From contig DATLUO010000215.1 in the NCBI GenBank assembly GCA_035533075.1, positions 1-64,000 on the forward strand: 64,000 bases of DNA. The letters run 5' to 3'. Below the pieces are notes generated by a model. That model was given only the letters and a program-made list of their open reading frames with translations. It searched no databases and was not told the origin of the DNA. The stretch comes from Pirellulales bacterium (lineage in GTDB: Bacteria; Planctomycetota; Planctomycetia; Pirellulales; JAICIG01). This document shows positions 1-64,000 of this stretch, piece by piece (within the stretch, counting starts at the first letter, position 1; each line of letters starts with the position of its first letter). The position numbers were made by a program, and so were the translations under genes.

Positions 1-1344
1 CGCTTGGATCACGTCGCGCGTGGCCAGCAGCATCTCACCCAGGCGATCGAGCGTCGGCCGCATGGCGGCGTGCATCGCCTGCAAAAGCTTCACCTGGTGC
101 TCGCTTCGCAGCGCTTCCAGCCGCTGGGCGATGTTCGCTTCGGCGTCGATCGCATCGAAGGGCGTCTGCCGATAACTGGCGCTGACGATGTGTCCGGCCA
201 GGGCATAATAGTCTTTGGTCGTGATGGCGTCGAACTTGTGGTCGTGACAGCGGGCACAAGCGACGGTCAGTGCCAGAAAGGTCTTGGAAAAGACGTCGAT
301 CTTGTTGTCGGTGCGGTCCAGCTCGTCGGCCTTCAGCTCGACGGGCGAATGGACCTCCTCGCCCAAGAACCAGAAGCCGGTGCCGAGCACCGACTCGTTG
401 AAGCCGCGCTCGGGATTTCGCCGCGGCCCGTCGAGCAAGTCGCCCGCCACGTGCTCGACGACGAACTGATTGTACGGCACGTCGGCGTTGAGCGCGCGGA
501 TGACGTAGTCGCGATACTGCCAGGCATTGGGAATCGTGTAATCGAACTCATGCCCCTTGCTTTCGGCGTACCGCACCAGGTCGAGCCAGTGCCGGCCCCA
601 GCGCTCGCCGAAATGTGGGGAGGCGAGCAGGCGATCGACCACCCGTGCGAAGGCATCCGGCCGGTCGTCCGACAAAAAATCCGCAATCTCTTCGGGCGTC
701 GGCGGCAGGCCGATCAGATCGAACGTTGCTCGCCGCAGCAGTGTTGGTTTGTCGGCCGAACCGACGGGCGCGAGCCCCGCCGCCTCCAGCCGCGATAAGA
801 TCCAAACATCGGTCGATGAGCGGGGCCAACTCCTGGCGTCGATCGCCGGCAACGGGTGTTTGCCCAGCGGCTGAAAACACCAGTGCATGGCGCGCTCGCC
901 CAGGTTGAACGTGGAGCCGGCGGGGGCTTTCTGGGCAACAGCAGATTCGGCCGGCCATGCGGCGCCCTGCTCGACCCAACGCCGCAGGGCCGCGACCTGC
1001 TTATCGGCCAGCTTTCCGGTGGGAGGCATTTGATACACTTCGCCATAAGAGACCGCGTCGATGAGCAGACTTTCATCCGGTTTGCCGGGCACAATGGCCG
1101 GTCCGGTATCTCCACCATCCAGCAGAGCTCTGCGCGAATCGAGCCGCAGATGTCCCTTCTGTTGCTGAGCGCTGTGACATTTATGGCAATGTTCGACGAA
1201 CAGCGGCCGGATGACCTTCTCGAAGAACTCGGTCTGCTCTGCCGAGAAGATCGGTGGCGCGGCGCTCGGCTCTTCAGCCAGAGCGGACGTCAACACCGAC
1301 AACATCAAGAGGGTGATCGCCGACGGACGGCTCGCTGGTCGCAT
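1..1344 (-). CDS. Exported DUF1549-type protein with planctomycete cytochrome c domain (3' end beyond window)
   Basis: The frame is open from an ATG at 1344 to the left window edge, so the C-terminus is missing. The product starts with a signal peptide (MRPASRPS then a hydrophobic LLMLSVLTSALA stretch). It continues into a PSCyt1-type heme domain with the CxxCH motif C-H-K-C-H near residue 55 and a following 'MPPTGKL' segment, and then into a DUF1549-like domain ('FDLIGLPPTPEEI', 'HFGERWGRHWLDLVRYAES'). A second cysteine motif, 'CARCHDHKFD', lies near residue 370. Proteins of this family are abundant in planctomycetes and are usually paired with DUF1501 proteins; their biochemical role is not settled. 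The next gene upstream on this strand is rnhA. Family assignment is by motif and is fairly certain; function is unknown. Confidence 0.85.
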   Translation of the reverse strand, partial: MRPASRPSAITLLMLSVLTSALAEEPSAAPPIFSAEQTEFFEKVIRPLFVEHCHKCHSAQQQKGHLRLDSRRALLDGGDTGPAIVPGKPDESLLIDAVSYGEVYQMPPTGKLADKQVAALRRWVEQGAAWPAESAVAQKAPAGSTFNLGERAMHWCFQPLGKHPLPAIDARSWPRSSTDVWILSRLEAAGLAPVGSADKPTLLRRATFDLIGLPPTPEEIADFLSDDRPDAFARVVDRLLASPHFGERWGRHWLDLVRYAESKGHEFDYTIPNAWQYRDYVIRALNADVPYNQFVVEHVAGDLLDGPRRNPERGFNESVLGTGFWFLGEEVHSPVELKADELDRTDNKIDVFSKTFLALTVACARCHDHKFDAITTKDYYALAGHIVSASYRQTPFDAIDAEANIAQRLEALRSEHQVKLLQAMHAAMRPTLDRLGEMLLATRDVIQA

Positions 1345-1437
1345 CGTGGTTTTTCGGGGAGGCGATTGGGGTGGGAGCGGCCGGCCGAACCCCTCGGCCG
1401 CGACCTCCATCGTAGCCGCGGTCTCGAAAAGACTCAA

Positions 1438-1914
1438 TCAGCGCCGCAGGTACTGCTGATACGCGGCGACGGCCAGCTCGTCGCAACGGTCGTTCTCGGC
1501 GTGGCCGCTGTGGCCGGCGACGCGCGTGTATTGGAGCGAGTGCCGCGCAATCAACTCGTCGAGCTTCCGCCAGAGGTCTTCGTTCTTGACCTCCTTCAGG
1601 CTTTTTCCCTCGCGCCGCCGCCAGCCGTTGGCTTTCCATTTCGCCAGCCATTCGCTGAGTCCTTTGCCCACATAGACGCTGTCGGTGAGGAGCTCGACAT
1701 GGGACGGAGATTTCAGGGCTTCCAGTCCACGCACGACGGCCGTCAATTCCATGCGGTTGTTCGTGGTCTCCGGGTCGCCGCCGCTGGCGACCAGTTCTTT
1801 GCCGGAGTTCGGATGTTGCAGGATGAACGCCCAACCGCCCGGCCCCGGATTGCCGCTGCACGCGCCGTCGGTGTAGAGCAGCACATGGGGAAGATCGGTT
1901 TGTGGATTCGGCAT
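1438..1914 (-). CDS. rnhA: Ribonuclease HI
   Basis: The 158-residue product matches the usual length of bacterial RNase HI, which cleaves the RNA strand of RNA-DNA hybrids in the cytoplasm. The catalytic DEDD set is visible in order: 'YTDGACSGNPGPGGW' (first Asp), 'NNRMELTAV' (Glu), 'LLTDSVYV' (Asp) and 'ENDRCDELA' (last Asp). The conserved 'VAGHSGH' segment is also present. The ATG at 1914 directly abuts the TAA stop of the Uma2-like gene (1917-1915), with no spacer, so the two are probably cotranscribed and translationally coupled. The gene looks intact. Confidence 0.95.
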   Translation of the reverse strand: MPNPQTDLPHVLLYTDGACSGNPGPGGWAFILQHPNSGKELVASGGDPETTNNRMELTAVVRGLEALKSPSHVELLTDSVYVGKGLSEWLAKWKANGWRRREGKSLKEVKNEDLWRKLDELIARHSLQYTRVAGHSGHAENDRCDELAVAAYQQYLRR

Positions 1915-2655
1915 TTAGCTTCCCGATTCACCAAGCCGCCGTCGTAGTTCGGCCAACTCCTGGCGAAGCTGCTCGTTTTCGGCGGCGATGCGATCGCGTT
2001 CGGCCAAGATACGAGCGCGCTCGGCGACGGCGACGTCGCGTTCAGCCGATGCTAAAGCCAGCAACTCCAACGCTGGCGGCAGTAACTGCCCAATGACCGG
2101 ATCGTAGACCCGCAGGTCCTCGCCCTGTGCTTCGAAGTGCAGGCCGGTGGCCTCGCTGACCAGTCGCCCATCGAGCGGTTCCAGCGCGACGTATTTGCCG
2201 TTATCGAGCCGATAGCCTTGCAGTTTCGGGTCGAGGTACTCGCCCCGCGGATCGAAGAGCAGATATTCTCTAACGCCGAGAACGTTCTGGTAGAGCCGCT
2301 TTTTCTTGCCGAGGTCCTCCGCCTTGGTGCTCTTACTGGTCAACTCGATGATCAAGTCGGGAGCGGCTTCTTCCCACACCAGATAATAGTCGCGCTGCTT
2401 CTCCTTTGCCACGCCGCGAACGAAAAAAACGTCGGGAGCGACGTGCTTTCGCTTATCGCCGGGAACGTAGTACATCAGCATATTGCCCGACACATAAACC
2501 ATTGGCTCATCGGTAAAGTAGCGGTCAAGCACATCGATCAGGTCGAAAAGATTGCGACGATGGACCGGAGTTTCAGCCACAGGACGGCCATCTCCACTAG
2601 GATAGATCGTGTGGTCGACCGTGCCCGGCGATTGCGGCGTAGGTGTAAGGTGCAT
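1915..2655 (-). CDS. Uma2 family (DUF820) endonuclease-like protein
   Basis: The product has the Uma2/DUF820 restriction-endonuclease-like fold signature: 'PDVFFVRG', 'PDLIIELTSKST', then a lysine/tyrosine-containing helix and 'GVREYLLFDP'. The last 50 or so residues (alternating AERARILAERDRI and ENEQLRQELAELRR) form a predicted coiled coil typical of the planctomycete and cyanobacterial versions. I chose the ATG at 2655 (MHLTPTPQ) because the family usually begins shortly before the 'HRRNLFDLIDVL' region and a GAGAGAG stretch lies just upstream. The frame is open to an ATG at 2757, which would add 34 poorly conserved-looking residues. The role is unknown; the family is often multicopy. The stop codon touches the rnhA start. 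Confidence 0.8.
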   Translation of the reverse strand: MHLTPTPQSPGTVDHTIYPSGDGRPVAETPVHRRNLFDLIDVLDRYFTDEPMVYVSGNMLMYYVPGDKRKHVAPDVFFVRGVAKEKQRDYYLVWEEAAPDLIIELTSKSTKAEDLGKKKRLYQNVLGVREYLLFDPRGEYLDPKLQGYRLDNGKYVALEPLDGRLVSEATGLHFEAQGEDLRVYDPVIGQLLPPALELLALASAERDVAVAERARILAERDRIAAENEQLRQELAELRRRLGESGS

Positions 2656-2800
2656 TTTCGCTCTCTCGACGGCGACGCGGACAGGTGCTCTCTGCATAAA
2701 AGTGTATCCCGCGGAAGTGCATCGCGACAAGCTACTTTTCGAGCGACTGTTGTGCATCTCAATCAGAAATCGGCGACCGACGTTAGCGACCGGGACTCGA

Positions 2801-5800
2801 TCAATTCCGCACTTTGACGTAGATCGTCACTTTTTGTCCCGCGACATCGACCGTTGTCGGCTCTTCGGCGGCCAGTGCCGAATTTCGGATCGCAACGGCG
2901 AGTGTCTCTGATCGGATGTAGTCGCCGAAACCGTCGATGGCCCTGCGGACGTCAGCAGAATCCGTCACGATGCTCAGCATGATCCGGTCGGTAAACTGAC
3001 AGTTCTTCTCCTTCCGTAGGTTCTGCACGGCATGAACCAGCTCGCGGGCCACGCCTTCGATCAGCAAATCGTCCGTCAACTCCGTCGAGACCACCACGAC
3101 GGCCCGCGTGCCCTGCGCGGCGGCCCAGCCGGGCTTGGCCTGCAAACGCACTTGAATATCACTCGAGTCGAGCGTCACCGGGCCATCCGCCATATCGAGC
3201 GTGACTTGCCCCTCGGCTTCGAGCCTGGCGAGCAGTGCCGCCGCGTCGGCCGCCGCGAGGGCCTGCTTTAGTGCCGGCAACCGTTTGCCGAGCCGCGGCC
3301 CCAGCCGCTTCAAGTCGGGCAACACCGTGTAGGTGATGTATTGATCGGCCCGCGGAATGAACTCCACCTGCTTCACGTTCAGCTCTTCGCGAATCAGGCC
3401 GGTATGCGCTTCCAGCCAGGCCTGATATTGCGGATGTACCAGCACCACCTCCACCTTGGCCAAGGGCTGACGTACCTTCAGCTTCGCTCCCATGCGAGCA
3501 CTGCGGCCCAGCGAAACAATCTCCCGCACCAACTCCATCTGCTCCGAAAGGGCTTCATCGACCAGCGTCTGATCGCCGGCCGGATAGTCGCACAGGTGTA
3601 CGCTTTCCAAGGCCCGGCCGGTCGCTTCGACCGCCAGATTCTGCCACAGCGTTTCGGCCAGAAACGGCACGAAGGGGGCGATCAGCTTGGTCGTCGTCAG
3701 CAGGCATTCGTAAAGCGTCCAGTAGGCGTCGAGCTTATCGACGGTGTGCTCGCCGCTCCAGTAGCGGTCGCGGCTGCGGCGCACGTACCAGTTGCTCAAG
3801 GCGTCGACAAAGGCGGTGATCCGGCCGCAGGCGGTGAAGTTGTCGTAGGCGTCCATCCGCTCGGTCACCGCCAGCGCGGTGCGATTCAACTCGCTGAGAA
3901 TCCAGCGGTCGAGCTCGTTGCGCTCAGAAACCGGCCGATAGCCCTTGCCGGTTGAGAGTGCGCCCGCGTTGAGTTGGCTAATATCTCCGGAGAGTGACTC
4001 GCCTGGATCGAACTTGTCGATGTTGGCGTAAATCACGAAAAAGCTGTAGACGTTCCAGAGCCGCAGCAGAAACTCGGGGATGCTGTCTTTGATGGCCTGC
4101 TCGTTGTAACGGATGGAGGTCCACGGGGCCTGGTTGGCGAAGAAATACCAGCGCAGAGCGTCGGCCCCGTAGCGGTCGAAGATTTCTCGCGGCTCGCGGT
4201 AGTTCCGCTTGCTTTTGGACATCTTTTGCCCGTCTTCGCCCAGCATCAAACCGAGCACGATGCAGTTGCGGAACGGATGCGGGTACTCGCGCTTCGGCGC
4301 GGCCGGATCGCGGCTGTCGGCGCGGCCGAACAAGAGCGTGCTGATGGCGAGCTGGCTGTAGAACCAGCCCCGCGTCTGGTCGAGCGCCTCGCTGATGAAG
4401 TCGGCCGGAAATTGTGAGGCGAATCGTTCTTGGCCCTGGTGCGGATAGCCCCACTGGGCAAACGGCATCGCGCCTGAATCGTACCAGCAGTCGATCACCT
4501 CGCTCACCCTCCGCATGCGCTTGCCCGGCGCTCGCGGCGAGTCGTAGGTGACGGCGTCGATATACGGCTTATGGACCTTCAAGTCGTCGGGCAAGCTGGG
4601 CTTGGCCCGCTTGGCCGCTTGCCAGACTTCCGTGCCGCTCACGCCGGGCTTGGCCAGCAGCTCGGCATAACTGGCCACCGCCTCACTATGGCCGGTCTCT
4701 TCGCAGACCCAGATCGGCAGCGGCGTGCCCCAGTAGCGTTCGCGCGACAGCGCCCAGTCGACGTTCGTCTCCAGAAAGTTGCCGAAACGTCCGTCGCGAA
4801 TATGTTCGGGCAGCCAGTTGATCTGGCGGTTGTTGGCCAGCATCTCGTCTTTGAAACGGCTGGTGCGGATAAACCAGCTTCGCCGCGGATACTGGATGAG
4901 CGGATCTTCGTCCGCCCTCCAGCAGAACGGATATTCGTGCAGGTACTGCTCCTGGTGATAGAGCAGGCCGCGGCGGCGCAGCTCACGGGCGATGTCTTTG
5001 TCGGCCTCTTTGACCCAGCGGCCTTCATAATCGGGCGCTTCGGCGGTGAACTTGCCGTCGGGCGCCACGGCGCAGATCAGCTCCGGCCCTCGCCCCGGTT
5101 CGAACCGCTCGATCTCGCGTGCCAGCACCTCGAAGTCAACCTCACCGAAGGCCGGCGCCTGGTGAACCACGCCCGTGCCGCTATCGACCGTCACGAAGTC
5201 GGCCGGCACAACGCGCCAGGCGATATGCTGCCAACCGCCCGTCTTGAGCTGTCCTTCGACTTCGCCCAGCGAGCGATAGTAATAATCCAAGGGCGGCACA
5301 TAGCGTCGGCCGATCAACTCGCGCCCGGAGAGCGTCTTTTCAACCGTCAACTCTCGTCCGACTTTGGCCGCGATCGTTTCGACAAGCGCCGAGGCGACGA
5401 TCAACTTGCCGCCGTGCGGATCTTCGCCGTCGGCCACCAGGGAGTATTCTAATTCTGGGCGTACGGCGGCGAACTGGTTGCTGGGCAGGGTCCACGGCGT
5501 GGTGGTCCAAACCAGTAGGGACGTACCGGGCTCATCGACCAGCGGAAAACGCACGTAAACGCTGGGATCAGCCACCTCGCGATAGCCCTGGCCGACCTCG
5601 CCGGAGCTGAGGGCGGTGCCGCCTTGTGCCCACCACCACACGATCTTGTGCCCTTGATAGAGCAGCCCGCGGTCGAACAGATTCTTCAGCGACCACCAAA
5701 CGCTTTCCACGTAACTTTGGTGATACGTGACGTAGGCTTCGTCGAGCTTGATCCAAAAGCCGATCCGCTCGGTCAGCCGTTCCCACTCCTGCATGTAGCG

Positions 5801-6175
5801 CCAGACGCTTTCCTGGCAGCGATGGATGAACGGCTCGACCCCGTAGGCTTCGATTTCTTCCTTGGAATGGATGCCGAGTTCTTTGCAGACCTCGACTTCG
5901 ACCGGCAGCCCGTGCGTATCCCAGCCGGCTTTGCGTTCGCAGCGGTAGCCGCGCATGGTGCGGTAGCGCGGGAAGAGATCCTTGATGGCCCGCGTCAGGC
6001 AGTGGCCGGGGTGCGGCATGCCGTTGGCCGTGGGCGGACCCTCGAAAAACACGAACGGCGGCGAATTGGCCCGCCGCGCCAGCGATTGATCGTAAATCCG
6101 CCGCTCGTTCCAGAAGCGGATGATTTCGGTTTCGATTGCGGGAAAACGAGGGTTGGCTTCGACGGGACGAAACAT
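2801..6175 (-). CDS. ileS: Isoleucyl-tRNA synthetase
   Basis: This 1,124-residue class I synthetase charges tRNA-Ile. The HIGH-type motif appears as 'HPGH' near residues 55-58 and the 'KMSKS' loop near 651-655. The editing domain with '[14 protein letters not shown]' lies at about 223-236, and '[14 protein letters not shown]' precedes KMSKS. The C-terminal half contains the anticodon-binding 'RDRYWSG' region and a long extension. The length and long C-terminal region without an obvious Cys4 zinc finger fit the eukaryote-like (type 2) IleS form rather than the roughly 940-residue E. coli form; that subtype call is an inference. The start ATG at 6175 is followed immediately by family-like sequence. 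The gene looks intact. Confidence 0.95.
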
Positions 6176-6296
6176 GGCCTACTGGGCGGGTCGATGATGA
6201 ACGAAACCGCAAGTAGACCGCGCAGGCCCCGAATTTTCAACGCCGGTGCAACTCAAGCCAACGCCTGCCATCCATCAATCGACGACTGACAGGACA

Positions 6297-6410
6297 CTAC
6301 GCCTCCGCCTTCGGCGATTTGCCTCCGGCCTTGGCCCTCTGCGTCCGTTCGTTTTTGAGACGCCGCTTGATCTTCTTACGACGGTTGACCGTCGAACGAT
6401 TCGCACCCAT
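6297..6410 (-). CDS. Small basic protein, 37 residues
   Basis: A 38-codon frame starts at ATG 6410 with AGGAG placed about 7 bases upstream, a good ribosome binding site. The product (starting MGANRSTVNRRKKI) is extremely rich in Lys and Arg and has a flexible Gly/Lys/Ala tail. I do not recognise a named family. The composition suggests nucleic-acid or ribosome binding, which is inference only. It lies downstream of the hemerythrin-like gene on the same strand, and an inverted-repeat pair (6431-6518) sits between them, ending 20 bp before the start codon. The frame could be read further upstream (to 6482), but that stretch is repeat DNA. Confidence 0.55.
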   Translation of the reverse strand: MGANRSTVNRRKKIKRRLKNERTQRAKAGGKSPKAEA

Positions 6411-6430
6411 GCAGTTGCTCCTGTTCGTAA

Positions 6431-6518
6431 GGTGGGACCAGCGAGCTTGCGAGCGCTGGCCCACCGTAATCAATATCGCCAACGGTGGGCCGGCGCTCGC
6501 AAGCTCGCTGGTCCCACC
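6431..6518. repeat. Inverted pair of dispersed palindromic element (family B)
   Basis: Two 37-base arms, 6431-6467 and 6482-6518, are reverse complements with one mismatch and are separated by 14 bases. The unit reads GGTGGGACCAGCGAGCTTGC on one side and ends GCGCCGGCCCACC. Related single copies follow lpxB (38532-38572) and flank a hairpin after the VOC gene (50731-50880). Each unit contains its own short palindrome (GCGAGCTTGCGAGC). The family behaves like REP-type intergenic repeats. Confidence 0.8.
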
Positions 6519-6532
6519 CTACGACCTTATAC

Positions 6533-7003
6533 TTATAGCAGCCCCAGCAATCGCTCTCGCTCATCGCGCTCGCGCACTTCGTCGATCAACAGCATCTCGC
6601 GTTGGTTGTGATCGTTGATCTCTTCCAGCAGGTGGCTCAGACAGGTGCAAACTTCACCTACCGTCAGATAATCGGTCGGCGACGCTTGCTCCAGCCGGTC
6701 GACCGCCACTCGCAGTCGCCTGCGAAACTCGTCGTGTTCCCGTCGCAACGCGGCGATCTGGCCGCGCAGGTCCGGGTAACGGCGACTTTCGATGGTAGGA
6801 AGATAACCTTCACGCTCCTCCAACTCAAGAATGTGTTCCAGATGGCGATGGAACGAGTTGGCGATGAAGCGCAGGCTGGGCAGCCGGCTGGAACAATCTT
6901 GCGTGCGCAAGGCCCAGTCGATCGTCGTCCGCAGCGCCTCGGCGATGTGCCTGAGCAGTTCGTGCTCGAAAAGCGCCTGCTGTTCGGTAGCCGTGCGATC
7001 CAT
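6533..7003 (-). CDS. Hemerythrin-like HHE domain protein
   Basis: The 156-residue all-helical protein carries spaced metal-ligand-like residues typical of hemerythrin/HHE domains: an early 'EHELLRHI', then 'HRHLEHILELEEREG', 'LRREHDEFRRRL' and a final 'HNQREMLLIDEV'. Such domains bind a di-iron centre and serve in oxygen or NO sensing, iron handling or stress protection. Which of these applies here cannot be told. There is no signal peptide, so it is probably cytoplasmic. The stop codon TAA is followed about 12 bases later by the family B repeat pair. Confidence 0.75.
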   Translation of the reverse strand: MDRTATEQQALFEHELLRHIAEALRTTIDWALRTQDCSSRLPSLRFIANSFHRHLEHILELEEREGYLPTIESRRYPDLRGQIAALRREHDEFRRRLRVAVDRLEQASPTDYLTVGEVCTCLSHLLEEINDHNQREMLLIDEVRERDERERLLGLL

Positions 7004-7069
7004 GATGATCGCCTCCTTTCGCTAATCCACTTCTACCATTGTATGCCCGCGCGGAAACCGCTGCCAGTG

Positions 7070-7807
7070 TCAATCCGACGGATACGGCACCGGCTCGCCA
7101 TTGAGCTCCGCCAACGCGTTCTGGGCGGCCCGCTGCTCGGCTTCTTTCTTGTTGCGGCCCCAGGCGGCGGGAAAACGGGTCCGGCCCACCTGCGCCGCCA
7201 TTTTGAAGCATTTGCTGTGGTCGGGTCCCTTCTCGTCCAGCAGGGCGTAGGTGGGCGTCTGGCCGCGCTCGCGCTGGGAAAGCTGTTGCAACAGCGACTT
7301 GTAGTTGCCCGAATGGTCGCCCCCGGCGGTCAGCTCGATTTCGGGAGCCATATAGGTTTCGATGAAGGCCCGCGACGCTTCGTTGCCGCCGTCCAGATAG
7401 ATGGCCGCGATCAGCGATTCGAACACATCGGCCAACAGCGAGGGCGGCACCGTGGGGTGCGTCGTCATTCCCTTGCCCAGCACCAGGAATTTTTCCAGTC
7501 CCAAGGCCTCGCTCAGCTTGGTGCAGGTCTGCCGGCTGACCACGACCGATTTGATCTTGGTCAGATCGCCTTCGAGGTATTCGGGATACTGCCGGTAGAG
7601 AATTTCGCAGACCACGGCGCCCATGATGGCGTCGCCCAGAAACTCCAACCGCTCGTTCGATCGCAGGCGGTGCGAGGCGCCCGAGGCGTGCGTCAGCGCG
7701 GCGCGCAGCAGTTCCTTGTCCTTAAAGACATAGCCGATGCGGCGTTCGAGCCGCTCGTAATCTTCTTTCCGGTCGGGCGGAGAATCGGGTTCGGCGGTAC
7801 GGCTCAT
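7070..7807 (-). CDS. rnc: Ribonuclease III
   Basis: The 245-residue product contains the RNase III signature 'NERLEFLGDAIMGAVV' near residue 52, with the second acidic cluster 'LADVFESLIAAIYLDGG' near 120. A double-stranded RNA-binding domain occupies the last 75 residues ('NYKSLLQQLSQRERGQTPTY', 'AAQNALAEL'). It processes rRNA precursors and cleaves structured RNAs. It is divergently oriented from the DegP-type protease, with 224 bp between the start codons. Length and motifs are ordinary. Confidence 0.95.
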   Translation of the reverse strand: MSRTAEPDSPPDRKEDYERLERRIGYVFKDKELLRAALTHASGASHRLRSNERLEFLGDAIMGAVVCEILYRQYPEYLEGDLTKIKSVVVSRQTCTKLSEALGLEKFLVLGKGMTTHPTVPPSLLADVFESLIAAIYLDGGNEASRAFIETYMAPEIELTAGGDHSGNYKSLLQQLSQRERGQTPTYALLDEKGPDHSKCFKMAAQVGRTRFPAAWGRNKKEAEQRAAQNALAELNGEPVPYPSD

Positions 7808-7884
7808 GCACAGCTTCCTCGGCGGAAGAGCCCCAGACCATTATGCGTAAGTCTAGTCGGCAACGGCACTTTTTGCAACACAAG

Positions 7885-7951
7885 GTCTTGAACCTAAGAC
7901 CTAAGACCCAAAACCAAGGACCCGAAACGCAAAGGTCTTGGGTCTTAGGTA
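7885..7951. repeat. Short inverted repeats between rnc and the DegP-type gene
   Basis: The divergent intergenic region contains repeated 'ggtcttgggtcttaggt' / 'acctaagacctaagaccc' words in both orientations. They can form a hairpin upstream of the protease gene. The composition suggests a small dispersed repeat rather than a clear promoter. I could not identify convincing -35/-10 elements. Confidence 0.45.
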
Positions 7952-8031
7952 TTTTTTAGCAAGAATCTGCCCCCGTACGGTAACATTCTTTCGTGCAGGC
8001 AGATTCTACGACAGCGAAGGAGGAAGTTTCC

Positions 8032-9615
8032 ATGCAACACATTCGTTCCCATGCCGGACGCGGCGCAATCATGGCAGTCGCCTTGTTGGCGGCGGCGACC
8101 TGGGGTGCCGGCCTCTGGCAAGGCCACACCACCGCTCAAGAGCAGTCGGGCCACCATCAATCGCCCGCTTCGGCCGAAGCGCGGCAGCAAGCCAATACCC
8201 TTTCCACGGCCTTCCGCAAGGCGGCAGAGATGGCCGTGCCAACCGTGGTCACCATCGAGACCCGCAGCAAACCGCACGTGGTGCGCGACTTGCGCGGCAA
8301 CAAAGGCGACGGCAATAAGCGCGACGAAGATCCCTTCAAGGGCCAAAACCCATTCAAGGGGACGCCGTTCGAAGACTTTTTCGGCGACAACGGCGACATG
8401 TTCCGCCACTTCGGCCAGGGCGGCCGTTCGTTCCAGGTTCCGCCACGGCAGGGCATGGGTTCGGGCGTGATCGTCGATAAGAGCGGCATCGTGCTCACCA
8501 ACAATCATGTCGTGGAAGGCGCCGACGAGGTACTGGTCCGCCTTTCCGACGAGCGCGAATTCAAGGCCACCGACATCAAGACCGATCCGGCCACCGACCT
8601 GGCCGTGCTCCGCATTGAAGGGGCCGGTTCGTTGCCCTACGCCAAGCTGGGCGATTCCGATCACCTGCAGATCGGCGACTGGGTGATCGCGGTCGGCAAT
8701 CCGTTCGGTCTCGACTCGACCGTCAGCGCCGGCATCATCAGCAGCAAGGGACGCGAGTTGAACTCCAACCGCCGCTCGCGGTTCTTGCAGACCGATGCCG
8801 CGATCAACCCCGGCAATTCGGGCGGGCCGCTGGTGAATCTCGACGGCGAAGTGGTGGGCATCAACACCGCCATCGCCACCAACAACGGCGGATACCAGGG
8901 CATCGGTTTCGCTATTCCCAGCAACCAGGCCAAGTGGGTCATGCATCAACTCATCAAGTCGGGCGTGGTGCAACGGGCCTATCTCGGCGTGTCGATCGAG
9001 GAGGTCAGCGGCGACCTGGCCCAGAAGTTTGGAGTCGAGCGTCACCACGGCGTGTTGGTGGCCGAGGTCAAGCCGAATACTCCGGCCGCCAAAGCCGGCT
9101 TTGAGGCGGGCGACGTGATCACCGAGTATGCCGGCACGAAAGTGCATTCCCCGCGCGATCTGCAGGAGTTGGTCGAGCGGACGGCGATTGACTCGCAGCA
9201 AGACGTGAAGGTGCTTCGCGACGGCAAGCCGGTCGATCTGAAGGTGGTGGTCAAGCCGCTGCCCAAGGAGTTTGCCGACGTGGGAACGGTGGCCCCGAGT
9301 CATCACGAGTCCGACGAATCGGGCTACACCAGCGAAGCGTTGGGACTGCAAGTCACCGACCTGGACGAGAACAACGCCGAGAAGCTGGGCTTCAAAGACT
9401 ACAAAGGCGTGGTGGTCACAGAGGTGATGCCCGACGGTGTGGCGGCCCAGAACGGTCTCCGCGAAGGAACGCTGATCATGAGCGTGGCCAAGAAGCGCGT
9501 CGAGAACGTCAAGCAGTTCAAGGAAGCGCTGAAAGACGTCGACGCGTCGAAGGGCCTGCTGCTTTGGGTCCGCAGCAACGACCAGAACCGCTTTGTGGTG
9601 TTGAAGAAGCAATAA
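8032..9615 (+). CDS. degP: DegP/HtrA-type periplasmic serine protease
   Basis: The 527-residue precursor starts at ATG 8032, chosen because AAGGAGG lies 8 bases upstream (8017-8023). A signal/anchor segment (MAVALLAAATWGAG) is followed by a trypsin-like domain with the triad visible: His159 in 'LTNNHVVEG', Asp189 in 'DPATDLAVL' and Ser263 in 'NPGNSGGPL'. Two PDZ domains follow ('AYLGVSIEEVSGDLA' with 'GVLVAEV', and a second around 'GVVVTEVMPDGVAAQNGL'). It degrades or refolds misfolded envelope proteins. A Phe/Gly-rich insertion (residues about 100-140) sits where the LA loop is in DegP. A strong intrinsic terminator follows. Confidence 0.93.
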   Translation: MQHIRSHAGRGAIMAVALLAAATWGAGLWQGHTTAQEQSGHHQSPASAEARQQANTLSTAFRKAAEMAVPTVVTIETRSKPHVVRDLRGNKGDGNKRDEDPFKGQNPFKGTPFEDFFGDNGDMFRHFGQGGRSFQVPPRQGMGSGVIVDKSGIVLTNNHVVEGADEVLVRLSDEREFKATDIKTDPATDLAVLRIEGAGSLPYAKLGDSDHLQIGDWVIAVGNPFGLDSTVSAGIISSKGRELNSNRRSRFLQTDAAINPGNSGGPLVNLDGEVVGINTAIATNNGGYQGIGFAIPSNQAKWVMHQLIKSGVVQRAYLGVSIEEVSGDLAQKFGVERHHGVLVAEVKPNTPAAKAGFEAGDVITEYAGTKVHSPRDLQELVERTAIDSQQDVKVLRDGKPVDLKVVVKPLPKEFADVGTVAPSHHESDESGYTSEALGLQVTDLDENNAEKLGFKDYKGVVVTEVMPDGVAAQNGLREGTLIMSVAKKRVENVKQFKEALKDVDASKGLLLWVRSNDQNRFVVLKKQ

Positions 9616-9646
9616 GGCATCGGCCGAGTTGCCACGAGATGGTTTC

Positions 9647-9690
9647 GGCCGGCTGGGGCGGCAATCAAGCCGCTCCGGCCGGTTTTTTTT
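9647..9690 (+). terminator. Rho-independent terminator of the DegP-type gene
   Basis: A GC-rich stem (left arm 9647-9662, right arm 9669-9682) of 14 consecutive pairs including two G-U pairs closes a six-base AATCAA loop. It is followed directly by eight T residues (9683-9690). It begins 31 bases after the protease stop codon. Confidence 0.9.
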
Positions 9691-9806
9691 CCACCCGCCA
9701 AGTTGCTGAACTGCGCGCAATCGTTGGTGGCTGGGGCAGAAGCTGGCCGAGATCGATCCGGTCCTTGCAATAGTTGCCGCCGGCCAGCGATGCCACGGTG
9801 GTGGCG

Positions 9807-11072
9807 CTATTTGGCCTTGCCACCCTCGATAAGTTGCCCGACGAGCTCGCCGAGCCGTTTTGCACGGGCATGAAGGCTTACGACTTTGCCCTGGCGGTCG
9901 AGCAAGATGGCCAGCGGGATTGAATCGACCTTGTACTGCTCGGCCAGCGGGTGTCCCCAGCCGCTGGCGTTTTCTCCGCCCTCGAAGAGAACCGGCCAGG
10001 CGATGTGCCTCTCCTTGACGAACTCGCTGAGCGCGTCGGCGTCGTTGTCCAAGCTGATGCCGACCACCTCGAAGCCGCGATCGTGATACTTGGCGTAAAC
10101 GTCTTTGACGTTGGGCAACTCGGCCACGCAAGGACCGCACCAGGTGGCCCAAAAGTCGACGAGCACGACCTTGCCTTTATATTGGGAGAGCTCGAACTTT
10201 CCGCCTTCGAGCAGCTTGCCCGAAACGCTCATCGGTTTGCCGATCAGCTCCAATTTGAAGGCCCACGATTCCAGTGGTTTCGCGGCCTCGCGAACGTCGG
10301 AGTCGTCGCTCTTGGCCAACCGGTCGGCGAAGTCGCGAATAAGTTTGCCGGCCTCCTTTTCACGTCCTTCCAGTTCCAGGATTTGCCCCGCTAGATTCGC
10401 CATTTGAGCTGCGCCCACCAGCACGTCGGGCGCGTCGGCCTGGGCGAACTTTTCGGCGAATTTGCGTGCCGCTTCCGCCGCCGCGTCGTGCTTGCCGCTG
10501 CGGTGCAGCAGCACGGTGGCCGCTTTTGCCAACGGCACCATCTTCACGTCGGGTTTGCCGGAACCGGCGAGCTGCTCGACTTCGGTGGCGAAGCGTTCCA
10601 CCGCGGCGGCATCGCTTGCGTCCAACGTATCCAATTGCCTCATCAGGGCATGGGTTTTGACCAAGTGTACGATGGCCGGTCGCTTGTCGTTTTTCAATTG
10701 CTCGGTGAGCGAGTCGAGTTGCCCGGCGGCGTCGTCATCGTCCAGACGCTTGAGAGTCGTCAGTGCGTCGAGCTCCGCTTTGGTTGCCTCGGTCAGCGTT
10801 TCGTCGTCGGCCTTTTCTTTACGGATCCGCTCGGCGGCCGTCACGATGGCCTGGCAGGAGTTGAGCCGTTCGGTGCGCGTCTCGGCACGCCCCTGAGAAC
10901 GCTGCTGCTTTCGGATGAAGGCCAGTAGCTCTTCGGGGGTCCCTTGGGGAACCTCGTATTTCGTGCCGCTCTTTTTGGCGGGCTTGGCGTCTTGATCGTC
11001 GGCGGCAGCGGCGGCGGCGAAACAGGAAAGACACCATATCAGACAGAGCGTGCTGGAAAATCGGAGCGGCAT
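9807..11072 (-). CDS. Exported TlpA-type thioredoxin-fold protein
   Basis: The 421-residue protein starts at ATG 11072 with a clear signal peptide (MPLRFSSTLCLIWCLSCFAA). About 250 residues of charged helical sequence follow, and then a C-terminal TlpA/ResA-like redoxin domain: 'KVVLVDFWATWCGPCVAEL' with the W-C-G-P-C active site near residue 305, 'VVGISLDNDADAL' and the cis-Pro segment 'VDSIPLAILLD'. This architecture, helical N-terminal part plus TlpA, is common in planctomycetes and is thought to be a periplasmic thiol reductase; the substrate is unknown. A longer in-frame start at 11150 lacks signal-peptide character and was not used. Confidence 0.85.
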   Translation of the reverse strand: MPLRFSSTLCLIWCLSCFAAAAAADDQDAKPAKKSGTKYEVPQGTPEELLAFIRKQQRSQGRAETRTERLNSCQAIVTAAERIRKEKADDETLTEATKAELDALTTLKRLDDDDAAGQLDSLTEQLKNDKRPAIVHLVKTHALMRQLDTLDASDAAAVERFATEVEQLAGSGKPDVKMVPLAKAATVLLHRSGKHDAAAEAARKFAEKFAQADAPDVLVGAAQMANLAGQILELEGREKEAGKLIRDFADRLAKSDDSDVREAAKPLESWAFKLELIGKPMSVSGKLLEGGKFELSQYKGKVVLVDFWATWCGPCVAELPNVKDVYAKYHDRGFEVVGISLDNDADALSEFVKERHIAWPVLFEGGENASGWGHPLAEQYKVDSIPLAILLDRQGKVVSLHARAKRLGELVGQLIEGGKAK

Positions 11073-11159
11073 GGGGATGGTCCTTGGTATGAAGCGCGGC
11101 AAGCGGAAACGCCCCTCATGCAAGCTACCCCATGTTCGCCCCTTGTGCAAACCACGCGC

Positions 11160-11329
11160 CGGTCAGGCTACGCGGCCGCTTGCGCTTACGTAGCCCGCTT
11201 GCGCTTACGTAGCCCGCTTGCTCCGCAAGCGGAAGGGAACGATCTTGACTGTTTTTAGCTTCCCGATTTGAAAATGAAGAGCCGAGGGACGGGAACGCCG
11301 TTCCGCTTGCGGAGCAAGCGGGCTACGTA
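11160..11329. repeat. Palindromic repeat cluster (family A), tandem and inverted copies
   Basis: The unit TACGTAGCCCGCTTGCTCCG followed by CAAGCGGAA occurs at 11206-11234 and, as a perfect 29-base reverse complement, at 11301-11329. Two shortened tandem copies (GTAGCCCGCTTGCGCTTAC type) precede the first. Inside each full unit, CCGCTTGC-TCC-GCAAGCGG is a perfect 8-bp hairpin. Another copy lies at 44299-44324. The cluster separates the divergent TlpA-type and SDR promoter/terminator ends. Confidence 0.85.
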
Positions 11330-11339
11330 ACGGCTACGA

Positions 11340-12095
11340 TCAGCCGCCGGCATAAATGCTACGGCCGCCGTCGACCGGCAGGCACACGCCCGTCACATAG
11401 TCGTTCCGCAACAAGAACAGCACGGCGTCAGCGATGTTCTCCGGCCTGCCCTCTCGCTTGGCGAGTGTCGCATGGATGACGGCCTGACGTTCCTTTTCGG
11501 GCATATCGCGCGGCAGAAGCACCGGCCCCGGCAACACGGCGTTGACGCGCACGCGCGGATTTCGCCGGCCCAGCTCGACGGCCATATCGCGCGTCAGCGT
11601 GGGAATGGCCCCTTTCGACGCAAAGTACGCCGAGTAATCGGGATAGGGCCGCACCATCGCCCAGTCGCCCAGGTTGACGATGGCCCCGCCCGTCGCCTGA
11701 CCGACCATCACCAGGCCCACCTGCCGGCAGCACAGGAAGGTGCCGAGCAGATTGGTTTCCAGATGCTCGCGCACTTCGGCGGCGGTCACCTCTTCCAGCG
11801 GCTTGGCATTCCAGACGGCGGCGCAATTCACCAGCGCGTCGATGCGGCCGAACGCGGCCAGGGCCTGGCGCGTCATCTCGCGCACATCCGACTCGTCGCG
11901 AATATCTCCCGACACCACGGCGGCTTCGCTGCCCTGCGAGCGCAATTCGGCCGCCGTCGCCTCCGCTTCGTCCAGCGAATGCCGCGCGTGCAGCACGACA
12001 CGATAACCGCTGGCCGCCAAGGTCCGGGCAACGCAGTTGCCGATCCGCGGCGGCCCGCTGCCCGGCACCAGGGCAACCGACCGATTAGGGCCCAT
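11340..12095 (-). CDS. Short-chain dehydrogenase/reductase, pteridine-reductase-like
   Basis: This 251-residue SDR has a nucleotide-binding motif of the form G-S-G-P-P-R-I-G rather than T-G-x-x-x-G-I-G, and 'VVLHARHS' following it. Both resemble the pteridine reductase/FolM branch, which reduces pterins or dihydrofolate with NADPH. The catalytic Y-x3-K is present as Y-F-A-S-K. The usual catalytic Ser position reads 'VNLGDWAM', so Ser is replaced, as also occurs in PTR1-type enzymes. 'VNAVLPGPV' and 'TGVCLPVDGG' are standard SDR C-terminal motifs. Its start overlaps the end of the isochorismatase-like gene by 11 bp, so the two form an operon. The substrate is an inference. Confidence 0.82.
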   Translation of the reverse strand: MGPNRSVALVPGSGPPRIGNCVARTLAASGYRVVLHARHSLDEAEATAAELRSQGSEAAVVSGDIRDESDVREMTRQALAAFGRIDALVNCAAVWNAKPLEEVTAAEVREHLETNLLGTFLCCRQVGLVMVGQATGGAIVNLGDWAMVRPYPDYSAYFASKGAIPTLTRDMAVELGRRNPRVRVNAVLPGPVLLPRDMPEKERQAVIHATLAKREGRPENIADAVLFLLRNDYVTGVCLPVDGGRSIYAGG

Positions 12096-12969
12096 CGCTT
12101 CCCTCGACGACGCGGGTCAGGTCGCGGCTCTCGATCGACGGACACCAATAGCGTTCGATGTGCTCGACCACCAACTCCGTTCCGCGCGCATGACTCACGT
12201 GCGGGGGCTGCCGCGGATCGTACATGGCGTCGGTGAGATCGCGGACCAGCACCACGTTCATTCCCAGCCGCACCATCTGCCGGATGCCGAACGACCGGCC
12301 CAAGACGCACATGTTGGTGTGGACGCCCAGAATCGCGATGTTCTTGATTCCTTCCTGGCGGCAAAAGTTATAGATTTCAACTCCGCTGTCGCTCACGCCG
12401 TCGAAGCCGGTGATGGCAATCGCCGGGTGCTCGCGCTGGTAGCGCCGCACTTGCGGCGGCGGCTCAGGATCGTCGCACGGTTTGCTCACGTCCAGCGGCA
12501 GCGGCGGCTCCCGGCCGGGATCGAGGTGGCACCAGCCGGCGATGGGCACGGGCGGCTCGACGGCGGACGCTTGTTGCATGCGGCGGCGGTAGGGCGTATC
12601 GGCGTAGACGTCCATCGTGCCGCTGGGAGCGTGAACGATGATCACGCCGCGGTCGCGCGCGGCCGTGACCACGCGATTGATCTCCGGGGCCAGCACGGCG
12701 ATGCGTTGCGCGGCGCGTTGGCAATAGATGTCGTCCCAAACGTCGCAGATCAGAATGGCCGTCTCGGCGGCTTGCCACTCGACCGCCCGCAGTTGAACCT
12801 CAACTTGTCCGCTGCCGGCCGGCTTTTCGGCGCGCGAGCGCTCATTCAGCAAAAGCGTGCCGCTGAGTTTGGGGCGATTCGCCTCGCGAGCGCCGGCGGC
12901 CTCTTCGCCGAAGGAGAGCGTCGGCACGCTGAGAAGTGCCAGGCACGTCAGGAGAGATGCACGAGTCAT
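12085..12969 (-). CDS. Exported isochorismatase-family cysteine hydrolase
   Basis: The 294-residue protein opens with a signal peptide (MTRASLLTCLALLSVPTLSFG), unusual for a family that is mostly cytoplasmic. The isochorismatase fold is marked by 'TAILICDVWDD' (catalytic Asp) and 'NIAILGVHTNMCVLGR', which contains the nucleophilic Cys preceded by the usual strand. Between them is a longer than usual insertion with 'GWCHLDPGREPPLP'. Family members hydrolyse amides or vinyl ethers (nicotinamidase, isochorismatase, ureidoacrylate hydrolases); the substrate here is unknown. It is translationally linked to the downstream SDR gene. Confidence 0.85.
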   Translation of the reverse strand: MTRASLLTCLALLSVPTLSFGEEAAGAREANRPKLSGTLLLNERSRAEKPAGSGQVEVQLRAVEWQAAETAILICDVWDDIYCQRAAQRIAVLAPEINRVVTAARDRGVIIVHAPSGTMDVYADTPYRRRMQQASAVEPPVPIAGWCHLDPGREPPLPLDVSKPCDDPEPPPQVRRYQREHPAIAITGFDGVSDSGVEIYNFCRQEGIKNIAILGVHTNMCVLGRSFGIRQMVRLGMNVVLVRDLTDAMYDPRQPPHVSHARGTELVVEHIERYWCPSIESRDLTRVVEGSDGP

Positions 12970-13097
12970 GGTGAGAATCCAATTTCTAGACTGGGGAGCG
13001 CGCGAGCTTGCTGACCGCCATCATGCCCCACCGCGCCGCCGCTTTCAAGACAGCAAAACTGTCGGTCGAGAACGCGGAGGTAACCCCACCATTGGGC

Positions 13098-13120
13098 CAA
13101 CTGGCGGAATCCGCCAGTTG
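13098..13120. other. 23-bp near-perfect palindrome
   Basis: Arms CAACTGGCGGA and TCCGCCAGTTG surround a single central A. It lies in the 236-bp gap between the isochorismatase-like gene start and the ankyrin gene start, so it could be an operator or half of a dispersed repeat. No T-run follows, so it is not a terminator. No gene was recognised in the rest of the gap. Confidence 0.5.
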
Positions 13121-13205
13121 ATCAGGTGTTCCCCGTCCCGCCGGCAAGCCAAGCGAAGATCATCGCGATCTAAAACACTTGTGAAAAATAAAAGCATTTA
13201 GCGTC

Positions 13206-15023
13206 ATGTTCGTCGGTCATGCCCGGAATCGGCGCCGGCATCAACCCATAGGCGACCAGGAGTTCGCCGACGTGAAACGTGCTCTCCCCCTTCTGCACGA
13301 GCGCTGGCCAGCTCGATTCGACGTTTCGCCGGCGCCCTGTTCCCGCATGGCCGCCGCGGCCATTCCGTGGGGCTATTGCTGCAAGCGCTTCAAGATCGCC
13401 TGGCCCGTTCCCGATGTGCGCATCTCCCGCGATGGATTTCAGGTGCTCGATGCCGAGGGCCGCCCGATGCAAGCGGGCCTGCGCGGCTACGTGCGGGTGG
13501 GAGGTCCGGAAATCGCCGCAGGCGAAAACGAGGCCGCCGATGCTCTGGCCGAAGCCATCGACCGTTGCGACCCCGAAGGCATCCGGGCGGCGGTCGCGCG
13601 AGGAGCGTCGCTCACGGTTCTGCCCGATACCTCCACGTCGCCGTTGCTGGCGGCGCTCTTCAAATTCGAGGAGCCGGAGTGGAGAGAGTGCGTCGAGCTG
13701 CTGATCGAACTGGGTTGCCACGTGAACGGCGTCAATAAGGATCCGCCGATTGTCGTTTGCGTCGACGAGCGCTTCCTCGACGAGCCCGATGCGCTCGAAG
13801 CGGTGGAGTTGCTGCTCGAGCGTGGCGCGGACGTCAATGCTACCGACGCCGACGGACAAACGGCCCTCTTTCGCTCGGTCCTCGACCAGCGAGTCGAGCT
13901 CGTGCGGCTCCTTCTCGAACATGGGGCCAATCCGGACATCAAGGACCGAAACGGCGTTTCGCCCGTCGATTGGCTGCGGAAGGCTTGTGAACGCGAAACG
14001 AACTTCCAGGAACGCACCGTGTTTGCCGAGCTCTTGAGCCTGCTGACAGGCCAGCCGGTGGCCAAGCCGCAAGCGGCGACCTTGACTCCCGCGCTGGCGG
14101 CCGAAAGCAAACGCTTCCGGATGTGCGTTACCGCGCGCCGCCTGCTTCCCTTGCTGAACGCGAACCTCAGCATCCGGCGCTGGGACGATTACCCCTACGC
14201 CAAGCGACGCTGGTTTCGCGACCGGGAACAGCAACTCGCCGACGCGGGCTTCCAGTTCGCGCAGCATTTTGGCATCGGGCTTTCGAATCAGAGCGCCTTT
14301 ACCAACCCGGACCTCGGTTTCGACGCGATTCTGTCCGCGGGCGACAAACCCGGCTGCGAGATCATCGCTTATCATAGCGACCACACCACGACGACGGTCA
14401 CGAATTCCACCGACGTGGTCGGTCCCGAGTTCGCCCCGCCGTCACGCGTCCTGAAGGAGGTCCAGGGAGCGTCGCCCGCCCAGTTGGTCGAATATCTAAG
14501 AGATCTGGCGCGAGGGAAAGAGATGATGCGCGTCGATGCCGCTTCCTTCGCATCGCGTTACACGGAGGCCTTGAACCGCGTCGCGCGTGAGACCGGCGAG
14601 CGTGCCCGACACGTGCTTGAGACGCCGACCCTTCTCGTCGATGGCTCACCGCCGCGCTACGAGCGCCTCGGCTGCTACTTGGATTTTGCAGATTGGAAGG
14701 ATCCCGGCTATTCCAGCGAAAACTGGGTGCGAGACTGGAAAGAGAAATTCGCCAAGGCGGACCGTGACCCGCCCGATAGCACGAGCGACGCGGTCGATGC
14801 CGCCATGTACCTGGTGGTCATGCGTCATTTTCAGTTCGCATCGGCGCCCGAGCCGGGCGAATTCCTGGCTTCGGGCGGCGACGTGGCCCTGGCTCATTTT
14901 CGGGCCATCGCCCGCGCGGCGAAGGGATGCACTCACGCCGAGCCGTGGTTTCAGTTCCGATCGCTGGTGCGTGGATTGCTGCTGTGCGCCTGGCCGGGCG
15001 CTGGGAAACGTTCAAAGAGATAG
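13206..15023 (+). CDS. Ankyrin-repeat protein, frameshifted near its C-terminus
   Basis: The 605-codon frame contains at least two clear ankyrin repeats near residues 185-260 ('ALEAVELLLERGADVNATDA DGQTALF', 'LVRLLLEHGANPDIKDRNG'), with weaker ones before. A helical C-terminal domain rich in Trp/Phe/Arg follows ('DVALAHFRAIARAAKGC', 'WFQFRSLVRGLLLC'). The reading frame then breaks: the final residues (AWPGAGKRSKR) look out of frame, while a second frame continues plausible protein from about 14990 to 15469. The start is uncertain; neither ATG 13206 nor the internal ATG at 13347 has a recognisable ribosome binding site. The role is unknown. The combined C-terminal part faintly recalls Imm49-type immunity proteins, a weak inference. 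Confidence 0.6.
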   Translation: MFVGHARNRRRHQPIGDQEFADVKRALPLLHERWPARFDVSPAPCSRMAAAAIPWGYCCKRFKIAWPVPDVRISRDGFQVLDAEGRPMQAGLRGYVRVGGPEIAAGENEAADALAEAIDRCDPEGIRAAVARGASLTVLPDTSTSPLLAALFKFEEPEWRECVELLIELGCHVNGVNKDPPIVVCVDERFLDEPDALEAVELLLERGADVNATDADGQTALFRSVLDQRVELVRLLLEHGANPDIKDRNGVSPVDWLRKACERETNFQERTVFAELLSLLTGQPVAKPQAATLTPALAAESKRFRMCVTARRLLPLLNANLSIRRWDDYPYAKRRWFRDREQQLADAGFQFAQHFGIGLSNQSAFTNPDLGFDAILSAGDKPGCEIIAYHSDHTTTTVTNSTDVVGPEFAPPSRVLKEVQGASPAQLVEYLRDLARGKEMMRVDAASFASRYTEALNRVARETGERARHVLETPTLLVDGSPPRYERLGCYLDFADWKDPGYSSENWVRDWKEKFAKADRDPPDSTSDAVDAAMYLVVMRHFQFASAPEPGEFLASGGDVALAHFRAIARAAKGCTHAEPWFQFRSLVRGLLLCAWPGAGKRSKR

Positions 15024-15469
15024 GCAACGCCGTTCAACCCAAGCTGGCGTCGACGAACACGGCCGGCGAGGAAGATCTCGACTTCGCCGAGGTGCTCCTG
15101 CTGCTGGTCTCGAGCTATCGCGACCGCGCGCTGCCCAAGGCCGCGGCCTTGGAACAGGCGGTGGCGAAGCGATTGGCCGAGCGTCCTCGTTCGCTTCTGG
15201 AGGTATGGCGCGCCGTCGACGCCGGCCGAGCGGGGGAAGTGGAGCAAGCGCTGCGGCGTTCGCTCGAATGTTTTCTGGAAGCACGAAAACCCAGACTCGT
15301 GGTGAGTCGCCCGTACGACCTCTTCGAATTCGTGTCGCTTCCCGACAGCCTGTTCCATCTGGCCGCGCGCCGGCGCGGATTGAAGTTGCCGCCTTTGCCG
15401 CCCCACCTGGCGGACATGCTGCTCACGCCTGACACGATTGGCTTGCATTCTGGGCAATCTCCGGCTTAA
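14927..15469 (+). pseudogene. Frameshifted continuation of the ankyrin protein (weakly Imm49-like)
   Basis: This second frame begins to look like protein around 14985 ('LAGRWETFKEIGN') and reads on through 'FAEVLLLLVSSYRDRALPK', 'RPRSLLEVWRAVDAG' and 'LLTPDTIGL' to a TGA/TAA-bounded end at 15469. It joins smoothly to the ankyrin protein if one base is restored near 14985-14995. I therefore regard the two frames as one gene interrupted by a single-base deletion, or by a sequencing error. The ATG at 14927 is unlikely to be a real start, because the first 20 residues are out-of-frame sequence of the ankyrin gene. Confidence 0.55.
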
Positions 15470-15479
15470 AATTGACTGC

Positions 15480-15839
15480 GTGAATGACATCGTAGGTATT
15501 CCCGATTCCGTTGCATCCTCGGCGTTGAAGGCGACCACCGGCGGAGGAAGCAATTCCAATCCGGCGCCCGGCTTGGAGTGCGAAGGGGCGGAGGACCATC
15601 GTCGGCAAGCACTTCTGAAATCCGCAGAGGCGTTTGACCGGGAACTCGTGGGAATGCTGGCCGACCATGCTGACGAGTGGGTGGCTTTCGCTGGTTCAAC
15701 AAGACTCGGCTTTGCCCAGAGTCGGACGGCGTTGATCCGCGCTTGTATGAGCCAGGGTCTTCGTCCGGGCGAGTTTCTGGTCCGTCGCGTCGAGCCACAG
15801 CCTGAAGACGTTGTGGAGACCCCGCGTCTTGTGATCTAG
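15480..15839 (+). CDS. Small DUF5678-like protein
   Basis: The distinctive part is the C-terminal half: 'FDRELVGMLADHADEWVAFA' followed by 'GSTRLGFAQS', 'LIRACMSQGLRPGEFLVRRV' and 'EP'. I recognise this pattern (residues around 'WVA', 'G..R.GF..t..el...c...Gl..geFlV..IEP') as a small uncharacterised domain common in planctomycetes, related to DUF5678. The N-terminal third looks unconserved. The start is uncertain: GTG 15480 is proposed, and TTG 15438 is also open. The stop is two bases before the next frame, so the two are probably an operon. Confidence 0.5.
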   Translation: MNDIVGIPDSVASSALKATTGGGSNSNPAPGLECEGAEDHRRQALLKSAEAFDRELVGMLADHADEWVAFAGSTRLGFAQSRTALIRACMSQGLRPGEFLVRRVEPQPEDVVETPRLVI

Positions 15840-15840
15840 C

Positions 15841-16380
15841 TTGCCAGGGAAACCCGCCGCTGGGATTTGTGTGCCTCTCCTCATCGACCGCTTGCCGTTT
15901 CATCGTTGGATCGACCGCACGCGCGATCCTCCGCGGGAACATTGGTCGATTCGACTGCCCGTAATCGTCTCAAACCCGGGTTTAGACGCTCCACCGGTCG
16001 GCGCGAAGATCCAAGAATGGGTGTTTGACATCGGCTTCACAGCCCACGCATTCGCCTGGCGTTGGCATCTGGAAGACGCCGGCGTCGATCTTGAACTTTG
16101 GGACGTGCCAAGCAATTCTTCGATTCGCTCGTCCATCGATAACAGGAAAGAGCCTGTGAAGATTTGCCAGGTTGATATTTGGTTGCCCGAGTTCCCACGC
16201 CGCGACGACGGCCGAGTCGAGCGGCTCGAAACCGAAGTCTTGTATCGAGATCAATCCGCTCGACCGGATCCTCAATTCAACCGACCGTTGCTCGGACTGC
16301 GCTGCTTCATGTCGGCGCGTGCCAGGGCGGAAATCGATTTTGTGGCCAAAACAACCTCGCTCTGGTGGCCGTCGGAGTGA
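15841..16380 (+). CDS. Hypothetical protein paired with the DUF5678-like gene
   Basis: A 179-residue frame with a TTG start, separated by one base from the preceding stop. Its C-terminal 'PLLGLRCFMSARARAEIDF' resembles the end of retropepsin-like aspartic proteases found beside DUF5678-like genes in planctomycetes. However, I see no D-T/S-G active-site motif; 'VFDIGFTAHAF' stands where it would be. It may be a degenerate member or an unrelated protein. Codon use looks coding, with few rare stretches. Function unknown. Confidence 0.4.
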   Translation: MPGKPAAGICVPLLIDRLPFHRWIDRTRDPPREHWSIRLPVIVSNPGLDAPPVGAKIQEWVFDIGFTAHAFAWRWHLEDAGVDLELWDVPSNSSIRSSIDNRKEPVKICQVDIWLPEFPRRDDGRVERLETEVLYRDQSARPDPQFNRPLLGLRCFMSARARAEIDFVAKTTSLWWPSE

Positions 16381-16682
16381 CCGTATTTCCGCGAGTTGCC
16401 GCTCGGCGAGCAACTGTTCATAGAGATCCTTGCGAATCAAGACGTAGGCCGTTTGCGTGCTGGGATTGATAAAGGTCGCTGGCGCCTCAGCGCATGCGGC
16501 AACCGCGTCAGGCTGCGGGGAAGCCCTGAAGAGAACCTCGATCGGCAGAGAGGCAACCGTGTGCCGGGCAACTTTACCGCGCCGCCGACTTGCAATTCGC
16601 TTGCCGCGGGGGCTAACTTAAAGGCAACTCTTTGCTGTGGATCTTCACCCCTTTTGCCAATGCGCTTGAAAGCGGGACGGCC
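16381..16682. other. No gene recognised
   Basis: About 300 bases between the hypothetical gene and the PrsW-like gene. Several overlapping short frames exist on both strands, but none has a start signal or a recognisable motif. It could be the decayed N-terminal part of the PrsW-like gene, whose homologues often carry an N-terminal zinc-ribbon. Confidence 0.4.
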
Positions 16683-17750
16683 ATGCCGCTCAGCGTTGTT
16701 TGTTTGAACCGCCTCACCAACATGGTTGGAGCTGGGCCAAAATCGCGCAAGCTGCCGTATTTGTTCGCCCTGACGCTCGTTCCGTTGGTGCTGTCGCTGG
16801 TCGGCGACACGAATGACATCCGCGAGCGCATCGACCGCACCATCGAGGCCCATCCCGAAATAGAAATGGACGGCGATGCGGGCCTAAGCCGCGACGGGTT
16901 GTTGAGCGCGCTTCCGGAAAGACGGATCGAGGGAGCGCACCTCTCCGCCGGAAGTTGGCTCCATTGGCTCTATGCCCTCGCCGCGGCCGCGATGTTTTGG
17001 GGCGTCATCCTGGCCTTGTTCGAGCGTGGCGAAGCCACCCCAAGGCAGTTGCTGGCCATCGGAGCGCGAACGGCGACGGTGGGCATCTTGCTGTTGCTCG
17101 GCTTCCAGTTGTTGGCCGGGATGGCGCAGGGGCTTTGGATGCGCGGCGGCGGTCTGTTGATGCTGGTGTTCTACATCATCAAGTTCATCGGCTTCTCCTA
17201 CGAGGCCGCATTCGACCCACAAAACGGCTTCTGGGTCAGCTTCCTGGGATTCACGCTCGGTGTGGGGTTGTGTGAAGAGTTTGTCAAGGCGCTGCCGCTC
17301 TACCTCAAGGTGCGCAGGGGCGAACGCCTAAGCTGGCGGGCGGCTTGCGTGCTGGGGCTCGCCAGCGGCGTCGGGTTCGGCGTGGCGGAGGGGATCATGT
17401 ACGCGGGCGGCCATTACAACGGCATCGCCAAGCTCGACCTGTATTTTGTGCGGTTCCTCTCCTGCGTCGCCTTGCACGCCATCTGGACGGCCTCGGTGGC
17501 GTTGGTGTTGTGGCACAACAAGAAGCTGGTGGGCGGCGACCTTGATTGGGCCAACTGGATCGTCGGCGCCATGAAAGTCCAGGGCGTACCGATGTTCCTC
17601 CACGGGTTGTACGACACCGCGTTGAAGCGCGACCTGAACCTGCCGGCGCTGGTGTTCGCGATCGCCAGCTTTGGCTGGCTCGCGTACCTGCTTGCTTGTT
17701 CCCGCGCTAGCGACCCCGTAGCGAAGCGAGCCCGATTTGCGACGACATGA
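16683..17750 (+). CDS. PrsW-like intramembrane metalloprotease
   Basis: A multi-spanning membrane protein of about 355 residues with the PrsW (CPBP-related) signatures: 'GLCEEFVKALPLYL' (the E-E-x-x-K motif), 'GFGVAEGIMYAGGHY', 'ALHAIWTASVALVLW' and 'MFLHGLYDTAL' provide the conserved Glu and His residues of the membrane active site. PrsW cleaves anti-sigma factors in Bacillus, but most homologues have unknown substrates. About seven hydrophobic segments are visible. The start is uncertain: ATG 16683 gives a short hydrophilic leader, ATG 16722 is an alternative, and a TTG exists at 16632. No good ribosome binding site is seen at any of these. Confidence 0.8.
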   Translation: MPLSVVCLNRLTNMVGAGPKSRKLPYLFALTLVPLVLSLVGDTNDIRERIDRTIEAHPEIEMDGDAGLSRDGLLSALPERRIEGAHLSAGSWLHWLYALAAAAMFWGVILALFERGEATPRQLLAIGARTATVGILLLLGFQLLAGMAQGLWMRGGGLLMLVFYIIKFIGFSYEAAFDPQNGFWVSFLGFTLGVGLCEEFVKALPLYLKVRRGERLSWRAACVLGLASGVGFGVAEGIMYAGGHYNGIAKLDLYFVRFLSCVALHAIWTASVALVLWHNKKLVGGDLDWANWIVGAMKVQGVPMFLHGLYDTALKRDLNLPALVFAIASFGWLAYLLACSRASDPVAKRARFATT

Positions 17751-17809
17751 GGGGCCTCTGACGCTACAGGCCATGCCCTCGCTGGCATCGGCAATCTTCT
17801 TCCAGGGCG

Positions 17810-18301
17810 TCATTCTTGGGAGACCGGCAGAAAGCGTAGGCTGCCCGACGCCAAGTCCAGCAGCGCGACGGTGAATTCTTCGGCCCGGTACAGTGCGCCG
17901 GGATTGATTTGCCGCACGGAGCGGACGACCGCGTCGCTGCGATAGTGCGCGTGCCCAGTTAAGAGAAAGTCGGGCCGCTCGGCGAGCACGCGCCGCACAT
18001 CCATGGTTAGGTGCCCGTGGGCTACGCCGATGCGCCTGCCTGCCAAATCGACCACGCCGCCCCAGCCCAGGCAGACGGCCCCGAAGTCCGCGGCGGCCCT
18101 TCGCAGTTCGGGCACCGAATCGGCGTCGTGGTTGCCGAACACGAACCACAACGGCAGTTTCGAACACGCTTCGACGATCGGCGCGCCTGCCAGGTCGCCG
18201 CAGTGGACGAGCGCCTCCGCCCCCGCGTCGCGGAGCATCTCGACGGCGAACTGCGTGCGGGCCAGTTCATCGTGCGTGTCTGCAAGGATACCAAGACGCA
18301 T
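17810..18301 (-). CDS. YfcE/MJ0936-type metallophosphoesterase
   Basis: The 163-residue protein carries the full calcineurin-like metal-site series: 'LADTHDE' (D-x-H), 'LVHCGDLAG' (G-D), 'FVFGNHDAD' (G-N-H-D/E), 'VAHGH' and 'TGHAHY'. Small stand-alone enzymes of this type hydrolyse phosphodiesters such as cyclic nucleotides; the physiological substrate is usually unknown. It follows the SBP56-type gene on the same strand with a 30-bp gap, so it is probably in the same operon. No signal peptide, so it is cytoplasmic. Confidence 0.9.
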   Translation of the reverse strand: MRLGILADTHDELARTQFAVEMLRDAGAEALVHCGDLAGAPIVEACSKLPLWFVFGNHDADSVPELRRAAADFGAVCLGWGGVVDLAGRRIGVAHGHLTMDVRRVLAERPDFLLTGHAHYRSDAVVRSVRQINPGALYRAEEFTVALLDLASGSLRFLPVSQE

Positions 18302-18331
18302 GACCGAGGCTCACGGGTTGTCGACGGAGCG

Positions 18332-19762
18332 CTAAACCCAGATGTCCGACGTGCAGTCCCCGGCCGGAAAGTGCATCTCATGAGCACGGGCAGGGCCGAG
18401 CGGCTCGCGGCCAAAGTCGACGAAAAAGCGGTCGTTGATCTTCAGCCCGCCACGGTCGGTGTCGCAATCGAGCTGCATCAGATAACTGCCGGTCTTGGCC
18501 ATCGACGGGTAAAATTGGTTGTCCCAGGAGCTGTAGAGCGAATTCGTCACATACAGCCGCTTGCCGTCGAGACTGAGCTGCAGCATCTGCGGGCCGCCGG
18601 CGACGGCATGCCCGTGAATCTGCGATGGCTTGCCGATCACGCCGCCCAGCGAGACTTGCCCGGTCAACTTGGGTCGCGCCGGGTCGCTCACGTCGTATTG
18701 CCGGATGTCGCCGTGCAGCCAATTCGAAAAGTAAAGGAAGCGATCGTCGAGCGACAGCACGAGATCGGTGATCAAGCCGGGGACCGGAAAAGGCCAGCCC
18801 TTGGTTTCGACCGGCTCGACCTGAAGCACCTTGTCGGCCAGCCAGGCGTCGCCCTGCTTGTACCAATGCCAGACGGTACTCGATAGCGCCGCCCCCACAA
18901 AGCCATGCGTGCTGTCGGGATCGTGGTGGAAGCGCACCTCCAAGGGAATCAGCCCCTCGCTGCCCAAGTCGATCGAGTGCATCAGCTTCCGCCGCCGCCA
19001 GTCCCAGAAGTGGATGCGGCTGCCGTACTTGCCCTGCTTCACATCGTCGAGCTTGAAACCAGCCTGGAACGTCTTGGGGGCTGCCCACTCGCTGGTGACC
19101 ATCACGTTCTGCCGCGGCTGATACCAGAAGTCGTAGTTGAACTTCATGGCCGCGCTCGGTTGTTCCCAACGGCCGGCGATGTCAAAATCCTGGTCGAGCA
19201 GCAAGAAACCGCCGGGGGCGTTGTGCTTGGCGTCGCCGAGCATCGAGATCATGATCTCGCCGGTCGGCAGGCAATGTACGGTGTGCGGCGCCGAGAGATT
19301 AACTTTCTCGGCAATCGCTTCCGGCTCGATCACTTTGTGCAGCTTGGGCGCCGTGCGCACCGCCACATCGACGATGTGGATTCGGCTGGAAAGCAAGCCG
19401 GGCAGCACCAGAAAACGGCGCGACTTTTCCGGATCGCCGTGGCAACTACTGCAAGCGTTCCAGCCAAAGTGGTGCAGCTCGTCGCCGACGTTCGGCATCG
19501 GCAGGCGATGGACGACCTGCGAGTAAGTCGGCGACTGGGGATCGACGTCGACCGTCGCCAGATAATCGGGCTGCTTGTCGTCGCTGCCCACGTATAGTGC
19601 GGCGATGAAAAGCGATTGTTCGCGCGGCGACGCTTGGGCCGCTGCCGGCGAGGCATAAGTCGTCGCGCCAGCCGCACCGCTTCGGGCCTTGCTCGACGCT
19701 GGTAGAAATGCTGGGCAAGCCAAGCCCGTCGCCGTCGCCAAAAAGTCTCTCCGCCGCATCAT
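18332..19762 (-). CDS. Tat-exported SBP56/methanethiol oxidase-family protein
   Basis: The product is a beta-propeller of the selenium-binding protein 56 family, whose bacterial member MtoX is a copper-dependent periplasmic methanethiol oxidase. Diagnostic segments are 'HHFGWNACSSCHGD', 'APHTVHCLPTGEIMISMLGD', 'PLEVRFHHDPDSTHGFVGAA', 'VLSLDDRFLYFSNWLHGDIR' and 'HEMHFPAGDCTSDIW'. The His/Cys residues in these are the family's metal ligands. A twin-arginine signal (MMRRRDFLATATGL) begins at ATG 19762, preceded by GGAG about 6 bases upstream; the longer frame to 19849 lacks such a signal. A metallophosphoesterase gene follows 30 bp downstream. The enzymatic activity here is inferred from the family. 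Confidence 0.88.
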   Translation of the reverse strand: MMRRRDFLATATGLACPAFLPASSKARSGAAGATTYASPAAAQASPREQSLFIAALYVGSDDKQPDYLATVDVDPQSPTYSQVVHRLPMPNVGDELHHFGWNACSSCHGDPEKSRRFLVLPGLLSSRIHIVDVAVRTAPKLHKVIEPEAIAEKVNLSAPHTVHCLPTGEIMISMLGDAKHNAPGGFLLLDQDFDIAGRWEQPSAAMKFNYDFWYQPRQNVMVTSEWAAPKTFQAGFKLDDVKQGKYGSRIHFWDWRRRKLMHSIDLGSEGLIPLEVRFHHDPDSTHGFVGAALSSTVWHWYKQGDAWLADKVLQVEPVETKGWPFPVPGLITDLVLSLDDRFLYFSNWLHGDIRQYDVSDPARPKLTGQVSLGGVIGKPSQIHGHAVAGGPQMLQLSLDGKRLYVTNSLYSSWDNQFYPSMAKTGSYLMQLDCDTDRGGLKINDRFFVDFGREPLGPARAHEMHFPAGDCTSDIWV

Positions 19763-19947
19763 AGAGTGCTCTCCGCCTGATCTCTGACTATTATCATTAC
19801 GCATGGGCCAATATAACGCCGACGGCCCCGCAGTGGCACGAGTGCTCACCAGGATGGCGACAATGACCGAGCTTCATCATCCGAGGACAGATCCGCTCTG
19901 AAAGTTCGCGTTTGTCATTCGCTGTCACCTCGGATAAACTGATTTGT

Positions 19948-20160
19948 ATGAACGCCGAACCGATTCAGGCCCTGTTGCGACGCCAGCCATTCGCCGCCTT
20001 TGAGGTTCACTTGGCAAACGGCGAGGTCTATCAGGTCCGTCACCCGGAAAACGCGGTGGTGCTTAAAAGCAACCTGTTTCTCTTCTATCCCGAAAAAGAC
20101 AGCTTTGTGATTGCGGCAATGGCTCAAGTGTCGAACGTGCAGCCGCTCCAGCCGGCGTAG
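19948..20160 (+). CDS. Small conserved-looking hypothetical protein
   Basis: A 70-residue protein beginning MNAEPIQALLRRQPFAAFEV. The pattern 'F..F.v.la.G..y.vrHPe.a.....lFlf.P' is one I associate with an uncharacterised small planctomycete family (DUF-like, beta-rich). The ATG at 19948 is preferred over 19912 because the family starts just before the 'EPI' segment. It is convergent with the toroid protein gene, 12 bases away. Function unknown. Confidence 0.55.
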   Translation: MNAEPIQALLRRQPFAAFEVHLANGEVYQVRHPENAVVLKSNLFLFYPEKDSFVIAAMAQVSNVQPLQPA

Positions 20161-20172
20161 TTCTTTCTGCCG

Positions 20173-21291
20173 TCAGTGGCCCAGTGCCAGCACCGCGAAG
20201 GCCGTTGCCGCGTCGGACATGAATTTGCCGGTGTGGCTGCTGGGATCGCGTTTCTTGAACACCGACGCGCAGGGCCACGCGCCGCTCGGCGACTGATGGG
20301 TCTTGAGCCATGCGAGGCCTCTGGCCACCCTAGCGTGGCTTTTGTCCACGCCGGCGGTCTGCGCGACGTGAAGGAGCAGGCCCGTGGCATAACCGTCGGA
20401 GGCGGTCGATTGCGGGGTGCCGTCGCTTCGCGCCCACGCGCCGAGCGAGGGCAAGCTCCAACCGCCGTCGTCGCGCTGACGGGCGAGCAAGCGTTCGATC
20501 ACTTCCCCCCGCTGGTCCGTCGTCAGAATCCCCGAGACGTTCGCTGCCGCCCATAAGCCCCAGGCCTGATTGTGCAAATCTTGCCTATCCAACTCCGAAC
20601 GCAAATAGTCGCGCAGCAACTCAAGCCCGGCATCGGCGTCTCGATCGGTCCCGGCGGTGTAATAACCCGGGGCCGTGCCGACCGCAATGGCGGCCAACGC
20701 CGCTCCAAAATACCTGGCGGGCACGATTCCCCAAGGCGGCTCGCCGAAGTCGAGCCAGTCCCACGTTCCCTTTTGTTCGCCCGTCCGCACCTGCGTGGCC
20801 CACAGGTTTGCGAACGCCCGTTTCGTGGCCTCGCTCGGCGACGTGCGGCCTTGATGGCGGCCGTCGAAGGCGAGCACGACCGCGTTGAACACCGCTTCGG
20901 TGCCCCGCGATTCTCGCTTCTTCTGATCGCTGCCGTCGTAGTACAGGCCGAACGCCTTGCTGTCGAGATCCGTCCAGTGCCCGACGCGCATGCCGATTTC
21001 GGCCAGCAGTTTTGCCTCCGGTTCTGCTGGCGGCGACGTGCCGGAGAGACCGCGCAGGACCGGTCGCGCCAGCGCGTAGGGCAGGAGCGTGTGGCAACTG
21101 ATGCACGTCGACCGCGTGGCTCCCGTGCCGCGGCCATCGAACGCGAACCAGGCTCTTGCCCGTTCGTCGAGATAGCTTGCCGCCGCCTGCGGGTTCCAGC
21201 CTGGCCCCTCACCGCGGGCAAAAGCCACCGGCCAGGCAACTAGAACGACGATCAGTGCAAACAGGCTTTGCTGTCGACGCGGGATGTCCAT
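20173..21291 (-). CDS. Exported terpene-cyclase-like toroid protein with heme-c motif
   Basis: This 372-residue protein has a signal peptide (LFALIVVLVAWPVAFA), then a C-I-S-C-H heme-c attachment motif near residue 63 ('STCISCHTLLPYAL'). The rest resembles the alpha/alpha toroid of squalene-hopene cyclase/prenyltransferase folds: 'RQRDDGGWSLPSLGAW', 'DGYATGLLLHVAQ' and 'GLAWLKTHQSPSGAWPC' are QW-like repeats. The catalytic D-x-D-D-T/A motif of true cyclases is not seen. I infer an exported c-type cytochrome-like protein rather than a triterpene cyclase. No operon partner is obvious; the neighbouring gene at 20160 is convergent. Confidence 0.75.
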   Translation of the reverse strand: MDIPRRQQSLFALIVVLVAWPVAFARGEGPGWNPQAAASYLDERARAWFAFDGRGTGATRSTCISCHTLLPYALARPVLRGLSGTSPPAEPEAKLLAEIGMRVGHWTDLDSKAFGLYYDGSDQKKRESRGTEAVFNAVVLAFDGRHQGRTSPSEATKRAFANLWATQVRTGEQKGTWDWLDFGEPPWGIVPARYFGAALAAIAVGTAPGYYTAGTDRDADAGLELLRDYLRSELDRQDLHNQAWGLWAAANVSGILTTDQRGEVIERLLARQRDDGGWSLPSLGAWARSDGTPQSTASDGYATGLLLHVAQTAGVDKSHARVARGLAWLKTHQSPSGAWPCASVFKKRDPSSHTGKFMSDAATAFAVLALGH

Positions 21292-21551
21292 AGCGATAGC
21301 CTATCGCCCCTTGCATGGAAAGGAAAGCAACAGGCCCTGTTGCTTCTCCATGTCGGGCCGTGTTTCGCAGAGCGCGAGGCTGTCGCGCGCGCGGCGAGCT
21401 CGCGCGATGCTCGCGCTCGTTCACGCGCACTCGCGCGCGAGACTCTTGCATCATGCCGACGCTTTGGCTAAAGTAACGCAAGTGATCGCTCGTTCGACTT
21501 CGTCTTCGATCGATCGCGCGGACCTCGAGGTCGACGGCTGTTGAGGTTTCC

Positions 21552-22832
21552 TTGTCGGAAGCCGACGCGGCGCTGGGAGTCGTTACCTCGAGGTTTTTTT
21601 CTGCGCCTCGATCTCGCGCCCCTCCCGTGATTCCCGACTACGAAGACTATCGTTGGCTCGTGGGCGACGCGGCCGGGCACGCGCTGGCGACGCTCGCCTC
21701 GTGTTCCGGCGAGCTGCTGCAAGAGGCTTCGCGACTTCGCCGCGAGCATTCGACGGCCCGCGTCCACCTGTTGCTCGAACAGGTCGAGCTGCGGCGCCGC
21801 GGCCGAGGCAAGTTTGCCGACGCGGACCGCATGTTCTTCACGGCCCTCGGTCTGGAGCAGGCCACCGACCAAGGGACCGCGGCCTATAAGGCCCTGCGGT
21901 TCCGCCGTTGCGAGACCGGTCCTGTCTGGGATCTTTGCTGCGGCATCGGCGGAGATTTGACGGCACTTGCCCGCGGCGGCGAGGTCGTCGGTGTGGAGCG
22001 CGACCGCGTCAAGGCATTGCTGGCCCGCGCGAATTGCCAAGTGTTGACGGACCGCGTGGCAGCGCAGATTTTGGTGGCAGACGCCGAACACCTTCCCGCC
22101 GCGCCGGCGCTGTGGCACATCGATCCCGATCGACGCTCTGCCGGACGCCGCACCACGCGCGTCGAGCGGTGTCAGCCGGATGTCGATGCTCTCGATTGGC
22201 TGCGTCGTTCGTCTACGACGGGCGCCATCAAGCTGGCGCCGGCGAGCCGGGTGCCGGATGATTGGCGCCGGCAGGCCGAGCTGGAATGGCTCAGCCGCGA
22301 TGGAGAGTGCAAGCAGCTTGTGGCCTGGTTCGGCGAGTTGGCGTCGGCGTCGGGGATGCGACGGGCGACGCTCATTCTCGACCGCGGGCTGCCGCCCACG
22401 ATTCGTACGTTCGTCGGCCGGCCCGATTGCTCGCCGCCGGTGGCGACGGACTTCGGCCGTTACCTGGCCGAGCCTGATGCCGCCGTGCTGGCCGCCGGCC
22501 TGACGGGAACGCTCGCCGCCGAACACGGATTGTCGGCCGTTGCCGCCGGCGCGGCCTATTTGACCGGCGACCGTGCGGTCTACGATCCGGCACTCGACTG
22601 GTTCGAAATCTGCGAGGCATTGCCATTCGATATCAAGCACGTCAAGGCGGCTTTGCGCCGGCGGCAGATCGGCCGGCTGGAGATCAAAAAACGGGGCGTC
22701 GAGGTTGTTCCCGAACAGCTTCATCGCCAGCTTCGCGTGCCCGGCGACGAAAGCGCGACGCTCTTTCTGGTTCGTCGCGGCGAAAAAGTCTCGGCCGTCT
22801 TGACACGCCGGATGACTCTCGCGGCCGAGTAG
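21552..22832 (+). CDS. Class I SAM-dependent methyltransferase with THUMP-like C-terminal domain
   Basis: The 426-residue protein contains a Rossmann methyltransferase motif I, 'VWDLCCGIGGDLTALA', at about residue 126, followed by 'VVGVERDRVKALLARAN' and an 'HIDPDRR' motif IV-like segment. The last 80 residues ('ALPFDIKHVKAALRRRQIGR', 'LEIKKRGVEV', 'ATLFLVRRGEK') match the THUMP-like domain found at the C-terminus of these enzymes. The family is presumed to modify RNA, by inference from the domain. Start: TTG 21552 with GAGG five bases upstream; no better ATG exists before the conserved region. Confidence 0.85.
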   Translation: MSEADAALGVVTSRFFSAPRSRAPPVIPDYEDYRWLVGDAAGHALATLASCSGELLQEASRLRREHSTARVHLLLEQVELRRRGRGKFADADRMFFTALGLEQATDQGTAAYKALRFRRCETGPVWDLCCGIGGDLTALARGGEVVGVERDRVKALLARANCQVLTDRVAAQILVADAEHLPAAPALWHIDPDRRSAGRRTTRVERCQPDVDALDWLRRSSTTGAIKLAPASRVPDDWRRQAELEWLSRDGECKQLVAWFGELASASGMRRATLILDRGLPPTIRTFVGRPDCSPPVATDFGRYLAEPDAAVLAAGLTGTLAAEHGLSAVAAGAAYLTGDRAVYDPALDWFEICEALPFDIKHVKAALRRRQIGRLEIKKRGVEVVPEQLHRQLRVPGDESATLFLVRRGEKVSAVLTRRMTLAAE

Positions 22833-22843
22833 CGCTTGCGACG

Positions 22844-23090
22844 TCATGTGGCGTCCCATTCCGCTTGGCTGACACCCTTTTGGTCCTTTCCGGCGGATTT
22901 TCGCAAGCGTGCCTTCCAAGCGGGCACGTGCCGCCGCCTTCTCTTCGGCGGTTGGTTGGCGTTCGGCGGGCGCTATCGACCAATGCACGACTTGGTCGTT
23001 GCGAAGCCGCTACCCGATCACCGATTCCAACACGCGACGCTGCTCGTCGGACAGATCGGCCACATTGCTCGATTGGTTGATAACCATCAT
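22844..23090 (-). pseudogene. Decayed small antitoxin-like gene (nonsense plus frameshift)
   Basis: From ATG 23090 the frame reads 26 residues including 'VADLSDEQRRVLESVIG', hits TAG at 23012-23010, and then continues in the same frame as 'RLRNDQVVHWSIAPAE' and 'EEKAAARARLEGTLAKIRRK'. At about 22890 the sense moves to another frame ('KDQKGVSQAEWDAT') that ends at TGA 22846-22844. The TAG is consistent with a CAG-to-TAG change in 'IGQRLR'. The intact form would be a roughly 80-residue helical protein like the small antitoxin-type proteins common in planctomycetes. A TATACT box sits three bases before the ATG. Confidence 0.65.
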
Positions 23091-23209
23091 TAAAGTATAC
23101 CACGGTCCGCGAGATTTATTCGCCAGCGCGGCATTTGTCGGCCGTTCGGGACGTGTGTGGGGGAAGCTTCGTCACGGTCCCAGTCGCAGAACTCGTGAGA
23201 GATCTGGGC

Positions 23210-24673
23210 CTAGTCTTGCTTGCCAACCAGCTCGGGTTCTTTCTTCGAACCGAAGCCGACATTCGGCTCGGCAGAGAAACGCGCTTCATCACCGCTGAAC
23301 TTCAGGACGACCGTCACGACAAACGGCGTTTCATAGAAGCAGATTTTCGCCGTGTAGGTGCCGTCTTCGGTCCAGGCGCCGCTGGCCGCCATCGGTCGCT
23401 CAGGAAACGAAGCCCAGGCCAAACGCCCTTTCCGCCACGCTCCGCGACCGCAAACGAGCCGTCGTTCCGCGCCGTCGATGCGCATGACAAGCGTCGTGAC
23501 GCCGTCCTGCGCGTCGTTCGCGAGCGTGATCGACTCCAGCTTGCGATCGTTCGCCGCGAAGACGTACTTCTTGCCCGACACTTGCGCCGCAGAACCCGCG
23601 TCTTGCGGCACGCGCAGCGATAAATGCTTCAGCGTGTCGCTCAGCTTGTTGGCGCCGGCTTCGTCAGGCGGCAACGGAGACGGATTGAAGGCCGGCAGGA
23701 GCTTGTCCCAGATCAGATTCAGCACCGACTGCATATCCTTCACGCCGCTGGTGATCGCGATCACGGCATCTTGTTCGGGCAGCACGATGCAGTATTGCCC
23801 GAAGGCCCCGTCGCCACGGTAAGCTCCGTGGCGAGATCGCCAGAACTGATAGCCGTAGCCTTGGTCCCAGTCGCTGGCGGGATTGCTGCCGTTGGAAGTT
23901 TGCCGGGCGGTCGCGGCCTCGACCCACGCCGCGGGCACAAGCTGCTTGCCTTGCCATTGACCCTTCTGCAACAAGAGTTGGCCGAAGTGGGCGATGTCTT
24001 CGGTGCGGATGCTCAAGCCGTAACCGCCGGCGCTGATGCCTTGCGGGCTGGCTTCCCAAGTCGGGTGTTCGATCCCCAGCGGCTCGAAGAGGCGCGGCCG
24101 CAGGTAATCGAGCAGCGTCATGCCCGTGGCCTTCTGCACGATCGCCGACAGCATATACGTGGCCGACGTGTTGTAGTGGAAGTGCGTGCCCGGCTTGAAG
24201 GGCACGGCGTGGGCCAGGAAGGCCTTCGTCCAAGGCTGGTCCTGTGGTCGCGGCGGCTCCGTTTGCTGCCCGGTCGACATGCGGAGCAAATCGCTGACCC
24301 GCATGGCCTTGAGGTTGGCGCTCGGCTCCGGCGGGGCGTCGTCCGGAAAAAACTTCAGCACTTCATCGTCAAGGTTCAACTTGCCCTCGGCGATGGCCAG
24401 GCCCACGGCCGTGGCCGTGAAGCTTTTGCTGAGCGAATAGAGCGAGTGCCCAGCGGCGGCCTCGTAGGGCGACCACCATCCCTCGGCGACGACCTGCCCG
24501 TGACGCACCAGCATGAAGCTGTGCAGCGAGTCGATGTTTTTGTCGGCCGCCGCGACGAACGCCAGGAGGGCCGCGGACGACACGCCTTGCGCTTCCGGGG
24601 TGCTGCGCGGCAAGTCGGCCGCCATACACAGAGAGCTGTTCAAGGCGAAGCAAGCGAGCATCACGTTTTTCAT
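23210..24673 (-). CDS. Exported serine beta-lactamase-family hydrolase (class C/EstB type)
   Basis: The 487-residue product has a signal peptide (MKNVMLACFALNSSLCMA) and a penicillin-binding-protein-like serine hydrolase domain. The S-x-x-K motif is S80-L-S-K83 and the Y-x-N motif occurs in 'FHYNTSATYMLS'. 'ISAGGYGLSIRTEDIAHFGQ' is typical of the beta-lactamase/esterase/D-aminopeptidase group. A C-terminal beta-rich domain of about 120 residues follows, common in the group. The substrate cannot be assigned, and an esterase is as likely as a beta-lactamase. Confidence 0.87.
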   Translation of the reverse strand: MKNVMLACFALNSSLCMAADLPRSTPEAQGVSSAALLAFVAAADKNIDSLHSFMLVRHGQVVAEGWWSPYEAAAGHSLYSLSKSFTATAVGLAIAEGKLNLDDEVLKFFPDDAPPEPSANLKAMRVSDLLRMSTGQQTEPPRPQDQPWTKAFLAHAVPFKPGTHFHYNTSATYMLSAIVQKATGMTLLDYLRPRLFEPLGIEHPTWEASPQGISAGGYGLSIRTEDIAHFGQLLLQKGQWQGKQLVPAAWVEAATARQTSNGSNPASDWDQGYGYQFWRSRHGAYRGDGAFGQYCIVLPEQDAVIAITSGVKDMQSVLNLIWDKLLPAFNPSPLPPDEAGANKLSDTLKHLSLRVPQDAGSAAQVSGKKYVFAANDRKLESITLANDAQDGVTTLVMRIDGAERRLVCGRGAWRKGRLAWASFPERPMAASGAWTEDGTYTAKICFYETPFVVTVVLKFSGDEARFSAEPNVGFGSKKEPELVGKQD

Positions 24674-25099
24674 GGTCGATTCAAGGAGAAAGCGAGGTAG
24701 ACTGTCGAAGTGATTTCCGCCTATTCCAGGTTAGCCGCGGCGTGCCAGGCAAACAAGGACCGAGGGCGAGCTCGCTTGCGCCACCTTGCCTGCCGACAGC
24801 AAGCGAGAAGCGTAAGCGAGGAGATTAGCCATACCTGCCGCGCTTATGGTTCGGGTTCGTGTACGCCCCTGAAACAATGGGTAGTGACTCCATTTCAGCC
24901 GGTATCAAATCTAATCCGTGATTTTTAGTCGGGTTCGTGGTGATGCCTGGAAAGCGGGCAATTATTCTCCGACCGCAGGCGGGTCGATATTGCTGCGGTT
25001 CGGCTCTCTCCGGGACTGTGTTCGCCATGATCGCTGCGGTCTTTCGGTATTTCGTCAAAGAGGCGAATGGGTCGCGGCGAAGCTTGGCCTTGTGGAATT
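24674..25099. other. Intergenic region without a recognised gene
   Basis: It holds a copy of a dispersed word (24795-24825, 'aagcgagaagcgtaagcgag') related to the core of the MITE at 48.7 kb. On the minus strand there is a frame (24825-25139) that could be the continuation of the 25100-25174 microprotein after a frameshift. No other start or motif was convincing. Confidence 0.35.
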
Positions 25100-25174
25100 C
25101 TATCCCACCAAGAACGCCGCCGCCACGACCATCAACCACAGCAGCGTCTTCAAGCTGAACTGGGGGCGGCGCAT
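25100..25174 (-). CDS. FSLK-type membrane microprotein 1 (or frameshifted N-terminus of a longer protein)
   Basis: From ATG 25174 the product is 24 residues, opening MRRPQFSLKTLLWLMVV and ending in a hydrophobic stretch before TAG at 25102-25100. 'FSLKTLLWLM' is a recurrent N-terminal motif of planctomycete membrane proteins. If one base is removed in the GCGGCGGCG run, the frame continues as 'LGGIEFHKAKLRRD', which is how longer relatives read. It may therefore be either a microprotein or a frameshifted gene. A similar microprotein gene lies 88 bp upstream; both start codons follow a CCCCC tract. Confidence 0.45.
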   Translation of the reverse strand: MRRPQFSLKTLLWLMVVAAAFLVG

Positions 25175-25262
25175 GGGGGCTATCTCTTCAGGTCGCTAGC
25201 TTGCCGTTCCCTGAGAACTACCGGACGGCTGCCATGAGTGACATGGACGGCCACCGCGCAGA

Positions 25263-25349
25263 TCACATAAAAAGCCCCGACGCGACCACGAAAAATACTG
25301 CAAGGTGAGCCACTATCTTTCGCAAGCTGAACTGAAAACGGCGGGACAT
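25263..25349 (-). CDS. FSLR-type membrane microprotein 2
   Basis: A 28-residue product from ATG 25349 (MSRRFQFSLRKIVAHLAVFF then a hydrophobic end) to TGA 25265-25263. It shares with microprotein 1 the pattern M-R/S-R-x-QFSL-R/K, a basic turn and a hydrophobic helix. The two genes also share the upstream sequence 'tacccccATG' / 'agcccccATG' and the 'cagttcagcttg' core. They look like a diverged tandem duplication. Single-pass inner-membrane location is inferred. Confidence 0.45.
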   Translation of the reverse strand: MSRRFQFSLRKIVAHLAVFFVVASGLFM

Positions 25350-25566
25350 GGGGGTAGTTTAACGCGCGGCGACGGCGGCTGCATGGCGTGCTTGGATGAC
25401 ACAACTGGAGCGCGCGGCGACCAAAGCCGGACGCGGGCCAACATTTTTTCAACGTGCAAAATGCTTGCCTAGTAGGTCGCCGCCAGCTATGGTTGAATTA
25501 TGAGTCGTTTGGAGCTAACTGCCGTCACTGCAAAAACTTGCGTGAATTGGCCTTGAACAGAGGTCG

Positions 25567-25605
25567 CTTTTTTGATATAAGCAAGTCTTGCTCATATCAA
25601 AAAAG
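25567..25605. other. 39-bp palindrome in the AT-rich accessory region
   Basis: Left arm 25567-25585 (CTTTTTTGATATAAGCAAG) and right arm 25587-25605 are reverse complements with one mismatch and one central base. T residues are on the 5' side and A residues on the 3' side within the stem itself. It therefore lacks the stem-then-T-run order of a terminator on either strand. It is 190 bp before a three-gene cassette and could be an operator, a recombination site or a mobile-element end. Nothing else was recognised in 25350-25795. Confidence 0.6.
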
Positions 25606-25795
25606 TTCCCTTCAAGGCATTGCAATCGCTCCGAACCCTGGTTATCGTCGGGGTTCTTAAATGTCGATAGGAACGAGTACCGACCGATGTAGGGCGGCCG
25701 GTGGCTCGGCAGGATGCCAGCCATTGACAGACGAAATATGCAGCCGGCCGCGCCGCTATGGTCGCGGCCTTTGTTTTGCGCAGACCGAGAGCAGC

Positions 25796-26575
25796 ATGAT
25801 TGACCCTGAACACGAGCCAACGCACAGGCCGCGGGAGGGTGCGGCGATCGCAACGATTGGATTTGGCATTCGGGTCACGTTTTACCCAGAGTTGAGGCTA
25901 GAGAGAAAAAGAGGTCATGAGTTTGCGGCTGTCTTATCAGAATTCCTGAGCATCGACAGCGACGAGATACAGAGCCATCGTTGGTCATTTGTTGCTCCGC
26001 TTGCTGGAGCCAACGAAAGCCGAATGAACATCGTCGTTAACCCGAACTCAGCCCACATTGACTTCAGGTCGCCACATCAGGAGACGGCCGAACTAAAATT
26101 CACGAATGTTCTAGAGGCCCTGGGCAAACACTTTGAGCCTAAAATCATTTTGCAATCCTCCGCGATTGTTCGCGGCACCCTGGACATCGACGGTGATTCT
26201 CGGCAATTTGTTGCGGCTCATCTGATGAACATGCCAGAGAGCAGGCATGAAAAACTTGGGCGACCATTGCACTTGCTTGGCATTCGGGTGCTTTGTCCTC
26301 CATTTAAGCGGGTTGATCCGGCGACGAACCAGGAATCTGCGGTCGAGTGGTCAGTGAACCTAAGAGTCGAGTCACTTATCGAGGATGTGCGGAAGTTATT
26401 CATCGAAGCGGACGCAGATTGGTTCGACGTGAGCCAATGGGACAGCGACGTAGTAGAAAAGAAAATCGTAACTCAGCATTTGGACGACGTAAAGAAGTAT
26501 CTAGATTCTTCGGTTTTGTCTTTTTTGGTGGGAAACGGCCACGACATTTCGCCAGACGGCGGAGGTAACTTATGA
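25796..26575 (+). CDS. Unrecognised protein, first gene of a three-gene cassette
   Basis: The 259-residue product starts at ATG 25796 (MIDPEHEPTHRP); a longer frame to 25661 runs into upstream palindrome-flank sequence. I do not recognise the family. Visible features are beta-rich segments ('IGFGIRVTFYPELRLERKRG', 'ESRMNIVVNPNSAHIDF'), repeated short acidic/aromatic patches and a helical C-terminus. The layout loosely recalls proteins of the TIGR04255 type, which often sit in defence or mobile regions; this is a weak inference. Base composition is clearly more AT-rich than the surrounding genes, suggesting transfer. Its TGA stop overlaps the next ATG (ATGA). Confidence 0.6.
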   Translation: MIDPEHEPTHRPREGAAIATIGFGIRVTFYPELRLERKRGHEFAAVLSEFLSIDSDEIQSHRWSFVAPLAGANESRMNIVVNPNSAHIDFRSPHQETAELKFTNVLEALGKHFEPKIILQSSAIVRGTLDIDGDSRQFVAAHLMNMPESRHEKLGRPLHLLGIRVLCPPFKRVDPATNQESAVEWSVNLRVESLIEDVRKLFIEADADWFDVSQWDSDVVEKKIVTQHLDDVKKYLDSSVLSFLVGNGHDISPDGGGNL

Positions 26576-26895
26576 GCACTGGTTTTCGTTGGGCGCGATT
26601 TGCGGAAAACGTCAAGGGGGGCTTTACAGTCGATTGGCGTCCAGATGTTTTTCGCGGTGTCGTTTGGCCGTCGGAAAACGATCAAGCGTGGCCATTTGAC
26701 TCGCCTTTTGAGGAATACCTGCGCTATGAATCCGCCAGCAGTGGCGAGTCAGTCGAACGCCTTCGGGAGAGAGAAGGAAATGCGCAGAAGGAGGTGGGTC
26801 GTCTGGCCCCTTCGCAAGATAAACTACGGATTCTTGCGGAGCGCAGCACCCCACCCGCAAAATATCTCGAAGGCGATGAGTCCTCTCCATTTTAA
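26572..26895 (+). CDS. Unrecognised 107-residue protein, second gene of the cassette
   Basis: Starts at ATG 26572 inside an ATGA overlap with the preceding gene, which argues for real translation and coupling. The product is hydrophilic and Trp/Phe-rich at the N-terminus ('GFRWARFAENVKGGFTVDW'), with an acidic-basic helix (SGESVERLREREGNAQKE) and an 'AERSTPPAKYLEGDE' tail. Its size and position just before a PemK-like gene suggest an antitoxin-like partner, which is inference only. Base composition is AT-rich like gene 1. Confidence 0.55.
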   Translation: MSTGFRWARFAENVKGGFTVDWRPDVFRGVVWPSENDQAWPFDSPFEEYLRYESASSGESVERLREREGNAQKEVGRLAPSQDKLRILAERSTPPAKYLEGDESSPF

Positions 26896-26906
26896 TCGGC
26901 TCCGAA

Positions 26907-27257
26907 ATGCCGAGCAAAAACTTCAAGCAAGGTGCAATCGTTTGGGCTAAGCTCGGGCCGCGTGGTCTGTACAAGAAGCGCCCTGCAGTCATCCTAACCC
27001 GCGACTCTGAGCTAGACGCAACGAAGTCGTTTTTCGTCGCCGCCGGCTCGTGTCAGGTCTCGTCCCCCCTGGCAGCAAACGAGGTGCTTTTGCCTTCAGG
27101 CGGATCGCTGCCACATCCCTTGACTAGGCTGAAAAAACCGACGGTGATCGTGTGCGACTGGATTGAGGAAGTGACCTATTCAGACGTGATCCAATGGGGA
27201 GGCGAGACGCCCCCGACTGCGCTTTTGGAAATCCTCTCCAAACTGCCGAACCTGTAG
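26907..27257 (+). CDS. PemK/MazF-like protein, third gene of the cassette
   Basis: The 116-residue product has the start of the PemK/MazF beta-barrel: 'FKQGAIVWAKLGPRGLYKKR' followed by 'PAVILTRDSEL', then 'AANEVLLPSGG' and 'LKKPTVIVCDWIEEVTY'. The last segment resembles the conserved 'L.kps.a.cd.i..v' stretch of MazF-like endoribonucleases. It begins 11 bases after the preceding stop. Most MazF partners are small single antitoxin genes, so a two-gene upstream partner set would be unusual. The fold assignment is by motif; RNase activity is inferred. Confidence 0.65.
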   Translation: MPSKNFKQGAIVWAKLGPRGLYKKRPAVILTRDSELDATKSFFVAAGSCQVSSPLAANEVLLPSGGSLPHPLTRLKKPTVIVCDWIEEVTYSDVIQWGGETPPTALLEILSKLPNL

Positions 27258-27363
27258 CTGCCTACCAGCCAATTTAGACGCTAGACCCCTATCTCATCTC
27301 ATCGGCTTGGCGTCAACCGCCCCGACCGACGCTGGAATGGCGGCAACCCCCGGAGTTTGCCAC

Positions 27364-27465
27364 ATGACCATCGGCCTTGTCCCCGCAATTGCCTTGGCTG
27401 TTATCGGCCTCGGCGTGCTCATTGCCGTCGTGGCGATCATCGCCCAGGGCATCGGCAAGAAGTAG
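27364..27465 (+). CDS. 33-residue membrane microprotein
   Basis: ATG 27364 to TAG 27463-27465 encodes a short protein (MTIGLVPAIALAVIGLGVL then a hydrophobic continuation and a QGIGKK end). It is a single predicted transmembrane helix with positive charge at the C-terminus. No ribosome binding site is obvious ('gtttgccacATG'). The composition is unlikely by chance to keep an all-hydrophobic frame, but I know no family. It stands alone between the cassette and the ASST-like gene. Confidence 0.45.
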   Translation: MTIGLVPAIALAVIGLGVLIAVVAIIAQGIGKK

Positions 27466-27657
27466 CGCCCCTCGCGGCTGCTGGCGCCACGCCTAAAAAC
27501 ACGGCACTCCCCTAGGGAGCCAAAAGCCGGTTTTCATTTGACTTGCGAGCAAATGGAATCACTACCATACAATGCCGCCTGTTGCCGCGCGCCTCGAATC
27601 ACCTTAATATACGGCGAATCCCGTTTCTGTTTGACACGCTGCGCGGAGCCATCATCC

Positions 27658-30231
27658 ATGCGATGCAAATTTCAATGCTTGAACCTCGCCGCCAGGCGGA
27701 CGACCCTGGCGGTGGCCCTGCTCTTGGCGCCGGCAACGCTCGCCGCCGCGGCGCAAAACGACGGCAAACCGGCCGACGGCACGGCGAAGTCGCCGGAAAA
27801 CGCGGCGGCCCCCGCCAACAAGACGGAAGCCGCCCCGGCCCCGCCCGTAAAGCTCGGCCTGGTCACGAACGATCCGCGCGCGTTTCAGGGCTATAACCTG
27901 ATGTCGCCGCTGAACTCCGATCGCACGTATCTGTTCGACATGCAAGGACGCGTGGTGCGCACGTGGCAGAGCGATTGCTCCCCATCGCTGTGCGCCTATC
28001 TTCTCGACAACGGCCACGTGTTGCGCGGCGGTTCGATCGGCATCGAGGCCCAGGTGTTCGGCCCCGGTCCGGGCGTCGGCGGCCGCATCCAGGAGTTTAC
28101 CTGGGACGGCGATTTGGTGTGGGACTTTCGCTTCTACAACGCCCGCCAGCTTCCGCACCACGACATTACGCCGCTGCCGAACGGCAACGTGCTCATGATC
28201 GTTTGGGACCGAAAGACGGCCGAAGAAGTGCTGGCCGCGGGGCGCCGGGCGGAATTGACCGGAGACAGCCATCTGCTGGTCGATTCGCTGGTCGAGATCA
28301 GGCCCACCGGCAAAAGCAGCGGCGAAGTCGTCTGGGAGTGGCACCTCTGGGACCACCTGGTGCAGGACTTCGACAACGGCAAGCCGAACTACGGCAACGT
28401 GGCGGAGCATCCGGAGTTGGTCAACCTGAACTACGGCGAGGATGCGCTGGCGCCGATCGCGACCGACAAAGGCGCGGCGGACAAACTGAAAAGCGTCGGC
28501 TATATCGGGGCCAACGCCGGGCCGGGCAAGCCCCGCGCCAACCCCGACTGGACGCACTGCAACGGTGTGGCCTATAACCCCCGCCTCGACCAGGTGATGG
28601 TCAGCGTTCACAACTTCAGCGAGCTGTGGATCATCGACCACAGCACGACCACGGCCGAGGCCGCCGGCCACACGGGCGGCCGCAGCGGCAAAGGCGGCGA
28701 CCTGCTCTACCGCTGGGGCAACCCGCGCGCCTATCGCGCCGGCAAGAAGGAAGATCAGAAGCTCTTCGCCCAGCACAACGCCCATTGGATCGTCCAGGGT
28801 CTGCCCGGCGAAGGTCACGTGCTGGTTTTCAACAACGGCGGCAACCGGCCCGACGGCAGCTATTCGTCGGTCGACGAGTTGGTTTTGCCCGTCGATTCAC
28901 AGGGGCGCTACGAGCGTCAGGCGAGTACGGCTTACGGTCCGGACGGGCCGGTGTGGAGCTACACCGCGCCGAAGAAGACCGACTTTTATTCGTTCTTCAT
29001 TTCCGGGGCGCAGCGTCTGGCGAGCGGTAACACGCTGATTTGTTCCGGCGCCAACGGCACCCTCTTCGAAGTGACGCCGGAGAAAGAAGTCGTCTGGAAA
29101 TATGTCAATCCCATCAAGGGCGGCCTGGGTTCGCCGGGCGGCTTTGGTCCGCCGCCGCGGCCCGGCGTAATGATGCCGCCGATCGCACGCGTGCTGCTGG
29201 CGCTTGGGCCAGAGCAAGCGGCGCAGCTCGACGAGGTGCAGCAAGACGTCGATCGCAGGCTTGCCAAGTTGCTGACGGCCGATCAATGCCAGCAACTCGC
29301 CGAGCCGCATCCGCCGGAGCAGCCCACGCAGCCGCAGTCGCAACCGCCGGCACCAGGCAGTTCCGGCCCGACCTTCCAGGCCGGCCAAGTCTTGTCGGCG
29401 GCGGAGCAACGACGGTTGAAGCTCTCCGACGAGCAAACGAAAGAACTGACCGCGCTGCAGAAGGAGGTCGATGGGCGGCTCGACAAGATTCTGAGCGACG
29501 AGCAGCGGAAGCAAACCAAGGGCGGATTCGCGTTTGGTGGTCCGCCGCCGGGCGGCCCTGGAGCGGGTGGTCCTAGCGGGCCGCCCCAGCCCGGCCAGCT
29601 TCTGCCGCCGTTTCTGCGAGGCGGCTTGAATCTGACGGACGAGCAGAAAAAGCAACTCGACGAGTTTCAATCGCGGGCCGACGACGGGCTCGCCAAGCTC
29701 CTCAGCGACGAGCAACTGAAGCAGTTCAAAGATCCGCGCGGTGCGGGCAGCCTGCCCCAGCCGGGCCAGTTCATGTCGCCGGCCCTGCAAGCTCGCTTGA
29801 AGTTGACCGCCGATCAGAAGAAGGAACTGCGAGCGCTGCAAAAAGAAGCCGACGCCAAGCTCGCGGAATTATTGAACGAAGACCAGCGGAAGCAATTCGA
29901 AGAGATGCAGGCCAACGCGGCCCGCGGCGGGTTGTTCGCGGCCGGCGCCGGCGGAGCGAGAGGTCCCGGCGGCCCGCCCGGGGGACCCGGTGGCGCGCCG
30001 GGTGGGCCTGGTATGCCGCCCGGCGCTGCGGCGGTCTTCGGCTCGTCGGGCGTGATGCCGGTGTTTCGCGTCTACCGTTTCGCGGCCACCCATCCCGGCC
30101 TGGCCGGCAAGCACCTTGTGCCCGGCAAGACGCTTGAAGAGATCGAGCCGAAGCAGCCGAAGAGCCCGCCCGCCCAAGCCGACACGGCTGAGTCCAAATC
30201 AGTGCAAGCCGTCGGCGCCAAGACCAAATGA
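27658..30231 (+). CDS. Exported arylsulfotransferase-like (ASST) protein with inserted Spy/CpxP-like repeats
   Basis: The 857-residue protein starts at ATG 27658 with a signal peptide (TTLAVALLLAPATLAAA). The first 500 residues form an ASST-type beta-propeller: 'GYNLMSPLNSDRTYLFDMQG', 'HHDITPLPNGNVLMIVWDRK', 'DWTHCNGVAYNPRLDQVMVS' and 'AQHNAHWIVQG' carry the His residues conserved in PAQS-family sulfotransferases. Between the last propeller strand ('KEVVWKYVNP', about 29110) and the family's C-terminal segment ('VFRVYRFAATHPGLAGK', about 30060) there is an insertion. It holds four repeats of the type L-x-L-T-x-E-Q-K-K-E-L with 'RLxKLLxxEQxKQ', joined by Gly/Pro-rich linkers. The repeats resemble Spy/CpxP LTxxQ proteins. 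Sulfotransferase activity is inferred. Confidence 0.8.
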   Translation: MRCKFQCLNLAARRTTLAVALLLAPATLAAAAQNDGKPADGTAKSPENAAAPANKTEAAPAPPVKLGLVTNDPRAFQGYNLMSPLNSDRTYLFDMQGRVVRTWQSDCSPSLCAYLLDNGHVLRGGSIGIEAQVFGPGPGVGGRIQEFTWDGDLVWDFRFYNARQLPHHDITPLPNGNVLMIVWDRKTAEEVLAAGRRAELTGDSHLLVDSLVEIRPTGKSSGEVVWEWHLWDHLVQDFDNGKPNYGNVAEHPELVNLNYGEDALAPIATDKGAADKLKSVGYIGANAGPGKPRANPDWTHCNGVAYNPRLDQVMVSVHNFSELWIIDHSTTTAEAAGHTGGRSGKGGDLLYRWGNPRAYRAGKKEDQKLFAQHNAHWIVQGLPGEGHVLVFNNGGNRPDGSYSSVDELVLPVDSQGRYERQASTAYGPDGPVWSYTAPKKTDFYSFFISGAQRLASGNTLICSGANGTLFEVTPEKEVVWKYVNPIKGGLGSPGGFGPPPRPGVMMPPIARVLLALGPEQAAQLDEVQQDVDRRLAKLLTADQCQQLAEPHPPEQPTQPQSQPPAPGSSGPTFQAGQVLSAAEQRRLKLSDEQTKELTALQKEVDGRLDKILSDEQRKQTKGGFAFGGPPPGGPGAGGPSGPPQPGQLLPPFLRGGLNLTDEQKKQLDEFQSRADDGLAKLLSDEQLKQFKDPRGAGSLPQPGQFMSPALQARLKLTADQKKELRALQKEADAKLAELLNEDQRKQFEEMQANAARGGLFAAGAGGARGPGGPPGGPGGAPGGPGMPPGAAAVFGSSGVMPVFRVYRFAATHPGLAGKHLVPGKTLEEIEPKQPKSPPAQADTAESKSVQAVGAKTK

Positions 30232-30321
30232 GTTGCATGCATTTGCTATCGGACGCAGAATCGCCGACAATGCAGGCGATGATCGACGCGAAACCCACCA
30301 GCAGCTTGACGAGAGGAATCC

Positions 30322-31455
30322 ATGCCGGACGTAGTTCCGTACATTGATGAATCGCTTGATGAAATCGATGATGAATCGCAACGGTTCTTGCCCGGATTGG
30401 ATGTCGAAGAAAACGCCGACCAGGAGGGCGAGGAGTATTACGCAGTCGAATACTCCATCTCCAGCTACGGTGCAGATTACCCGGTCGACGGCCTGGTAAA
30501 GCGGATCGACGCGGGCAGCATCTTCATCCCTCCTTTTCAACGCGGCTACGTCTGGAACATCTATCGTGCGTCGCGGTTTATCGAATCCCTGTTGTTGGGC
30601 TTACCCGTGCCGGCCATCTTCTTGTCTCGCGATGAAGGAACGCAAAAACTGCTGGTGATCGATGGCCAGCAGCGGTTGCGCACGCTGCAGTACTACTATG
30701 ACGGCGTCTTTCCGGCCGCTGAGGCGGCGTTCAAATTGAAAGGGGTCAATGCGCGCTTTGAAGGATCGACCTACAAGACCCTCCGCGAAGAAGACCGCCT
30801 CCGACTCGACGACTCAATCCTCCACGCCATCATCGTCAAACAGGAAAAGCCGCTCGACGAGGATCCATCGAGCATTTATCACATTTTTGAACGGCTTAAC
30901 ACGGGGGGCGTGTTGCTGCAACCGCAGGAGATTCGCAGTTGCATTTTCCATGGGCCATTATCGAAGCTTTTGCACGAGTTGAATAGCGATGTGCGATGGC
31001 GCGCGATTTTCGGCAAAGTCAGCAGCCGAATGCGCGACCAGGAATTGATTCTCCGCTTCTTCGCTTTGTTCTACAATCAGAGCGATTACTCCAAGCCGAT
31101 GAAGGAGTTCCTTAATCGCTTCATGGCGCACCACCGGTCATTGAATGCTGGCACGGCTGCCGAGTTTCGCCGCGCGTTCGAGGAGACCGTTCGCCTGATA
31201 TACGACGCTTTGGGCACGAAGGCCTTCAAGCCAAAACGCGCCGTAAATGCCGCGCTTTGCGATGCAGTCATGGTTGGGACCGCATCCCGACTGAAAGCCG
31301 GCCTTGTCGAAGATGCCGCGGCCATGAAGGCCGCCTATGCGGGCCTGCTGGCGAATGCGGATTTCCAGGCAGCGATCGGCTCGGCGACCACGAACGACGC
31401 CAGCGTACATGCCAGGCTGAAACTCGCGCGCGGGGCGTTCGCAACCGTCCCATGA
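30322..31455 (+). CDS. DUF262 (GmrSD N-terminal-like) protein
   Basis: The 377-residue product has the DUF262/ParB-like nuclease signatures 'IDAGSIFIPPFQRGYVWN', 'ESLLLGLPVPAIFLSRDE' and 'LLVIDGQQRLRTLQYY', then 'IFERLNTGGVLLQPQEIRSC'. Such proteins occur in GmrSD-type modification-dependent restriction and in other defence loci. In this one the C-terminal DUF1524 HNH nuclease domain is absent. An acidic N-terminal leader precedes the domain. The TGA stop overlaps the ATG of the HEPN gene (ATGA), so the two are coupled. The defence role is an inference. Confidence 0.85.
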   Translation: MPDVVPYIDESLDEIDDESQRFLPGLDVEENADQEGEEYYAVEYSISSYGADYPVDGLVKRIDAGSIFIPPFQRGYVWNIYRASRFIESLLLGLPVPAIFLSRDEGTQKLLVIDGQQRLRTLQYYYDGVFPAAEAAFKLKGVNARFEGSTYKTLREEDRLRLDDSILHAIIVKQEKPLDEDPSSIYHIFERLNTGGVLLQPQEIRSCIFHGPLSKLLHELNSDVRWRAIFGKVSSRMRDQELILRFFALFYNQSDYSKPMKEFLNRFMAHHRSLNAGTAAEFRRAFEETVRLIYDALGTKAFKPKRAVNAALCDAVMVGTASRLKAGLVEDAAAMKAAYAGLLANADFQAAIGSATTNDASVHARLKLARGAFATVP

Positions 31456-31910
31456 TGACGAAAGAGTTGGCGGGCGCTCGCGACCGCATCAACAGTTTGC
31501 TGGCGAGGGTCGCCGAGATTGACGACGCCGAAATGCAGTCTCACTGGGCGCGTTACTTGTGCGTGTTGGTTTGCGGCTTTCTAGAGGTTGCCGTGGCCGA
31601 ACTATTCATGCAGTATGCCGAGAACCGGGCGGAACCGAAGGTGGCCAGATTTGTGGCGAAGCACCTGCGGCGCTTTCAGAATCCGAAGATGGCCAGAATT
31701 CTCACGGTGATCGGGGAATTCAGCACGGAGTGGCGCGACGAAATCGAGTTAGCAACCAACGGCCAGCTTGCCGACGCTGTGAACAGCGTCGTGGCAAACC
31801 GGCATCTGATCGCGCATGGTCGTAGCGTTGGGATCAGCTACGTGCGCGTCAAAGACTACTTCGCCTCGGTACTCAAGGTCGTCGAATTGCTTGACGCACA
31901 GTTGGCGTAG
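31452..31910 (+). CDS. HEPN-domain protein coupled to DUF262
   Basis: Starting at ATG 31452 in a 4-bp overlap with the DUF262 stop, this gene encodes 152 residues of all-helical protein. 'ARYLCVLVCGFLEVAVAELF' is the hydrophobic helix of RiboL-PSP/MAE_28990-type HEPN domains. 'NRHLIAHGRS' provides the R-x4-H motif of HEPN ribonucleases. The longer in-frame opening at 31257 overlaps the DUF262 gene and was rejected. HEPN toxins next to DUF262 proteins are known in defence islands. RNase activity and the pairing here are inferred. Confidence 0.78.
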   Translation: MMTKELAGARDRINSLLARVAEIDDAEMQSHWARYLCVLVCGFLEVAVAELFMQYAENRAEPKVARFVAKHLRRFQNPKMARILTVIGEFSTEWRDEIELATNGQLADAVNSVVANRHLIAHGRSVGISYVRVKDYFASVLKVVELLDAQLA

Positions 31911-31948
31911 CCCTCGCACATCGAAGCTAAGATGAAAGTTTACCAAGA

Positions 31949-34102
31949 ATGAGAGCAATGCTGAGAGAACCCGCGCCAGCCTCCGGAAATGCTTCACCCA
32001 CGTCCGCATACAGAGCCGGGCTGCTGCTGCTCGCGATCGCCCTCGTGTTGTTTGCTCCGCGCACGGCCCACGCTTACATCGGACCGGGCGCCGGCTTCGC
32101 CCTGGCTGGCTCGTTTCTGGCGGTGTTCGCCGCGGTCGGTTCGGCCATCCTGCTGCTGCTCACCTGGCCCGTTCGATTGCTGTGGCGAATTGTGTTTCGC
32201 AAGCGGGCTCCGGCCCGCAGCCGCGTCAAACGGGTGGTCATCCTGGGCTTGGACGGTCTCGACTACGGACTTACCGAACGATTGCTGGCCGAAGGCAAGC
32301 TGCCCCATCTCGCCGCGCTGCGCGACAAGGGCTGCTTCAGGCCGTTGGCCAGCACGTTGCCGCCTATCTCGCCCGTGGCCTGGTCGTCATTTCAAACCGG
32401 GGTCAATCCGGGCAAGCACAACATCTTCGACTTTCTTACGCCCGACCCGCATACCTATCAGCCCAAGCTCAGCTCGGTCGACATCCGGCCGCCGCGACGC
32501 ACGCTGCGCCTGGGCAAACTCAACATTCCGCTGGGCAAGGCCGACGTGCGGCTGTTGCGCAAGAGCAAGCCGTTCTGGAACGTGTTGAGCGAGTACGGCA
32601 TTTTCAACTGCATCCTCCGCGTGCCGATCACCTTTCCCGCCGAGAAACTGCGCGGCGTGCAACTCTCGGCCATGTGCGTGCCCGACCTGCGCGGAACGCA
32701 AGGCATGTTCTCTCATTACACCACCAGGCCGCCGCAGGAGGGAGAAAAAACGGGCGGCGAAGTCCACACGGTCGTGCGGCAAGGCAACACCGTGCGGGCA
32801 GAACTGATCGGCCCGCCGCATCCGCTCGACCCTGCCCGCGGAAATCTGAAGCTGCCATTCGTCGTGACCATCAAAGACGATGGCCGCGCGACCCTCAAGG
32901 TGGGCGGCGCGAAGCAGGAACTTGTGCCGGAGCAATATACCGACTGGGTGCGTGTCCGCTTTCGCATCATGCCCGGAATGAGCGTCACCGGCGTGTGCAA
33001 GTTCCTGCTGTTGCGGACGACGCCCGATCTCGACTTGTACGTCACGCCCATCAACATCGATCCGGAAAGCCCGGCGATGCCCATCGGTTATCCGGCGGTG
33101 TATCCGGTTTACCTGGCGAAGCGGCAAGGCGCCTTCGCCACGCTCGGCCTGGCCGAAGACACGTGGGCGTTGAACGAGCACGTGCTGCGCGACGAGCATT
33201 TCGTGCAGCAATGCGTCGATTTCGACCGCGAACGCGAGGCGATGTTTTTCGACAGTCTCGACAAAGTCCCCAGCGGCGTGTGTGTGTGCGTGTTCGACGG
33301 CACCGACCGCATGCAGCACATGTTCTGGCGGTATCTCGACGAACAGCATCCCGCTCGGCCGAAGGACATTCCTGGACCGCTTCGGCACGTGATCGAAGAC
33401 CTTTACCAGCGCATGGACGGACTGGTGGGCCGGACCGTCGCCAAATGCGGCGACGATGGTACGATGCTGATGGTCCTCTCCGACCACGGCTTCAACACCT
33501 TCCGCCGAGGCATCGACCTCAACCGCTGGCTGGAAGAGAACGGCTATTTGGTGGTCGATGACGCGCGGCGCCACGAGGAGCACCTGGCCGGCGTCGATTG
33601 GTCGCAAACCCACGCTTTCGCCCTGGGCCTGACCGGCATTTTCGTCAACCTGCAAGACAAGTATGCTCAAGGCATCGTGGCTGCCGGCGAAGCCGAGGCG
33701 TTGCGGCAGGAAATCGCCGGGCGTCTGGCGAGCTTGGTCGACGCGCAGACGGGCACGAAAGCCGTCAAGCGGGCGTATCTCGCCCAGCACGTTTATCGCG
33801 GGCCGTACAAGGACCAGGCGCCGGACGTAATTGTGGGTTACGAGCGGGGCTATCGCGTTTCGTGGGAAGCGGCGATCGGCAAGACGACGCGGCAGGTATT
33901 TCACGACAACACGAAAGCCTGGAGCGGCGATCATTGCGTCGATCCTTCGGTGGTGCCGGGCGTGTTGTTTTGCGACCGCCCGATCGAGACCGAAAACCCG
34001 CGGCTGCTCGACATCGGCCCCACGGTGCTCGACCTGTTCGGCATTGACGTGCCTGACTATATGGACGGCAAGCCGCTGGCGGTTATCTTGCCATCGGGGT
34101 AG
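31949..34102 (+). CDS. Alkaline-phosphatase-superfamily (type I phosphodiesterase-like) protein 1
   Basis: The 717-residue protein has an N-terminal hydrophobic region with two helices ('LLLLAIALVLFAPRTAHA' and the 'FALAGSFLAVFAAVGSAILL' region), then the phosphodiesterase/nucleotide pyrophosphatase-like domain. Metal-site segments are 'VVILGLDGLDYGL' (Asp), 'PISPVAWSSFQTGVNPGKHN' (nucleophile Ser/Thr), 'VFDGTDRMQHMFW', 'LMVLSDHGFNTF' (D-H-G) and 'NTKAWSGDHCVDPSVVPGV' (G-x-H). It is a paralogue of the gene at 35154-37112: the two share 'YVTPINIDP' and the same order of motifs. Substrate unknown; possibly membrane-anchored and facing the periplasm. Confidence 0.85.
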   Translation: MRAMLREPAPASGNASPTSAYRAGLLLLAIALVLFAPRTAHAYIGPGAGFALAGSFLAVFAAVGSAILLLLTWPVRLLWRIVFRKRAPARSRVKRVVILGLDGLDYGLTERLLAEGKLPHLAALRDKGCFRPLASTLPPISPVAWSSFQTGVNPGKHNIFDFLTPDPHTYQPKLSSVDIRPPRRTLRLGKLNIPLGKADVRLLRKSKPFWNVLSEYGIFNCILRVPITFPAEKLRGVQLSAMCVPDLRGTQGMFSHYTTRPPQEGEKTGGEVHTVVRQGNTVRAELIGPPHPLDPARGNLKLPFVVTIKDDGRATLKVGGAKQELVPEQYTDWVRVRFRIMPGMSVTGVCKFLLLRTTPDLDLYVTPINIDPESPAMPIGYPAVYPVYLAKRQGAFATLGLAEDTWALNEHVLRDEHFVQQCVDFDREREAMFFDSLDKVPSGVCVCVFDGTDRMQHMFWRYLDEQHPARPKDIPGPLRHVIEDLYQRMDGLVGRTVAKCGDDGTMLMVLSDHGFNTFRRGIDLNRWLEENGYLVVDDARRHEEHLAGVDWSQTHAFALGLTGIFVNLQDKYAQGIVAAGEAEALRQEIAGRLASLVDAQTGTKAVKRAYLAQHVYRGPYKDQAPDVIVGYERGYRVSWEAAIGKTTRQVFHDNTKAWSGDHCVDPSVVPGVLFCDRPIETENPRLLDIGPTVLDLFGIDVPDYMDGKPLAVILPSG

Positions 34103-34474
34103 TGATTCCGTCGACAAAAGATTCAGAGGTCAGCACATCAAAAGCCAAGGCACTTCGTAGCCGCCCCGCCAACGCTAGAATAGGGGCATGACCAAACCAC
34201 CATTGCCCTTCTTCATAGACGGTCTGCGCAGCGGAATGCCGCGGGACACAGCCCTCGGCTGATGCCACCTTCGTGGCTGCCGTGGTATGTCCGACGGCAG
34301 CGCGTGAGCCGCGCGGAATCCGAAAGGGGGCGACCCCCGATCGCCAGCAAGCGGACCGCTAACCCTGCCCGCTTTTCAGGCACCAGAAAAAAACCGCCCT
34401 GCAACCGCTCGTGATTTCGGCTGTTGAGGGGACCGCCCCCTCGCACGCGGGCGTTGCCGTGGTAGAATCGGGAC
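34103..34474. other. Intergenic region with a possible leaderless micro-ORF
   Basis: A 24-codon frame (34188-34262, MTKPPLPFFIDGLRSGMPRD...) starts 6 bases after a TAGAAT box at 34176-34181. The antitoxin gene start at 34475 has the same arrangement. The rest of the region has polypurine and C-rich runs, and no further gene was recognised. Confidence 0.35.
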
Positions 34475-34475
34475 A
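34463..34475 (+). promoter_or_regulatory. TAGAAT -10-like box six bases before an ATG (leaderless candidate)
   Basis: TAGAAT occupies 34463-34468 and ATG starts at 34475. A -10 element at that spacing would give an mRNA starting at or next to the start codon. No Shine-Dalgarno sequence is present. The same box and spacing occur at 34176-34188. Confidence 0.4.
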
Positions 34476-34729
34476 TGGAAACCATCAAAAACCTGAGCGA
34501 CATTGCTCCGCAAGACTTACCGGCGCTCGAACGGCTGATCGGCGCACCGCTCGATCCCTTGCGGCATCAGGCGGTGGTCGTGCGCGTACTGCCCGTGGCT
34601 TCGTCGATGGTCGGCTCAGCAGCGGCCGGCACGCTGCCCGAATGGTGCGACGTGCTCGAAGGGTTCTCCGACGAGGATCTCGAAGAATTTGACGCAATCC
34701 TGGCGGACCGCCCGAAACTATCCCATTAG
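34475..34729 (+). CDS. Antitoxin-like protein of a PIN-toxin pair
   Basis: The 84-residue acidic protein has 'LPALERLIGAPLDPLRHQAV' in its N-terminal half and an acidic C-terminal helix ('FSDEDLEEFDAILAD'). I do not recognise a standard VapB DNA-binding fold. It precedes the PIN-domain gene by 8 bases, the usual arrangement of antitoxin then toxin. The antitoxin role is inferred from size, charge and position. It may start from a leaderless transcript (TAGAAT at 34463). Confidence 0.65.
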   Translation: METIKNLSDIAPQDLPALERLIGAPLDPLRHQAVVVRVLPVASSMVGSAAAGTLPEWCDVLEGFSDEDLEEFDAILADRPKLSH

Positions 34730-34737
34730 GGTGCGAC

Positions 34738-35157
34738 ATGGTGGCCAGCCTGCTTGACACGAACACCGTGTCAGACATCATCCGCGCGGCGGCAAAGCGG
34801 CACGCTTCGGTCACCGTCCATGCGTCACTCTACTTGCAGGCGTATGGCTGGTTTTCGTTCTCCGAACTGTCGTGTTATGAAGTACTTCGCGGACTCAGGA
34901 AGAAAGGTGCCACAAGGCAGCTTGCTCATTTCGATCGCTTCTGCCAGCCGGCAGACCGGAAGGCTGTGTCGATGGAGATCCTCGATTCCGCCGCTTCACT
35001 TTGGGTCGAAAGTCAGCGCCAAGGCCGGATTGTGGGCGACTGCGACCTCATTATCGCAGCGACGGCGCAGTTCTTCAAGTTGGGCCTCGTGACCTCCAAC
35101 ACCAAGCACTTCAATTGGATTGGCGGATTGCAACTTTTCGATTGGCGGCAGCCATGA
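34738..35157 (+). CDS. PIN-domain (VapC-type) toxin
   Basis: The 139-residue protein shows the PIN acidic residues: Asp7 in 'SLLDTNTVSDI', Glu in 'SELSCYEVLRGL', Asp in 'RIVGDCDLIIAATA' and a closing 'LVTSNTKHFNWIGGLQL'. VapC proteins cleave tRNA or rRNA until neutralised by the antitoxin. The start ATG lies 8 bases after the antitoxin stop. Its TGA stop (35155-35157) overlaps the ATG of the following phosphatase gene (35154-35156), so toxin and phosphatase translation may be coupled, an odd arrangement for a TA module. Confidence 0.87.
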   Translation: MVASLLDTNTVSDIIRAAAKRHASVTVHASLYLQAYGWFSFSELSCYEVLRGLRKKGATRQLAHFDRFCQPADRKAVSMEILDSAASLWVESQRQGRIVGDCDLIIAATAQFFKLGLVTSNTKHFNWIGGLQLFDWRQP

Positions 35158-37112
35158 GTGAGCCATCGCGTCGAAAGCCGAACCGCCGCACCTTTCTTAA
35201 GCGCTCGGCCCTGGCCGGCGCCGCCGTGGGAGCCGCCGCCGGCGCCTATTGGGTCGGCGGCAGGCGGCGGGCGGCGCGAAGCCTGGGCGAAAAAGTCATC
35301 GTCATCGGCGTCGACGGCATGGATCCGCGGCTGTGCGAAACGATGATGAGTGAGGGTCTGCTCCCCAACCTGGCCAAGCTGCGCGCCAGCGGCGGCTTCA
35401 GCGATCTGGGCACGAGCATTCCGCCGCAAAGCCCCGTGGCCTGGGCCAACTTCATCAACGGCGCCGGACCGGGCTCGCACGGCATCTTCGACTTCGTCCA
35501 TCGGCACCCGCACGAGCAGTGCGCCCCGTTCTATTCCGCGGCCGAAACCGTCGACGGCAAGACCGTGCTCCGCCGGCAAGGCGTTCCCTTTTGGGACTTT
35601 CTCGACGCGGCGGGAATTCCGTCGACGTTCTACGATTTGCCGTCCAATTATCCGCCCAGCCCGTCGCAGCACGGCCACCATCGCTCGCTCGCCGGCATGG
35701 GAACGCCCGACATGCTGGGCACCTACGGCACCTATCAGCACTTCGCCGACAACAATCCGCTGGAACCGGCCGAAGACACGGTCGGCAAGCGGTTCGTGCT
35801 GTCGTTCGACGATGACAAGGCGGAAGCGACCCTCGTCGGACCGACGAATACCTTGCTCGACAATCCGGAGCCCATTGCCACCTCGTTTCAGGTGTTCCGC
35901 GACCGCGCCGCCGACGCGGCGCTGATCGAAGTGCAAGGCCAAAAGATTCTGCTCAAGGCGGGCGAGTGGAGCCGCTGGACAAAAATCAAGTTTCCCCTGG
36001 CCTGGTACGCTCCCAACATCACGGGCATCTGCCGCTTCTATCTGCAGGAGGCTTCGCCGAACTTCAAGCTGTACGTCACCCCCATCAACATCGACCCCAG
36101 CGCGCCCGCGGCGCAACTTTCTGAGCCGGCTTCGTTTATCCAGGACGTGTCGGAACGGCTGGGACTGTTCTACACCACGGGCTTTCAGGAAGACTACAAT
36201 GCCCGCAAAGACGGCGTGTTCCGCGACGACGAGTTCCTGCGGCAAGCCAACATGGTGCTCGAAGAGCGGCTGGCGCTGTTCGATGACGCGGTCGACGACT
36301 ACGACGACGGCCTGCTGTTTTTCTATTTTTCCAGCAGCGATCTGCAATCGCACATCTTCTGGTGGACCTCTCACGACAAGCATCCGGTGCGGTCCGACGG
36401 CGAAGCAAAGAAATACTTCGAGCATGTCCGCCGGCTCTACCACCGGCTCGACGCGGCGGTGGGCGATCTCTACGATCGTTACGGCCCGAAGGCCACGATC
36501 ATCGTGATGAGCGATCACGGCTTCGCCAATTTTGCGATGCAGTTCAACCTCAATTCCTGGCTGCGGGCCTTGGGCTATCTCGGTCCGCCGGAATGCACGT
36601 CGATCATGAAGGACGTCGACTGGTCGCAGACCGTGGCCTACGGGCTGGGACTCAACGGGCTGTATCTGAATCTGAAGGGCCGCGAGCGCGAGGGCATCGT
36701 CGAGCCGGGCGAGGAGCGGGAGGCCCTGCTGACGGAGTTGGCGACGCGGTTGGAGGCGGTGACCGATTCCAACGGCCAGCGCGTGATCCGCAACGTTTAT
36801 CGGGCCGACCAGGTGTATTCGGGCAATGCCACGGCACTGGCGCCCGATTTGATTGTCGGCTATTGCCGTGGTTATCGGGCGTCGTGGGCCACGTCGCAGG
36901 GCGACCTCACGGACGACGTGTTGTTGCCCAACGACTCGGCCTGGAGCGCCGACCACTGCGCCGACGCGCTGGAGGTGCCGGGACTGCTTGTGAGCAACCG
37001 CCCCCTCCGCGGCAAGAATCCAAAATTGATCGACGTGGCGCCTTCGATTTTGGGTGTATTTGGCTTGAACGTGCCGTCGTCGATGACGGGCAGGGACGTT
37101 TTCAAGGGTTGA
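35154..37112 (+). CDS. Tat-exported alkaline-phosphatase-superfamily protein 2
   Basis: The 652-residue product starts at ATG 35154 with a twin-arginine signal ('NRRTFLKRSALAGAAVGAAA'). The longer frame upstream runs through the toxin gene. Catalytic-site segments parallel those of the gene at 31949: 'VIVIGVDGMDPRLCETMM', 'PPQSPVAWANFINGAGPGSH' (nucleophile region), 'FFYFSSSDLQSHIFWW', 'IIVMSDHGFANF' and 'NDSAWSADHCADALEVPGL'. The two proteins are paralogues with different export signals: this one uses Tat and the other an ordinary hydrophobic leader. The physiological substrate is unknown. Confidence 0.87.
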   Translation: MSEPSRRKPNRRTFLKRSALAGAAVGAAAGAYWVGGRRRAARSLGEKVIVIGVDGMDPRLCETMMSEGLLPNLAKLRASGGFSDLGTSIPPQSPVAWANFINGAGPGSHGIFDFVHRHPHEQCAPFYSAAETVDGKTVLRRQGVPFWDFLDAAGIPSTFYDLPSNYPPSPSQHGHHRSLAGMGTPDMLGTYGTYQHFADNNPLEPAEDTVGKRFVLSFDDDKAEATLVGPTNTLLDNPEPIATSFQVFRDRAADAALIEVQGQKILLKAGEWSRWTKIKFPLAWYAPNITGICRFYLQEASPNFKLYVTPINIDPSAPAAQLSEPASFIQDVSERLGLFYTTGFQEDYNARKDGVFRDDEFLRQANMVLEERLALFDDAVDDYDDGLLFFYFSSSDLQSHIFWWTSHDKHPVRSDGEAKKYFEHVRRLYHRLDAAVGDLYDRYGPKATIIVMSDHGFANFAMQFNLNSWLRALGYLGPPECTSIMKDVDWSQTVAYGLGLNGLYLNLKGREREGIVEPGEEREALLTELATRLEAVTDSNGQRVIRNVYRADQVYSGNATALAPDLIVGYCRGYRASWATSQGDLTDDVLLPNDSAWSADHCADALEVPGLLVSNRPLRGKNPKLIDVAPSILGVFGLNVPSSMTGRDVFKG

Positions 37113-37254
37113 CCTTCCGGAGTTGAAGGGACCATTGGGGGTGCAACCCAACTGCACTTCCTGATTTCGGGCGGATCTGCCATACTCCGCGGCCCTTTTC
37201 CCGGCCTGGCTGGTGCCTGGACGGCCAGAGGTTTTGGAGTTGCCGCAGCACGTG

Positions 37255-38535
37255 ATGTCCCGCCGGCCCTTGACGATTTTCTTTTCCGTCGGCGAACCGA
37301 GCGGCGACCTGCATGCCGCCAACCTGATTCGCGCGCTGCGCGGCCGTCGCGGCGACATTGTGTGCGTCGGCTATGGCGGCCCGGAGATGGCCCGCGCCGG
37401 CTGCCGGCTGCACGCCGATCTCACGGCCCTGGCGGTGATGTGGTTCCTGCGGGCGATCCTCAACCTGCACAAGTTTCTGGCGCTGGTTTCGCGGGCCGAC
37501 CGCTACTTCCGCCACGAGCGGCCCGACGCCGTGGTGCTGGTCGATTATCCCGGCTTCAACTGGTGGATCGCCCGGCGGGCCAAGGCCCACGGCATTCCGG
37601 TGTTCTATTACGCCCCGCCGCAGGTCTGGGCCTGGGCAAGCTGGCGCGTGAAGAAGATGCGGCGCTTGGTAGACCACGTGTTGTGCAGCCTGCCCTTCGA
37701 AGAAACCTGGTTTCGCCGGCACGGCTGTCATGCCACGTTCGTCGGCCATCCCTATTTCGACGAAGTGCGGCGTCGCGACCTGGACCAGGCGTTTCTCGAC
37801 GAGCAGATCGCCCGCGACGGGCGGCTGGTGACGCTGTTGCCCGGCTCGCGCACGCAAGAGGTCGAGAACAACCTGCGATGGTTCTTGAAGGCGGCGGCAC
37901 GGATACACGCGGCGCTGCCCGACGTGCGGTTCGCGGTGGCCAGCTTCAAACCGCACCAGGCGGAATATGCCCGGCGGCTGGCGGCCGAAAGCGGACTGCC
38001 GATCGAGGTCTACCTGCGGCGCACGCCGGAGCTGATCGAACTGGCCGACTGCTGCATGGCCGTGTCGGGATCGGTGTCGCTGGAGCTGCTCTATCACAGC
38101 AAGCCGACGGTGATCCTGTATTACGTGAGCCGGCTGGCGATTTTCGTGCAGAGCTTTTTCCGCCGCGTGAAGTACATCACGCTGGTGAACCTGCTGACGG
38201 CCGACGAGTTGTTTCCCGACGACGTGACGCCCTACGATCCCGACTCGCCCGGCGACCGGCACGCGCTGTTTCCTGAGTATCTCACCTGTCTCGACCGTTC
38301 GGAGCGGCTGGCGCGGCACGTCATCGACTGGCTGGCCGATGAACCACGGCGGCGGCAGCGTATCGGCGAGTTGGCCAGGCTGAAGCGGCGCGTGGGGCAC
38401 GGCGGCGCGTCGCGTCGGGCCAGCGAATACATTTTGCGGGCGCTGGGACGAAGTCCGGCGGTCGTTCCGAGGCCGCACTTCTTGCCCGGCATGCCCGTCG
38501 CCAGTAGCGGCGGCGCGGCGCGCAACTGGTCGTAG
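37255..38535 (+). CDS. lpxB: Lipid-A-disaccharide synthase
   Basis: The 426-residue protein matches LpxB, the glycosyltransferase that joins UDP-diacylglucosamine and lipid X in lipid A synthesis at the inner membrane. 'IFFSVGEPSGDLHAANLIRA' is the N-terminal signature, with 'YYAPPQVWAWASWRVKKM', 'CSLPFEETWF', 'TLLPGSRTQEVENNL' and 'CMAVSGSVSLELLYHSKPTV'. The start is ATG 37255 rather than 37213, because the family begins at the first beta strand. An LPS pathway agrees with a diderm planctomycete. Its stop codon TAG (38533-38535) is the first triplet of a family B palindromic repeat. Confidence 0.93.
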   Translation: MSRRPLTIFFSVGEPSGDLHAANLIRALRGRRGDIVCVGYGGPEMARAGCRLHADLTALAVMWFLRAILNLHKFLALVSRADRYFRHERPDAVVLVDYPGFNWWIARRAKAHGIPVFYYAPPQVWAWASWRVKKMRRLVDHVLCSLPFEETWFRRHGCHATFVGHPYFDEVRRRDLDQAFLDEQIARDGRLVTLLPGSRTQEVENNLRWFLKAAARIHAALPDVRFAVASFKPHQAEYARRLAAESGLPIEVYLRRTPELIELADCCMAVSGSVSLELLYHSKPTVILYYVSRLAIFVQSFFRRVKYITLVNLLTADELFPDDVTPYDPDSPGDRHALFPEYLTCLDRSERLARHVIDWLADEPRRRQRIGELARLKRRVGHGGASRRASEYILRALGRSPAVVPRPHFLPGMPVASSGGAARNWS

Positions 38536-38572
38536 GCTGGGACCAGCGAGCTGGCGAGCGCCGGCCCACCAT
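38532..38572. repeat. Family B palindromic repeat at the end of lpxB
   Basis: The element reads GTAGGCTGGGACCAGCGAGC followed by TGGCGAGCGCCGGCCCACC. It is close to the arms at 6431-6518 and to the copy at 50731-50771. Its TAG is the lpxB stop. A run of short 'gcgtcagg/ggcgacagg' words follows (38580-38605). Confidence 0.75.
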
Positions 38573-38610
38573 TTGAGGCGTCAGGTTTCAGGCGACAGGC
38601 GTCAGGAAAG

Positions 38611-39876
38611 CTACCGCAGGAACCACGGCGTCGTCGTCGAATCGCTCTTGAAGAACTTCAACAGTTGCCCGCCGACCTTTGGCTGCCCGCTCGGCGACTC
38701 GTGCGTGCCGTCCTGGGCAAAATCGGCCTCCGCATAACTCAGTCCGTCGGCGTTGGCCTTCGTGCCGTTGGCCCATAAATAAGCGCCCCAGCTCAGCCAA
38801 GGCGCCTTGACCGGTCCACGGGCAAGATCGAAGTTCAAATCGGCCTCGCCGCCCAACTGCCGCTCGATCAGCCATTTCACCGAGAAGCCCGATTCATAGG
38901 CATAAGGTTCGGGATTGAGCGGCGTCTTGGCATAACCGCCGTAGGTCCGCGGCGAAAGATAGCACAACTTGACGTTGGGAAATCGCTCCGGCAGGATGCG
39001 CACGTTGCGGGCCAGATCGCGCTGCAGCTTCTCCGCGTACTTTGGAAAACCTTGATTGGGGGCAGCCTCCGCCTGCTTGATCCACACGGCCTGCACCTGG
39101 GCCCGACTCACGCCGGCCGCTTTTAGCCGCTCGTCGACGGTCGACCAATACTTTTGCCCAGCTCCGCCGTCGTCGGGGTCGGCGATGCGGTCGGCCGTCA
39201 TGCCGCCTTGGGCGCCGTTGACGATCACCAACTGGGGATTCTTTTGCGGGTCGCCGTCGGCCAGCCGCTTGAACGCTTCCGACGCCTGCGCGGTGTTGCT
39301 CATGCCAACGGTGAGCAGTACGATTCTGCCGTTTGCATCAGGCTTCCCCTCTTCGTCGAGCGGCTGCACCCGCGATGCCAAATTCAGGCCAGCGGCTTCG
39401 TGGTCTGCGGGGCGGTCGTTCTTTCCGTCCGGATAAAGACCACCCTGGAAGCCGTGGTATTCGTCGCGACCCAATTCGGGCAGCGGTTTGAAAGCCGAAG
39501 TATCGACCTTGGCGACGGGCCTCGCTTGCCCGCCCGCGGATGCATTGCCCGGTCGGCCGGCTGGTCCGCCCAGCTTGAGGCCCAGGAGCGTGTTAGGGTC
39601 GCTATCGAGCCTCCGGAACATGATCGCCGTGCCTGGTTTGAGACGCTCGTCGCTGAGCCGCGCGGCGATCGGCTTAAACTCGGCATCCATCAAACGGGTC
39701 TGTTCGGCGATCTTGAACTCCTGCTCCTTGTCGGCGAACGCGATGGTGACCGTCCCTTTTTCGCGGTCGATTTTTTTGAGCGTCCCAGGGCGCGGGCCGT
39801 CCTGGGCACGCGCGTGTTGCGCGGCAACGATACAGGCGACCGTCGTGAGGCCGACGAGGAAAAGTGTTCGGCACAT
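38611..39876 (-). CDS. Exported SGNH-hydrolase-like protein with a small N-terminal beta domain
   Basis: The start is ATG 39876 with GGAGG about 6 bases upstream and a signal peptide (LFLVGLTTVACIVAAQHARA). An N-terminal domain (residues 28-115, 'GTLKKIDREKGTVTIAFADK') has the look of small planctomycete beta domains. The C-terminal part has SGNH features: 'IVLLTVGMSNTAQ' where GDS(L) would be, 'VIVNGAQGGMTADRI', and a final 'DGTHESPSGQPKVGG' with the D-x-x-H dyad. The block I Asp is replaced by Met while the following Ser remains, so activity is uncertain. No operon partner is clear. Confidence 0.68.
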   Translation of the reverse strand: MCRTLFLVGLTTVACIVAAQHARAQDGPRPGTLKKIDREKGTVTIAFADKEQEFKIAEQTRLMDAEFKPIAARLSDERLKPGTAIMFRRLDSDPNTLLGLKLGGPAGRPGNASAGGQARPVAKVDTSAFKPLPELGRDEYHGFQGGLYPDGKNDRPADHEAAGLNLASRVQPLDEEGKPDANGRIVLLTVGMSNTAQASEAFKRLADGDPQKNPQLVIVNGAQGGMTADRIADPDDGGAGQKYWSTVDERLKAAGVSRAQVQAVWIKQAEAAPNQGFPKYAEKLQRDLARNVRILPERFPNVKLCYLSPRTYGGYAKTPLNPEPYAYESGFSVKWLIERQLGGEADLNFDLARGPVKAPWLSWGAYLWANGTKANADGLSYAEADFAQDGTHESPSGQPKVGGQLLKFFKSDSTTTPWFLR

Positions 39877-40158
39877 GGTTTACCTCCAATTTGGCATTCG
39901 GGCTCCAAACGGGCGAAATCGCAAACTGCGGTCGAATTTCGACGCGAGTCGAGTCTACCGCGGCGACAATACGGTATCAACAAGCTCGTTCCGACGTACC
40001 GTGGCGCCCCCCGCGTCGCGTTACTTTTCAGCAATCTGAACGAGCAATTAGGCACAATCGACCCCCGCGGCCGGCGTGGACGTCCTCGACCTGATTCCAA
40101 CGACCTGTCGCCACCCATAAGTCTGAAACGCACCAAGATTTGCTTTCTAACATGTTTG

Positions 40159-40356
40159 TCACAGCGAGCGGCTTGGTGGCTGCTTCTCTTTTTCGACGTC
40201 GCCCGCTTGCGGCGCGTTGCCCTGCTGCGTGTGGCGGTGAGCCGAACTCGGCTCGCAGGTGCCGCTCATTCACGTCTTGACGCCGAACCGCGGCAGGACC
40301 CAGGCCTGCAGAACGATCCACAGCACCACGATCGCGATGGGAAGCAACAGTTCCAT
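40159..40356 (-). CDS. Candidate selenoprotein: single-pass membrane protein with TGA (Sec) and M-S-G-T-C
   Basis: ATG 40356 opens a frame of 28 residues with a hydrophobic helix (MELLLPIAIVVLWIVLQ), then 'WVLPRFGVKT', then an in-frame TGA at 40272-40270. Reading TGA as selenocysteine, the frame continues M-S-G-T-C-E-P-S-S and a hydrophilic tail of about 30 residues to TGA at 40161-40159, 65 residues in all. A Sec followed four residues later by Cys (U-M-S-G-T-C) is a redox-type motif. A hairpin lies 15-30 bases after the TGA. From memory, short membrane proteins ending 'PRxGVxT-C/U-MSGxC' exist in other bacteria; I cannot verify this here. Alternative: a 28-residue microprotein that stops at the TGA. 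No sel genes are in the window. Confidence 0.6.
40234..40265 (-). promoter_or_regulatory. SECIS-like stem-loop after the in-frame TGA
   Basis: On the coding strand, GCGG (40265-40262) pairs with CCGC (40237-40234), and an upper stem GAGCC/GGCTC closes a GAGTTC loop that can close further to GT. The loop is about 20 bases after the TGA, within the distance used by bacterial SECIS elements. Structure was judged by eye; function is inferred. Confidence 0.45.
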
Positions 40357-40500
40357 GTTTTGTCTCGCAGTCTTGAAGGGGAAATTGCCGAGCATAACGC
40401 TTACTTCGGCAAAGCGCGTGCCAGCGGTTGTTTCGGCCATTTTGGCAGTCTATCGCCCGGTCAGCGCGCGAAACCGCACGCTGTAACGCGCGGCACCCCC

Positions 40501-41496
40501 CTATCGAGAATTGCCGCGCGGGAACCCTCCGTAGAGCCGTTCGAGCGCCGCCAACACGACGCCGGCCAGCAGGGCGTTGCCGTGCTGGTTGGGGTGCAGC
40601 CCGTCGTCGCTCAAGTACGGGCCGCCCAGCCATATTCCTGGCGGGGCAACCGGGCTGGTGAGCACGAAGCGGCGAATCACCGTGTCCGAAATCAACTCCA
40701 GATCGTGCTCGCGAGCGATCTGCCGCTCCAAGCCGGCGTAAGGGTCGATGATGAAGCCGCGCGGCACCTCGATGAGCACGACTTCGGCGTGGGCCTTGCG
40801 AGCGGCCGCGATCAACGTTTCCAGGTTGCGCTTGGTCGCCGCACGGCTGGCCGTCTTCAGCAACGTGGGATCTTTCAAAAAGTCATGGCCGCCGAGTTCG
40901 ATCACCACGGCCTGCGGCTTCGCCGCCACAAAATCGGGCAGCTTTTTCAGCGCTTCGGCCGACGTCACGCCCGGCTGGCCGAGGTTCAGCACCGGCACGC
41001 CGACCAATTCGGCCAGCACTTCGGGATAGCCGCCTTTCTTCGTGTAGGAGGTCAGACTGTCGCCGATGCAGACGATGGGGCGACGGTCGAGCGGGGCCAC
41101 CGCGTGGTTGGCGCGTACCGCACGGTAGGAATCGAGAGCGAAGCCGAGCCAGGCCAGCCAGATCACGCTCGGCAGCAGGAAACGCCGGTGTTGTTCTGAG
41201 ATTCTGAATACCGACATCGAGGTCGCGATGCCTGCCGCGGCCGAGGCCATGAAAACCCACAGGCCCACAGGCCAGTCAACTCGCTTCACCAGAATCACGG
41301 CGGCCGGCGCCATCAAGTAAAACGCGGCCGGCCGCCGGCGCACCGCGGCCACGGTATAAGCGGCCAACCAGCACGCCGTCATGGCGACGATTCCAGACGG
41401 AAAGGTCAGGAGCGACGCGGCTAGGGCGAGGACGATTGCCAACGTGCGGCAAATACGCCTGGCGGATTCGCGGACGGAACTGCTTCCACGTGACAT
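40501..41496 (-). CDS. Membrane-anchored SGNH/GDSL hydrolase
   Basis: The 331-residue protein has about four hydrophobic helices in its first 125 residues ('LAIVLALAASLLTFPSGIVA' and later ones), then a GDSL-type hydrolase: 'IVCIGDSLTSYTKKGGYPEV' (nucleophile Ser), 'VLNLGQPGVTSAEAL' (Gly), 'VVIELGGHDFLKD' (G-x-N-like block III with His) and 'LSDDGLHPNQHGN' (D-x-x-H). These are the four SGNH blocks; block III reads G-G-H-D, a variant. Such enzymes deacylate lipids or polysaccharides. The ATG at 41496 touches the TAA stop of the J-domain gene, so the two are coupled. Confidence 0.82.
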   Translation of the reverse strand: MSRGSSSVRESARRICRTLAIVLALAASLLTFPSGIVAMTACWLAAYTVAAVRRRPAAFYLMAPAAVILVKRVDWPVGLWVFMASAAAGIATSMSVFRISEQHRRFLLPSVIWLAWLGFALDSYRAVRANHAVAPLDRRPIVCIGDSLTSYTKKGGYPEVLAELVGVPVLNLGQPGVTSAEALKKLPDFVAAKPQAVVIELGGHDFLKDPTLLKTASRAATKRNLETLIAAARKAHAEVVLIEVPRGFIIDPYAGLERQIAREHDLELISDTVIRRFVLTSPVAPPGIWLGGPYLSDDGLHPNQHGNALLAGVVLAALERLYGGFPRGNSR

Positions 41497-42141
41497 TTAT
41501 TCTTCGACTCTCGGCGCTTCGACCGGCACGGCCGGTTGGCGCGGGGCGTGCTGCTCGGCAATCGTCTGGCCGAGGGTGCGGGCGATGAACGACAAGACGA
41601 TCAACACGACGGCTACCAACGGCACCTGCCAGATATAGCCCGCCGAGGCGGAAGCCGCGCGACGCCGGCCCAGCGCGCGGCCGCCGGACAAGCGCGTGTC
41701 GCGCGCAGCCGCGCGACGCGGGGTGGGCGGCAAAAGCCGGTCGAGATCGAGCGCCGGACGCGGGGGCGGCGGCGCGCTGGCCGCCCGAGGCGGCGCCGTG
41801 GCCGGCGCCGCGGGCACGTCGATCGACAGATCCGAATGACGTGCCGAACTGTGGCTGGGCGGCGGCGGTGCGCTCGGGCCGCGGAGCTGAGCGTCATACT
41901 TGGCGCGCTTCCGCGGATCGACCAGGCACAGCCGCGCGGCGGCGATTTCGTTCAAAATCCGCGTGGCGTCGTCGGCGTGCGGCCCGGTCTGAAAATTCCG
42001 CACGAACGAGCTTTGCCGCAGCACCGCGGCCTCGATCACGTCCAGGTCCCGCTCGTCGGGCTGAATGCCCAAAAGCTGGTAGTGCGTCGGCGGCCGCCGG
42101 TCTTCGGGAATGCCCAGCCACTTGCGATACGGGTCGAACAT
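41497..42141 (-). CDS. J-domain-like protein with C-terminal membrane helix
   Basis: From ATG 42141 the product begins 'MFDPYRKWLGIPEDRRPPTH' then 'YQLLGI', the hallmark of planctomycete J-domain-like proteins. 'ATRILNEIAAARLCLVDPRK' and 'RAKYDAQL' complete the J-like helices. No canonical H-P-D is seen between helices II and III, where it would be expected. A Pro/Ala-rich linker follows, and then one transmembrane helix (VPLVAVVLIVLSFIARTL). It is divergent from the Hsp70-like gene 178 bp away, so a membrane-anchored co-chaperone is a reasonable inference. It is directly followed by the SGNH gene. Confidence 0.75.
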   Translation of the reverse strand: MFDPYRKWLGIPEDRRPPTHYQLLGIQPDERDLDVIEAAVLRQSSFVRNFQTGPHADDATRILNEIAAARLCLVDPRKRAKYDAQLRGPSAPPPPSHSSARHSDLSIDVPAAPATAPPRAASAPPPPRPALDLDRLLPPTPRRAAARDTRLSGGRALGRRRAASASAGYIWQVPLVAVVLIVLSFIARTLGQTIAEQHAPRQPAVPVEAPRVEE

Positions 42142-42319
42142 TTCAGGAACCCTTGCCCATCCCCTCGCTCGGAGTGTATCTTCAAACGTTGCCGGCCGAT
42201 GGTAGCGGGGCAACAGACGAACGGAACTGTGGCTCCTCTAGTGTACGATTTGGTTGGCCGTCGCGAAAGCGAGATTCCCCGGCGCCCCGCCGAAAAGTTC
42301 GCCGTCTACATCCAGATCC

Positions 42320-44302
42320 ATGCCCGCCAACCTTCGCCTGCTGCTCGAAAAGCACGGTTTCGACTTTCTCGAACCGCTCTGCCAAGAGTTGGTGGGACAG
42401 CCGGCCACGGTGCTCGACGACGAGGAATACGCCGAACGCGTCGTGCAGGACGGCTGGCGGCGGACACCGATGCAGATGCGGCTGCTGCCGCCGGAGACCC
42501 TGCGCTGGAATGAGTTCTGCTTTGCCCTGCGGCCGCGCGTGTTTGACGGTTCCAGCGGCACGGTGCGGCTGCGGCCCAATTGGCGGACGGCGGCGGCCGA
42601 AGTGGCCGAGCAGTTTGGCGAAGGTGCGGCCCACGACAGCGACGACGCCTCCCCCGTGGCCCTGCTCGACGAGGAACTTGGCCCGGCCGCCCACGAGACG
42701 GCCGAGATTCCGCGGGGAAAAAGGGCCTCCGCTTCGCAGCGACCAGCCGCGGCTGATGAGCACGCCGTGGGCATCGACCTGGGCACCACCTATTCCGTCG
42801 TGGCCTACGTCGATCATCAGGGGCGGCCGACCAGCGTTCCCAACGCCAACGGCGATGTGCTGACGCCCAGCGTGGTGCTGTTCGACAACGAGGGGACCGT
42901 TGTCGGCCGCGAGGCCGTGCTGGCCTCGACGCTGGAGCCCGACCGCGTGGCCGAGTGCGTCAAGCGCGACATGGGAAACAAATACTACCGCAAGAAGATC
43001 GGCGGCGAGTCGATTCCCCCGGAGGTGATTTCCAGCTACATCCTGCGCCGCTTGCGGGCCGACGCCGAGCGGAAGCTGGGAAAGGTCGCCAAGGCCGTGA
43101 TCACGGTGCCCGCCTATTTTGACGAAACCCGCCGCCGGGCCACGATGGATGCCGGGCGTCTGGCCGGTCTGGAGGTGCTCGACATCATCAACGAGCCGAC
43201 GGCGGCCGCCATCACTTACGGGTACCAGGAGGGTTTTCTCGACCGGTCGGGCAAGGTCCAGAGCGACACGCCGATGCGGGTGCTGGTCTACGATCTGGGC
43301 GGCGGCACGTTCGACGTCACCGTGGTAGAGATGAGCAACCAGTCGTTCAAGGCGATTGCCACCGACGGCGACGTGCGGTTGGGTGGCAAGGACTGGGACG
43401 AGAAGCTGGTCGAAATGGCCGCCGCCCGGCTGACCGAGGCGGTGGGCGAAGACCCGCGGCACGACCCGGAAACGCTGCAAGAGATGTCGATTGCCGCCGA
43501 GACGGCCAAGAAGACGCTTTCGGAGCGGGCGAAGACCGCGATGTACGTCAGCTATCGGGGCAAGCGGCACAAGGTGGAGGTCACGCGCGAGGAATTCGAG
43601 GAAGCGACGGCGGCTTTGGTGCTGCGCACGCGGACCACGGCCGAAATCGTGGTGCTGCAAGCCGGGCTGACCTGGCCGCAGATCGACCGGGTGGTGGTGG
43701 TGGGCGGCGCCACGCGCATGCCGATGATCACGCACATGCTGGGCGAGCTGGCGGGCCGCAGCGTCGACCATTCGGTCTCGGCCGACGAGGCGGTGGCCCA
43801 CGGCGCGGCCCTGTACGCCGATCTGCTGTTGCAACAAAAGGGCGGCGGCTCCGGCCACACCGAGTTTTCGGTGACGAACGTCAACTCGCACAGCCTGGGC
43901 GTGATCGGCATCGATCCGCTGACGCGGCGCCAGCGGAACCAGATCCTGATTCCCAAGAACACGCCGCTGCCCCATTCGGCGGCGCGGCGTTTCAAGACGT
44001 TTCGCGCGAACCAGCCGAACGTGAAGATTTCGGTGATGGAAGGCGAGAGTGCTTCGCCCGAATCGTGCATCGAGGTGGGCATGTGCGTCATCCAGAGTCT
44101 GCCGCCGAACTTGCCCGCCGGCTGGCCCGTGGAGGTGCGTTACACCTATCGCGAGAACGGCCGCTTGCAGGTGTCGGCGAGCCTGGTGGGGCACGCCGCT
44201 CGCGTCACCACCGAGTTCGTGCGCGACAACAGTCTCTCGGACGACGACCTGATGCTGTGGGCCGAATGCCTTTCTGCGGAGGCCAAACGGGCGGAATGGT
44301 AG
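42320..44302 (+). CDS. Hsp70/DnaK-like protein with an extra N-terminal domain
   Basis: The 660-residue protein starts at ATG 42320 with about 150 residues unrelated to DnaK ('PANLRLLLEKHGFDFLEPLC', 'MLLPPETLRWNEF'-like region), then the actin-like ATPase: 'AVGIDLGTTYSVVAYVD', 'AVITVPAYFDETRRRATMDA', 'IINEPTAAAITYGYQ', 'VYDLGGGTFDVTVVEM' and 'VVVVGGATRMPMI'. A shortened substrate-binding part follows ('HSLGVIGIDPLTRR'), with no C-terminal EEVD-like lid. This fits planctomycete Hsp70-like proteins rather than housekeeping DnaK. The divergent J-domain protein is a likely partner. The stop TAG (44300-44302) belongs to a family A palindromic repeat. Confidence 0.88.
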   Translation: MPANLRLLLEKHGFDFLEPLCQELVGQPATVLDDEEYAERVVQDGWRRTPMQMRLLPPETLRWNEFCFALRPRVFDGSSGTVRLRPNWRTAAAEVAEQFGEGAAHDSDDASPVALLDEELGPAAHETAEIPRGKRASASQRPAAADEHAVGIDLGTTYSVVAYVDHQGRPTSVPNANGDVLTPSVVLFDNEGTVVGREAVLASTLEPDRVAECVKRDMGNKYYRKKIGGESIPPEVISSYILRRLRADAERKLGKVAKAVITVPAYFDETRRRATMDAGRLAGLEVLDIINEPTAAAITYGYQEGFLDRSGKVQSDTPMRVLVYDLGGGTFDVTVVEMSNQSFKAIATDGDVRLGGKDWDEKLVEMAAARLTEAVGEDPRHDPETLQEMSIAAETAKKTLSERAKTAMYVSYRGKRHKVEVTREEFEEATAALVLRTRTTAEIVVLQAGLTWPQIDRVVVVGGATRMPMITHMLGELAGRSVDHSVSADEAVAHGAALYADLLLQQKGGGSGHTEFSVTNVNSHSLGVIGIDPLTRRQRNQILIPKNTPLPHSAARRFKTFRANQPNVKISVMEGESASPESCIEVGMCVIQSLPPNLPAGWPVEVRYTYRENGRLQVSASLVGHAARVTTEFVRDNSLSDDDLMLWAECLSAEAKRAEW

Positions 44303-45005
44303 CCCGCTTGCTCCGCAAGCGGAACGCGGCCGAGAATGAGACATTGGCGGTGGCTGGGGCAGAGCCTGGGCCGTTAAAAAGTTGGCCTTGCGATGGTTTC
44401 GTTGTTATACCGATCTAGTTCCGCCACGACGGGGCTTGCCCCTCGTTGTTCTACACAAGTCCGACGCCGCGGCGCGGCCGTTGCGTTTCCCAGTCCCGTA
44501 GGGACGGTAGAGTTTAGCCAGGGCGCAAGCCCACGGACGAGGGACGCCAACGATCCGCGCAGCCGCGTAGCGGCGACAGAGCGCGTGGTGCGCTACCTCT
44601 CTCGCCGCTGCGCGGCTTGCCTAATCTACCGCATCGGTACCGTGGGCTCGCGCCCACGGCTAAACTATCTTGCCGCTACGCGGCTGACGCGCGAGACGTG
44701 TAGAACAACGAGGGCTTGCCCCGGTGGCGTGGGATTTCCCGACGGAACAAAATCCAGCGCGACTATAAATCGTCAAAGCTGGCCAAAAGGCCAAGTTTTC
44801 ACCGGCCCAGGCAGAGCCTGGCCAAGTGGCGGCTGGCACTTCGTTCATCTCGGCGGCCAGGCGATGCCCCGGTTGGACGCACCGGGGCACCGCTTGGCCG
44901 CCACGCTCTTGAAGGGCGCCAGCCGCTATCGGGCCAAGCTCTGCCCCAGCCATCGCTTTTCCTCACGGCAAAATGTCTCATTCTCGGCCGCGAGAAGTAT
45001 CGCTC
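44299..45005. repeat. Field of nested inverted repeats between convergent genes
   Basis: The region starts with a family A copy (44299-44324). An outer inverted pair follows: 44325-44345 matches 44972-44992 perfectly over 21 bases, and 44352-44365 matches 44938-44951 over 14. A middle pair, 44431-44456 with 44698-44722 ('CTCGTTGTTCTACAC' core), lies inside. An inner pair has 'tagagtttagcc' near 44509 and its complement near 44660. No protein-coding frame is convincing. The structure resembles stacked non-autonomous elements. Confidence 0.8.
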
Positions 45006-45030
45006 GCGGCGAAAGTGCGGCCTGAACCGC

Positions 45031-47805
45031 TTACCGCAACTTCACCTCGTCGCCGCCGGCCTTGGTGAACATGGCGCGGACGCTGGTGGCATCGGTGGCC
45101 TTGGACACGAACTTCACCGTTCCGTCGGCGAAGGCCGCATAAAAGCCTTTGCCGTGGCCGCGAAACGGTCGCACGGCGTCATGGTCCGCGGACGTCTCGA
45201 TATCGACGGGCTTGGTCCAGGGAATCCGCTGGAGGCTCTGCAAAACAAGAATCGTCTCGCCGGGAGCATCGGCCACGCTCTCGCGCCGGGCGGGCGCCGC
45301 GGCGTCGAACAGCGTGCCCTTGCCGGTGACCACAAAATAGTCGGCGTCACCTTTTTGCGACCATAAGCTGGTGCTGTAGATGCTGGGAATCTTCTCGACC
45401 AGCGGCTTGTTGTGCTCGCTGTCCCAAGGTTCGTCGAGCCGGTACTCGTCAAACAGCTTCTGCTCGCCGAGATAGGGCAACAATTCCACGCGCCAACTGT
45501 GCAAAGTCTTGCCGTCCGGGCCAACGACCGCCGCAGACGGGTAATGTCCATGTTCGGCGTGGTAGGCGTTCATCGCCGCAGCCAGCCGCCCCAGCTTCGC
45601 GATATGCGCCTGCTCATCCTCTTTCTCCCGCGCCTTGTACTCGTTGGTCTGCCGATCGACGAGGGCCTGTGTCGCCTGGGCGATCTCGGCGACAAACGCG
45701 GCGCCAAGCTTTCCTTCCACATCGACCCGTGCCCCGTTTACGTTGACCTTCAAATTGGCAAGCGCCTCCATGAGAGGTCCACTGACGTTGATTGGCTGGT
45801 ATTCCTTGGGCATATCAGACGGCTGCAACAATTGTGGGATCGCCATCTGAGCTAACGCCAAAGTGGCCTTGGCCGCCTGAGTTGCTGCGACCGCTGCCTC
45901 GGATGATTTACAGAGCACCTTGCCGCTGACCAGCAGACCCTCGGTTGTTGAGTCAACGCGTCCAAAGACATGCGTTGTGTTCTTCAAGACCGAAAAGAAT
46001 GCCTCCTCGGCCGAGTCCTTCGCTGGCGCCACCAGCGCGTCGATTGCCTCCGGGTCGAAGCCTACCGCCAGCGGACTGTCGGCCACCTTCCGCCACTCGC
46101 CGTACCAGCTTGGATGGCTTTCCGGATCGGCCTCCAGCACGCGCGGCAGGTCGCGATCGCGCACGATGACGATGGTCCGGTCGTCAACCAGCAAATAATC
46201 GACGAGCAGGCCGCTGTCCTCGGACCGTGCGCGGAAACAGGAATAGCCGTGACAGGTGGTTTCGGTCACGCCGTCCGGCGCCTCGCCGAAGATTCTGACC
46301 CGCACCTTGTCCCGCTCATAAGGCTTGTGCATGCGGTAGATTTCCACCAGCGCCGGCTCCGTCGACTCATGCGGCTTGGCAGACGACGCTTCGCTTGGTG
46401 CCGGAGAGAACACGATGTCCCTGACCTCGTCCACTCCATTGTCGGCCGTGGACCAACCCAAGTTGAATGACATGGGGAAATGAAGTAGCGCGGGCGAGAC
46501 GACGACGGCCGAGTTCGCGACTTTGAGCGGTTTGACGGACAGCACTGCGATCGCATCCTCCGGCAGGTAGGCATCATCGAATTTTGGGAACCGGACTTCG
46601 TGCGTGGCAGGAGGTGCGGACTCCGAGGAGTCTTTTCCGCTCGGAAGATCATCGGCCCGCACAGCAGCCGTCGGGCCGCGCAAGCCGGACACGCTCAGTC
46701 CGACGAGTGCGAGAGCGGTCAGCAAGGCCGTCGGCCAGACGCGCGACGGCGAGCGATCGGTGACGAAGGGTTGATTCTGTAGCATCTCAATTCTCCTCAT
46801 GAGTGTGCCGCGGGTGGGGAAAAATGGGCGTCCTGCCCATAACGGTCGAGAGTCGTCTTGCGCAAGCGCCAGCTTCGCCAAGACGGTCGCATAGGCTTTC
46901 GCTCCGCCGGCCAGCGCCGCGCCGCGGGCGTCGGCGGCCAGCTCTTGCTTGAGCCGCAGCCGACGGGCCAGCCAATGCACGAGCGGATTGTAGAAATTCA
47001 GGATGACGCCCGATTGGGCCGCCAGCCACATCAGGAAGTCGCCATGGGCCACATGCGCCGCTTCGTGCGCCAGGACGGCCCGCCGGACGTCCTCGCTCCA
47101 CAAATGCCAATCGGCCGGCAAGAGGATCACGGGCCGCCGCCATCCCACGACGGCGGGCGAACTACCGGCGCTGGCAGCCGCCATTTCGCGGAGTTCGATC
47201 GGCCTCGGGCAACGCAACTGTGTGCGGAGTTGTGCGAGCAGGCCCGCAAGCGACGGATCGTCCACCCGTTGCGTATCGCGAAGCAGCCGTGCCAAAGCGA
47301 TCGCGCCGAACAGCATGCGCGCCAGACCGACCGCCGTAGCCGAGAGAATGACGGCGGCCACCCCCGCCGGCCAATGCCATCGAGCGTCGCTACGCTCCGC
47401 GCGCGAGGCATCCGCCAGTTGATTGTGAACGTCGCCCCAGATTGCCGACAGAAAGTTGAACACGGCCCGCTGTACGCCAGATGCGCCGGTTTCCGGCGCA
47501 GCCTCGGCCTTGGCGCCAGCCGACGCCCGAAGCGTGCCCGATGGTTCTTCACGAAGAGTTGTCGCGGCGGCCGTCTTCAGCGAGATTTGCGCCGTGGGCC
47601 GGGCGCCAGCGGGGGTCCACCAGCGAGGCCACGGGCTGAACGAGAGGGCCGCGAGGCCCACCGTGACGACCAAGACTCCGCACAGAAGGGAAGCTCCGCA
47701 GGTGAGATATCGGCGGCGTGCCAGGAGATACGCTCCCGCGCCTGCCAGGCAAAACAGGGTCACTTGCAGGGCCGTCCAGGCGAGTGAGATTCCCATCGCG
47801 TTCAT
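45031..47805 (-). CDS. M56 (BlaR1-like) membrane metallopeptidase fused to a DUF1559-like domain
   Basis: The 924-residue protein has N-terminal membrane helices and an M56 zinc-peptidase motif 'RRAVLAHEAAHVAHGDF' (H247-E-A-A-H251), as in BlaR1/MecR1. Instead of a penicillin-sensor domain it continues with a further helix near 360 and an extracytoplasmic segment. It ends in a DUF1559-like region ('MNAYHAEHGHYPSAAVVGPD', 'ELLPYLGEQKLFDEYRLDEP', 'FRGHGKGFYAAFADGTVKF'). BlaR1-type proteins cleave a cognate repressor on sensing a signal; the BlaI-like gene lies directly upstream with a 4-bp overlap. The signal sensed is unknown. Confidence 0.85.
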   Translation of the reverse strand: MNAMGISLAWTALQVTLFCLAGAGAYLLARRRYLTCGASLLCGVLVVTVGLAALSFSPWPRWWTPAGARPTAQISLKTAAATTLREEPSGTLRASAGAKAEAAPETGASGVQRAVFNFLSAIWGDVHNQLADASRAERSDARWHWPAGVAAVILSATAVGLARMLFGAIALARLLRDTQRVDDPSLAGLLAQLRTQLRCPRPIELREMAAASAGSSPAVVGWRRPVILLPADWHLWSEDVRRAVLAHEAAHVAHGDFLMWLAAQSGVILNFYNPLVHWLARRLRLKQELAADARGAALAGGAKAYATVLAKLALAQDDSRPLWAGRPFFPTRGTLMRRIEMLQNQPFVTDRSPSRVWPTALLTALALVGLSVSGLRGPTAAVRADDLPSGKDSSESAPPATHEVRFPKFDDAYLPEDAIAVLSVKPLKVANSAVVVSPALLHFPMSFNLGWSTADNGVDEVRDIVFSPAPSEASSAKPHESTEPALVEIYRMHKPYERDKVRVRIFGEAPDGVTETTCHGYSCFRARSEDSGLLVDYLLVDDRTIVIVRDRDLPRVLEADPESHPSWYGEWRKVADSPLAVGFDPEAIDALVAPAKDSAEEAFFSVLKNTTHVFGRVDSTTEGLLVSGKVLCKSSEAAVAATQAAKATLALAQMAIPQLLQPSDMPKEYQPINVSGPLMEALANLKVNVNGARVDVEGKLGAAFVAEIAQATQALVDRQTNEYKAREKEDEQAHIAKLGRLAAAMNAYHAEHGHYPSAAVVGPDGKTLHSWRVELLPYLGEQKLFDEYRLDEPWDSEHNKPLVEKIPSIYSTSLWSQKGDADYFVVTGKGTLFDAAAPARRESVADAPGETILVLQSLQRIPWTKPVDIETSADHDAVRPFRGHGKGFYAAFADGTVKFVSKATDATSVRAMFTKAGGDEVKLR

Positions 47806-48185
47806 CCTTGATTCTCTTCTAAAAAGTTCTTGAGCTGGGCGCGCTCTCGAGGCGTGAGCTTCTTCTGTTCCAGCAAGCGTGCGAGCAACAGTTCACGCGA
47901 CCCTTGAAAGACGCGGTCGATCAAGTCCCCCAGCAGCCGACGTGAAACCTCTTCATAGGAGCGCACGGGAACATGCAAAAACGGACGTTCGCTGGTGGAT
48001 TGCTTCAAAAAGCCCTTCTCGGTCAGGATGCGAATCAGCGTCGCCACAGTCGTATAAGCGCGGTCGATGCCCAAGCGCGCCAGCTCGTCGCGCGCTTCCT
48101 GTGCGGTGATCGCGCCGCACTTCCAGAAGACCTGCATGACTTCCAGTTCACGGTGCGTCAGTTCGTTGGCCGGCGGCCGTGCCAT
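47802..48185 (-). CDS. BlaI/MecI-family transcriptional repressor
   Basis: The 127-residue protein shows the BlaI winged helix: 'LTHRELEVMQVFWKCGAITA', 'AYTTVATLIRILTEKGFLKQ' and a C-terminal dimerisation region with 'LTPRERAQLKNFLE'. Such repressors are inactivated when the partner M56 protease is triggered. The stop codon overlaps the start of the M56 gene (4 bp). AGGAG lies about 9 bases before ATG 48185. An AT-rich stretch upstream (48209-48245) contains two TTAGATT copies and may be the operator. Confidence 0.9.
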   Translation of the reverse strand: MARPPANELTHRELEVMQVFWKCGAITAQEARDELARLGIDRAYTTVATLIRILTEKGFLKQSTSERPFLHVPVRSYEEVSRRLLGDLIDRVFQGSRELLLARLLEQKKLTPRERAQLKNFLEENQG

Positions 48186-48208
48186 GCTGGCAGTCTCCTG
48201 GACGGAAC

Positions 48209-48245
48209 GATATTTGATTCCTTAGATTTGGTTGTTTAGATTAAA
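48209..48245 (-). promoter_or_regulatory. AT-rich promoter/operator candidate of the BlaI-M56 operon
   Basis: Two TTAGATT words (48222-48228 and 48236-48242) in the same orientation lie just upstream of the ribosome binding site of the BlaI-like gene, in an otherwise GC-rich setting. BlaI operators are usually TACA-N-TGTA palindromes, which are not seen. The role is inferred from position. Confidence 0.35.
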
Positions 48246-48412
48246 GCGTGGCGCGCCGTCAAGACCGGTTTTTCCGGGCAACCGGCCGCGGCACTGCGAT
48301 CGGGCAACAGTCCAGCCGGGCGGCAGTCGCTTGTGCTCGCTCGGCATTCGGTGGCGGCGCCGCTAGGATAGACTACAATCAGTAGGGTGTCCGTCGAAAG
48401 AAGGAGCCATGA

Positions 48413-48631
48413 ATGTCCACTGCTGAAAGTGTATATCAGTCGAGCGTGGCGGCACTGCCGAAATCGGAGCGATTGAAGTTGGCCGCGCTGATTCTTGATG
48501 AACTGACGGCATCGGCCGGCACGGCGCTCGATTTCAGTGACTCGTGGAGCGAAGAAGACGTACGCGATGTGGCGGCCTACGCCGCCGATTATGCCGCGGA
48601 TCTCTACCCCGAGGAACCGGACATTGCCTGA
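48413..48631 (+). CDS. Small antitoxin-like protein
   Basis: The 72-residue protein starts at ATG 48413, with AAGGAG 6-11 bases before it and a TACAAT box at about 48374. 'SVAALPKSERLKLAALILDE' is a helix-rich motif seen in addiction-module antitoxins of the 'LP..erl.la..il' type. The C-terminus is acidic. Its TGA stop overlaps a PemK-like frame starting at TTG 48624, which fits an antitoxin-toxin pair. The toxin is broken. Confidence 0.65.
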   Translation: MSTAESVYQSSVAALPKSERLKLAALILDELTASAGTALDFSDSWSEEDVRDVAAYAADYAADLYPEEPDIA

Positions 48632-48758
48632 CACTGGCGATATCGTCGTCGCGGATTTTCCCGGTGCGGCCCAAGATAGCATATGGCGAATGGGTAGTGT
48701 CCTAATAGTGTGTTGCTGGCCCACACTAACCCGAAGCGTAAGCGAGGAAATGCGGTGA
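48624..48758 (+). pseudogene. PemK/MazF-like toxin fragment interrupted by a MITE
   Basis: The frame begins at TTG 48624, overlapping the antitoxin stop. It reads 'LPDTGDIVVADFPGA', the typical first strand of PemK/MazF toxins, and then runs into the MITE at 48693 and ends at TGA 48756-48758 within it. Removing the element and one target copy would extend the frame past 'GRRPVAV', but without the rest of a MazF fold. I therefore infer that the gene was damaged even before the insertion. Confidence 0.6.
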
Positions 48759-48824
48759 TTCTGCCTCGCTGACGCTTCGGGTTAGTGTCTTTTTTCACAC
48801 GAGCAACACTATTAGGACATCACC
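48693..48824. mobile_element. 132-bp MITE with 19-bp terminal inverted repeats and 8-bp target duplication
   Basis: Left end GGTAGTGTCCTAATAGTGT (48693-48711) and right end (48806-48824) are reverse complements at 17 of 19 positions. GGCGAATG directly flanks both sides (48685-48692 and 48825-48832), a perfect 8-bp target duplication. The interior contains a second palindrome, 'cactaacccgaagcg' with its complement. No transposase is present. An 8-bp duplication is seen with several IS families, among them IS1595 and ISL3; which one mobilises this element is unknown. Confidence 0.85.
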
Positions 48825-48911
48825 GGCGAATGCGAGACGTTGGCAGGCGTCCCGTTGCGGTGTACAAAGAACATGGTTCCGGCGTCCTTCACCTCTTCGC
48901 GGGAGAATATC

Positions 48912-50237
48912 ATGGTCACGCGCCGCGGCATGCTGCGGGCAACGGGTCTGGGGCTTTGGGGCGTGAGCGCCAGCCCTTGGCTGCCAGTGCTGGCCGATGA
49001 AGTCGCCCGGCACCCTGCCCGGCGGCGGCAATGTATTCTGTTGTGGATGCCCGGCGGCCCAAGTCAGATCGACACATTCGATTTGAAGCCGCGACACGCC
49101 AACGGCGGGCCGTCTAAGGAAATCGCCACCAGCGTGCCGGGCCTGGGAATCAGCGAGCACTTGCCCAAACTGGCCGGCCTAGCCGAGCACCTGACGATCG
49201 TGCGCAGCCTGAGCACCAAGGAAGGCGACCATGCCCGTGGCACTTTCCTGATGCGTACCGGCCATCAACAGGGCGGGCCGATCAAGTATCCCGCGATCGG
49301 CGCCTCGTTGGCCAAAGAACTCGGCCCGGAAGAAGCCGAAGTTCCCAACTACGTGAGCATCGCCCCCTATTCGTTTTTCAGCCCGATGGCCTTCAGCTCT
49401 GGGTTCCTGGGGCCGCGTTATGCTCCGCTGACGGTTGGCGTGCGCGAGCCGGGCACGGCGGCGCCGGCATCGGGCGGTCGCTACGCGCGGCTGGGCGTCG
49501 ACGATCTTTCGCCGCCGGCCGGTGTGACCGCGGTGCAGACCGCCAGCCGCTTCGATATCCGCGAGGCGTTCGAGAACGACTTCGTATCGCGGCATCGCAC
49601 CGCGTCGGCCATCGCGCACAAGACCGTCTATCAACGGGCGGTGCGGATGATGAAGAGCGAAGCCGCCAAAGCGTTCGATCTCGACGACGAGCCTGACGCC
49701 GTGCGAGAGCGTTATGGCCGCGGCCGGTTCGGACAACGTTGCCTGATGGCCCGACGTTTGATCGAGCGAGGCGTGCCGTTTGTCGAAGTTTCGCTGGGAG
49801 GGCTGGACGGCGGCGGCATCGGCTGGGACACGCACCAAAACAACTTTCAGCTCGTGCAAGGTCTTTGCGGCCAACTGGACGCGGGCTGGGGCGCGCTGTT
49901 GGCGGAGTTGGCCGAGCGCGGGCTGCTCGACACGACCACGATGCTCTGGATGGGCGAGTTCGGCCGCACGCCGCGAATCAACAACAATGCCGGCCGCGAC
50001 CATTTTCCGGCGGCCTGGAGCTGCGTGTTTGCCGGCGGCGGTTTTCACGGTGGCCAGGCGTTCGGCCGCACCAGCCCCGACGGCATGGCCGTGGAAGAGG
50101 GCAAAGTCGACGTCGGCGACGTCCTGGCCACGCTTTGCGCCGCGCTCGGCGTCGATCCGGCGGCCGAAAACATTTCTGAAGAGGGACGGCCCATCAAGAT
50201 TGCGGAAGGCAAACCGATCGAGGCCGTTTTGCGGTAA
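48912..50237 (+). CDS. Tat-exported DUF1501 protein
   Basis: The 441-residue product starts at ATG 48912 with GGGAG upstream and a twin-arginine-like signal ('VTRRGMLRATGLGLWGVS'). DUF1501 (sulfatase-fold related) landmarks are 'CILLWMPGGPSQIDTFDLKP', 'IVRSLSTKEGDHARGTFLMR', 'GGLDGGGIGWDTHQNNF', 'MLWMGEFGRTPRINN' and 'GRDHFPAAWSCVFAGGGFHG'. These proteins usually sit beside DUF1549/DUF1553 cytochrome proteins in planctomycetes; here the partner is absent. The nearest such gene is at the other end of the window. Role unknown. Confidence 0.9.
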   Translation: MVTRRGMLRATGLGLWGVSASPWLPVLADEVARHPARRRQCILLWMPGGPSQIDTFDLKPRHANGGPSKEIATSVPGLGISEHLPKLAGLAEHLTIVRSLSTKEGDHARGTFLMRTGHQQGGPIKYPAIGASLAKELGPEEAEVPNYVSIAPYSFFSPMAFSSGFLGPRYAPLTVGVREPGTAAPASGGRYARLGVDDLSPPAGVTAVQTASRFDIREAFENDFVSRHRTASAIAHKTVYQRAVRMMKSEAAKAFDLDDEPDAVRERYGRGRFGQRCLMARRLIERGVPFVEVSLGGLDGGGIGWDTHQNNFQLVQGLCGQLDAGWGALLAELAERGLLDTTTMLWMGEFGRTPRINNNAGRDHFPAAWSCVFAGGGFHGGQAFGRTSPDGMAVEEGKVDVGDVLATLCAALGVDPAAENISEEGRPIKIAEGKPIEAVLR

Positions 50238-50343
50238 CGAGGGTTCAGGGGTCAGGGTTCAGAGCGGGGTCAATTAGCCGTTGTGTCTGCTATACTGTCC
50301 GCCAGCCAGTCCGCACCGCACTGCCCCAAGAAAGACCTACACC

Positions 50344-50733
50344 ATGCCCGAACCTTTGCCGGTCCGCTCGCTGCACCACGTCGCCCGCGTGACCCGAAAT
50401 CTGGAAGCCAGCCGGGCCTTCTATCGCGACGTGCTCGGCTTTCGCGAAATACCCCGGCCGCAGCTCGGTTTTCCAGGAGCCTGGCTGTTTAACTACGGCA
50501 TTCAAATTCACTTGCTCGTGAACGACGCTCCGCAGAACCCGCGCGACCTGATCGAGACGCGCGACAACCACCTGGCGTTTTACGTTGACGACGCCGATGC
50601 CGTCGAGCAACTTCTTGGGGCGCACGCGGTACACTTCCGCACCAACCTGCAGAAGGACACGAACCTGAAACAAGTTTTCTTCCGCGACCCCGACGGGCAC
50701 CACATCGAAGTCGCCTGCTATCCGAAGGCGTAG
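50344..50733 (+). CDS. VOC-family (glyoxalase/dioxygenase-fold) protein
   Basis: The 129-residue protein has the VOC pattern: 'LHHVARVTRNLEASRAFYRD' then 'VLGF', 'DNHLAFYVDDADAV', and 'VFFRDPDGHHIEVACYP'. Metal-ligand candidates are the first His, the His in 'NHLAFYV' and the Glu in 'HHIEVAC'. The substrate cannot be predicted. The start is ATG 50344; the extra 21 codons upstream look non-coding and contain a TATACT box at 50291. The stop TAG is the first triplet of a family B palindromic repeat. Confidence 0.85.
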   Translation: MPEPLPVRSLHHVARVTRNLEASRAFYRDVLGFREIPRPQLGFPGAWLFNYGIQIHLLVNDAPQNPRDLIETRDNHLAFYVDDADAVEQLLGAHAVHFRTNLQKDTNLKQVFFRDPDGHHIEVACYPKA

Positions 50734-50880
50734 GGTGGGAGCCGAGCTTGCGAGCGCCGGCCCACCGTTTCGGTAAAGCAGAAGGATGAAGGCAGAAGGC
50801 AGAATCTGTTTCTGCCTTCATTCTTCTGACTTCCGCCCTTCTCGTGGTGGGCCGGCGCTCGCAAAGTCGCCTGGCCTCAT
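50731..50880. repeat. Nested hairpin made of two family B arms after the VOC gene
   Basis: Outer arms at about 50732-50771 and 50846-50869 ('GAGCGCCGGCCCACC' and its complement) enclose an inner pair: 50781-50806 ('cagaaggatgaaggcagaa...') with 50812-50830. The left arm provides the TAG stop of the VOC gene. It could terminate transcription before the giant surface gene, although no T-run is present. Confidence 0.7.
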
Positions 50881-51030
50881 AAGCCTGTGCGGCGCTGTTT
50901 TAGAACGGAAGATTTCAAAATCGTTGCAATGCGCGTCGCCCGTTATTAAGATATTTACGCCGGTGGATCTCCCGCGCCGGGCCACCGTGGGTCGTTTTCC
51001 GCGCGGTCTTTTTTGTTCTGGAGTACGGTC

Positions 51031-54000
51031 ATGAGTGCGGCATCTCGGAGGCGTCGTTCGCGTAGCAGGTTGCAGTCGAAGGGCAGGTTCTTCGGCGTCA
51101 AGTTCATAGAAACGCTCGAGCAGCGGCTGATGCTCGACGCCGTCTCGTGGAAGTCGACCAGCAGCGGCTCCTGGGACGTGGCCGGCAATTGGAGCACCGG
51201 CAAGGTGCCGACCGCCAGCGACGACGTGACGATCAGCCAGTCCGGTGTGACCGTGACCGTCAGCGGCAGCGACGCGGCCCATAGCCTCACCAGCGCAGGC
51301 GCCCTCGTCGTCGCCAGCGGGTCGCTGACGCTCGGCGCCGATTCCTCGACCACGGCCGCGCTGACCATCGACGCCGGCGCCAAGCTCACCACCAATGGCA
51401 CGCTAACTCTGTCGGGCGACACGGCCGACAACTCGGGCACGCTGGCCGTGGTCGGCGGGCTGAGCTTCGCCGGCGCGACGCTTACTAACGCGGCTAGCGG
51501 CACCATCGACTTGCAGGCCGACGTGGGATTCGCCGCCGCCTCCGGCACGAACACCTTGCACAACGCCGGGCTGTTGGAAAAATCGGCCGGCACCGGCACC
51601 TCTACCGTGGCCATTGATCTCGACAACACCGGCACGGTTCACGCCAAAAGCGGCACGCTCTCGCTTACCGGCGCGATCACGCAGGTCTCCAGCGGCACGC
51701 TGACCGGCGGCACTTGGGACGTCGATAATAATGCCGCGCTTAACTTCGGCAGCACCGCGAATCTCTCGACCAACCAGGCGACCGTCAACCTGGCCGGGCC
51801 GAACGCCACCTTCACGCAGTTCGCCACGGTGACGAACATGGGCGGTAGCGTGAGCCTGACTGGCGGCCAAAACTTTTCGGCCGCAGGCGACATGACCATC
51901 AGCGGCAGTCTGAGCCTCGATACGGGCACGCTCTCGCTCAACAATCACGCCCTCACCATTCAGTCCGGCGGCAGCCTGACCTTTGGTGGCGCCAGCGGCA
52001 TCAGCGGAGCCTCGCAGATCACCGACTCGGGAACGCTGGTCTACAACGGCACAGGGACCGCGACTTTAGCCAGCACCTTCAACCTGAACAGCGGCACGGT
52101 GAAGGTCAATAGCGGCAACCTCGCGCTGGCCGGCGGCTTTGGAACCGAAACCGGCGGCACCTACAACGTCGCCAGTGGGGCCGTGCTCGACCTGAACGGC
52201 GGCAGCAGCGGCGATACGTTCACGGGCACGTTCACCGGAACGGGCGCCGGCCCGGTTCAACTCAATAGCGGCTCGATCCAGATCGGCGGCAGCGGGGCCA
52301 CGTTCGACTTTCCCAAAGGCCAGTTCCAGTGGACCGGCGGCTCGATCGCCAACGCCGGGGGCACTTTGACGAACCCGGGCTTCATCACGATCGACACGGC
52401 GAGCGGCGCCTCGCTCAATGTGCCGCTCACCAATCAGGGCGAGATCGACGACGCCGGCACCGGCAGCCTCAACGTCTTCAGCTCCTTGGACAACCAGGCC
52501 AAGGCCACCTTCGTCATCCAGAACACCGGGGGCGTGGGTGGCAACGGCAGCTTCAGCAACGAAGGCACGCTCAAGATGACCGGCAGCGGCACGGCGACCG
52601 AAAGTCCAACGTTCAACCTGACCGGCGGCACCGTCGAGGTGGACAGCGGCAATCTGACACTGGCCGGCGGCTTCGGAACGGAAACCGGCGGCGCGTACAA
52701 CGTCGCCAGCGGCTCGGTGCTCGACCTGACGGGCGGCAGCAGCGGCGACACGTTCACCGGCACCTTTAACGGCACGGGCGCCGGTACAGTCCAGTTTAGC
52801 GGCGGCGGGATCAACATCGGCGGCGGCGGCGCCACCTTCAACTTCGCGAAAGGCCTGTTCCAATGGACCGGCGGCACCATCGCCAACGCGTCCAACGTCA
52901 GCCCGACCTTGACCAATACGGGCTTCATCACAATCGACACCACGAGCGGCGTCACCCTAGGCACGACGTCGATCGTCAATCAGGGCGAGATCGACGACAC
53001 GAACACCGGCGCATTCACGGTTAATGGGCCTCTCGACAACCAGGCCAACGCAAAGTTTGTCATCCAGAGCACCGGCGGCCTGAATGGCGGCGCAACCTTC
53101 AGCAACGAAGGACTGCTGAAGATGACCGGCGGCGGCACGGCAACCGTGCAAGCTCCCTTCGATCTGAAGGGCGGCACCGTCGAGGTCGACAGCGGGAAAC
53201 TGGCTCTCGGAGGGGGTAACTCGGGCGCCGGCACCAACACCGGGGGAAACTATGTCGTGAACAGCGGCGCTGTGCTTGACTTAAATGGCGGGGAAGAGGG
53301 GTCTTACACCGGCACCTTTACCGGCACGGGCGGCGGGCAGGTGCTGGTCAACGGCGGCGCGCTCGCCATCGGCCCCAGCGGCGCCACCTTCGACTTCGCC
53401 AAGGGAATGTTGCTGTGGACCGGCGGCCAGATCAGCAACGCCGGCCCCGCCCCAACTTTCACCAACACCGGGTTCATGACCATCAACGCCCTCGCCACCA
53501 CGACGATCGGAATTCCGTTCGTCAACCAGGGCGAGATCGACGTGATCGGCGGCGGCGGCATGGGCATCGACGGGCCGTTCGACAATCAGGCCACCGGCTC
53601 CATCGTTTTCGCCAACAGCGGCAGCTTCGGGATTGGGTCGGGTGCCGGCTCTGCTATCAGCAATGAAGGCACGATCAAGATGACCGGCAGCGGTGCGACA
53701 ACGTTGAACCTGCAAGTCAATTCGAACGACGGAACGATCGAAGCCGACGGCGGAGACCTGACGCTCGTTAACTTTGCGAGCGGGAGCACGTTTACGGGTG
53801 GCGACGTCGTGGTCAACCAAGGAGCGACCGTCGATTTGTCAGCCATCAGCATCACCTGCACCGGCACGAGTTTCACCGTCGCCGCCGGCGCCACGCTCGA
53901 TCTCGGCGGCGCCACGATGAACGGCAGCTTTACCGGCGCCGGCACGGTCAATTTCAGTAGCATCACCGTCGCCATCGGCGGCGTAGTCGCCGACCTCGGC

Positions 54001-57000
54001 AATTTCAATTGGACCGGCGGCGGCATCAATACCGCGTTGGGAGACCTGACCAATCTCGGCGCAATGACTCTGAGCGGGTCGAACGAGCACGAGCTCTACA
54101 ACGATGGTATGCTCGACAACAGAGGGACCATCATTCAAAGCGGCACAGGCAACTTCGGCCTCCACAGCGACGGCCAGTTTCCCACCACGCTTAAGAACGA
54201 GGCCGGCGCGGTGTATCAGATTACCGCCGACTCCGGCTTCGATAATCCCGTTGGCGGCTCGACCGCGCTCGTCAATGCCGGCCTGATTGAGAAGACTGCC
54301 GGCAGCGGAACCTCAACGCTGTTGATCAACGGCTCGATCTCCAACACCGGCACCATCGAGGCCGATTCGGGCACATTGGCCCTCTCGGGGACGATAGCCC
54401 AATTCACCGCCGATGGCGATTTGACCGCCGGCGCCTGGAACGCGATGAATGGCGCCCACTTGGCATTGCCCGACAACATCATCACGAATCATGCCAGTAT
54501 CACGTTAAGCGGCGCCGGCGCCTCCGTGGGCGGCTCCTTTGGTCTCACGTTCATCGGCCTGAGCGCGCTGCAGGCGAACGCGGGCAGTCTCACGCTCACT
54601 GGCGGCGCTGCGGTTGCCACGATCAGGCAACACTTCAACGGACCCAATGGCACTCAGCTCACTGCGACGGGCGATCTGACCAACAGCGGCACCCTGACCG
54701 TCGGCCCCGGCAGCACGTTGACCTTGGCCGACATCTACACGCAAACTTCCGCCGGCACGCTCGACATCGGCCTGGGCGGCAGCCCCGCCGGCGGCCAATT
54801 CGGCCAGGTCGTGGTCACCGCCGCCGCCACGCTCGGCGGCACGCTGCAATTGGCGCCGTCGGGCAATTACTCGCCCAGCGACGGCGATAGCTTCCCGGTG
54901 CTCAAATTCGGCAGTTCCACCGGCAGCTTTTCAGCCATTACCGGCCCGCAATACCACGGCGGCAATCTCTTCCAGGCGCAAACCAATGCCACGAACGTCA
55001 CCGTCACCGCCGCCACCGCTGTCGCCGATCTCTCGGTGACAAGCGCCACGCTCGTGACGACCAACGCCCAGGCCGGGCAACCGGTGAGCGTCAACTACCA
55101 GGTGACGAACTCGGGCGTGGCCACCGTCGCCACCACCTGGCAGGACGCTGTCTTCGTCAGCACGCACGCCACGCTCGACTCCTCGGCAGTGCTGCTGGGC
55201 CACGTCACACACACCGGCGCCGTGGCCACCAACGGCAATTATTCCGGCACGCTCACCGCGCCCTTGCCGCTCTTGTTGCCGGGCAGCTATCACGTGTTCG
55301 TCGAGGCCGACAGCCAGGGGATCGTGCCCGATGCGAACCGCGTCAACAACACGCTCGCCTCGATGGGCAGCTTCTCAGTGACCGTGCCGATACTTCCCCT
55401 CAGCCCGTCCACGGGTAACGCGCAATACACCGACTTCACCCTGTCGCAAGGGCAGGAACAGATATTTCAGTTGAACGTTCCGGCGGGCGACGACGTACAG
55501 ATCGCCGGCTACCACTCGGAAGGTGTCGGCATCCAGGTTCTCGCCGCATTGGGGGCGGTTCCCACGTCGAGCAATTCTGTGCCGAATTACGTCGGCTATG
55601 AGTACTACACCCCGTCTACGGCCACCATCGACAGTGCCCAGGGAGGCACCTATTACATCACCGTGACCTATCCCTCCGGCGCGGCCTTTACCAGCGACAA
55701 GATTGAATTGGCGGCCCAGGAAGTGCCGTTTGCCGTCACCGGTCTCAGCCCGATTCAGGCGCTCAACGTCGGTCCGGTGACGCTCACGATCACCGGCGAC
55801 CAGTTTACGCCGCAAACCACGGTCAGCCTCACCACCGGGCAGTTTGGAAAGACCATTGCCGCCTCTTCAGTCACGTTCGACAACTCCACCACGCTGCAAG
55901 CCACCTTCAACCTGCTGAACGTGCCGCAGGGCGACTATTCGGTTCAGATCAGCGATCACGGCAAGACATTCAGCACCACGGCCGACCCCTACTCACCGCT
56001 CGACTTCATCGATGCTAACTTCGGTTACGTGCCGCCGTTGCTAAGCCTGCAGGTGGACGACAGCGGCGGCTTTGCCAGCTACTACAATGCTGCCGATCCG
56101 GCTGAATGGGGGATGAACACGTCCATTATCAGCAGCGTCAGCGCGCCATCGGCCGTGCGCACCGGCCGGATCAATACACTCAGCGTCAACTACTACAGCG
56201 AAGCCTATGAAGGCGATCGCGTGGCGGCCCCGCTATTCATTCTGTCGAGCGACAATGCCGAGTTTCAGTTGCCCGGCCAAACCGGCTTCACATCGGGCAG
56301 CATCATGCTGCTGGGAATCGACAACACCGGCGACGGGAGTGTGGCCGGCAGCCTGCCCGGCACAAGGACGCCGCCGATACCCAATCTCGCCGGTGGGAGT
56401 GTCGGCCCCCTAGAGAACGCACCGTTGGCCTTCGGCCGCTTCCCCGAAGGCTCGCTGAACGTAAACTTCATTGCCACTTCGGCCGGGCCGGTGAACTTCG
56501 AGCTCAACGTGGCCGACCCGAACGCGGGAATCGACTGGAGCACGCTGAAAAGTTCGCTCGAGCCGCCCGGCATGCCCGGCGCCGCCTGGGACGCCATCTT
56601 CGCCAATTTCACCGCCAAAGTCGGCGATACACTGGGCCAGTTGCAAAGCGTGCTCGATCAAGACGCATCGTACCTGGCGCAAATCGGTGAACCGACCGCC
56701 GACGTCAACACGCTGCTCGACTTCGAGTTGCAGCAAGACGGCGACTACGGCGCCATCGCCCAGCGCTACACCCAGGGCATCTTCGGCCTGGGCATCCAAG
56801 ACCCTACGATGACGGCGGTCACCGACTCCCAAGGGAACGTCGAGATTGTGGCCGGGAGCACCGCGCGGCAATTCACACTTCAGCCCGATGGCAGTTATGC
56901 GGGGGTGCCCGGCGACGCGGCTACATTAAAGCTCGTCGATGCCGCCTATCAACTCCGCGAAACCGACGGCACGCTGGAGGTGTTCAACGCCAACGGTTCG

Positions 57001-60000
57001 TTGAATTACTTCGACGACGCGAACGGCAACGAACTGGTCTACGGCTATACGGGCAAGCAGTTGACCAGCCTCACCAATACGGCCACGGGCGATGTGACCA
57101 CGCTGGCCTATAACTCGCAGGGCCTGGTCAGCCAGATTACGGATCCCGAGGGCCGCGTCACATCCCTGCAATACGATTCGTCGGCACACTTGCTCAGCGT
57201 CGCCGCGCCGCTGGGCACGACCAGCTACACCTACGTCACCAGCGGCACGCCGCAGCAACTCAACGCCATCGCGTCGATCACCAATCCCAACGGCTCGCAG
57301 GTTCTTTTCAACTACGACGATCAGGGGCGATTGATCGGCCAGTCGCTCAATGCCGGCGCGGAGCCGCTGACCTTCGCCTACAACGTCGGCTCGATCACCA
57401 CGACCGACACGTTGAAAGAATCGACGACCGAATTTCTGAACGAGAACGGCCAAGTCGCCGAAATCGTCGATCCGCTGGGGAACATCGAGCAGGGAACCTT
57501 CAACGCGGCGCAGCAGCCGGTCTCGATCGCCGCCCCCGGAGGACTAACGTCGTCCATCGCCTACGGGGCGCTGGGAAAACCGATCAGCTTCATCGATCCG
57601 CTCGGCCAGCAAACGACGGCCACCTATAACTCGAGCTTCGGCGGCCTGCAAACGCTCACCGACCCGGCGGGCAACTCGCTCAATTATTCTTACGATCCAA
57701 CGAATGGCAACCTGCGGTCGATCGCGTATCCCGACGGCAGCAACCAGCAATACGCCTATAACGCGCTGGGCCAGGTGACGCAGTTCATCACCCGCGGCGG
57801 CCAGGTGGTGGGATACACCTATTTCCCGGATGGCATGCTCGAGAGCGAAACGCTCTCCGACGGTACGCAGAACACGTTCGCCTACGATACCCATCGAAAC
57901 TTGGTTTCCATGACGGATTCCACGGGAACCACGACGTTTTCTTATGATTCCGCGGACCGGCTTACCAAAGTCAGCTATCCGGACGGCACGTTCCTGGCTT
58001 ACACCTATAACTCGGCGGGCCAACGAACCCAGATGCAGGACCAGACCGGGTTCACAGTGAACTATGCGTATAGCTCGTTGGGCCAGCTTGCGAAACTCAC
58101 GGATGGCGGCGGGAAACTGATCGTCTCCTACGAATACGACCTGGCCGGGCGTATCGCCAGCGAGAATTTTGGCAACGGTACGAGCACTCAGTTCACGTAT
58201 GATGCCAACGACAACGTCTTGAGCATTGTCAATCTCGCTCCCGATGGCTCGACGCAATCGAGCTATGTCTACACCTACAACGACCAGAACCTGCCGGTCA
58301 CCATGACCACCGCGGCGGGCAAGTTCACCTACGGCTATGATGCCGACGGCCAACTTGTTTCCGTGCAAACGCCATCGGGCGAGAGCATCAGCTACCAATA
58401 CGATGCGGCCGGCAACCGCGTGGCCGTCGTCACGAACGGCCAAAGCACCGCTTACGCGTCGAACGATCTCAACGAGTACACGCAGGCCGGCGATACCACG
58501 TACCAATACGATGCCAATGGCAACCTCGTTGCCAGCACCAACAGTAGCGGCACGACCGGCTACGACTATAACGTGCTGGGGCAACTGGTGAGCGTCGTTT
58601 CGCCCAGCGGCACGACGACCTATCAATACAACGGCCTCGGCCAGCTCGTCTCGGAAGACGTCAACGGCACCGTAACGAATCTGTTGAACGATCCGACCGC
58701 CTACGGCACGGTCGTGGGGCAGTTCTCCGCCGGGGGCAGCCCGCTGGCGCAATACGCCTATGGTCTCGGCCTCGTCAGCCAGACGACGGCCGGCGGCTCG
58801 AGCAATTTTTACGGCTTCGACGCCGCCGGAAGTACGACCCAGTTGACCGGTCCGACCGGCGGCGTGCTGAATGCCTACAGCTATCTTCCTTTCGGCGAAC
58901 AGATCAGCGCCACCGGCACGGCCGCCAATCCCTTCACCTATGGCGGCCAGCTCGGCGTGATGGCCGGCGCGGGCGCCAGCGGCTTGTTCCACATGGGCTA
59001 CCGCTGGTACGATTCCGGCCTCGGCCGCTTCGATCAGCCGGACCCGACCGGCATTGGCGGCGGCGACACGAATCTTTATCGCTATGTGGGCAACAGCCCG
59101 GTGAATGACCGCGATCCGAGCGGCTTGCAAGCGAACAATGGCGATGTCGTGAATTTGACTCCCCAAGAAACGTCAGCGATTGTGGGGATCGGATCTGGTG
59201 TGGGCGGCACAACCATCCTCGCAGGCGGAGCAGCCTACCTGACGGCGGCCTCCGGCGCGACAGTGGCAAGCGGGGTCACGGGCGCCGCTTTTACCTCGAC
59301 GACGGTCACGGTCGCGACTACGGTTGCGCAAACGAACGCCTATGGAGAGACGTTGGCCTGGACCGCACAAACGGTAAACACCACGCTTACTACCACGACG
59401 AGCACATCTATTGTGGGCGTCACGGGGGAAGCCGGCGGAACGGCTCTTGCCGGAGCGACGGCGGAAGCCACTGGAGTCGGCGCAACCGTTCTCACATCCA
59501 GCGCGGCTGCTGTTGTCGGCACCGTGGGCGTCGCGGCCGTTGGCGGAGTCTTGGTCGGCACGGCGATCAACCACATTCCCGGCGTGCCGGAGGGCGTGCA
59601 AACCGCCATTCACTATTACCTGCCAAATCTGGGTCAGTCAAACCAGGACGTGCTTTCCGACGCGGCCAAGAAGCGGCTAGTTGACGGCTTCAAGCCGCAG
59701 TCGGGCGCGAACAGTATCTCCGCCACCCCCCAGGACCCGAATGACATCACCGGCCCGGCCGGTTTCGGCAGTCAGGCCTTCGTTTCCGGCACCGCTTCGC
59801 TCCCCTACCGCATCGACTTCGAGAACCAGCCGACCGCCACGGCCGCCGCCGATACGGTGACCGTCACGCAGCAGCTCGACCCGAACCTCGACTTGACTAC
59901 GTTCCAACTCGGCAACATCGGCTTCGGCAACACCGTCGTGCAGGTTCCCGCCGGTTTGCAATCGTACCACACGCGCGTCACGCTGCCATCCACGGCGCCG

Positions 60001-61509
60001 GGCGCGGGATCCAACGGTTTGCTGGTCGATGTCTCGGCATCGCTCAACGTGCAGACCGGGCTCGTCACCTGGACGCTCACCAGCCTCGATCCGGCATCCA
60101 TGGACAGCCCGCTCAGCCCGGCCGAGGGCCTGCTGCCGCCCGACGACGCCAACGGCGACGGCGAAGGGTTTGTCAGCTACACAGTCCAGGCGAAGAGCAC
60201 GGCCAAGACGGGCACCGCCGTCAATGCCCAGGCGACGGTCGTCTTCGACACCAACGCGCCGCTCAGCACGGCGCCCATCAGCAATACGATCGACGCGGCG
60301 GCGCCGACCAGCAGCGTGGCCGCGCTGCCGACCGACAGCCCGCCCAAATTCACCGTGAGCTGGTCGGGCACCGACGACGCGGGCGGTTCGGGCATCGCCA
60401 GCTACAACGTCTATGTGAGCGATAACAATGCGCCCTACACGCCGCTTTTGACGAAGACCACCGACACCTCGACCGTATTCACCGGCCAGGTCGGGCACAC
60501 CTACGTCTTCTTCAGCGTGGCGACCGACAACGCCGGCAACGTCGAGGCGAACCCCATCCACGGGCAAGCCATCACCACCGTCGCCACCACGCTGCCGACC
60601 AGCACCGTCAATGTCCTGCCGTCGGTCAGCCCATTGTCGTTCACTGTCGCGTGGTCGGCCAGCGGGCTGGGCGGGCCTGGCGCGCCGACGTTCAGCGTGT
60701 TTGTCAGCGACAACGGTGGCCCGTTCACGGCTTTCCAGACCGCCACCACCGCCACTTCGGCCACGTTTACCGGTCAGGCGGGCCACAGCTATGGTTTTTA
60801 CAGCGTGGTGACCGACAGTGTGGGAAACGTGCAAACCACGCCCACCGCGGCCCAGGCCACCACTTCCCTCCCCTCCGATCTCAACAGCCTGTATGTAACC
60901 GCGGTCTTTCTCGACGTGCTCGGCCGCACGCCCGATGCCGGTGGCTTGCAGTTCTGGACGCAGCAGCTCGACGGGGGCACGGCGGTCAGCAGCGTCGCCC
61001 AGGCCATCGCCCACAGCGCCGAGTACTACCAAAAGTTCGTGATCGAGCCGGACTATCTGAAACTGTTGGGCCGCGCGGCCGACAGTGCGGGCATCCAGTT
61101 CTGGGTGGCGCAGATGCAAGGCGGCCTGACCGATCAGGAATTGGAGGCCGGCTTCGTCGCCTCCGACGAGTTTTTCACCAAGGCCGGCGGCACCAACACC
61201 GATTGGGTCGACGCGGTGTTTCAACTTTTGCTGGGCCGACCGCCCGACCAGGGCGGCCAGACGTTCTGGGACGCGCAACTCGCCGCCGGCGTCTCGCGCA
61301 GCCAGGCAGCGCTCGGCATCGCCAACAGTCAGGAGAACAACACGAACCTCATCAACGCCGACTACTTCCACTATCTGGGCCGTGCGGCCGACCCCGGCGG
61401 ACTCGACTTCTGGCTGGCGCAGTTCGCCGCCGGACAGACCAACGAAGACGTGATCGCCGGCTTCACCGGCTCGGCGGAGTACTACAAGAAACACACGACG
61501 GGCGGTTGA
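51031..61509 (+). CDS. Giant surface protein: beta-repeat region, CARDB-like, RHS/YD repeats, Ig-like and DUF4214 domains
   Basis: The 3,492-residue protein starts at ATG 51031 (GGAG seven bases upstream). An Arg-rich N-terminus and 'FIETLEQRLMLDA' form the planctomycete/LEPR-type leader. About 1,300 residues of Gly/Thr/Asn-rich beta-helix-like sequence follow, with three or four roughly 170-residue repeats between 52075 and 53770 (core 'FQWTGG.IANA', 'TNTGFITIDT', 'NQGEIDD'). Next comes a CARDB-like segment (about 55025-55375), and then RHS/YD repeats from about 56900 ('YDADGQLVSVQTPSGESISY' style) ending in an RHS core near 59000-59125 ('GYRWYDSGLGRFDQPDPTG'). A hydrophobic Ala/Thr/Gly stretch, DUF11/Ig-like repeats and three or more DUF4214 units ('LLGRAADSAGIQFWVAQMQG') close it. 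The role is presumably adhesion or cell-surface structure. Confidence 0.85.
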   Translation: MSAASRRRRSRSRLQSKGRFFGVKFIETLEQRLMLDAVSWKSTSSGSWDVAGNWSTGKVPTASDDVTISQSGVTVTVSGSDAAHSLTSAGALVVASGSLTLGADSSTTAALTIDAGAKLTTNGTLTLSGDTADNSGTLAVVGGLSFAGATLTNAASGTIDLQADVGFAAASGTNTLHNAGLLEKSAGTGTSTVAIDLDNTGTVHAKSGTLSLTGAITQVSSGTLTGGTWDVDNNAALNFGSTANLSTNQATVNLAGPNATFTQFATVTNMGGSVSLTGGQNFSAAGDMTISGSLSLDTGTLSLNNHALTIQSGGSLTFGGASGISGASQITDSGTLVYNGTGTATLASTFNLNSGTVKVNSGNLALAGGFGTETGGTYNVASGAVLDLNGGSSGDTFTGTFTGTGAGPVQLNSGSIQIGGSGATFDFPKGQFQWTGGSIANAGGTLTNPGFITIDTASGASLNVPLTNQGEIDDAGTGSLNVFSSLDNQAKATFVIQNTGGVGGNGSFSNEGTLKMTGSGTATESPTFNLTGGTVEVDSGNLTLAGGFGTETGGAYNVASGSVLDLTGGSSGDTFTGTFNGTGAGTVQFSGGGINIGGGGATFNFAKGLFQWTGGTIANASNVSPTLTNTGFITIDTTSGVTLGTTSIVNQGEIDDTNTGAFTVNGPLDNQANAKFVIQSTGGLNGGATFSNEGLLKMTGGGTATVQAPFDLKGGTVEVDSGKLALGGGNSGAGTNTGGNYVVNSGAVLDLNGGEEGSYTGTFTGTGGGQVLVNGGALAIGPSGATFDFAKGMLLWTGGQISNAGPAPTFTNTGFMTINALATTTIGIPFVNQGEIDVIGGGGMGIDGPFDNQATGSIVFANSGSFGIGSGAGSAISNEGTIKMTGSGATTLNLQVNSNDGTIEADGGDLTLVNFASGSTFTGGDVVVNQGATVDLSAISITCTGTSFTVAAGATLDLGGATMNGSFTGAGTVNFSSITVAIGGVVADLGNFNWTGGGINTALGDLTNLGAMTLSGSNEHELYNDGMLDNRGTIIQSGTGNFGLHSDGQFPTTLKNEAGAVYQITADSGFDNPVGGSTALVNAGLIEKTAGSGTSTLLINGSISNTGTIEADSGTLALSGTIAQFTADGDLTAGAWNAMNGAHLALPDNIITNHASITLSGAGASVGGSFGLTFIGLSALQANAGSLTLTGGAAVATIRQHFNGPNGTQLTATGDLTNSGTLTVGPGSTLTLADIYTQTSAGTLDIGLGGSPAGGQFGQVVVTAAATLGGTLQLAPSGNYSPSDGDSFPVLKFGSSTGSFSAITGPQYHGGNLFQAQTNATNVTVTAATAVADLSVTSATLVTTNAQAGQPVSVNYQVTNSGVATVATTWQDAVFVSTHATLDSSAVLLGHVTHTGAVATNGNYSGTLTAPLPLLLPGSYHVFVEADSQGIVPDANRVNNTLASMGSFSVTVPILPLSPSTGNAQYTDFTLSQGQEQIFQLNVPAGDDVQIAGYHSEGVGIQVLAALGAVPTSSNSVPNYVGYEYYTPSTATIDSAQGGTYYITVTYPSGAAFTSDKIELAAQEVPFAVTGLSPIQALNVGPVTLTITGDQFTPQTTVSLTTGQFGKTIAASSVTFDNSTTLQATFNLLNVPQGDYSVQISDHGKTFSTTADPYSPLDFIDANFGYVPPLLSLQVDDSGGFASYYNAADPAEWGMNTSIISSVSAPSAVRTGRINTLSVNYYSEAYEGDRVAAPLFILSSDNAEFQLPGQTGFTSGSIMLLGIDNTGDGSVAGSLPGTRTPPIPNLAGGSVGPLENAPLAFGRFPEGSLNVNFIATSAGPVNFELNVADPNAGIDWSTLKSSLEPPGMPGAAWDAIFANFTAKVGDTLGQLQSVLDQDASYLAQIGEPTADVNTLLDFELQQDGDYGAIAQRYTQGIFGLGIQDPTMTAVTDSQGNVEIVAGSTARQFTLQPDGSYAGVPGDAATLKLVDAAYQLRETDGTLEVFNANGSLNYFDDANGNELVYGYTGKQLTSLTNTATGDVTTLAYNSQGLVSQITDPEGRVTSLQYDSSAHLLSVAAPLGTTSYTYVTSGTPQQLNAIASITNPNGSQVLFNYDDQGRLIGQSLNAGAEPLTFAYNVGSITTTDTLKESTTEFLNENGQVAEIVDPLGNIEQGTFNAAQQPVSIAAPGGLTSSIAYGALGKPISFIDPLGQQTTATYNSSFGGLQTLTDPAGNSLNYSYDPTNGNLRSIAYPDGSNQQYAYNALGQVTQFITRGGQVVGYTYFPDGMLESETLSDGTQNTFAYDTHRNLVSMTDSTGTTTFSYDSADRLTKVSYPDGTFLAYTYNSAGQRTQMQDQTGFTVNYAYSSLGQLAKLTDGGGKLIVSYEYDLAGRIASENFGNGTSTQFTYDANDNVLSIVNLAPDGSTQSSYVYTYNDQNLPVTMTTAAGKFTYGYDADGQLVSVQTPSGESISYQYDAAGNRVAVVTNGQSTAYASNDLNEYTQAGDTTYQYDANGNLVASTNSSGTTGYDYNVLGQLVSVVSPSGTTTYQYNGLGQLVSEDVNGTVTNLLNDPTAYGTVVGQFSAGGSPLAQYAYGLGLVSQTTAGGSSNFYGFDAAGSTTQLTGPTGGVLNAYSYLPFGEQISATGTAANPFTYGGQLGVMAGAGASGLFHMGYRWYDSGLGRFDQPDPTGIGGGDTNLYRYVGNSPVNDRDPSGLQANNGDVVNLTPQETSAIVGIGSGVGGTTILAGGAAYLTAASGATVASGVTGAAFTSTTVTVATTVAQTNAYGETLAWTAQTVNTTLTTTTSTSIVGVTGEAGGTALAGATAEATGVGATVLTSSAAAVVGTVGVAAVGGVLVGTAINHIPGVPEGVQTAIHYYLPNLGQSNQDVLSDAAKKRLVDGFKPQSGANSISATPQDPNDITGPAGFGSQAFVSGTASLPYRIDFENQPTATAAADTVTVTQQLDPNLDLTTFQLGNIGFGNTVVQVPAGLQSYHTRVTLPSTAPGAGSNGLLVDVSASLNVQTGLVTWTLTSLDPASMDSPLSPAEGLLPPDDANGDGEGFVSYTVQAKSTAKTGTAVNAQATVVFDTNAPLSTAPISNTIDAAAPTSSVAALPTDSPPKFTVSWSGTDDAGGSGIASYNVYVSDNNAPYTPLLTKTTDTSTVFTGQVGHTYVFFSVATDNAGNVEANPIHGQAITTVATTLPTSTVNVLPSVSPLSFTVAWSASGLGGPGAPTFSVFVSDNGGPFTAFQTATTATSATFTGQAGHSYGFYSVVTDSVGNVQTTPTAAQATTSLPSDLNSLYVTAVFLDVLGRTPDAGGLQFWTQQLDGGTAVSSVAQAIAHSAEYYQKFVIEPDYLKLLGRAADSAGIQFWVAQMQGGLTDQELEAGFVASDEFFTKAGGTNTDWVDAVFQLLLGRPPDQGGQTFWDAQLAAGVSRSQAALGIANSQENNTNLINADYFHYLGRAADPGGLDFWLAQFAAGQTNEDVIAGFTGSAEYYKKHTTGG

Positions 61510-61545
61510 CGTCCATGTGCTTCGGCACGGAGGACCGTTTGAGGT

Positions 61546-61565
61546 TGATAACAGGTATGTTATCA
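61546..61565. promoter_or_regulatory. Inverted repeat upstream of a toxin-antitoxin-like pair (operator candidate)
   Basis: TGATAAC (61546-61552) and GTTATCA (61559-61565) are perfect inverted arms with a six-base spacer, about 50 bases before the start at 61614. This is the usual place for an antitoxin autoregulation site. Function is inferred. Confidence 0.5.
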
Positions 61566-61613
61566 TGTAGTTGATGACGATTTGGCATTAAAGCCGATGG
61601 CGGAGAGCTTTCT

Positions 61614-61949
61614 TTGAAGGTTACCACGCTGATTCCGTTGCACCACAACGATGGAAATGGAAGCAAGGTCTCGGTGAAAGAGATGAAGTCGATTCGCAGA
61701 CGGCTGTGGAGCAGGTTCGAGGGTATTACGCGCGAGGGACGCACTCACGGCGAGTGGACCGATCCGAAGGACGGCAAACGCTACAGCGACGTCTGTGATA
61801 AAGTGGTCATTGAAACCGATCGCAGGCGTCTGGCCGAAATCACCGAACTGATCAAGGAAATTGGGAGGTCTCTGGGCCAAAAAGCGATGTACATGGAAGT
61901 CCAATACTACGACGGCGTACAGTTTTTACGAACGGACGAAGAAGAATAG
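61614..61949 (+). CDS. Unrecognised 111-residue partner of a HicB-like antitoxin
   Basis: TTG start at 61614 with GGAG eight bases upstream. The product has a recognisable pattern, 'TLIPLHHNDGNGSKV', 'FEGITREGRTHGEWTDPKDG', 'KRYSDVCDKVVIETD' and 'GQKAMYMEVQYYDGVQFL', that I associate with an uncharacterised small family but cannot name. The 12-base junction with the next gene carries AGGAGG, so the two are cotranscribed. The toxin role is inferred from the partner. It could equally be a small regulator. Confidence 0.65.
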   Translation: MKVTTLIPLHHNDGNGSKVSVKEMKSIRRRLWSRFEGITREGRTHGEWTDPKDGKRYSDVCDKVVIETDRRRLAEITELIKEIGRSLGQKAMYMEVQYYDGVQFLRTDEEE

Positions 61950-61960
61950 GAGGTAGGGCG

Positions 61961-62494
61961 ATGAAAGCAGCTACGCGGGTCGGCGGCGCCACGGGTGGCG
62001 GTCCGGCCGACAAGCGCCGGGCGGCGAAAAAAACGGCGGGCACAAGGTCGGCGAAAGCACGGGCAAATGACCGGCCGCCGCCCGCCGCGTCGAAAAGAAG
62101 CGTGGAGGTCCGGGCCGCCGAGGGGCTGCGATTCGCCAAGGACTTGGCGGGCAAGGGCCTCGATTGGCTAACGATTGAAAACGCATTGTTTGGTATCGGC
62201 GGCAAGCTGACGCAACTGTTTCCCGACGTTCGCGAACGCGCGGCGCTGGCCGGCAGCCGGGCCTACAAGGAGCTCTGCGAACTGCTCGACCAGGAGCGCG
62301 ATGAGGATGGCGACCCGCCCGGCGAACTGGCCGACAGGCTGTCGACGGCGTCGGGGCAGACAATTGTGCGAATGCCGCGATCGCTGCACGCGGCCCTGCT
62401 GGCGGAGGCCGAGGCCGAAGGGGTCTCCTTAAACCAGCTTTGCGTTTCCAAGCTCGCGATGCAATTAAGGTGTGCCGCGAAACTCGCCAGATAG
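61961..62494 (+). CDS. HicB-like (ribbon-helix-helix) antitoxin with a basic N-terminal extension
   Basis: The 177-residue protein has a Lys/Arg/Ala-rich N-terminus (residues 1-45), a central helical region with 'GLRFAKDLAGKGLDWLTIEN', and a C-terminal HicB-type domain 'IVRMPRSLHAALLAEAEAEG' followed by 'VSLNQLCVSKLA'. The latter matches the RHH motif of HicB antitoxins. HicB usually pairs with a small HicA toxin of the dsRBD fold; here the upstream partner is different. AGGAGG overlaps the upstream stop and precedes the ATG at 61961 by about 6 bases. Confidence 0.75.
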   Translation: MKAATRVGGATGGGPADKRRAAKKTAGTRSAKARANDRPPPAASKRSVEVRAAEGLRFAKDLAGKGLDWLTIENALFGIGGKLTQLFPDVRERAALAGSRAYKELCELLDQERDEDGDPPGELADRLSTASGQTIVRMPRSLHAALLAEAEAEGVSLNQLCVSKLAMQLRCAAKLAR

Positions 62495-62512
62495 CCGTGC
62501 CGCCTCCGCGAC

Positions 62513-64000
62513 CTAAGGCTCGGCCACGAAGTTGTAGTTCAAGGTCCGTCGTTTGCCGCCGATCTCTTCCGCCTGCACGCGCAGCTTCTGGCCCAGCAAT
62601 TCGGCACCGGCGGGCAAGCGGTAGGTGAGCACGTCTTCGCCCGGCGGCAGCTTCCACACCTGGGCCCGCATCCGCCGCCGGTCGGGAGCGCTGAGATAGC
62701 AACGAAAACTGAGTTTTTCGCCGGTGCGATTGATCGTGCGCTGATCGACCTGCAGCTCGCCCTCGGCGTTCAGATGCGTGGCCAGCTCCAGGTAGACGTC
62801 GCCCAGGCCCAGTTCAATCGGCCGCTGCACGCTGAACCGGTGGCGTCCTCCGGCTTGCACGTCGAACTCGAACCGCAGCCGTTCGCGGCCGCAGCTCGCC
62901 GTCGAGGGAACGACCACTTCCAAGTTTTGGCGGACGCTTTCACCGGCCGCGGTTTTCATTTCGATCAGGTCCGGCGTCACGCGCCAACCGTCGGGAGCGA
63001 CGATCTTCAACTTCCCGCCGGCCGACTGGTCGAAGTAGTTCCGCCACTGGACGCGCACCTGGTGCGGCGTCCCCGACACGCTCGGCAACCGTTCGGGACC
63101 CACTACCAGCGACATCCGCCAGCGGGTGACGGCTTCGTTCAGGCCGGAAACAAAGACGGGCAAGGGACCGACCTCGACGGTCGGCGCGCCGCCCGGTCCG
63201 CTTTCCACCTGCCGGACACGGCCCCAGACATCGGTCACCTGGATTCGCGCTCCGAAATCGACCGGTTCGAGGGTCGAATGGCTGTTCCAGAGCACGGCCA
63301 GCAACTGGTCGCCGCGCGCAAAAACGCGGTTTTCGCTGCCGCCCGCGAGCTGCAAGCGGCCCAAGAACCGCGTGCCCGCCAAGGCGAAAACCGTCGTCCG
63401 CCAGGGAAGCAACAGCTCGTTGGCACTGCCGTCGTCGCGCACCAGGCCCGATTGAGCATGGAGAGGGTCGTTGAAAAAAATCTTTTCGACGCCCGCTTCC
63501 TTGGCCGCCACCAGGCGCGTCACCAGGTCGACGGAGCGCGTCATCGTGTCGTATTTCTCGGCGTCGAGCGGACTGAGCGAAAGCCAAGGCTTCGTTTCCT
63601 CGGTCTTGGTCGCTGCCAGGTAATCCATGATTTCGCCGGCGGCCAGAGCGGGTTCCGAGGTGCGCGAGACAAACGACCAGGGAACATGCTTTCCGCCGGG
63701 CAATTCATCGAGCCAGTTCCAAACGACGCCCACATGCGAATTTTGCCCGATCTCGTCGAGCTGCTTCTTGACGCGCGCCACGGTGACCTGCGGGCTCCGC
63801 ACGCCCGAAAGGCTGCTGTCGTCGTCGCGGCCCAACTGCCACCAGCGCACCTTGAGCGACAGCCTCGCCATCACCGGTTCCAGCGACGGATACCACAGCC
63901 CCGGCGGGTGAGCAAACAGATCCGCGACGGGGGCGGCGGGCCCAATGGCGAGCACCCGCCGCGTCTCGGCCGGCGGATCGCACAACAGCCCCACGAGGCT
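62513..64000 (-). CDS. Large hypothetical protein, 5' end beyond the window
   Basis: The frame is open from the right window edge down to TAA near 62513, so the N-terminus is missing. About 495 residues are visible. The first part resembles a glycoside-hydrolase-like TIM-barrel segment ('VGVVWNWLDELPGGKHVPWS', 'KTEETKPWLSLSPLDAEKYD', 'GVEKIFFNDPLHAQSGLVRD'). The rest is beta-rich ('LSFRCYLSAPDRRRMRAQVW', 'LLPYRLPAGAELLGQKLR'-like). I do not assign a specific family. It is convergent with the HicB-like gene, 18 bases away. Confidence 0.6.
   Translation of the reverse strand, partial: SLVGLLCDPPAETRRVLAIGPAAPVADLFAHPPGLWYPSLEPVMARLSLKVRWWQLGRDDDSSLSGVRSPQVTVARVKKQLDEIGQNSHVGVVWNWLDELPGGKHVPWSFVSRTSEPALAAGEIMDYLAATKTEETKPWLSLSPLDAEKYDTMTRSVDLVTRLVAAKEAGVEKIFFNDPLHAQSGLVRDDGSANELLLPWRTTVFALAGTRFLGRLQLAGGSENRVFARGDQLLAVLWNSHSTLEPVDFGARIQVTDVWGRVRQVESGPGGAPTVEVGPLPVFVSGLNEAVTRWRMSLVVGPERLPSVSGTPHQVRVQWRNYFDQSAGGKLKIVAPDGWRVTPDLIEMKTAAGESVRQNLEVVVPSTASCGRERLRFEFDVQAGGRHRFSVQRPIELGLGDVYLELATHLNAEGELQVDQRTINRTGEKLSFRCYLSAPDRRRMRAQVWKLPPGEDVLTYRLPAGAELLGQKLRVQAEEIGGKRRTLNYNFVAEP

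What the first reader, a model, noticed from the sequence alone, without database searches (positions are those of the whole stretch)
25796..27257. AT-rich three-gene cassette ending in a PemK/MazF-like protein
Genes at 25796, 26572 and 26907 are coupled (ATGA overlap, then an 11-base gap) and more AT-rich than their surroundings. Only the last resembles a known fold. Two unknown upstream partners for a MazF-like protein would be a non-standard toxin-antitoxin or defence layout. A 39-bp palindrome marks the upstream boundary.
Basis: partly seen in the sequence, partly recalled or inferred. Interest (0 to 1): 0.65.

Follow-up and report, generated by a model that had tools for sequence, protein, structure and literature searches.

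The report
Three-gene toxin module with unknown partner
A planctomycete bacterium carries a toxin gene, its small antidote gene and, in front of them, a gene for an undescribed protein whose relatives precede several unrelated toxin-antidote pairs in other planctomycetes, which points to a three-part system in which the extra protein controls the antidote.

Summary
The three genes are there as described. Gene 3 is a PemK/MazF toxin. Gene 2 looks like its antitoxin: its C-terminal tail (PPAKYLEGDE) recurs on different ORFs directly upstream of other MazF paralogues in the same genome. Gene 1 has no match in Pfam, NCBIfam, PADLOC or PHROGs. Including the window, nine planctomycete genomes have a gene-1 relative as first gene before a toxin-antitoxin pair: six MazF, two YafQ-like, one DUF433-DUF5615. 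In the window's own class all six members found are linked in this way; the tree needs at least four changes of this state. In other classes the family mostly stands alone, one copy per genome. The partner antitoxins are largely unrelated to each other. The DUF433 antitoxin beside gene 1 has a 58-residue N-terminal extension that none of the other readable DUF433 loci shows. A confident AlphaFold model of gene 1 (pLDDT 92.6) shows, in my reading, a tandem TBP-like fold with the element order of the uncharacterised TIGR04255 family, which also heads three-gene cassettes here. Best reading: a tripartite toxin-antitoxin module that works like toxin-antitoxin-chaperone (TAC) systems, with a partner not recognisable as SecB. 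The partner's role is inferred, not shown.

The parts
25567..25605 (.). 39-bp imperfect palindrome, possible terminator or operator; not conserved at most related loci
25796..26575 (+). Gene 1: 259-aa third component of an undescribed family; AlphaFold model reads as tandem TBP-like fold
   Evidence: homologues before toxin-antitoxin pairs
26572..26895 (+). Gene 2: 107-aa antitoxin candidate (variable N-terminal part plus MazF-partner tail)
   Evidence: no library match
26830..26892 (+). C-terminal tail of gene 2, ILAERSTPPAKYLEGDESSPF, shared with ORFs upstream of other MazF paralogues
   Evidence: L013, L015; looser in L012
26907..27257 (+). Gene 3: 116-aa PemK/MazF-family toxin
   Evidence: PF02452 E 1.2e-6 above cut-off; MazF6 in PDB E 0.003; conserved G9, R25, P26

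Best explanation
The trio is a three-component toxin-antitoxin module. Gene 3 is a MazF-type mRNA endonuclease (family shown, activity inferred). Gene 2 is its antitoxin, which caps the toxin with its C-terminal tail (shared tail shown, binding inferred). Gene 1 is a dedicated third protein, encoded first and translationally coupled to the antitoxin gene, that binds the antitoxin's module-specific N-terminal segment and keeps the antitoxin folded or protected from proteases; when gene 1 is lost or titrated the antitoxin fails and the toxin is freed. It would thus work like SecB-dependent toxin-antitoxin-chaperone (TAC) modules, with a tandem TBP-like-fold protein in place of SecB and the addiction segment at the N-terminus instead of the C-terminus. 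Shown here: the recurrent operon architecture, the exchange of toxins and antitoxins behind one family of gene 1, the extra N-terminal extension on a DUF433 antitoxin, and the predicted fold. Inferred: the direct gene 1-gene 2 contact, the protective role and the trigger.
For: Gene-1 family members are the first gene before PemK/MazF pairs in G000, G041, G562, G145, G012 (truncated) and G481, before YafQ-like pairs in G410 and G859, and before DUF433-DUF5615 in G419. All six members found in the window's class are linked. The linked state needs five changes on the tree, at least four forced by supported branches. Toxins and antitoxins are exchanged while gene 1 is kept. The gene-1-linked DUF433 antitoxin has a 58-aa N-terminal extension, whereas in the other readable DUF433 loci the nearest ATG is 5-15 residues before the domain. 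Known TAC modules likewise combine one chaperone family with HigBA, HicAB and MqsRA, and the antitoxin extension is transferable (PMC5105189). Most linked gene-1 proteins are acidic, and E192 and E204 are conserved in the strands, which fits a protein partner better than DNA.
Against: No contact between genes 1 and 2 has been shown. The antitoxin N-terminal segments share no detectable motif. Gene 1 is not detectably related to SecB by sequence or among the best 50 folds. Stand-alone relatives sit near chaperone genes (ClpB, parvulin) in only a minority of contexts. A regulator reading also fits the gene order.
Confidence: 0.5

Rival explanations
1. Gene 1 is the module's transcriptional regulator, as in paaR2-paaA2-parE2 or omega-epsilon-zeta: the antitoxin has no DNA-binding domain, and gene 1, with its TBP-like saddle, binds the operator (perhaps the 39-bp palindrome) and controls the operon.
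For: Same gene order as paaR2-paaA2-parE2 (regulator, small antitoxin, toxin; PMC8630535). Apart from the DUF433 protein, the linked antitoxins tested match no known DNA-binding domain. TBP is a DNA-binding fold, and viral TBPs are among the fold matches.
Against: Most linked gene-1 proteins are acidic (pI 4.6-6.3; one, G012, is 8.7). No conserved upstream palindrome. The G419 antitoxin keeps its DUF433 domain and still has gene 1 plus an added segment.
Confidence: 0.27
2. Gene 1 is the sensor of a defence module: it holds the toxin-antitoxin pair silent and releases it when a phage component or a stress signal binds gene 1.
For: The chaperone of CmdTAC is part of an anti-phage system (paper PMC11618068 found). 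Exchange of toxins behind one partner fits a sensor-effector layout. A GmrSD/HEPN gene pair lies 3 kb downstream.
Against: No PADLOC match for the trio; no homologue of gene 1 found in viral contigs, phages or plasmids; not tested.
Confidence: 0.1
3. Gene 1 is a household or passenger gene that happens to lie upstream of toxin-antitoxin pairs, which insert readily; genes 2 and 3 are an ordinary two-gene module.
For: Most family members in other classes have no recognised toxin-antitoxin pair beside them. MazF with a tail-bearing partner exists in this genome without gene 1 (L013, L015). In the phylum sample, 3 of 60 loci besides the window's is only weakly above a generous background of 1.4% (P about 0.05).
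Against: Six of six members in the window's class are linked. At least four changes of state are forced on the tree. Gene 1 is always upstream, on the same strand and close, mostly within a few bases. The antitoxin extension is specific to the linked DUF433 copy.
Confidence: 0.13

Closest known systems
Toxin-antitoxin-chaperone (TAC) systems with SecB-like chaperone (HigBA, HicAB, MqsRA; PMC5105189)
   Same: Three-gene operon; one partner family serves unrelated toxin-antitoxin families; an antitoxin carries an added segment where the partner is present (seen in G419)
   Different: Partner is not detectably SecB; it is encoded first; the added segment is N-terminal; toxins are MazF, YafQ-like and DUF5615; dependence not shown
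paaR2-paaA2-parE2 and omega-epsilon-zeta three-component modules (PMC8630535)
   Same: Third gene first in the operon (paaR2), small antitoxin without known DNA-binding domain, toxin last
   Different: Gene 1 has a TBP-like predicted fold and no match to any regulator family; DNA binding not shown
mazEF / PemIK type II toxin-antitoxin pairs
   Same: Gene 3 is a PemK-family toxin preceded by a small antitoxin-like gene
   Different: Gene 2 matches no known antitoxin model, and a third gene is coupled upstream
TIGR04255 (sporadTIGR04255, NCBIfam, uncharacterised)
   Same: Length, predicted order of secondary-structure elements, shared S-adenosylmethionine decarboxylase entries among the best fold matches, first gene of three-gene cassettes
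   Different: Gene 1 does not match the model, and profile comparison is not significant
TATA-binding protein fold
   Same: Tandem beta-alpha-beta4-alpha-like repeats in the model
   Different: No sequence similarity; low TM-scores; DNA binding unlikely from charge

Membership tests
PemK/MazF toxin (PF02452) | Match above the curated profile cut-off | tested here: met
   Gene 3: 29.1 bits against 23.1; five of the related loci also match above cut-off, one truncated
PemK/MazF toxin (PF02452) | Sequence-specific mRNA cleavage and growth arrest | not testable with these tools
   Conserved G9, R25 and P26 only
Type II toxin-antitoxin system | Adjacent antitoxin gene encoding a toxin-binding protein | tested here: inconclusive
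   Gene 2 is adjacent and upstream, with a tail shared by partners of other MazF paralogues; neutralisation not tested
TAC (SecB-like chaperone module) | Third gene encodes a SecB homologue | tested here: not met
   No SecB among PDB profile matches or the best 50 fold matches
TAC (SecB-like chaperone module) | Antitoxin carries a C-terminal chaperone-addiction extension | tested here: not met
   The extension seen in G419 is N-terminal; the C-terminal part of gene 2 is the putative toxin-binding tail
TAC (SecB-like chaperone module) | Antitoxin function depends on the third protein | not testable with these tools
   Needs co-expression assays
Three-component module with separate regulator (PaaR2, omega) | Third protein carries a recognised DNA-binding domain | tested here: not met
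   No Pfam, NCBIfam or PHROG match for gene 1; model is TBP-like
TIGR04255 | Match above the NCBIfam cut-off | tested here: not met
   No match for gene 1 or any of 60 relatives; profile comparison 2.6% probability
TIGR04255 | Same fold | tested here: inconclusive
   Same order of elements in both models and shared fold matches; the models could not be superposed here
TATA-binding protein fold | Tandem beta-alpha-beta4-alpha repeats with detectable TBP similarity | tested here: inconclusive
   Topology fits; viral TBP at E 1.7e-5 but TM-score 0.26 and large rmsd

The most novel reading that the evidence does not exclude
Gene 1 and TIGR04255 are branches of one unrecognised superfamily of tandem TBP-like-fold proteins that act as exchangeable third components of bacterial toxin-antitoxin modules: the antitoxin is made dependent on them through an added N-terminal segment, across known toxins (MazF, YafQ-like, DUF5615) and unknown ones.
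Probability: 0.33. Interest if true: 0.8.

Novelty: new variant of a known kind. Interest (0 to 1): 0.62.

Why it matters
In the TAC modules described so far, the helper on which the antitoxin depends is SecB-like. A second, apparently unrelated helper family would show that making antitoxins dependent on a third protein evolved more than once. It would also help to find toxins: genes two places downstream of gene-1-like or TIGR04255 proteins become candidates, several of them without any known domain. The DUF433 antitoxin with and without the extension gives a ready-made test of transferable dependence.

Tried and rejected
SecB homology of gene 1: no support. Gene 1 in viral contigs, phages or plasmids: none found. 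The palindrome as a conserved operator or repeat: single copy, not conserved. A profile of six distant gene-1 relatives gave no searchable stretch in genome contigs; a narrower one found only two loci. Sequence homology with TIGR04255: not significant. The third gene of a TIGR04255 cassette as a distant MazF: no support. The weak G576 match (45 residues, no toxin pair seen) was taken as spurious. I first expected gene 1 to be an unrelated household gene, because I searched the first short flanks with the single gene-3 sequence; a profile search and the longer loci changed that.

Full report
Observation. The three ORFs, the ATGA overlap, the 11-base gap, the low G+C (53.3% against 62.8 +/- 2.6%) and the 39-bp palindrome are all as stated. 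The window lies in an 8.54-Mb genome of 296 contigs. The named database relatives of gene 1 are planctomycetes, and I take the window's phylum to be the same.

Gene 3 and gene 2. Gene 3 is a PemK/MazF protein above the Pfam cut-off; its only PDB sequence matches are MazF6 chains. The genome holds several MazF paralogues. Directly upstream of some of them stand different ORFs ending in a common tail: gene 2 ..AERSTPPAKYLEGDESSPF, L015 ..AAKHRPPAEWFEGDEEGTF, L013 ..AKRFVPPAEWFEEGDPFEPQ, with a looser version in L012. The L013 partner carries a DUF6941-like domain, just below cut-off, in front of the tail. Gene 2 is therefore most simply read as an antitoxin made of a variable N-terminal part and a MazF-binding tail. 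The binding is inferred from the general behaviour of MazE-type antitoxins (own knowledge).

Gene 1 is undescribed. No library matched gene 1, and none of 60 relatives gave a meaningful Pfam or NCBIfam match. A six-row profile found relatives in 87 of 392 genomes of the phylum, nearly always one copy. Most are stand-alone genes in unrelated contexts: behind ClpB, behind a helicase-associated protein, behind a transport permease, before a parvulin-type isomerase or a carbon-nitrogen hydrolase (ClpB, helicase-associated and permease are my reading of the sequences).

Gene 1 heads toxin-antitoxin operons. In G041 a gene-1 homologue is followed after about 2 nt by a 90-aa ORF (..FDFLDDPTQDIYTWVDGDEP) and an overlapping PemK gene. 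In G419 (35% identity, same N-terminus) it is followed by a DUF433 protein and a DUF5615 PIN-like protein. In G562 an 84-aa ORF and PemK follow; in G145 a 93-aa ORF and PemK, and in G012 an 85-aa ORF and a truncated PemK. In G410 and G859 related small ORFs and a YafQ-like toxin follow; the YafQ matches (2e-6 and 2e-5) are just under the curated cut-off. In G481 an ORF ending EEDVYTMDDGEPL and PemK follow.

How strong is the link. In the window's order and class, searches of 58, 347 and 398 partly overlapping genomes found six members of the family (G000, G419, G562, G410, G481, G859), and all six are linked to a toxin-antitoxin pair. In the phylum-wide sample 61 neighbourhoods were examined and four are linked, the window's included. 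With a background of 0.45-1.4% of genes followed by such a pair (my rough assumption, guided by the MazF and DUF433 counts), 3 of 60 gives P = 0.003-0.05; five of five further members in the class is far beyond chance. The profiles used for the wider class searches were built from linked members, so those counts are not unbiased. On the tree the linked state needs five changes, at least four forced by supported branches. Several long branches make exact placement uncertain.

What is exchanged and what is kept. The gene-1 proteins of G000, G859, G419 and G562 are 32-38% identical, yet stand before MazF, YafQ-like, DUF5615 and another MazF. The YafQ antitoxins of G410 and G859 are related to each other although their gene-1 proteins belong to different subfamilies. 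Apart from a short C-terminal match between G041 and G481, other antitoxin pairs show no similarity. The DUF433 antitoxin of G419 is the most telling case. In the other readable DUF433 loci from four genomes the nearest in-frame ATG lies 5-15 residues before the domain; here the coupled start lies 58 residues before it and the nearest ATG 27. An otherwise ordinary antitoxin has gained an N-terminal segment where gene 1 is present.

Fold. AlphaFold2 with 61 sequences gave pLDDT 92.6 and pTM 0.88. The order of elements is beta-alpha-beta4-alpha, then beta-alpha-alpha-beta3-alpha, which I read as tandem TBP-like repeats. No solved structure matches well over the whole length (TM-scores about 0.3 for the top entry); the best E-values go to S-adenosylmethionine decarboxylase and YwmB, with CENP-N further down. 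The viral library includes TATA-box binding proteins, again with low TM-scores. The NCBIfam family TIGR04255, present in 12 of 40 relatives and twice in this genome, also heads three-gene cassettes. Its model (pLDDT 78) has the same order of elements, and its matches include the same decarboxylase entries and subunits of transcription pre-initiation complexes, which I take to be TBP. Profile comparison is not significant, so common descent is a suggestion only. No paper in the library mentions TIGR04255.

Mechanism. Two known layouts fit: helper-dependent modules (TAC; SecB-like chaperone with HigBA, HicAB or MqsRA; PMC5105189) and modules with a separate regulator (paaR2-paaA2-parE2; PMC8630535). 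I prefer the first. The added segment on the DUF433 antitoxin, the mostly acidic character of the linked gene-1 proteins, the conserved acidic residues E192 and E204 in the strands and the lack of a conserved upstream palindrome speak against a pure repressor. The preference is moderate, and nothing here shows a contact between genes 1 and 2.

Verdict. This is a real, recurrent three-gene toxin-antitoxin arrangement with an undescribed third component: a new variant of a known kind. If the helper role is confirmed, it adds a second protein family to antitoxin addiction.

Noticed in passing
window 30322-31910 (+): A GmrSD_N/DUF262 gene (PADLOC NsnA E 2.6e-70, PD-T4-2_A 2e-56) overlaps by 4 bases a RiboL-PSP-HEPN gene (PF18735 E 1.8e-16): a coupled nuclease-like pair that may be a defence or toxin module, 3 kb downstream of the trio.
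   Followed up: partly
L130-L143 (TIGR04255 loci): TIGR04255 proteins head conserved three-gene cassettes of several types: L131/L135 (small ORF plus 195-aa 'QDCDL' protein), L132/L134/L136, L138/L139/L141/L143 and L140/L142 (third gene looks like a metallo-beta-lactamase fold). Several second and third genes tested have no Pfam match and are candidate new toxins or antitoxins.
   Followed up: partly
L011 (G000:C290) 1489-1842 (+): The MazF paralogue most similar to gene 3 (44%) sits 38 nt behind a PQQ-repeat (BamB-like) gene with no small antitoxin ORF seen between them.
   Followed up: no
L013 (G000:C276) 1477-2420 (-): A MazF partner made of a DUF6941-like domain plus the common PPAEWFEE tail; suggests that unrelated N-terminal domains are joined to one MazF-partner tail in this genome.
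   Followed up: partly
L082 3065-4140 (+): A gene-1 homologue overlapped by 4 bases by a 121-aa ORF without Pfam match, with a HEPN-like ORF on the other strand nearby; may be a further cassette type.
   Followed up: no
window 44640-44685 (+): Acido-Lenti-1 RNA (RF01687, 43.9 bits) near a tRNA-Ala gene (44860-44956, minus strand).
   Followed up: no
L122 upstream of the gene-1 homologue (G562): A perfect 35-bp palindrome with 17-nt arms (CCACAACTAGACTTCGGGCCGAAGTCTAGTTGTGG) 146 nt before the gene-1 start, unlike the window's palindrome in sequence.
   Followed up: no
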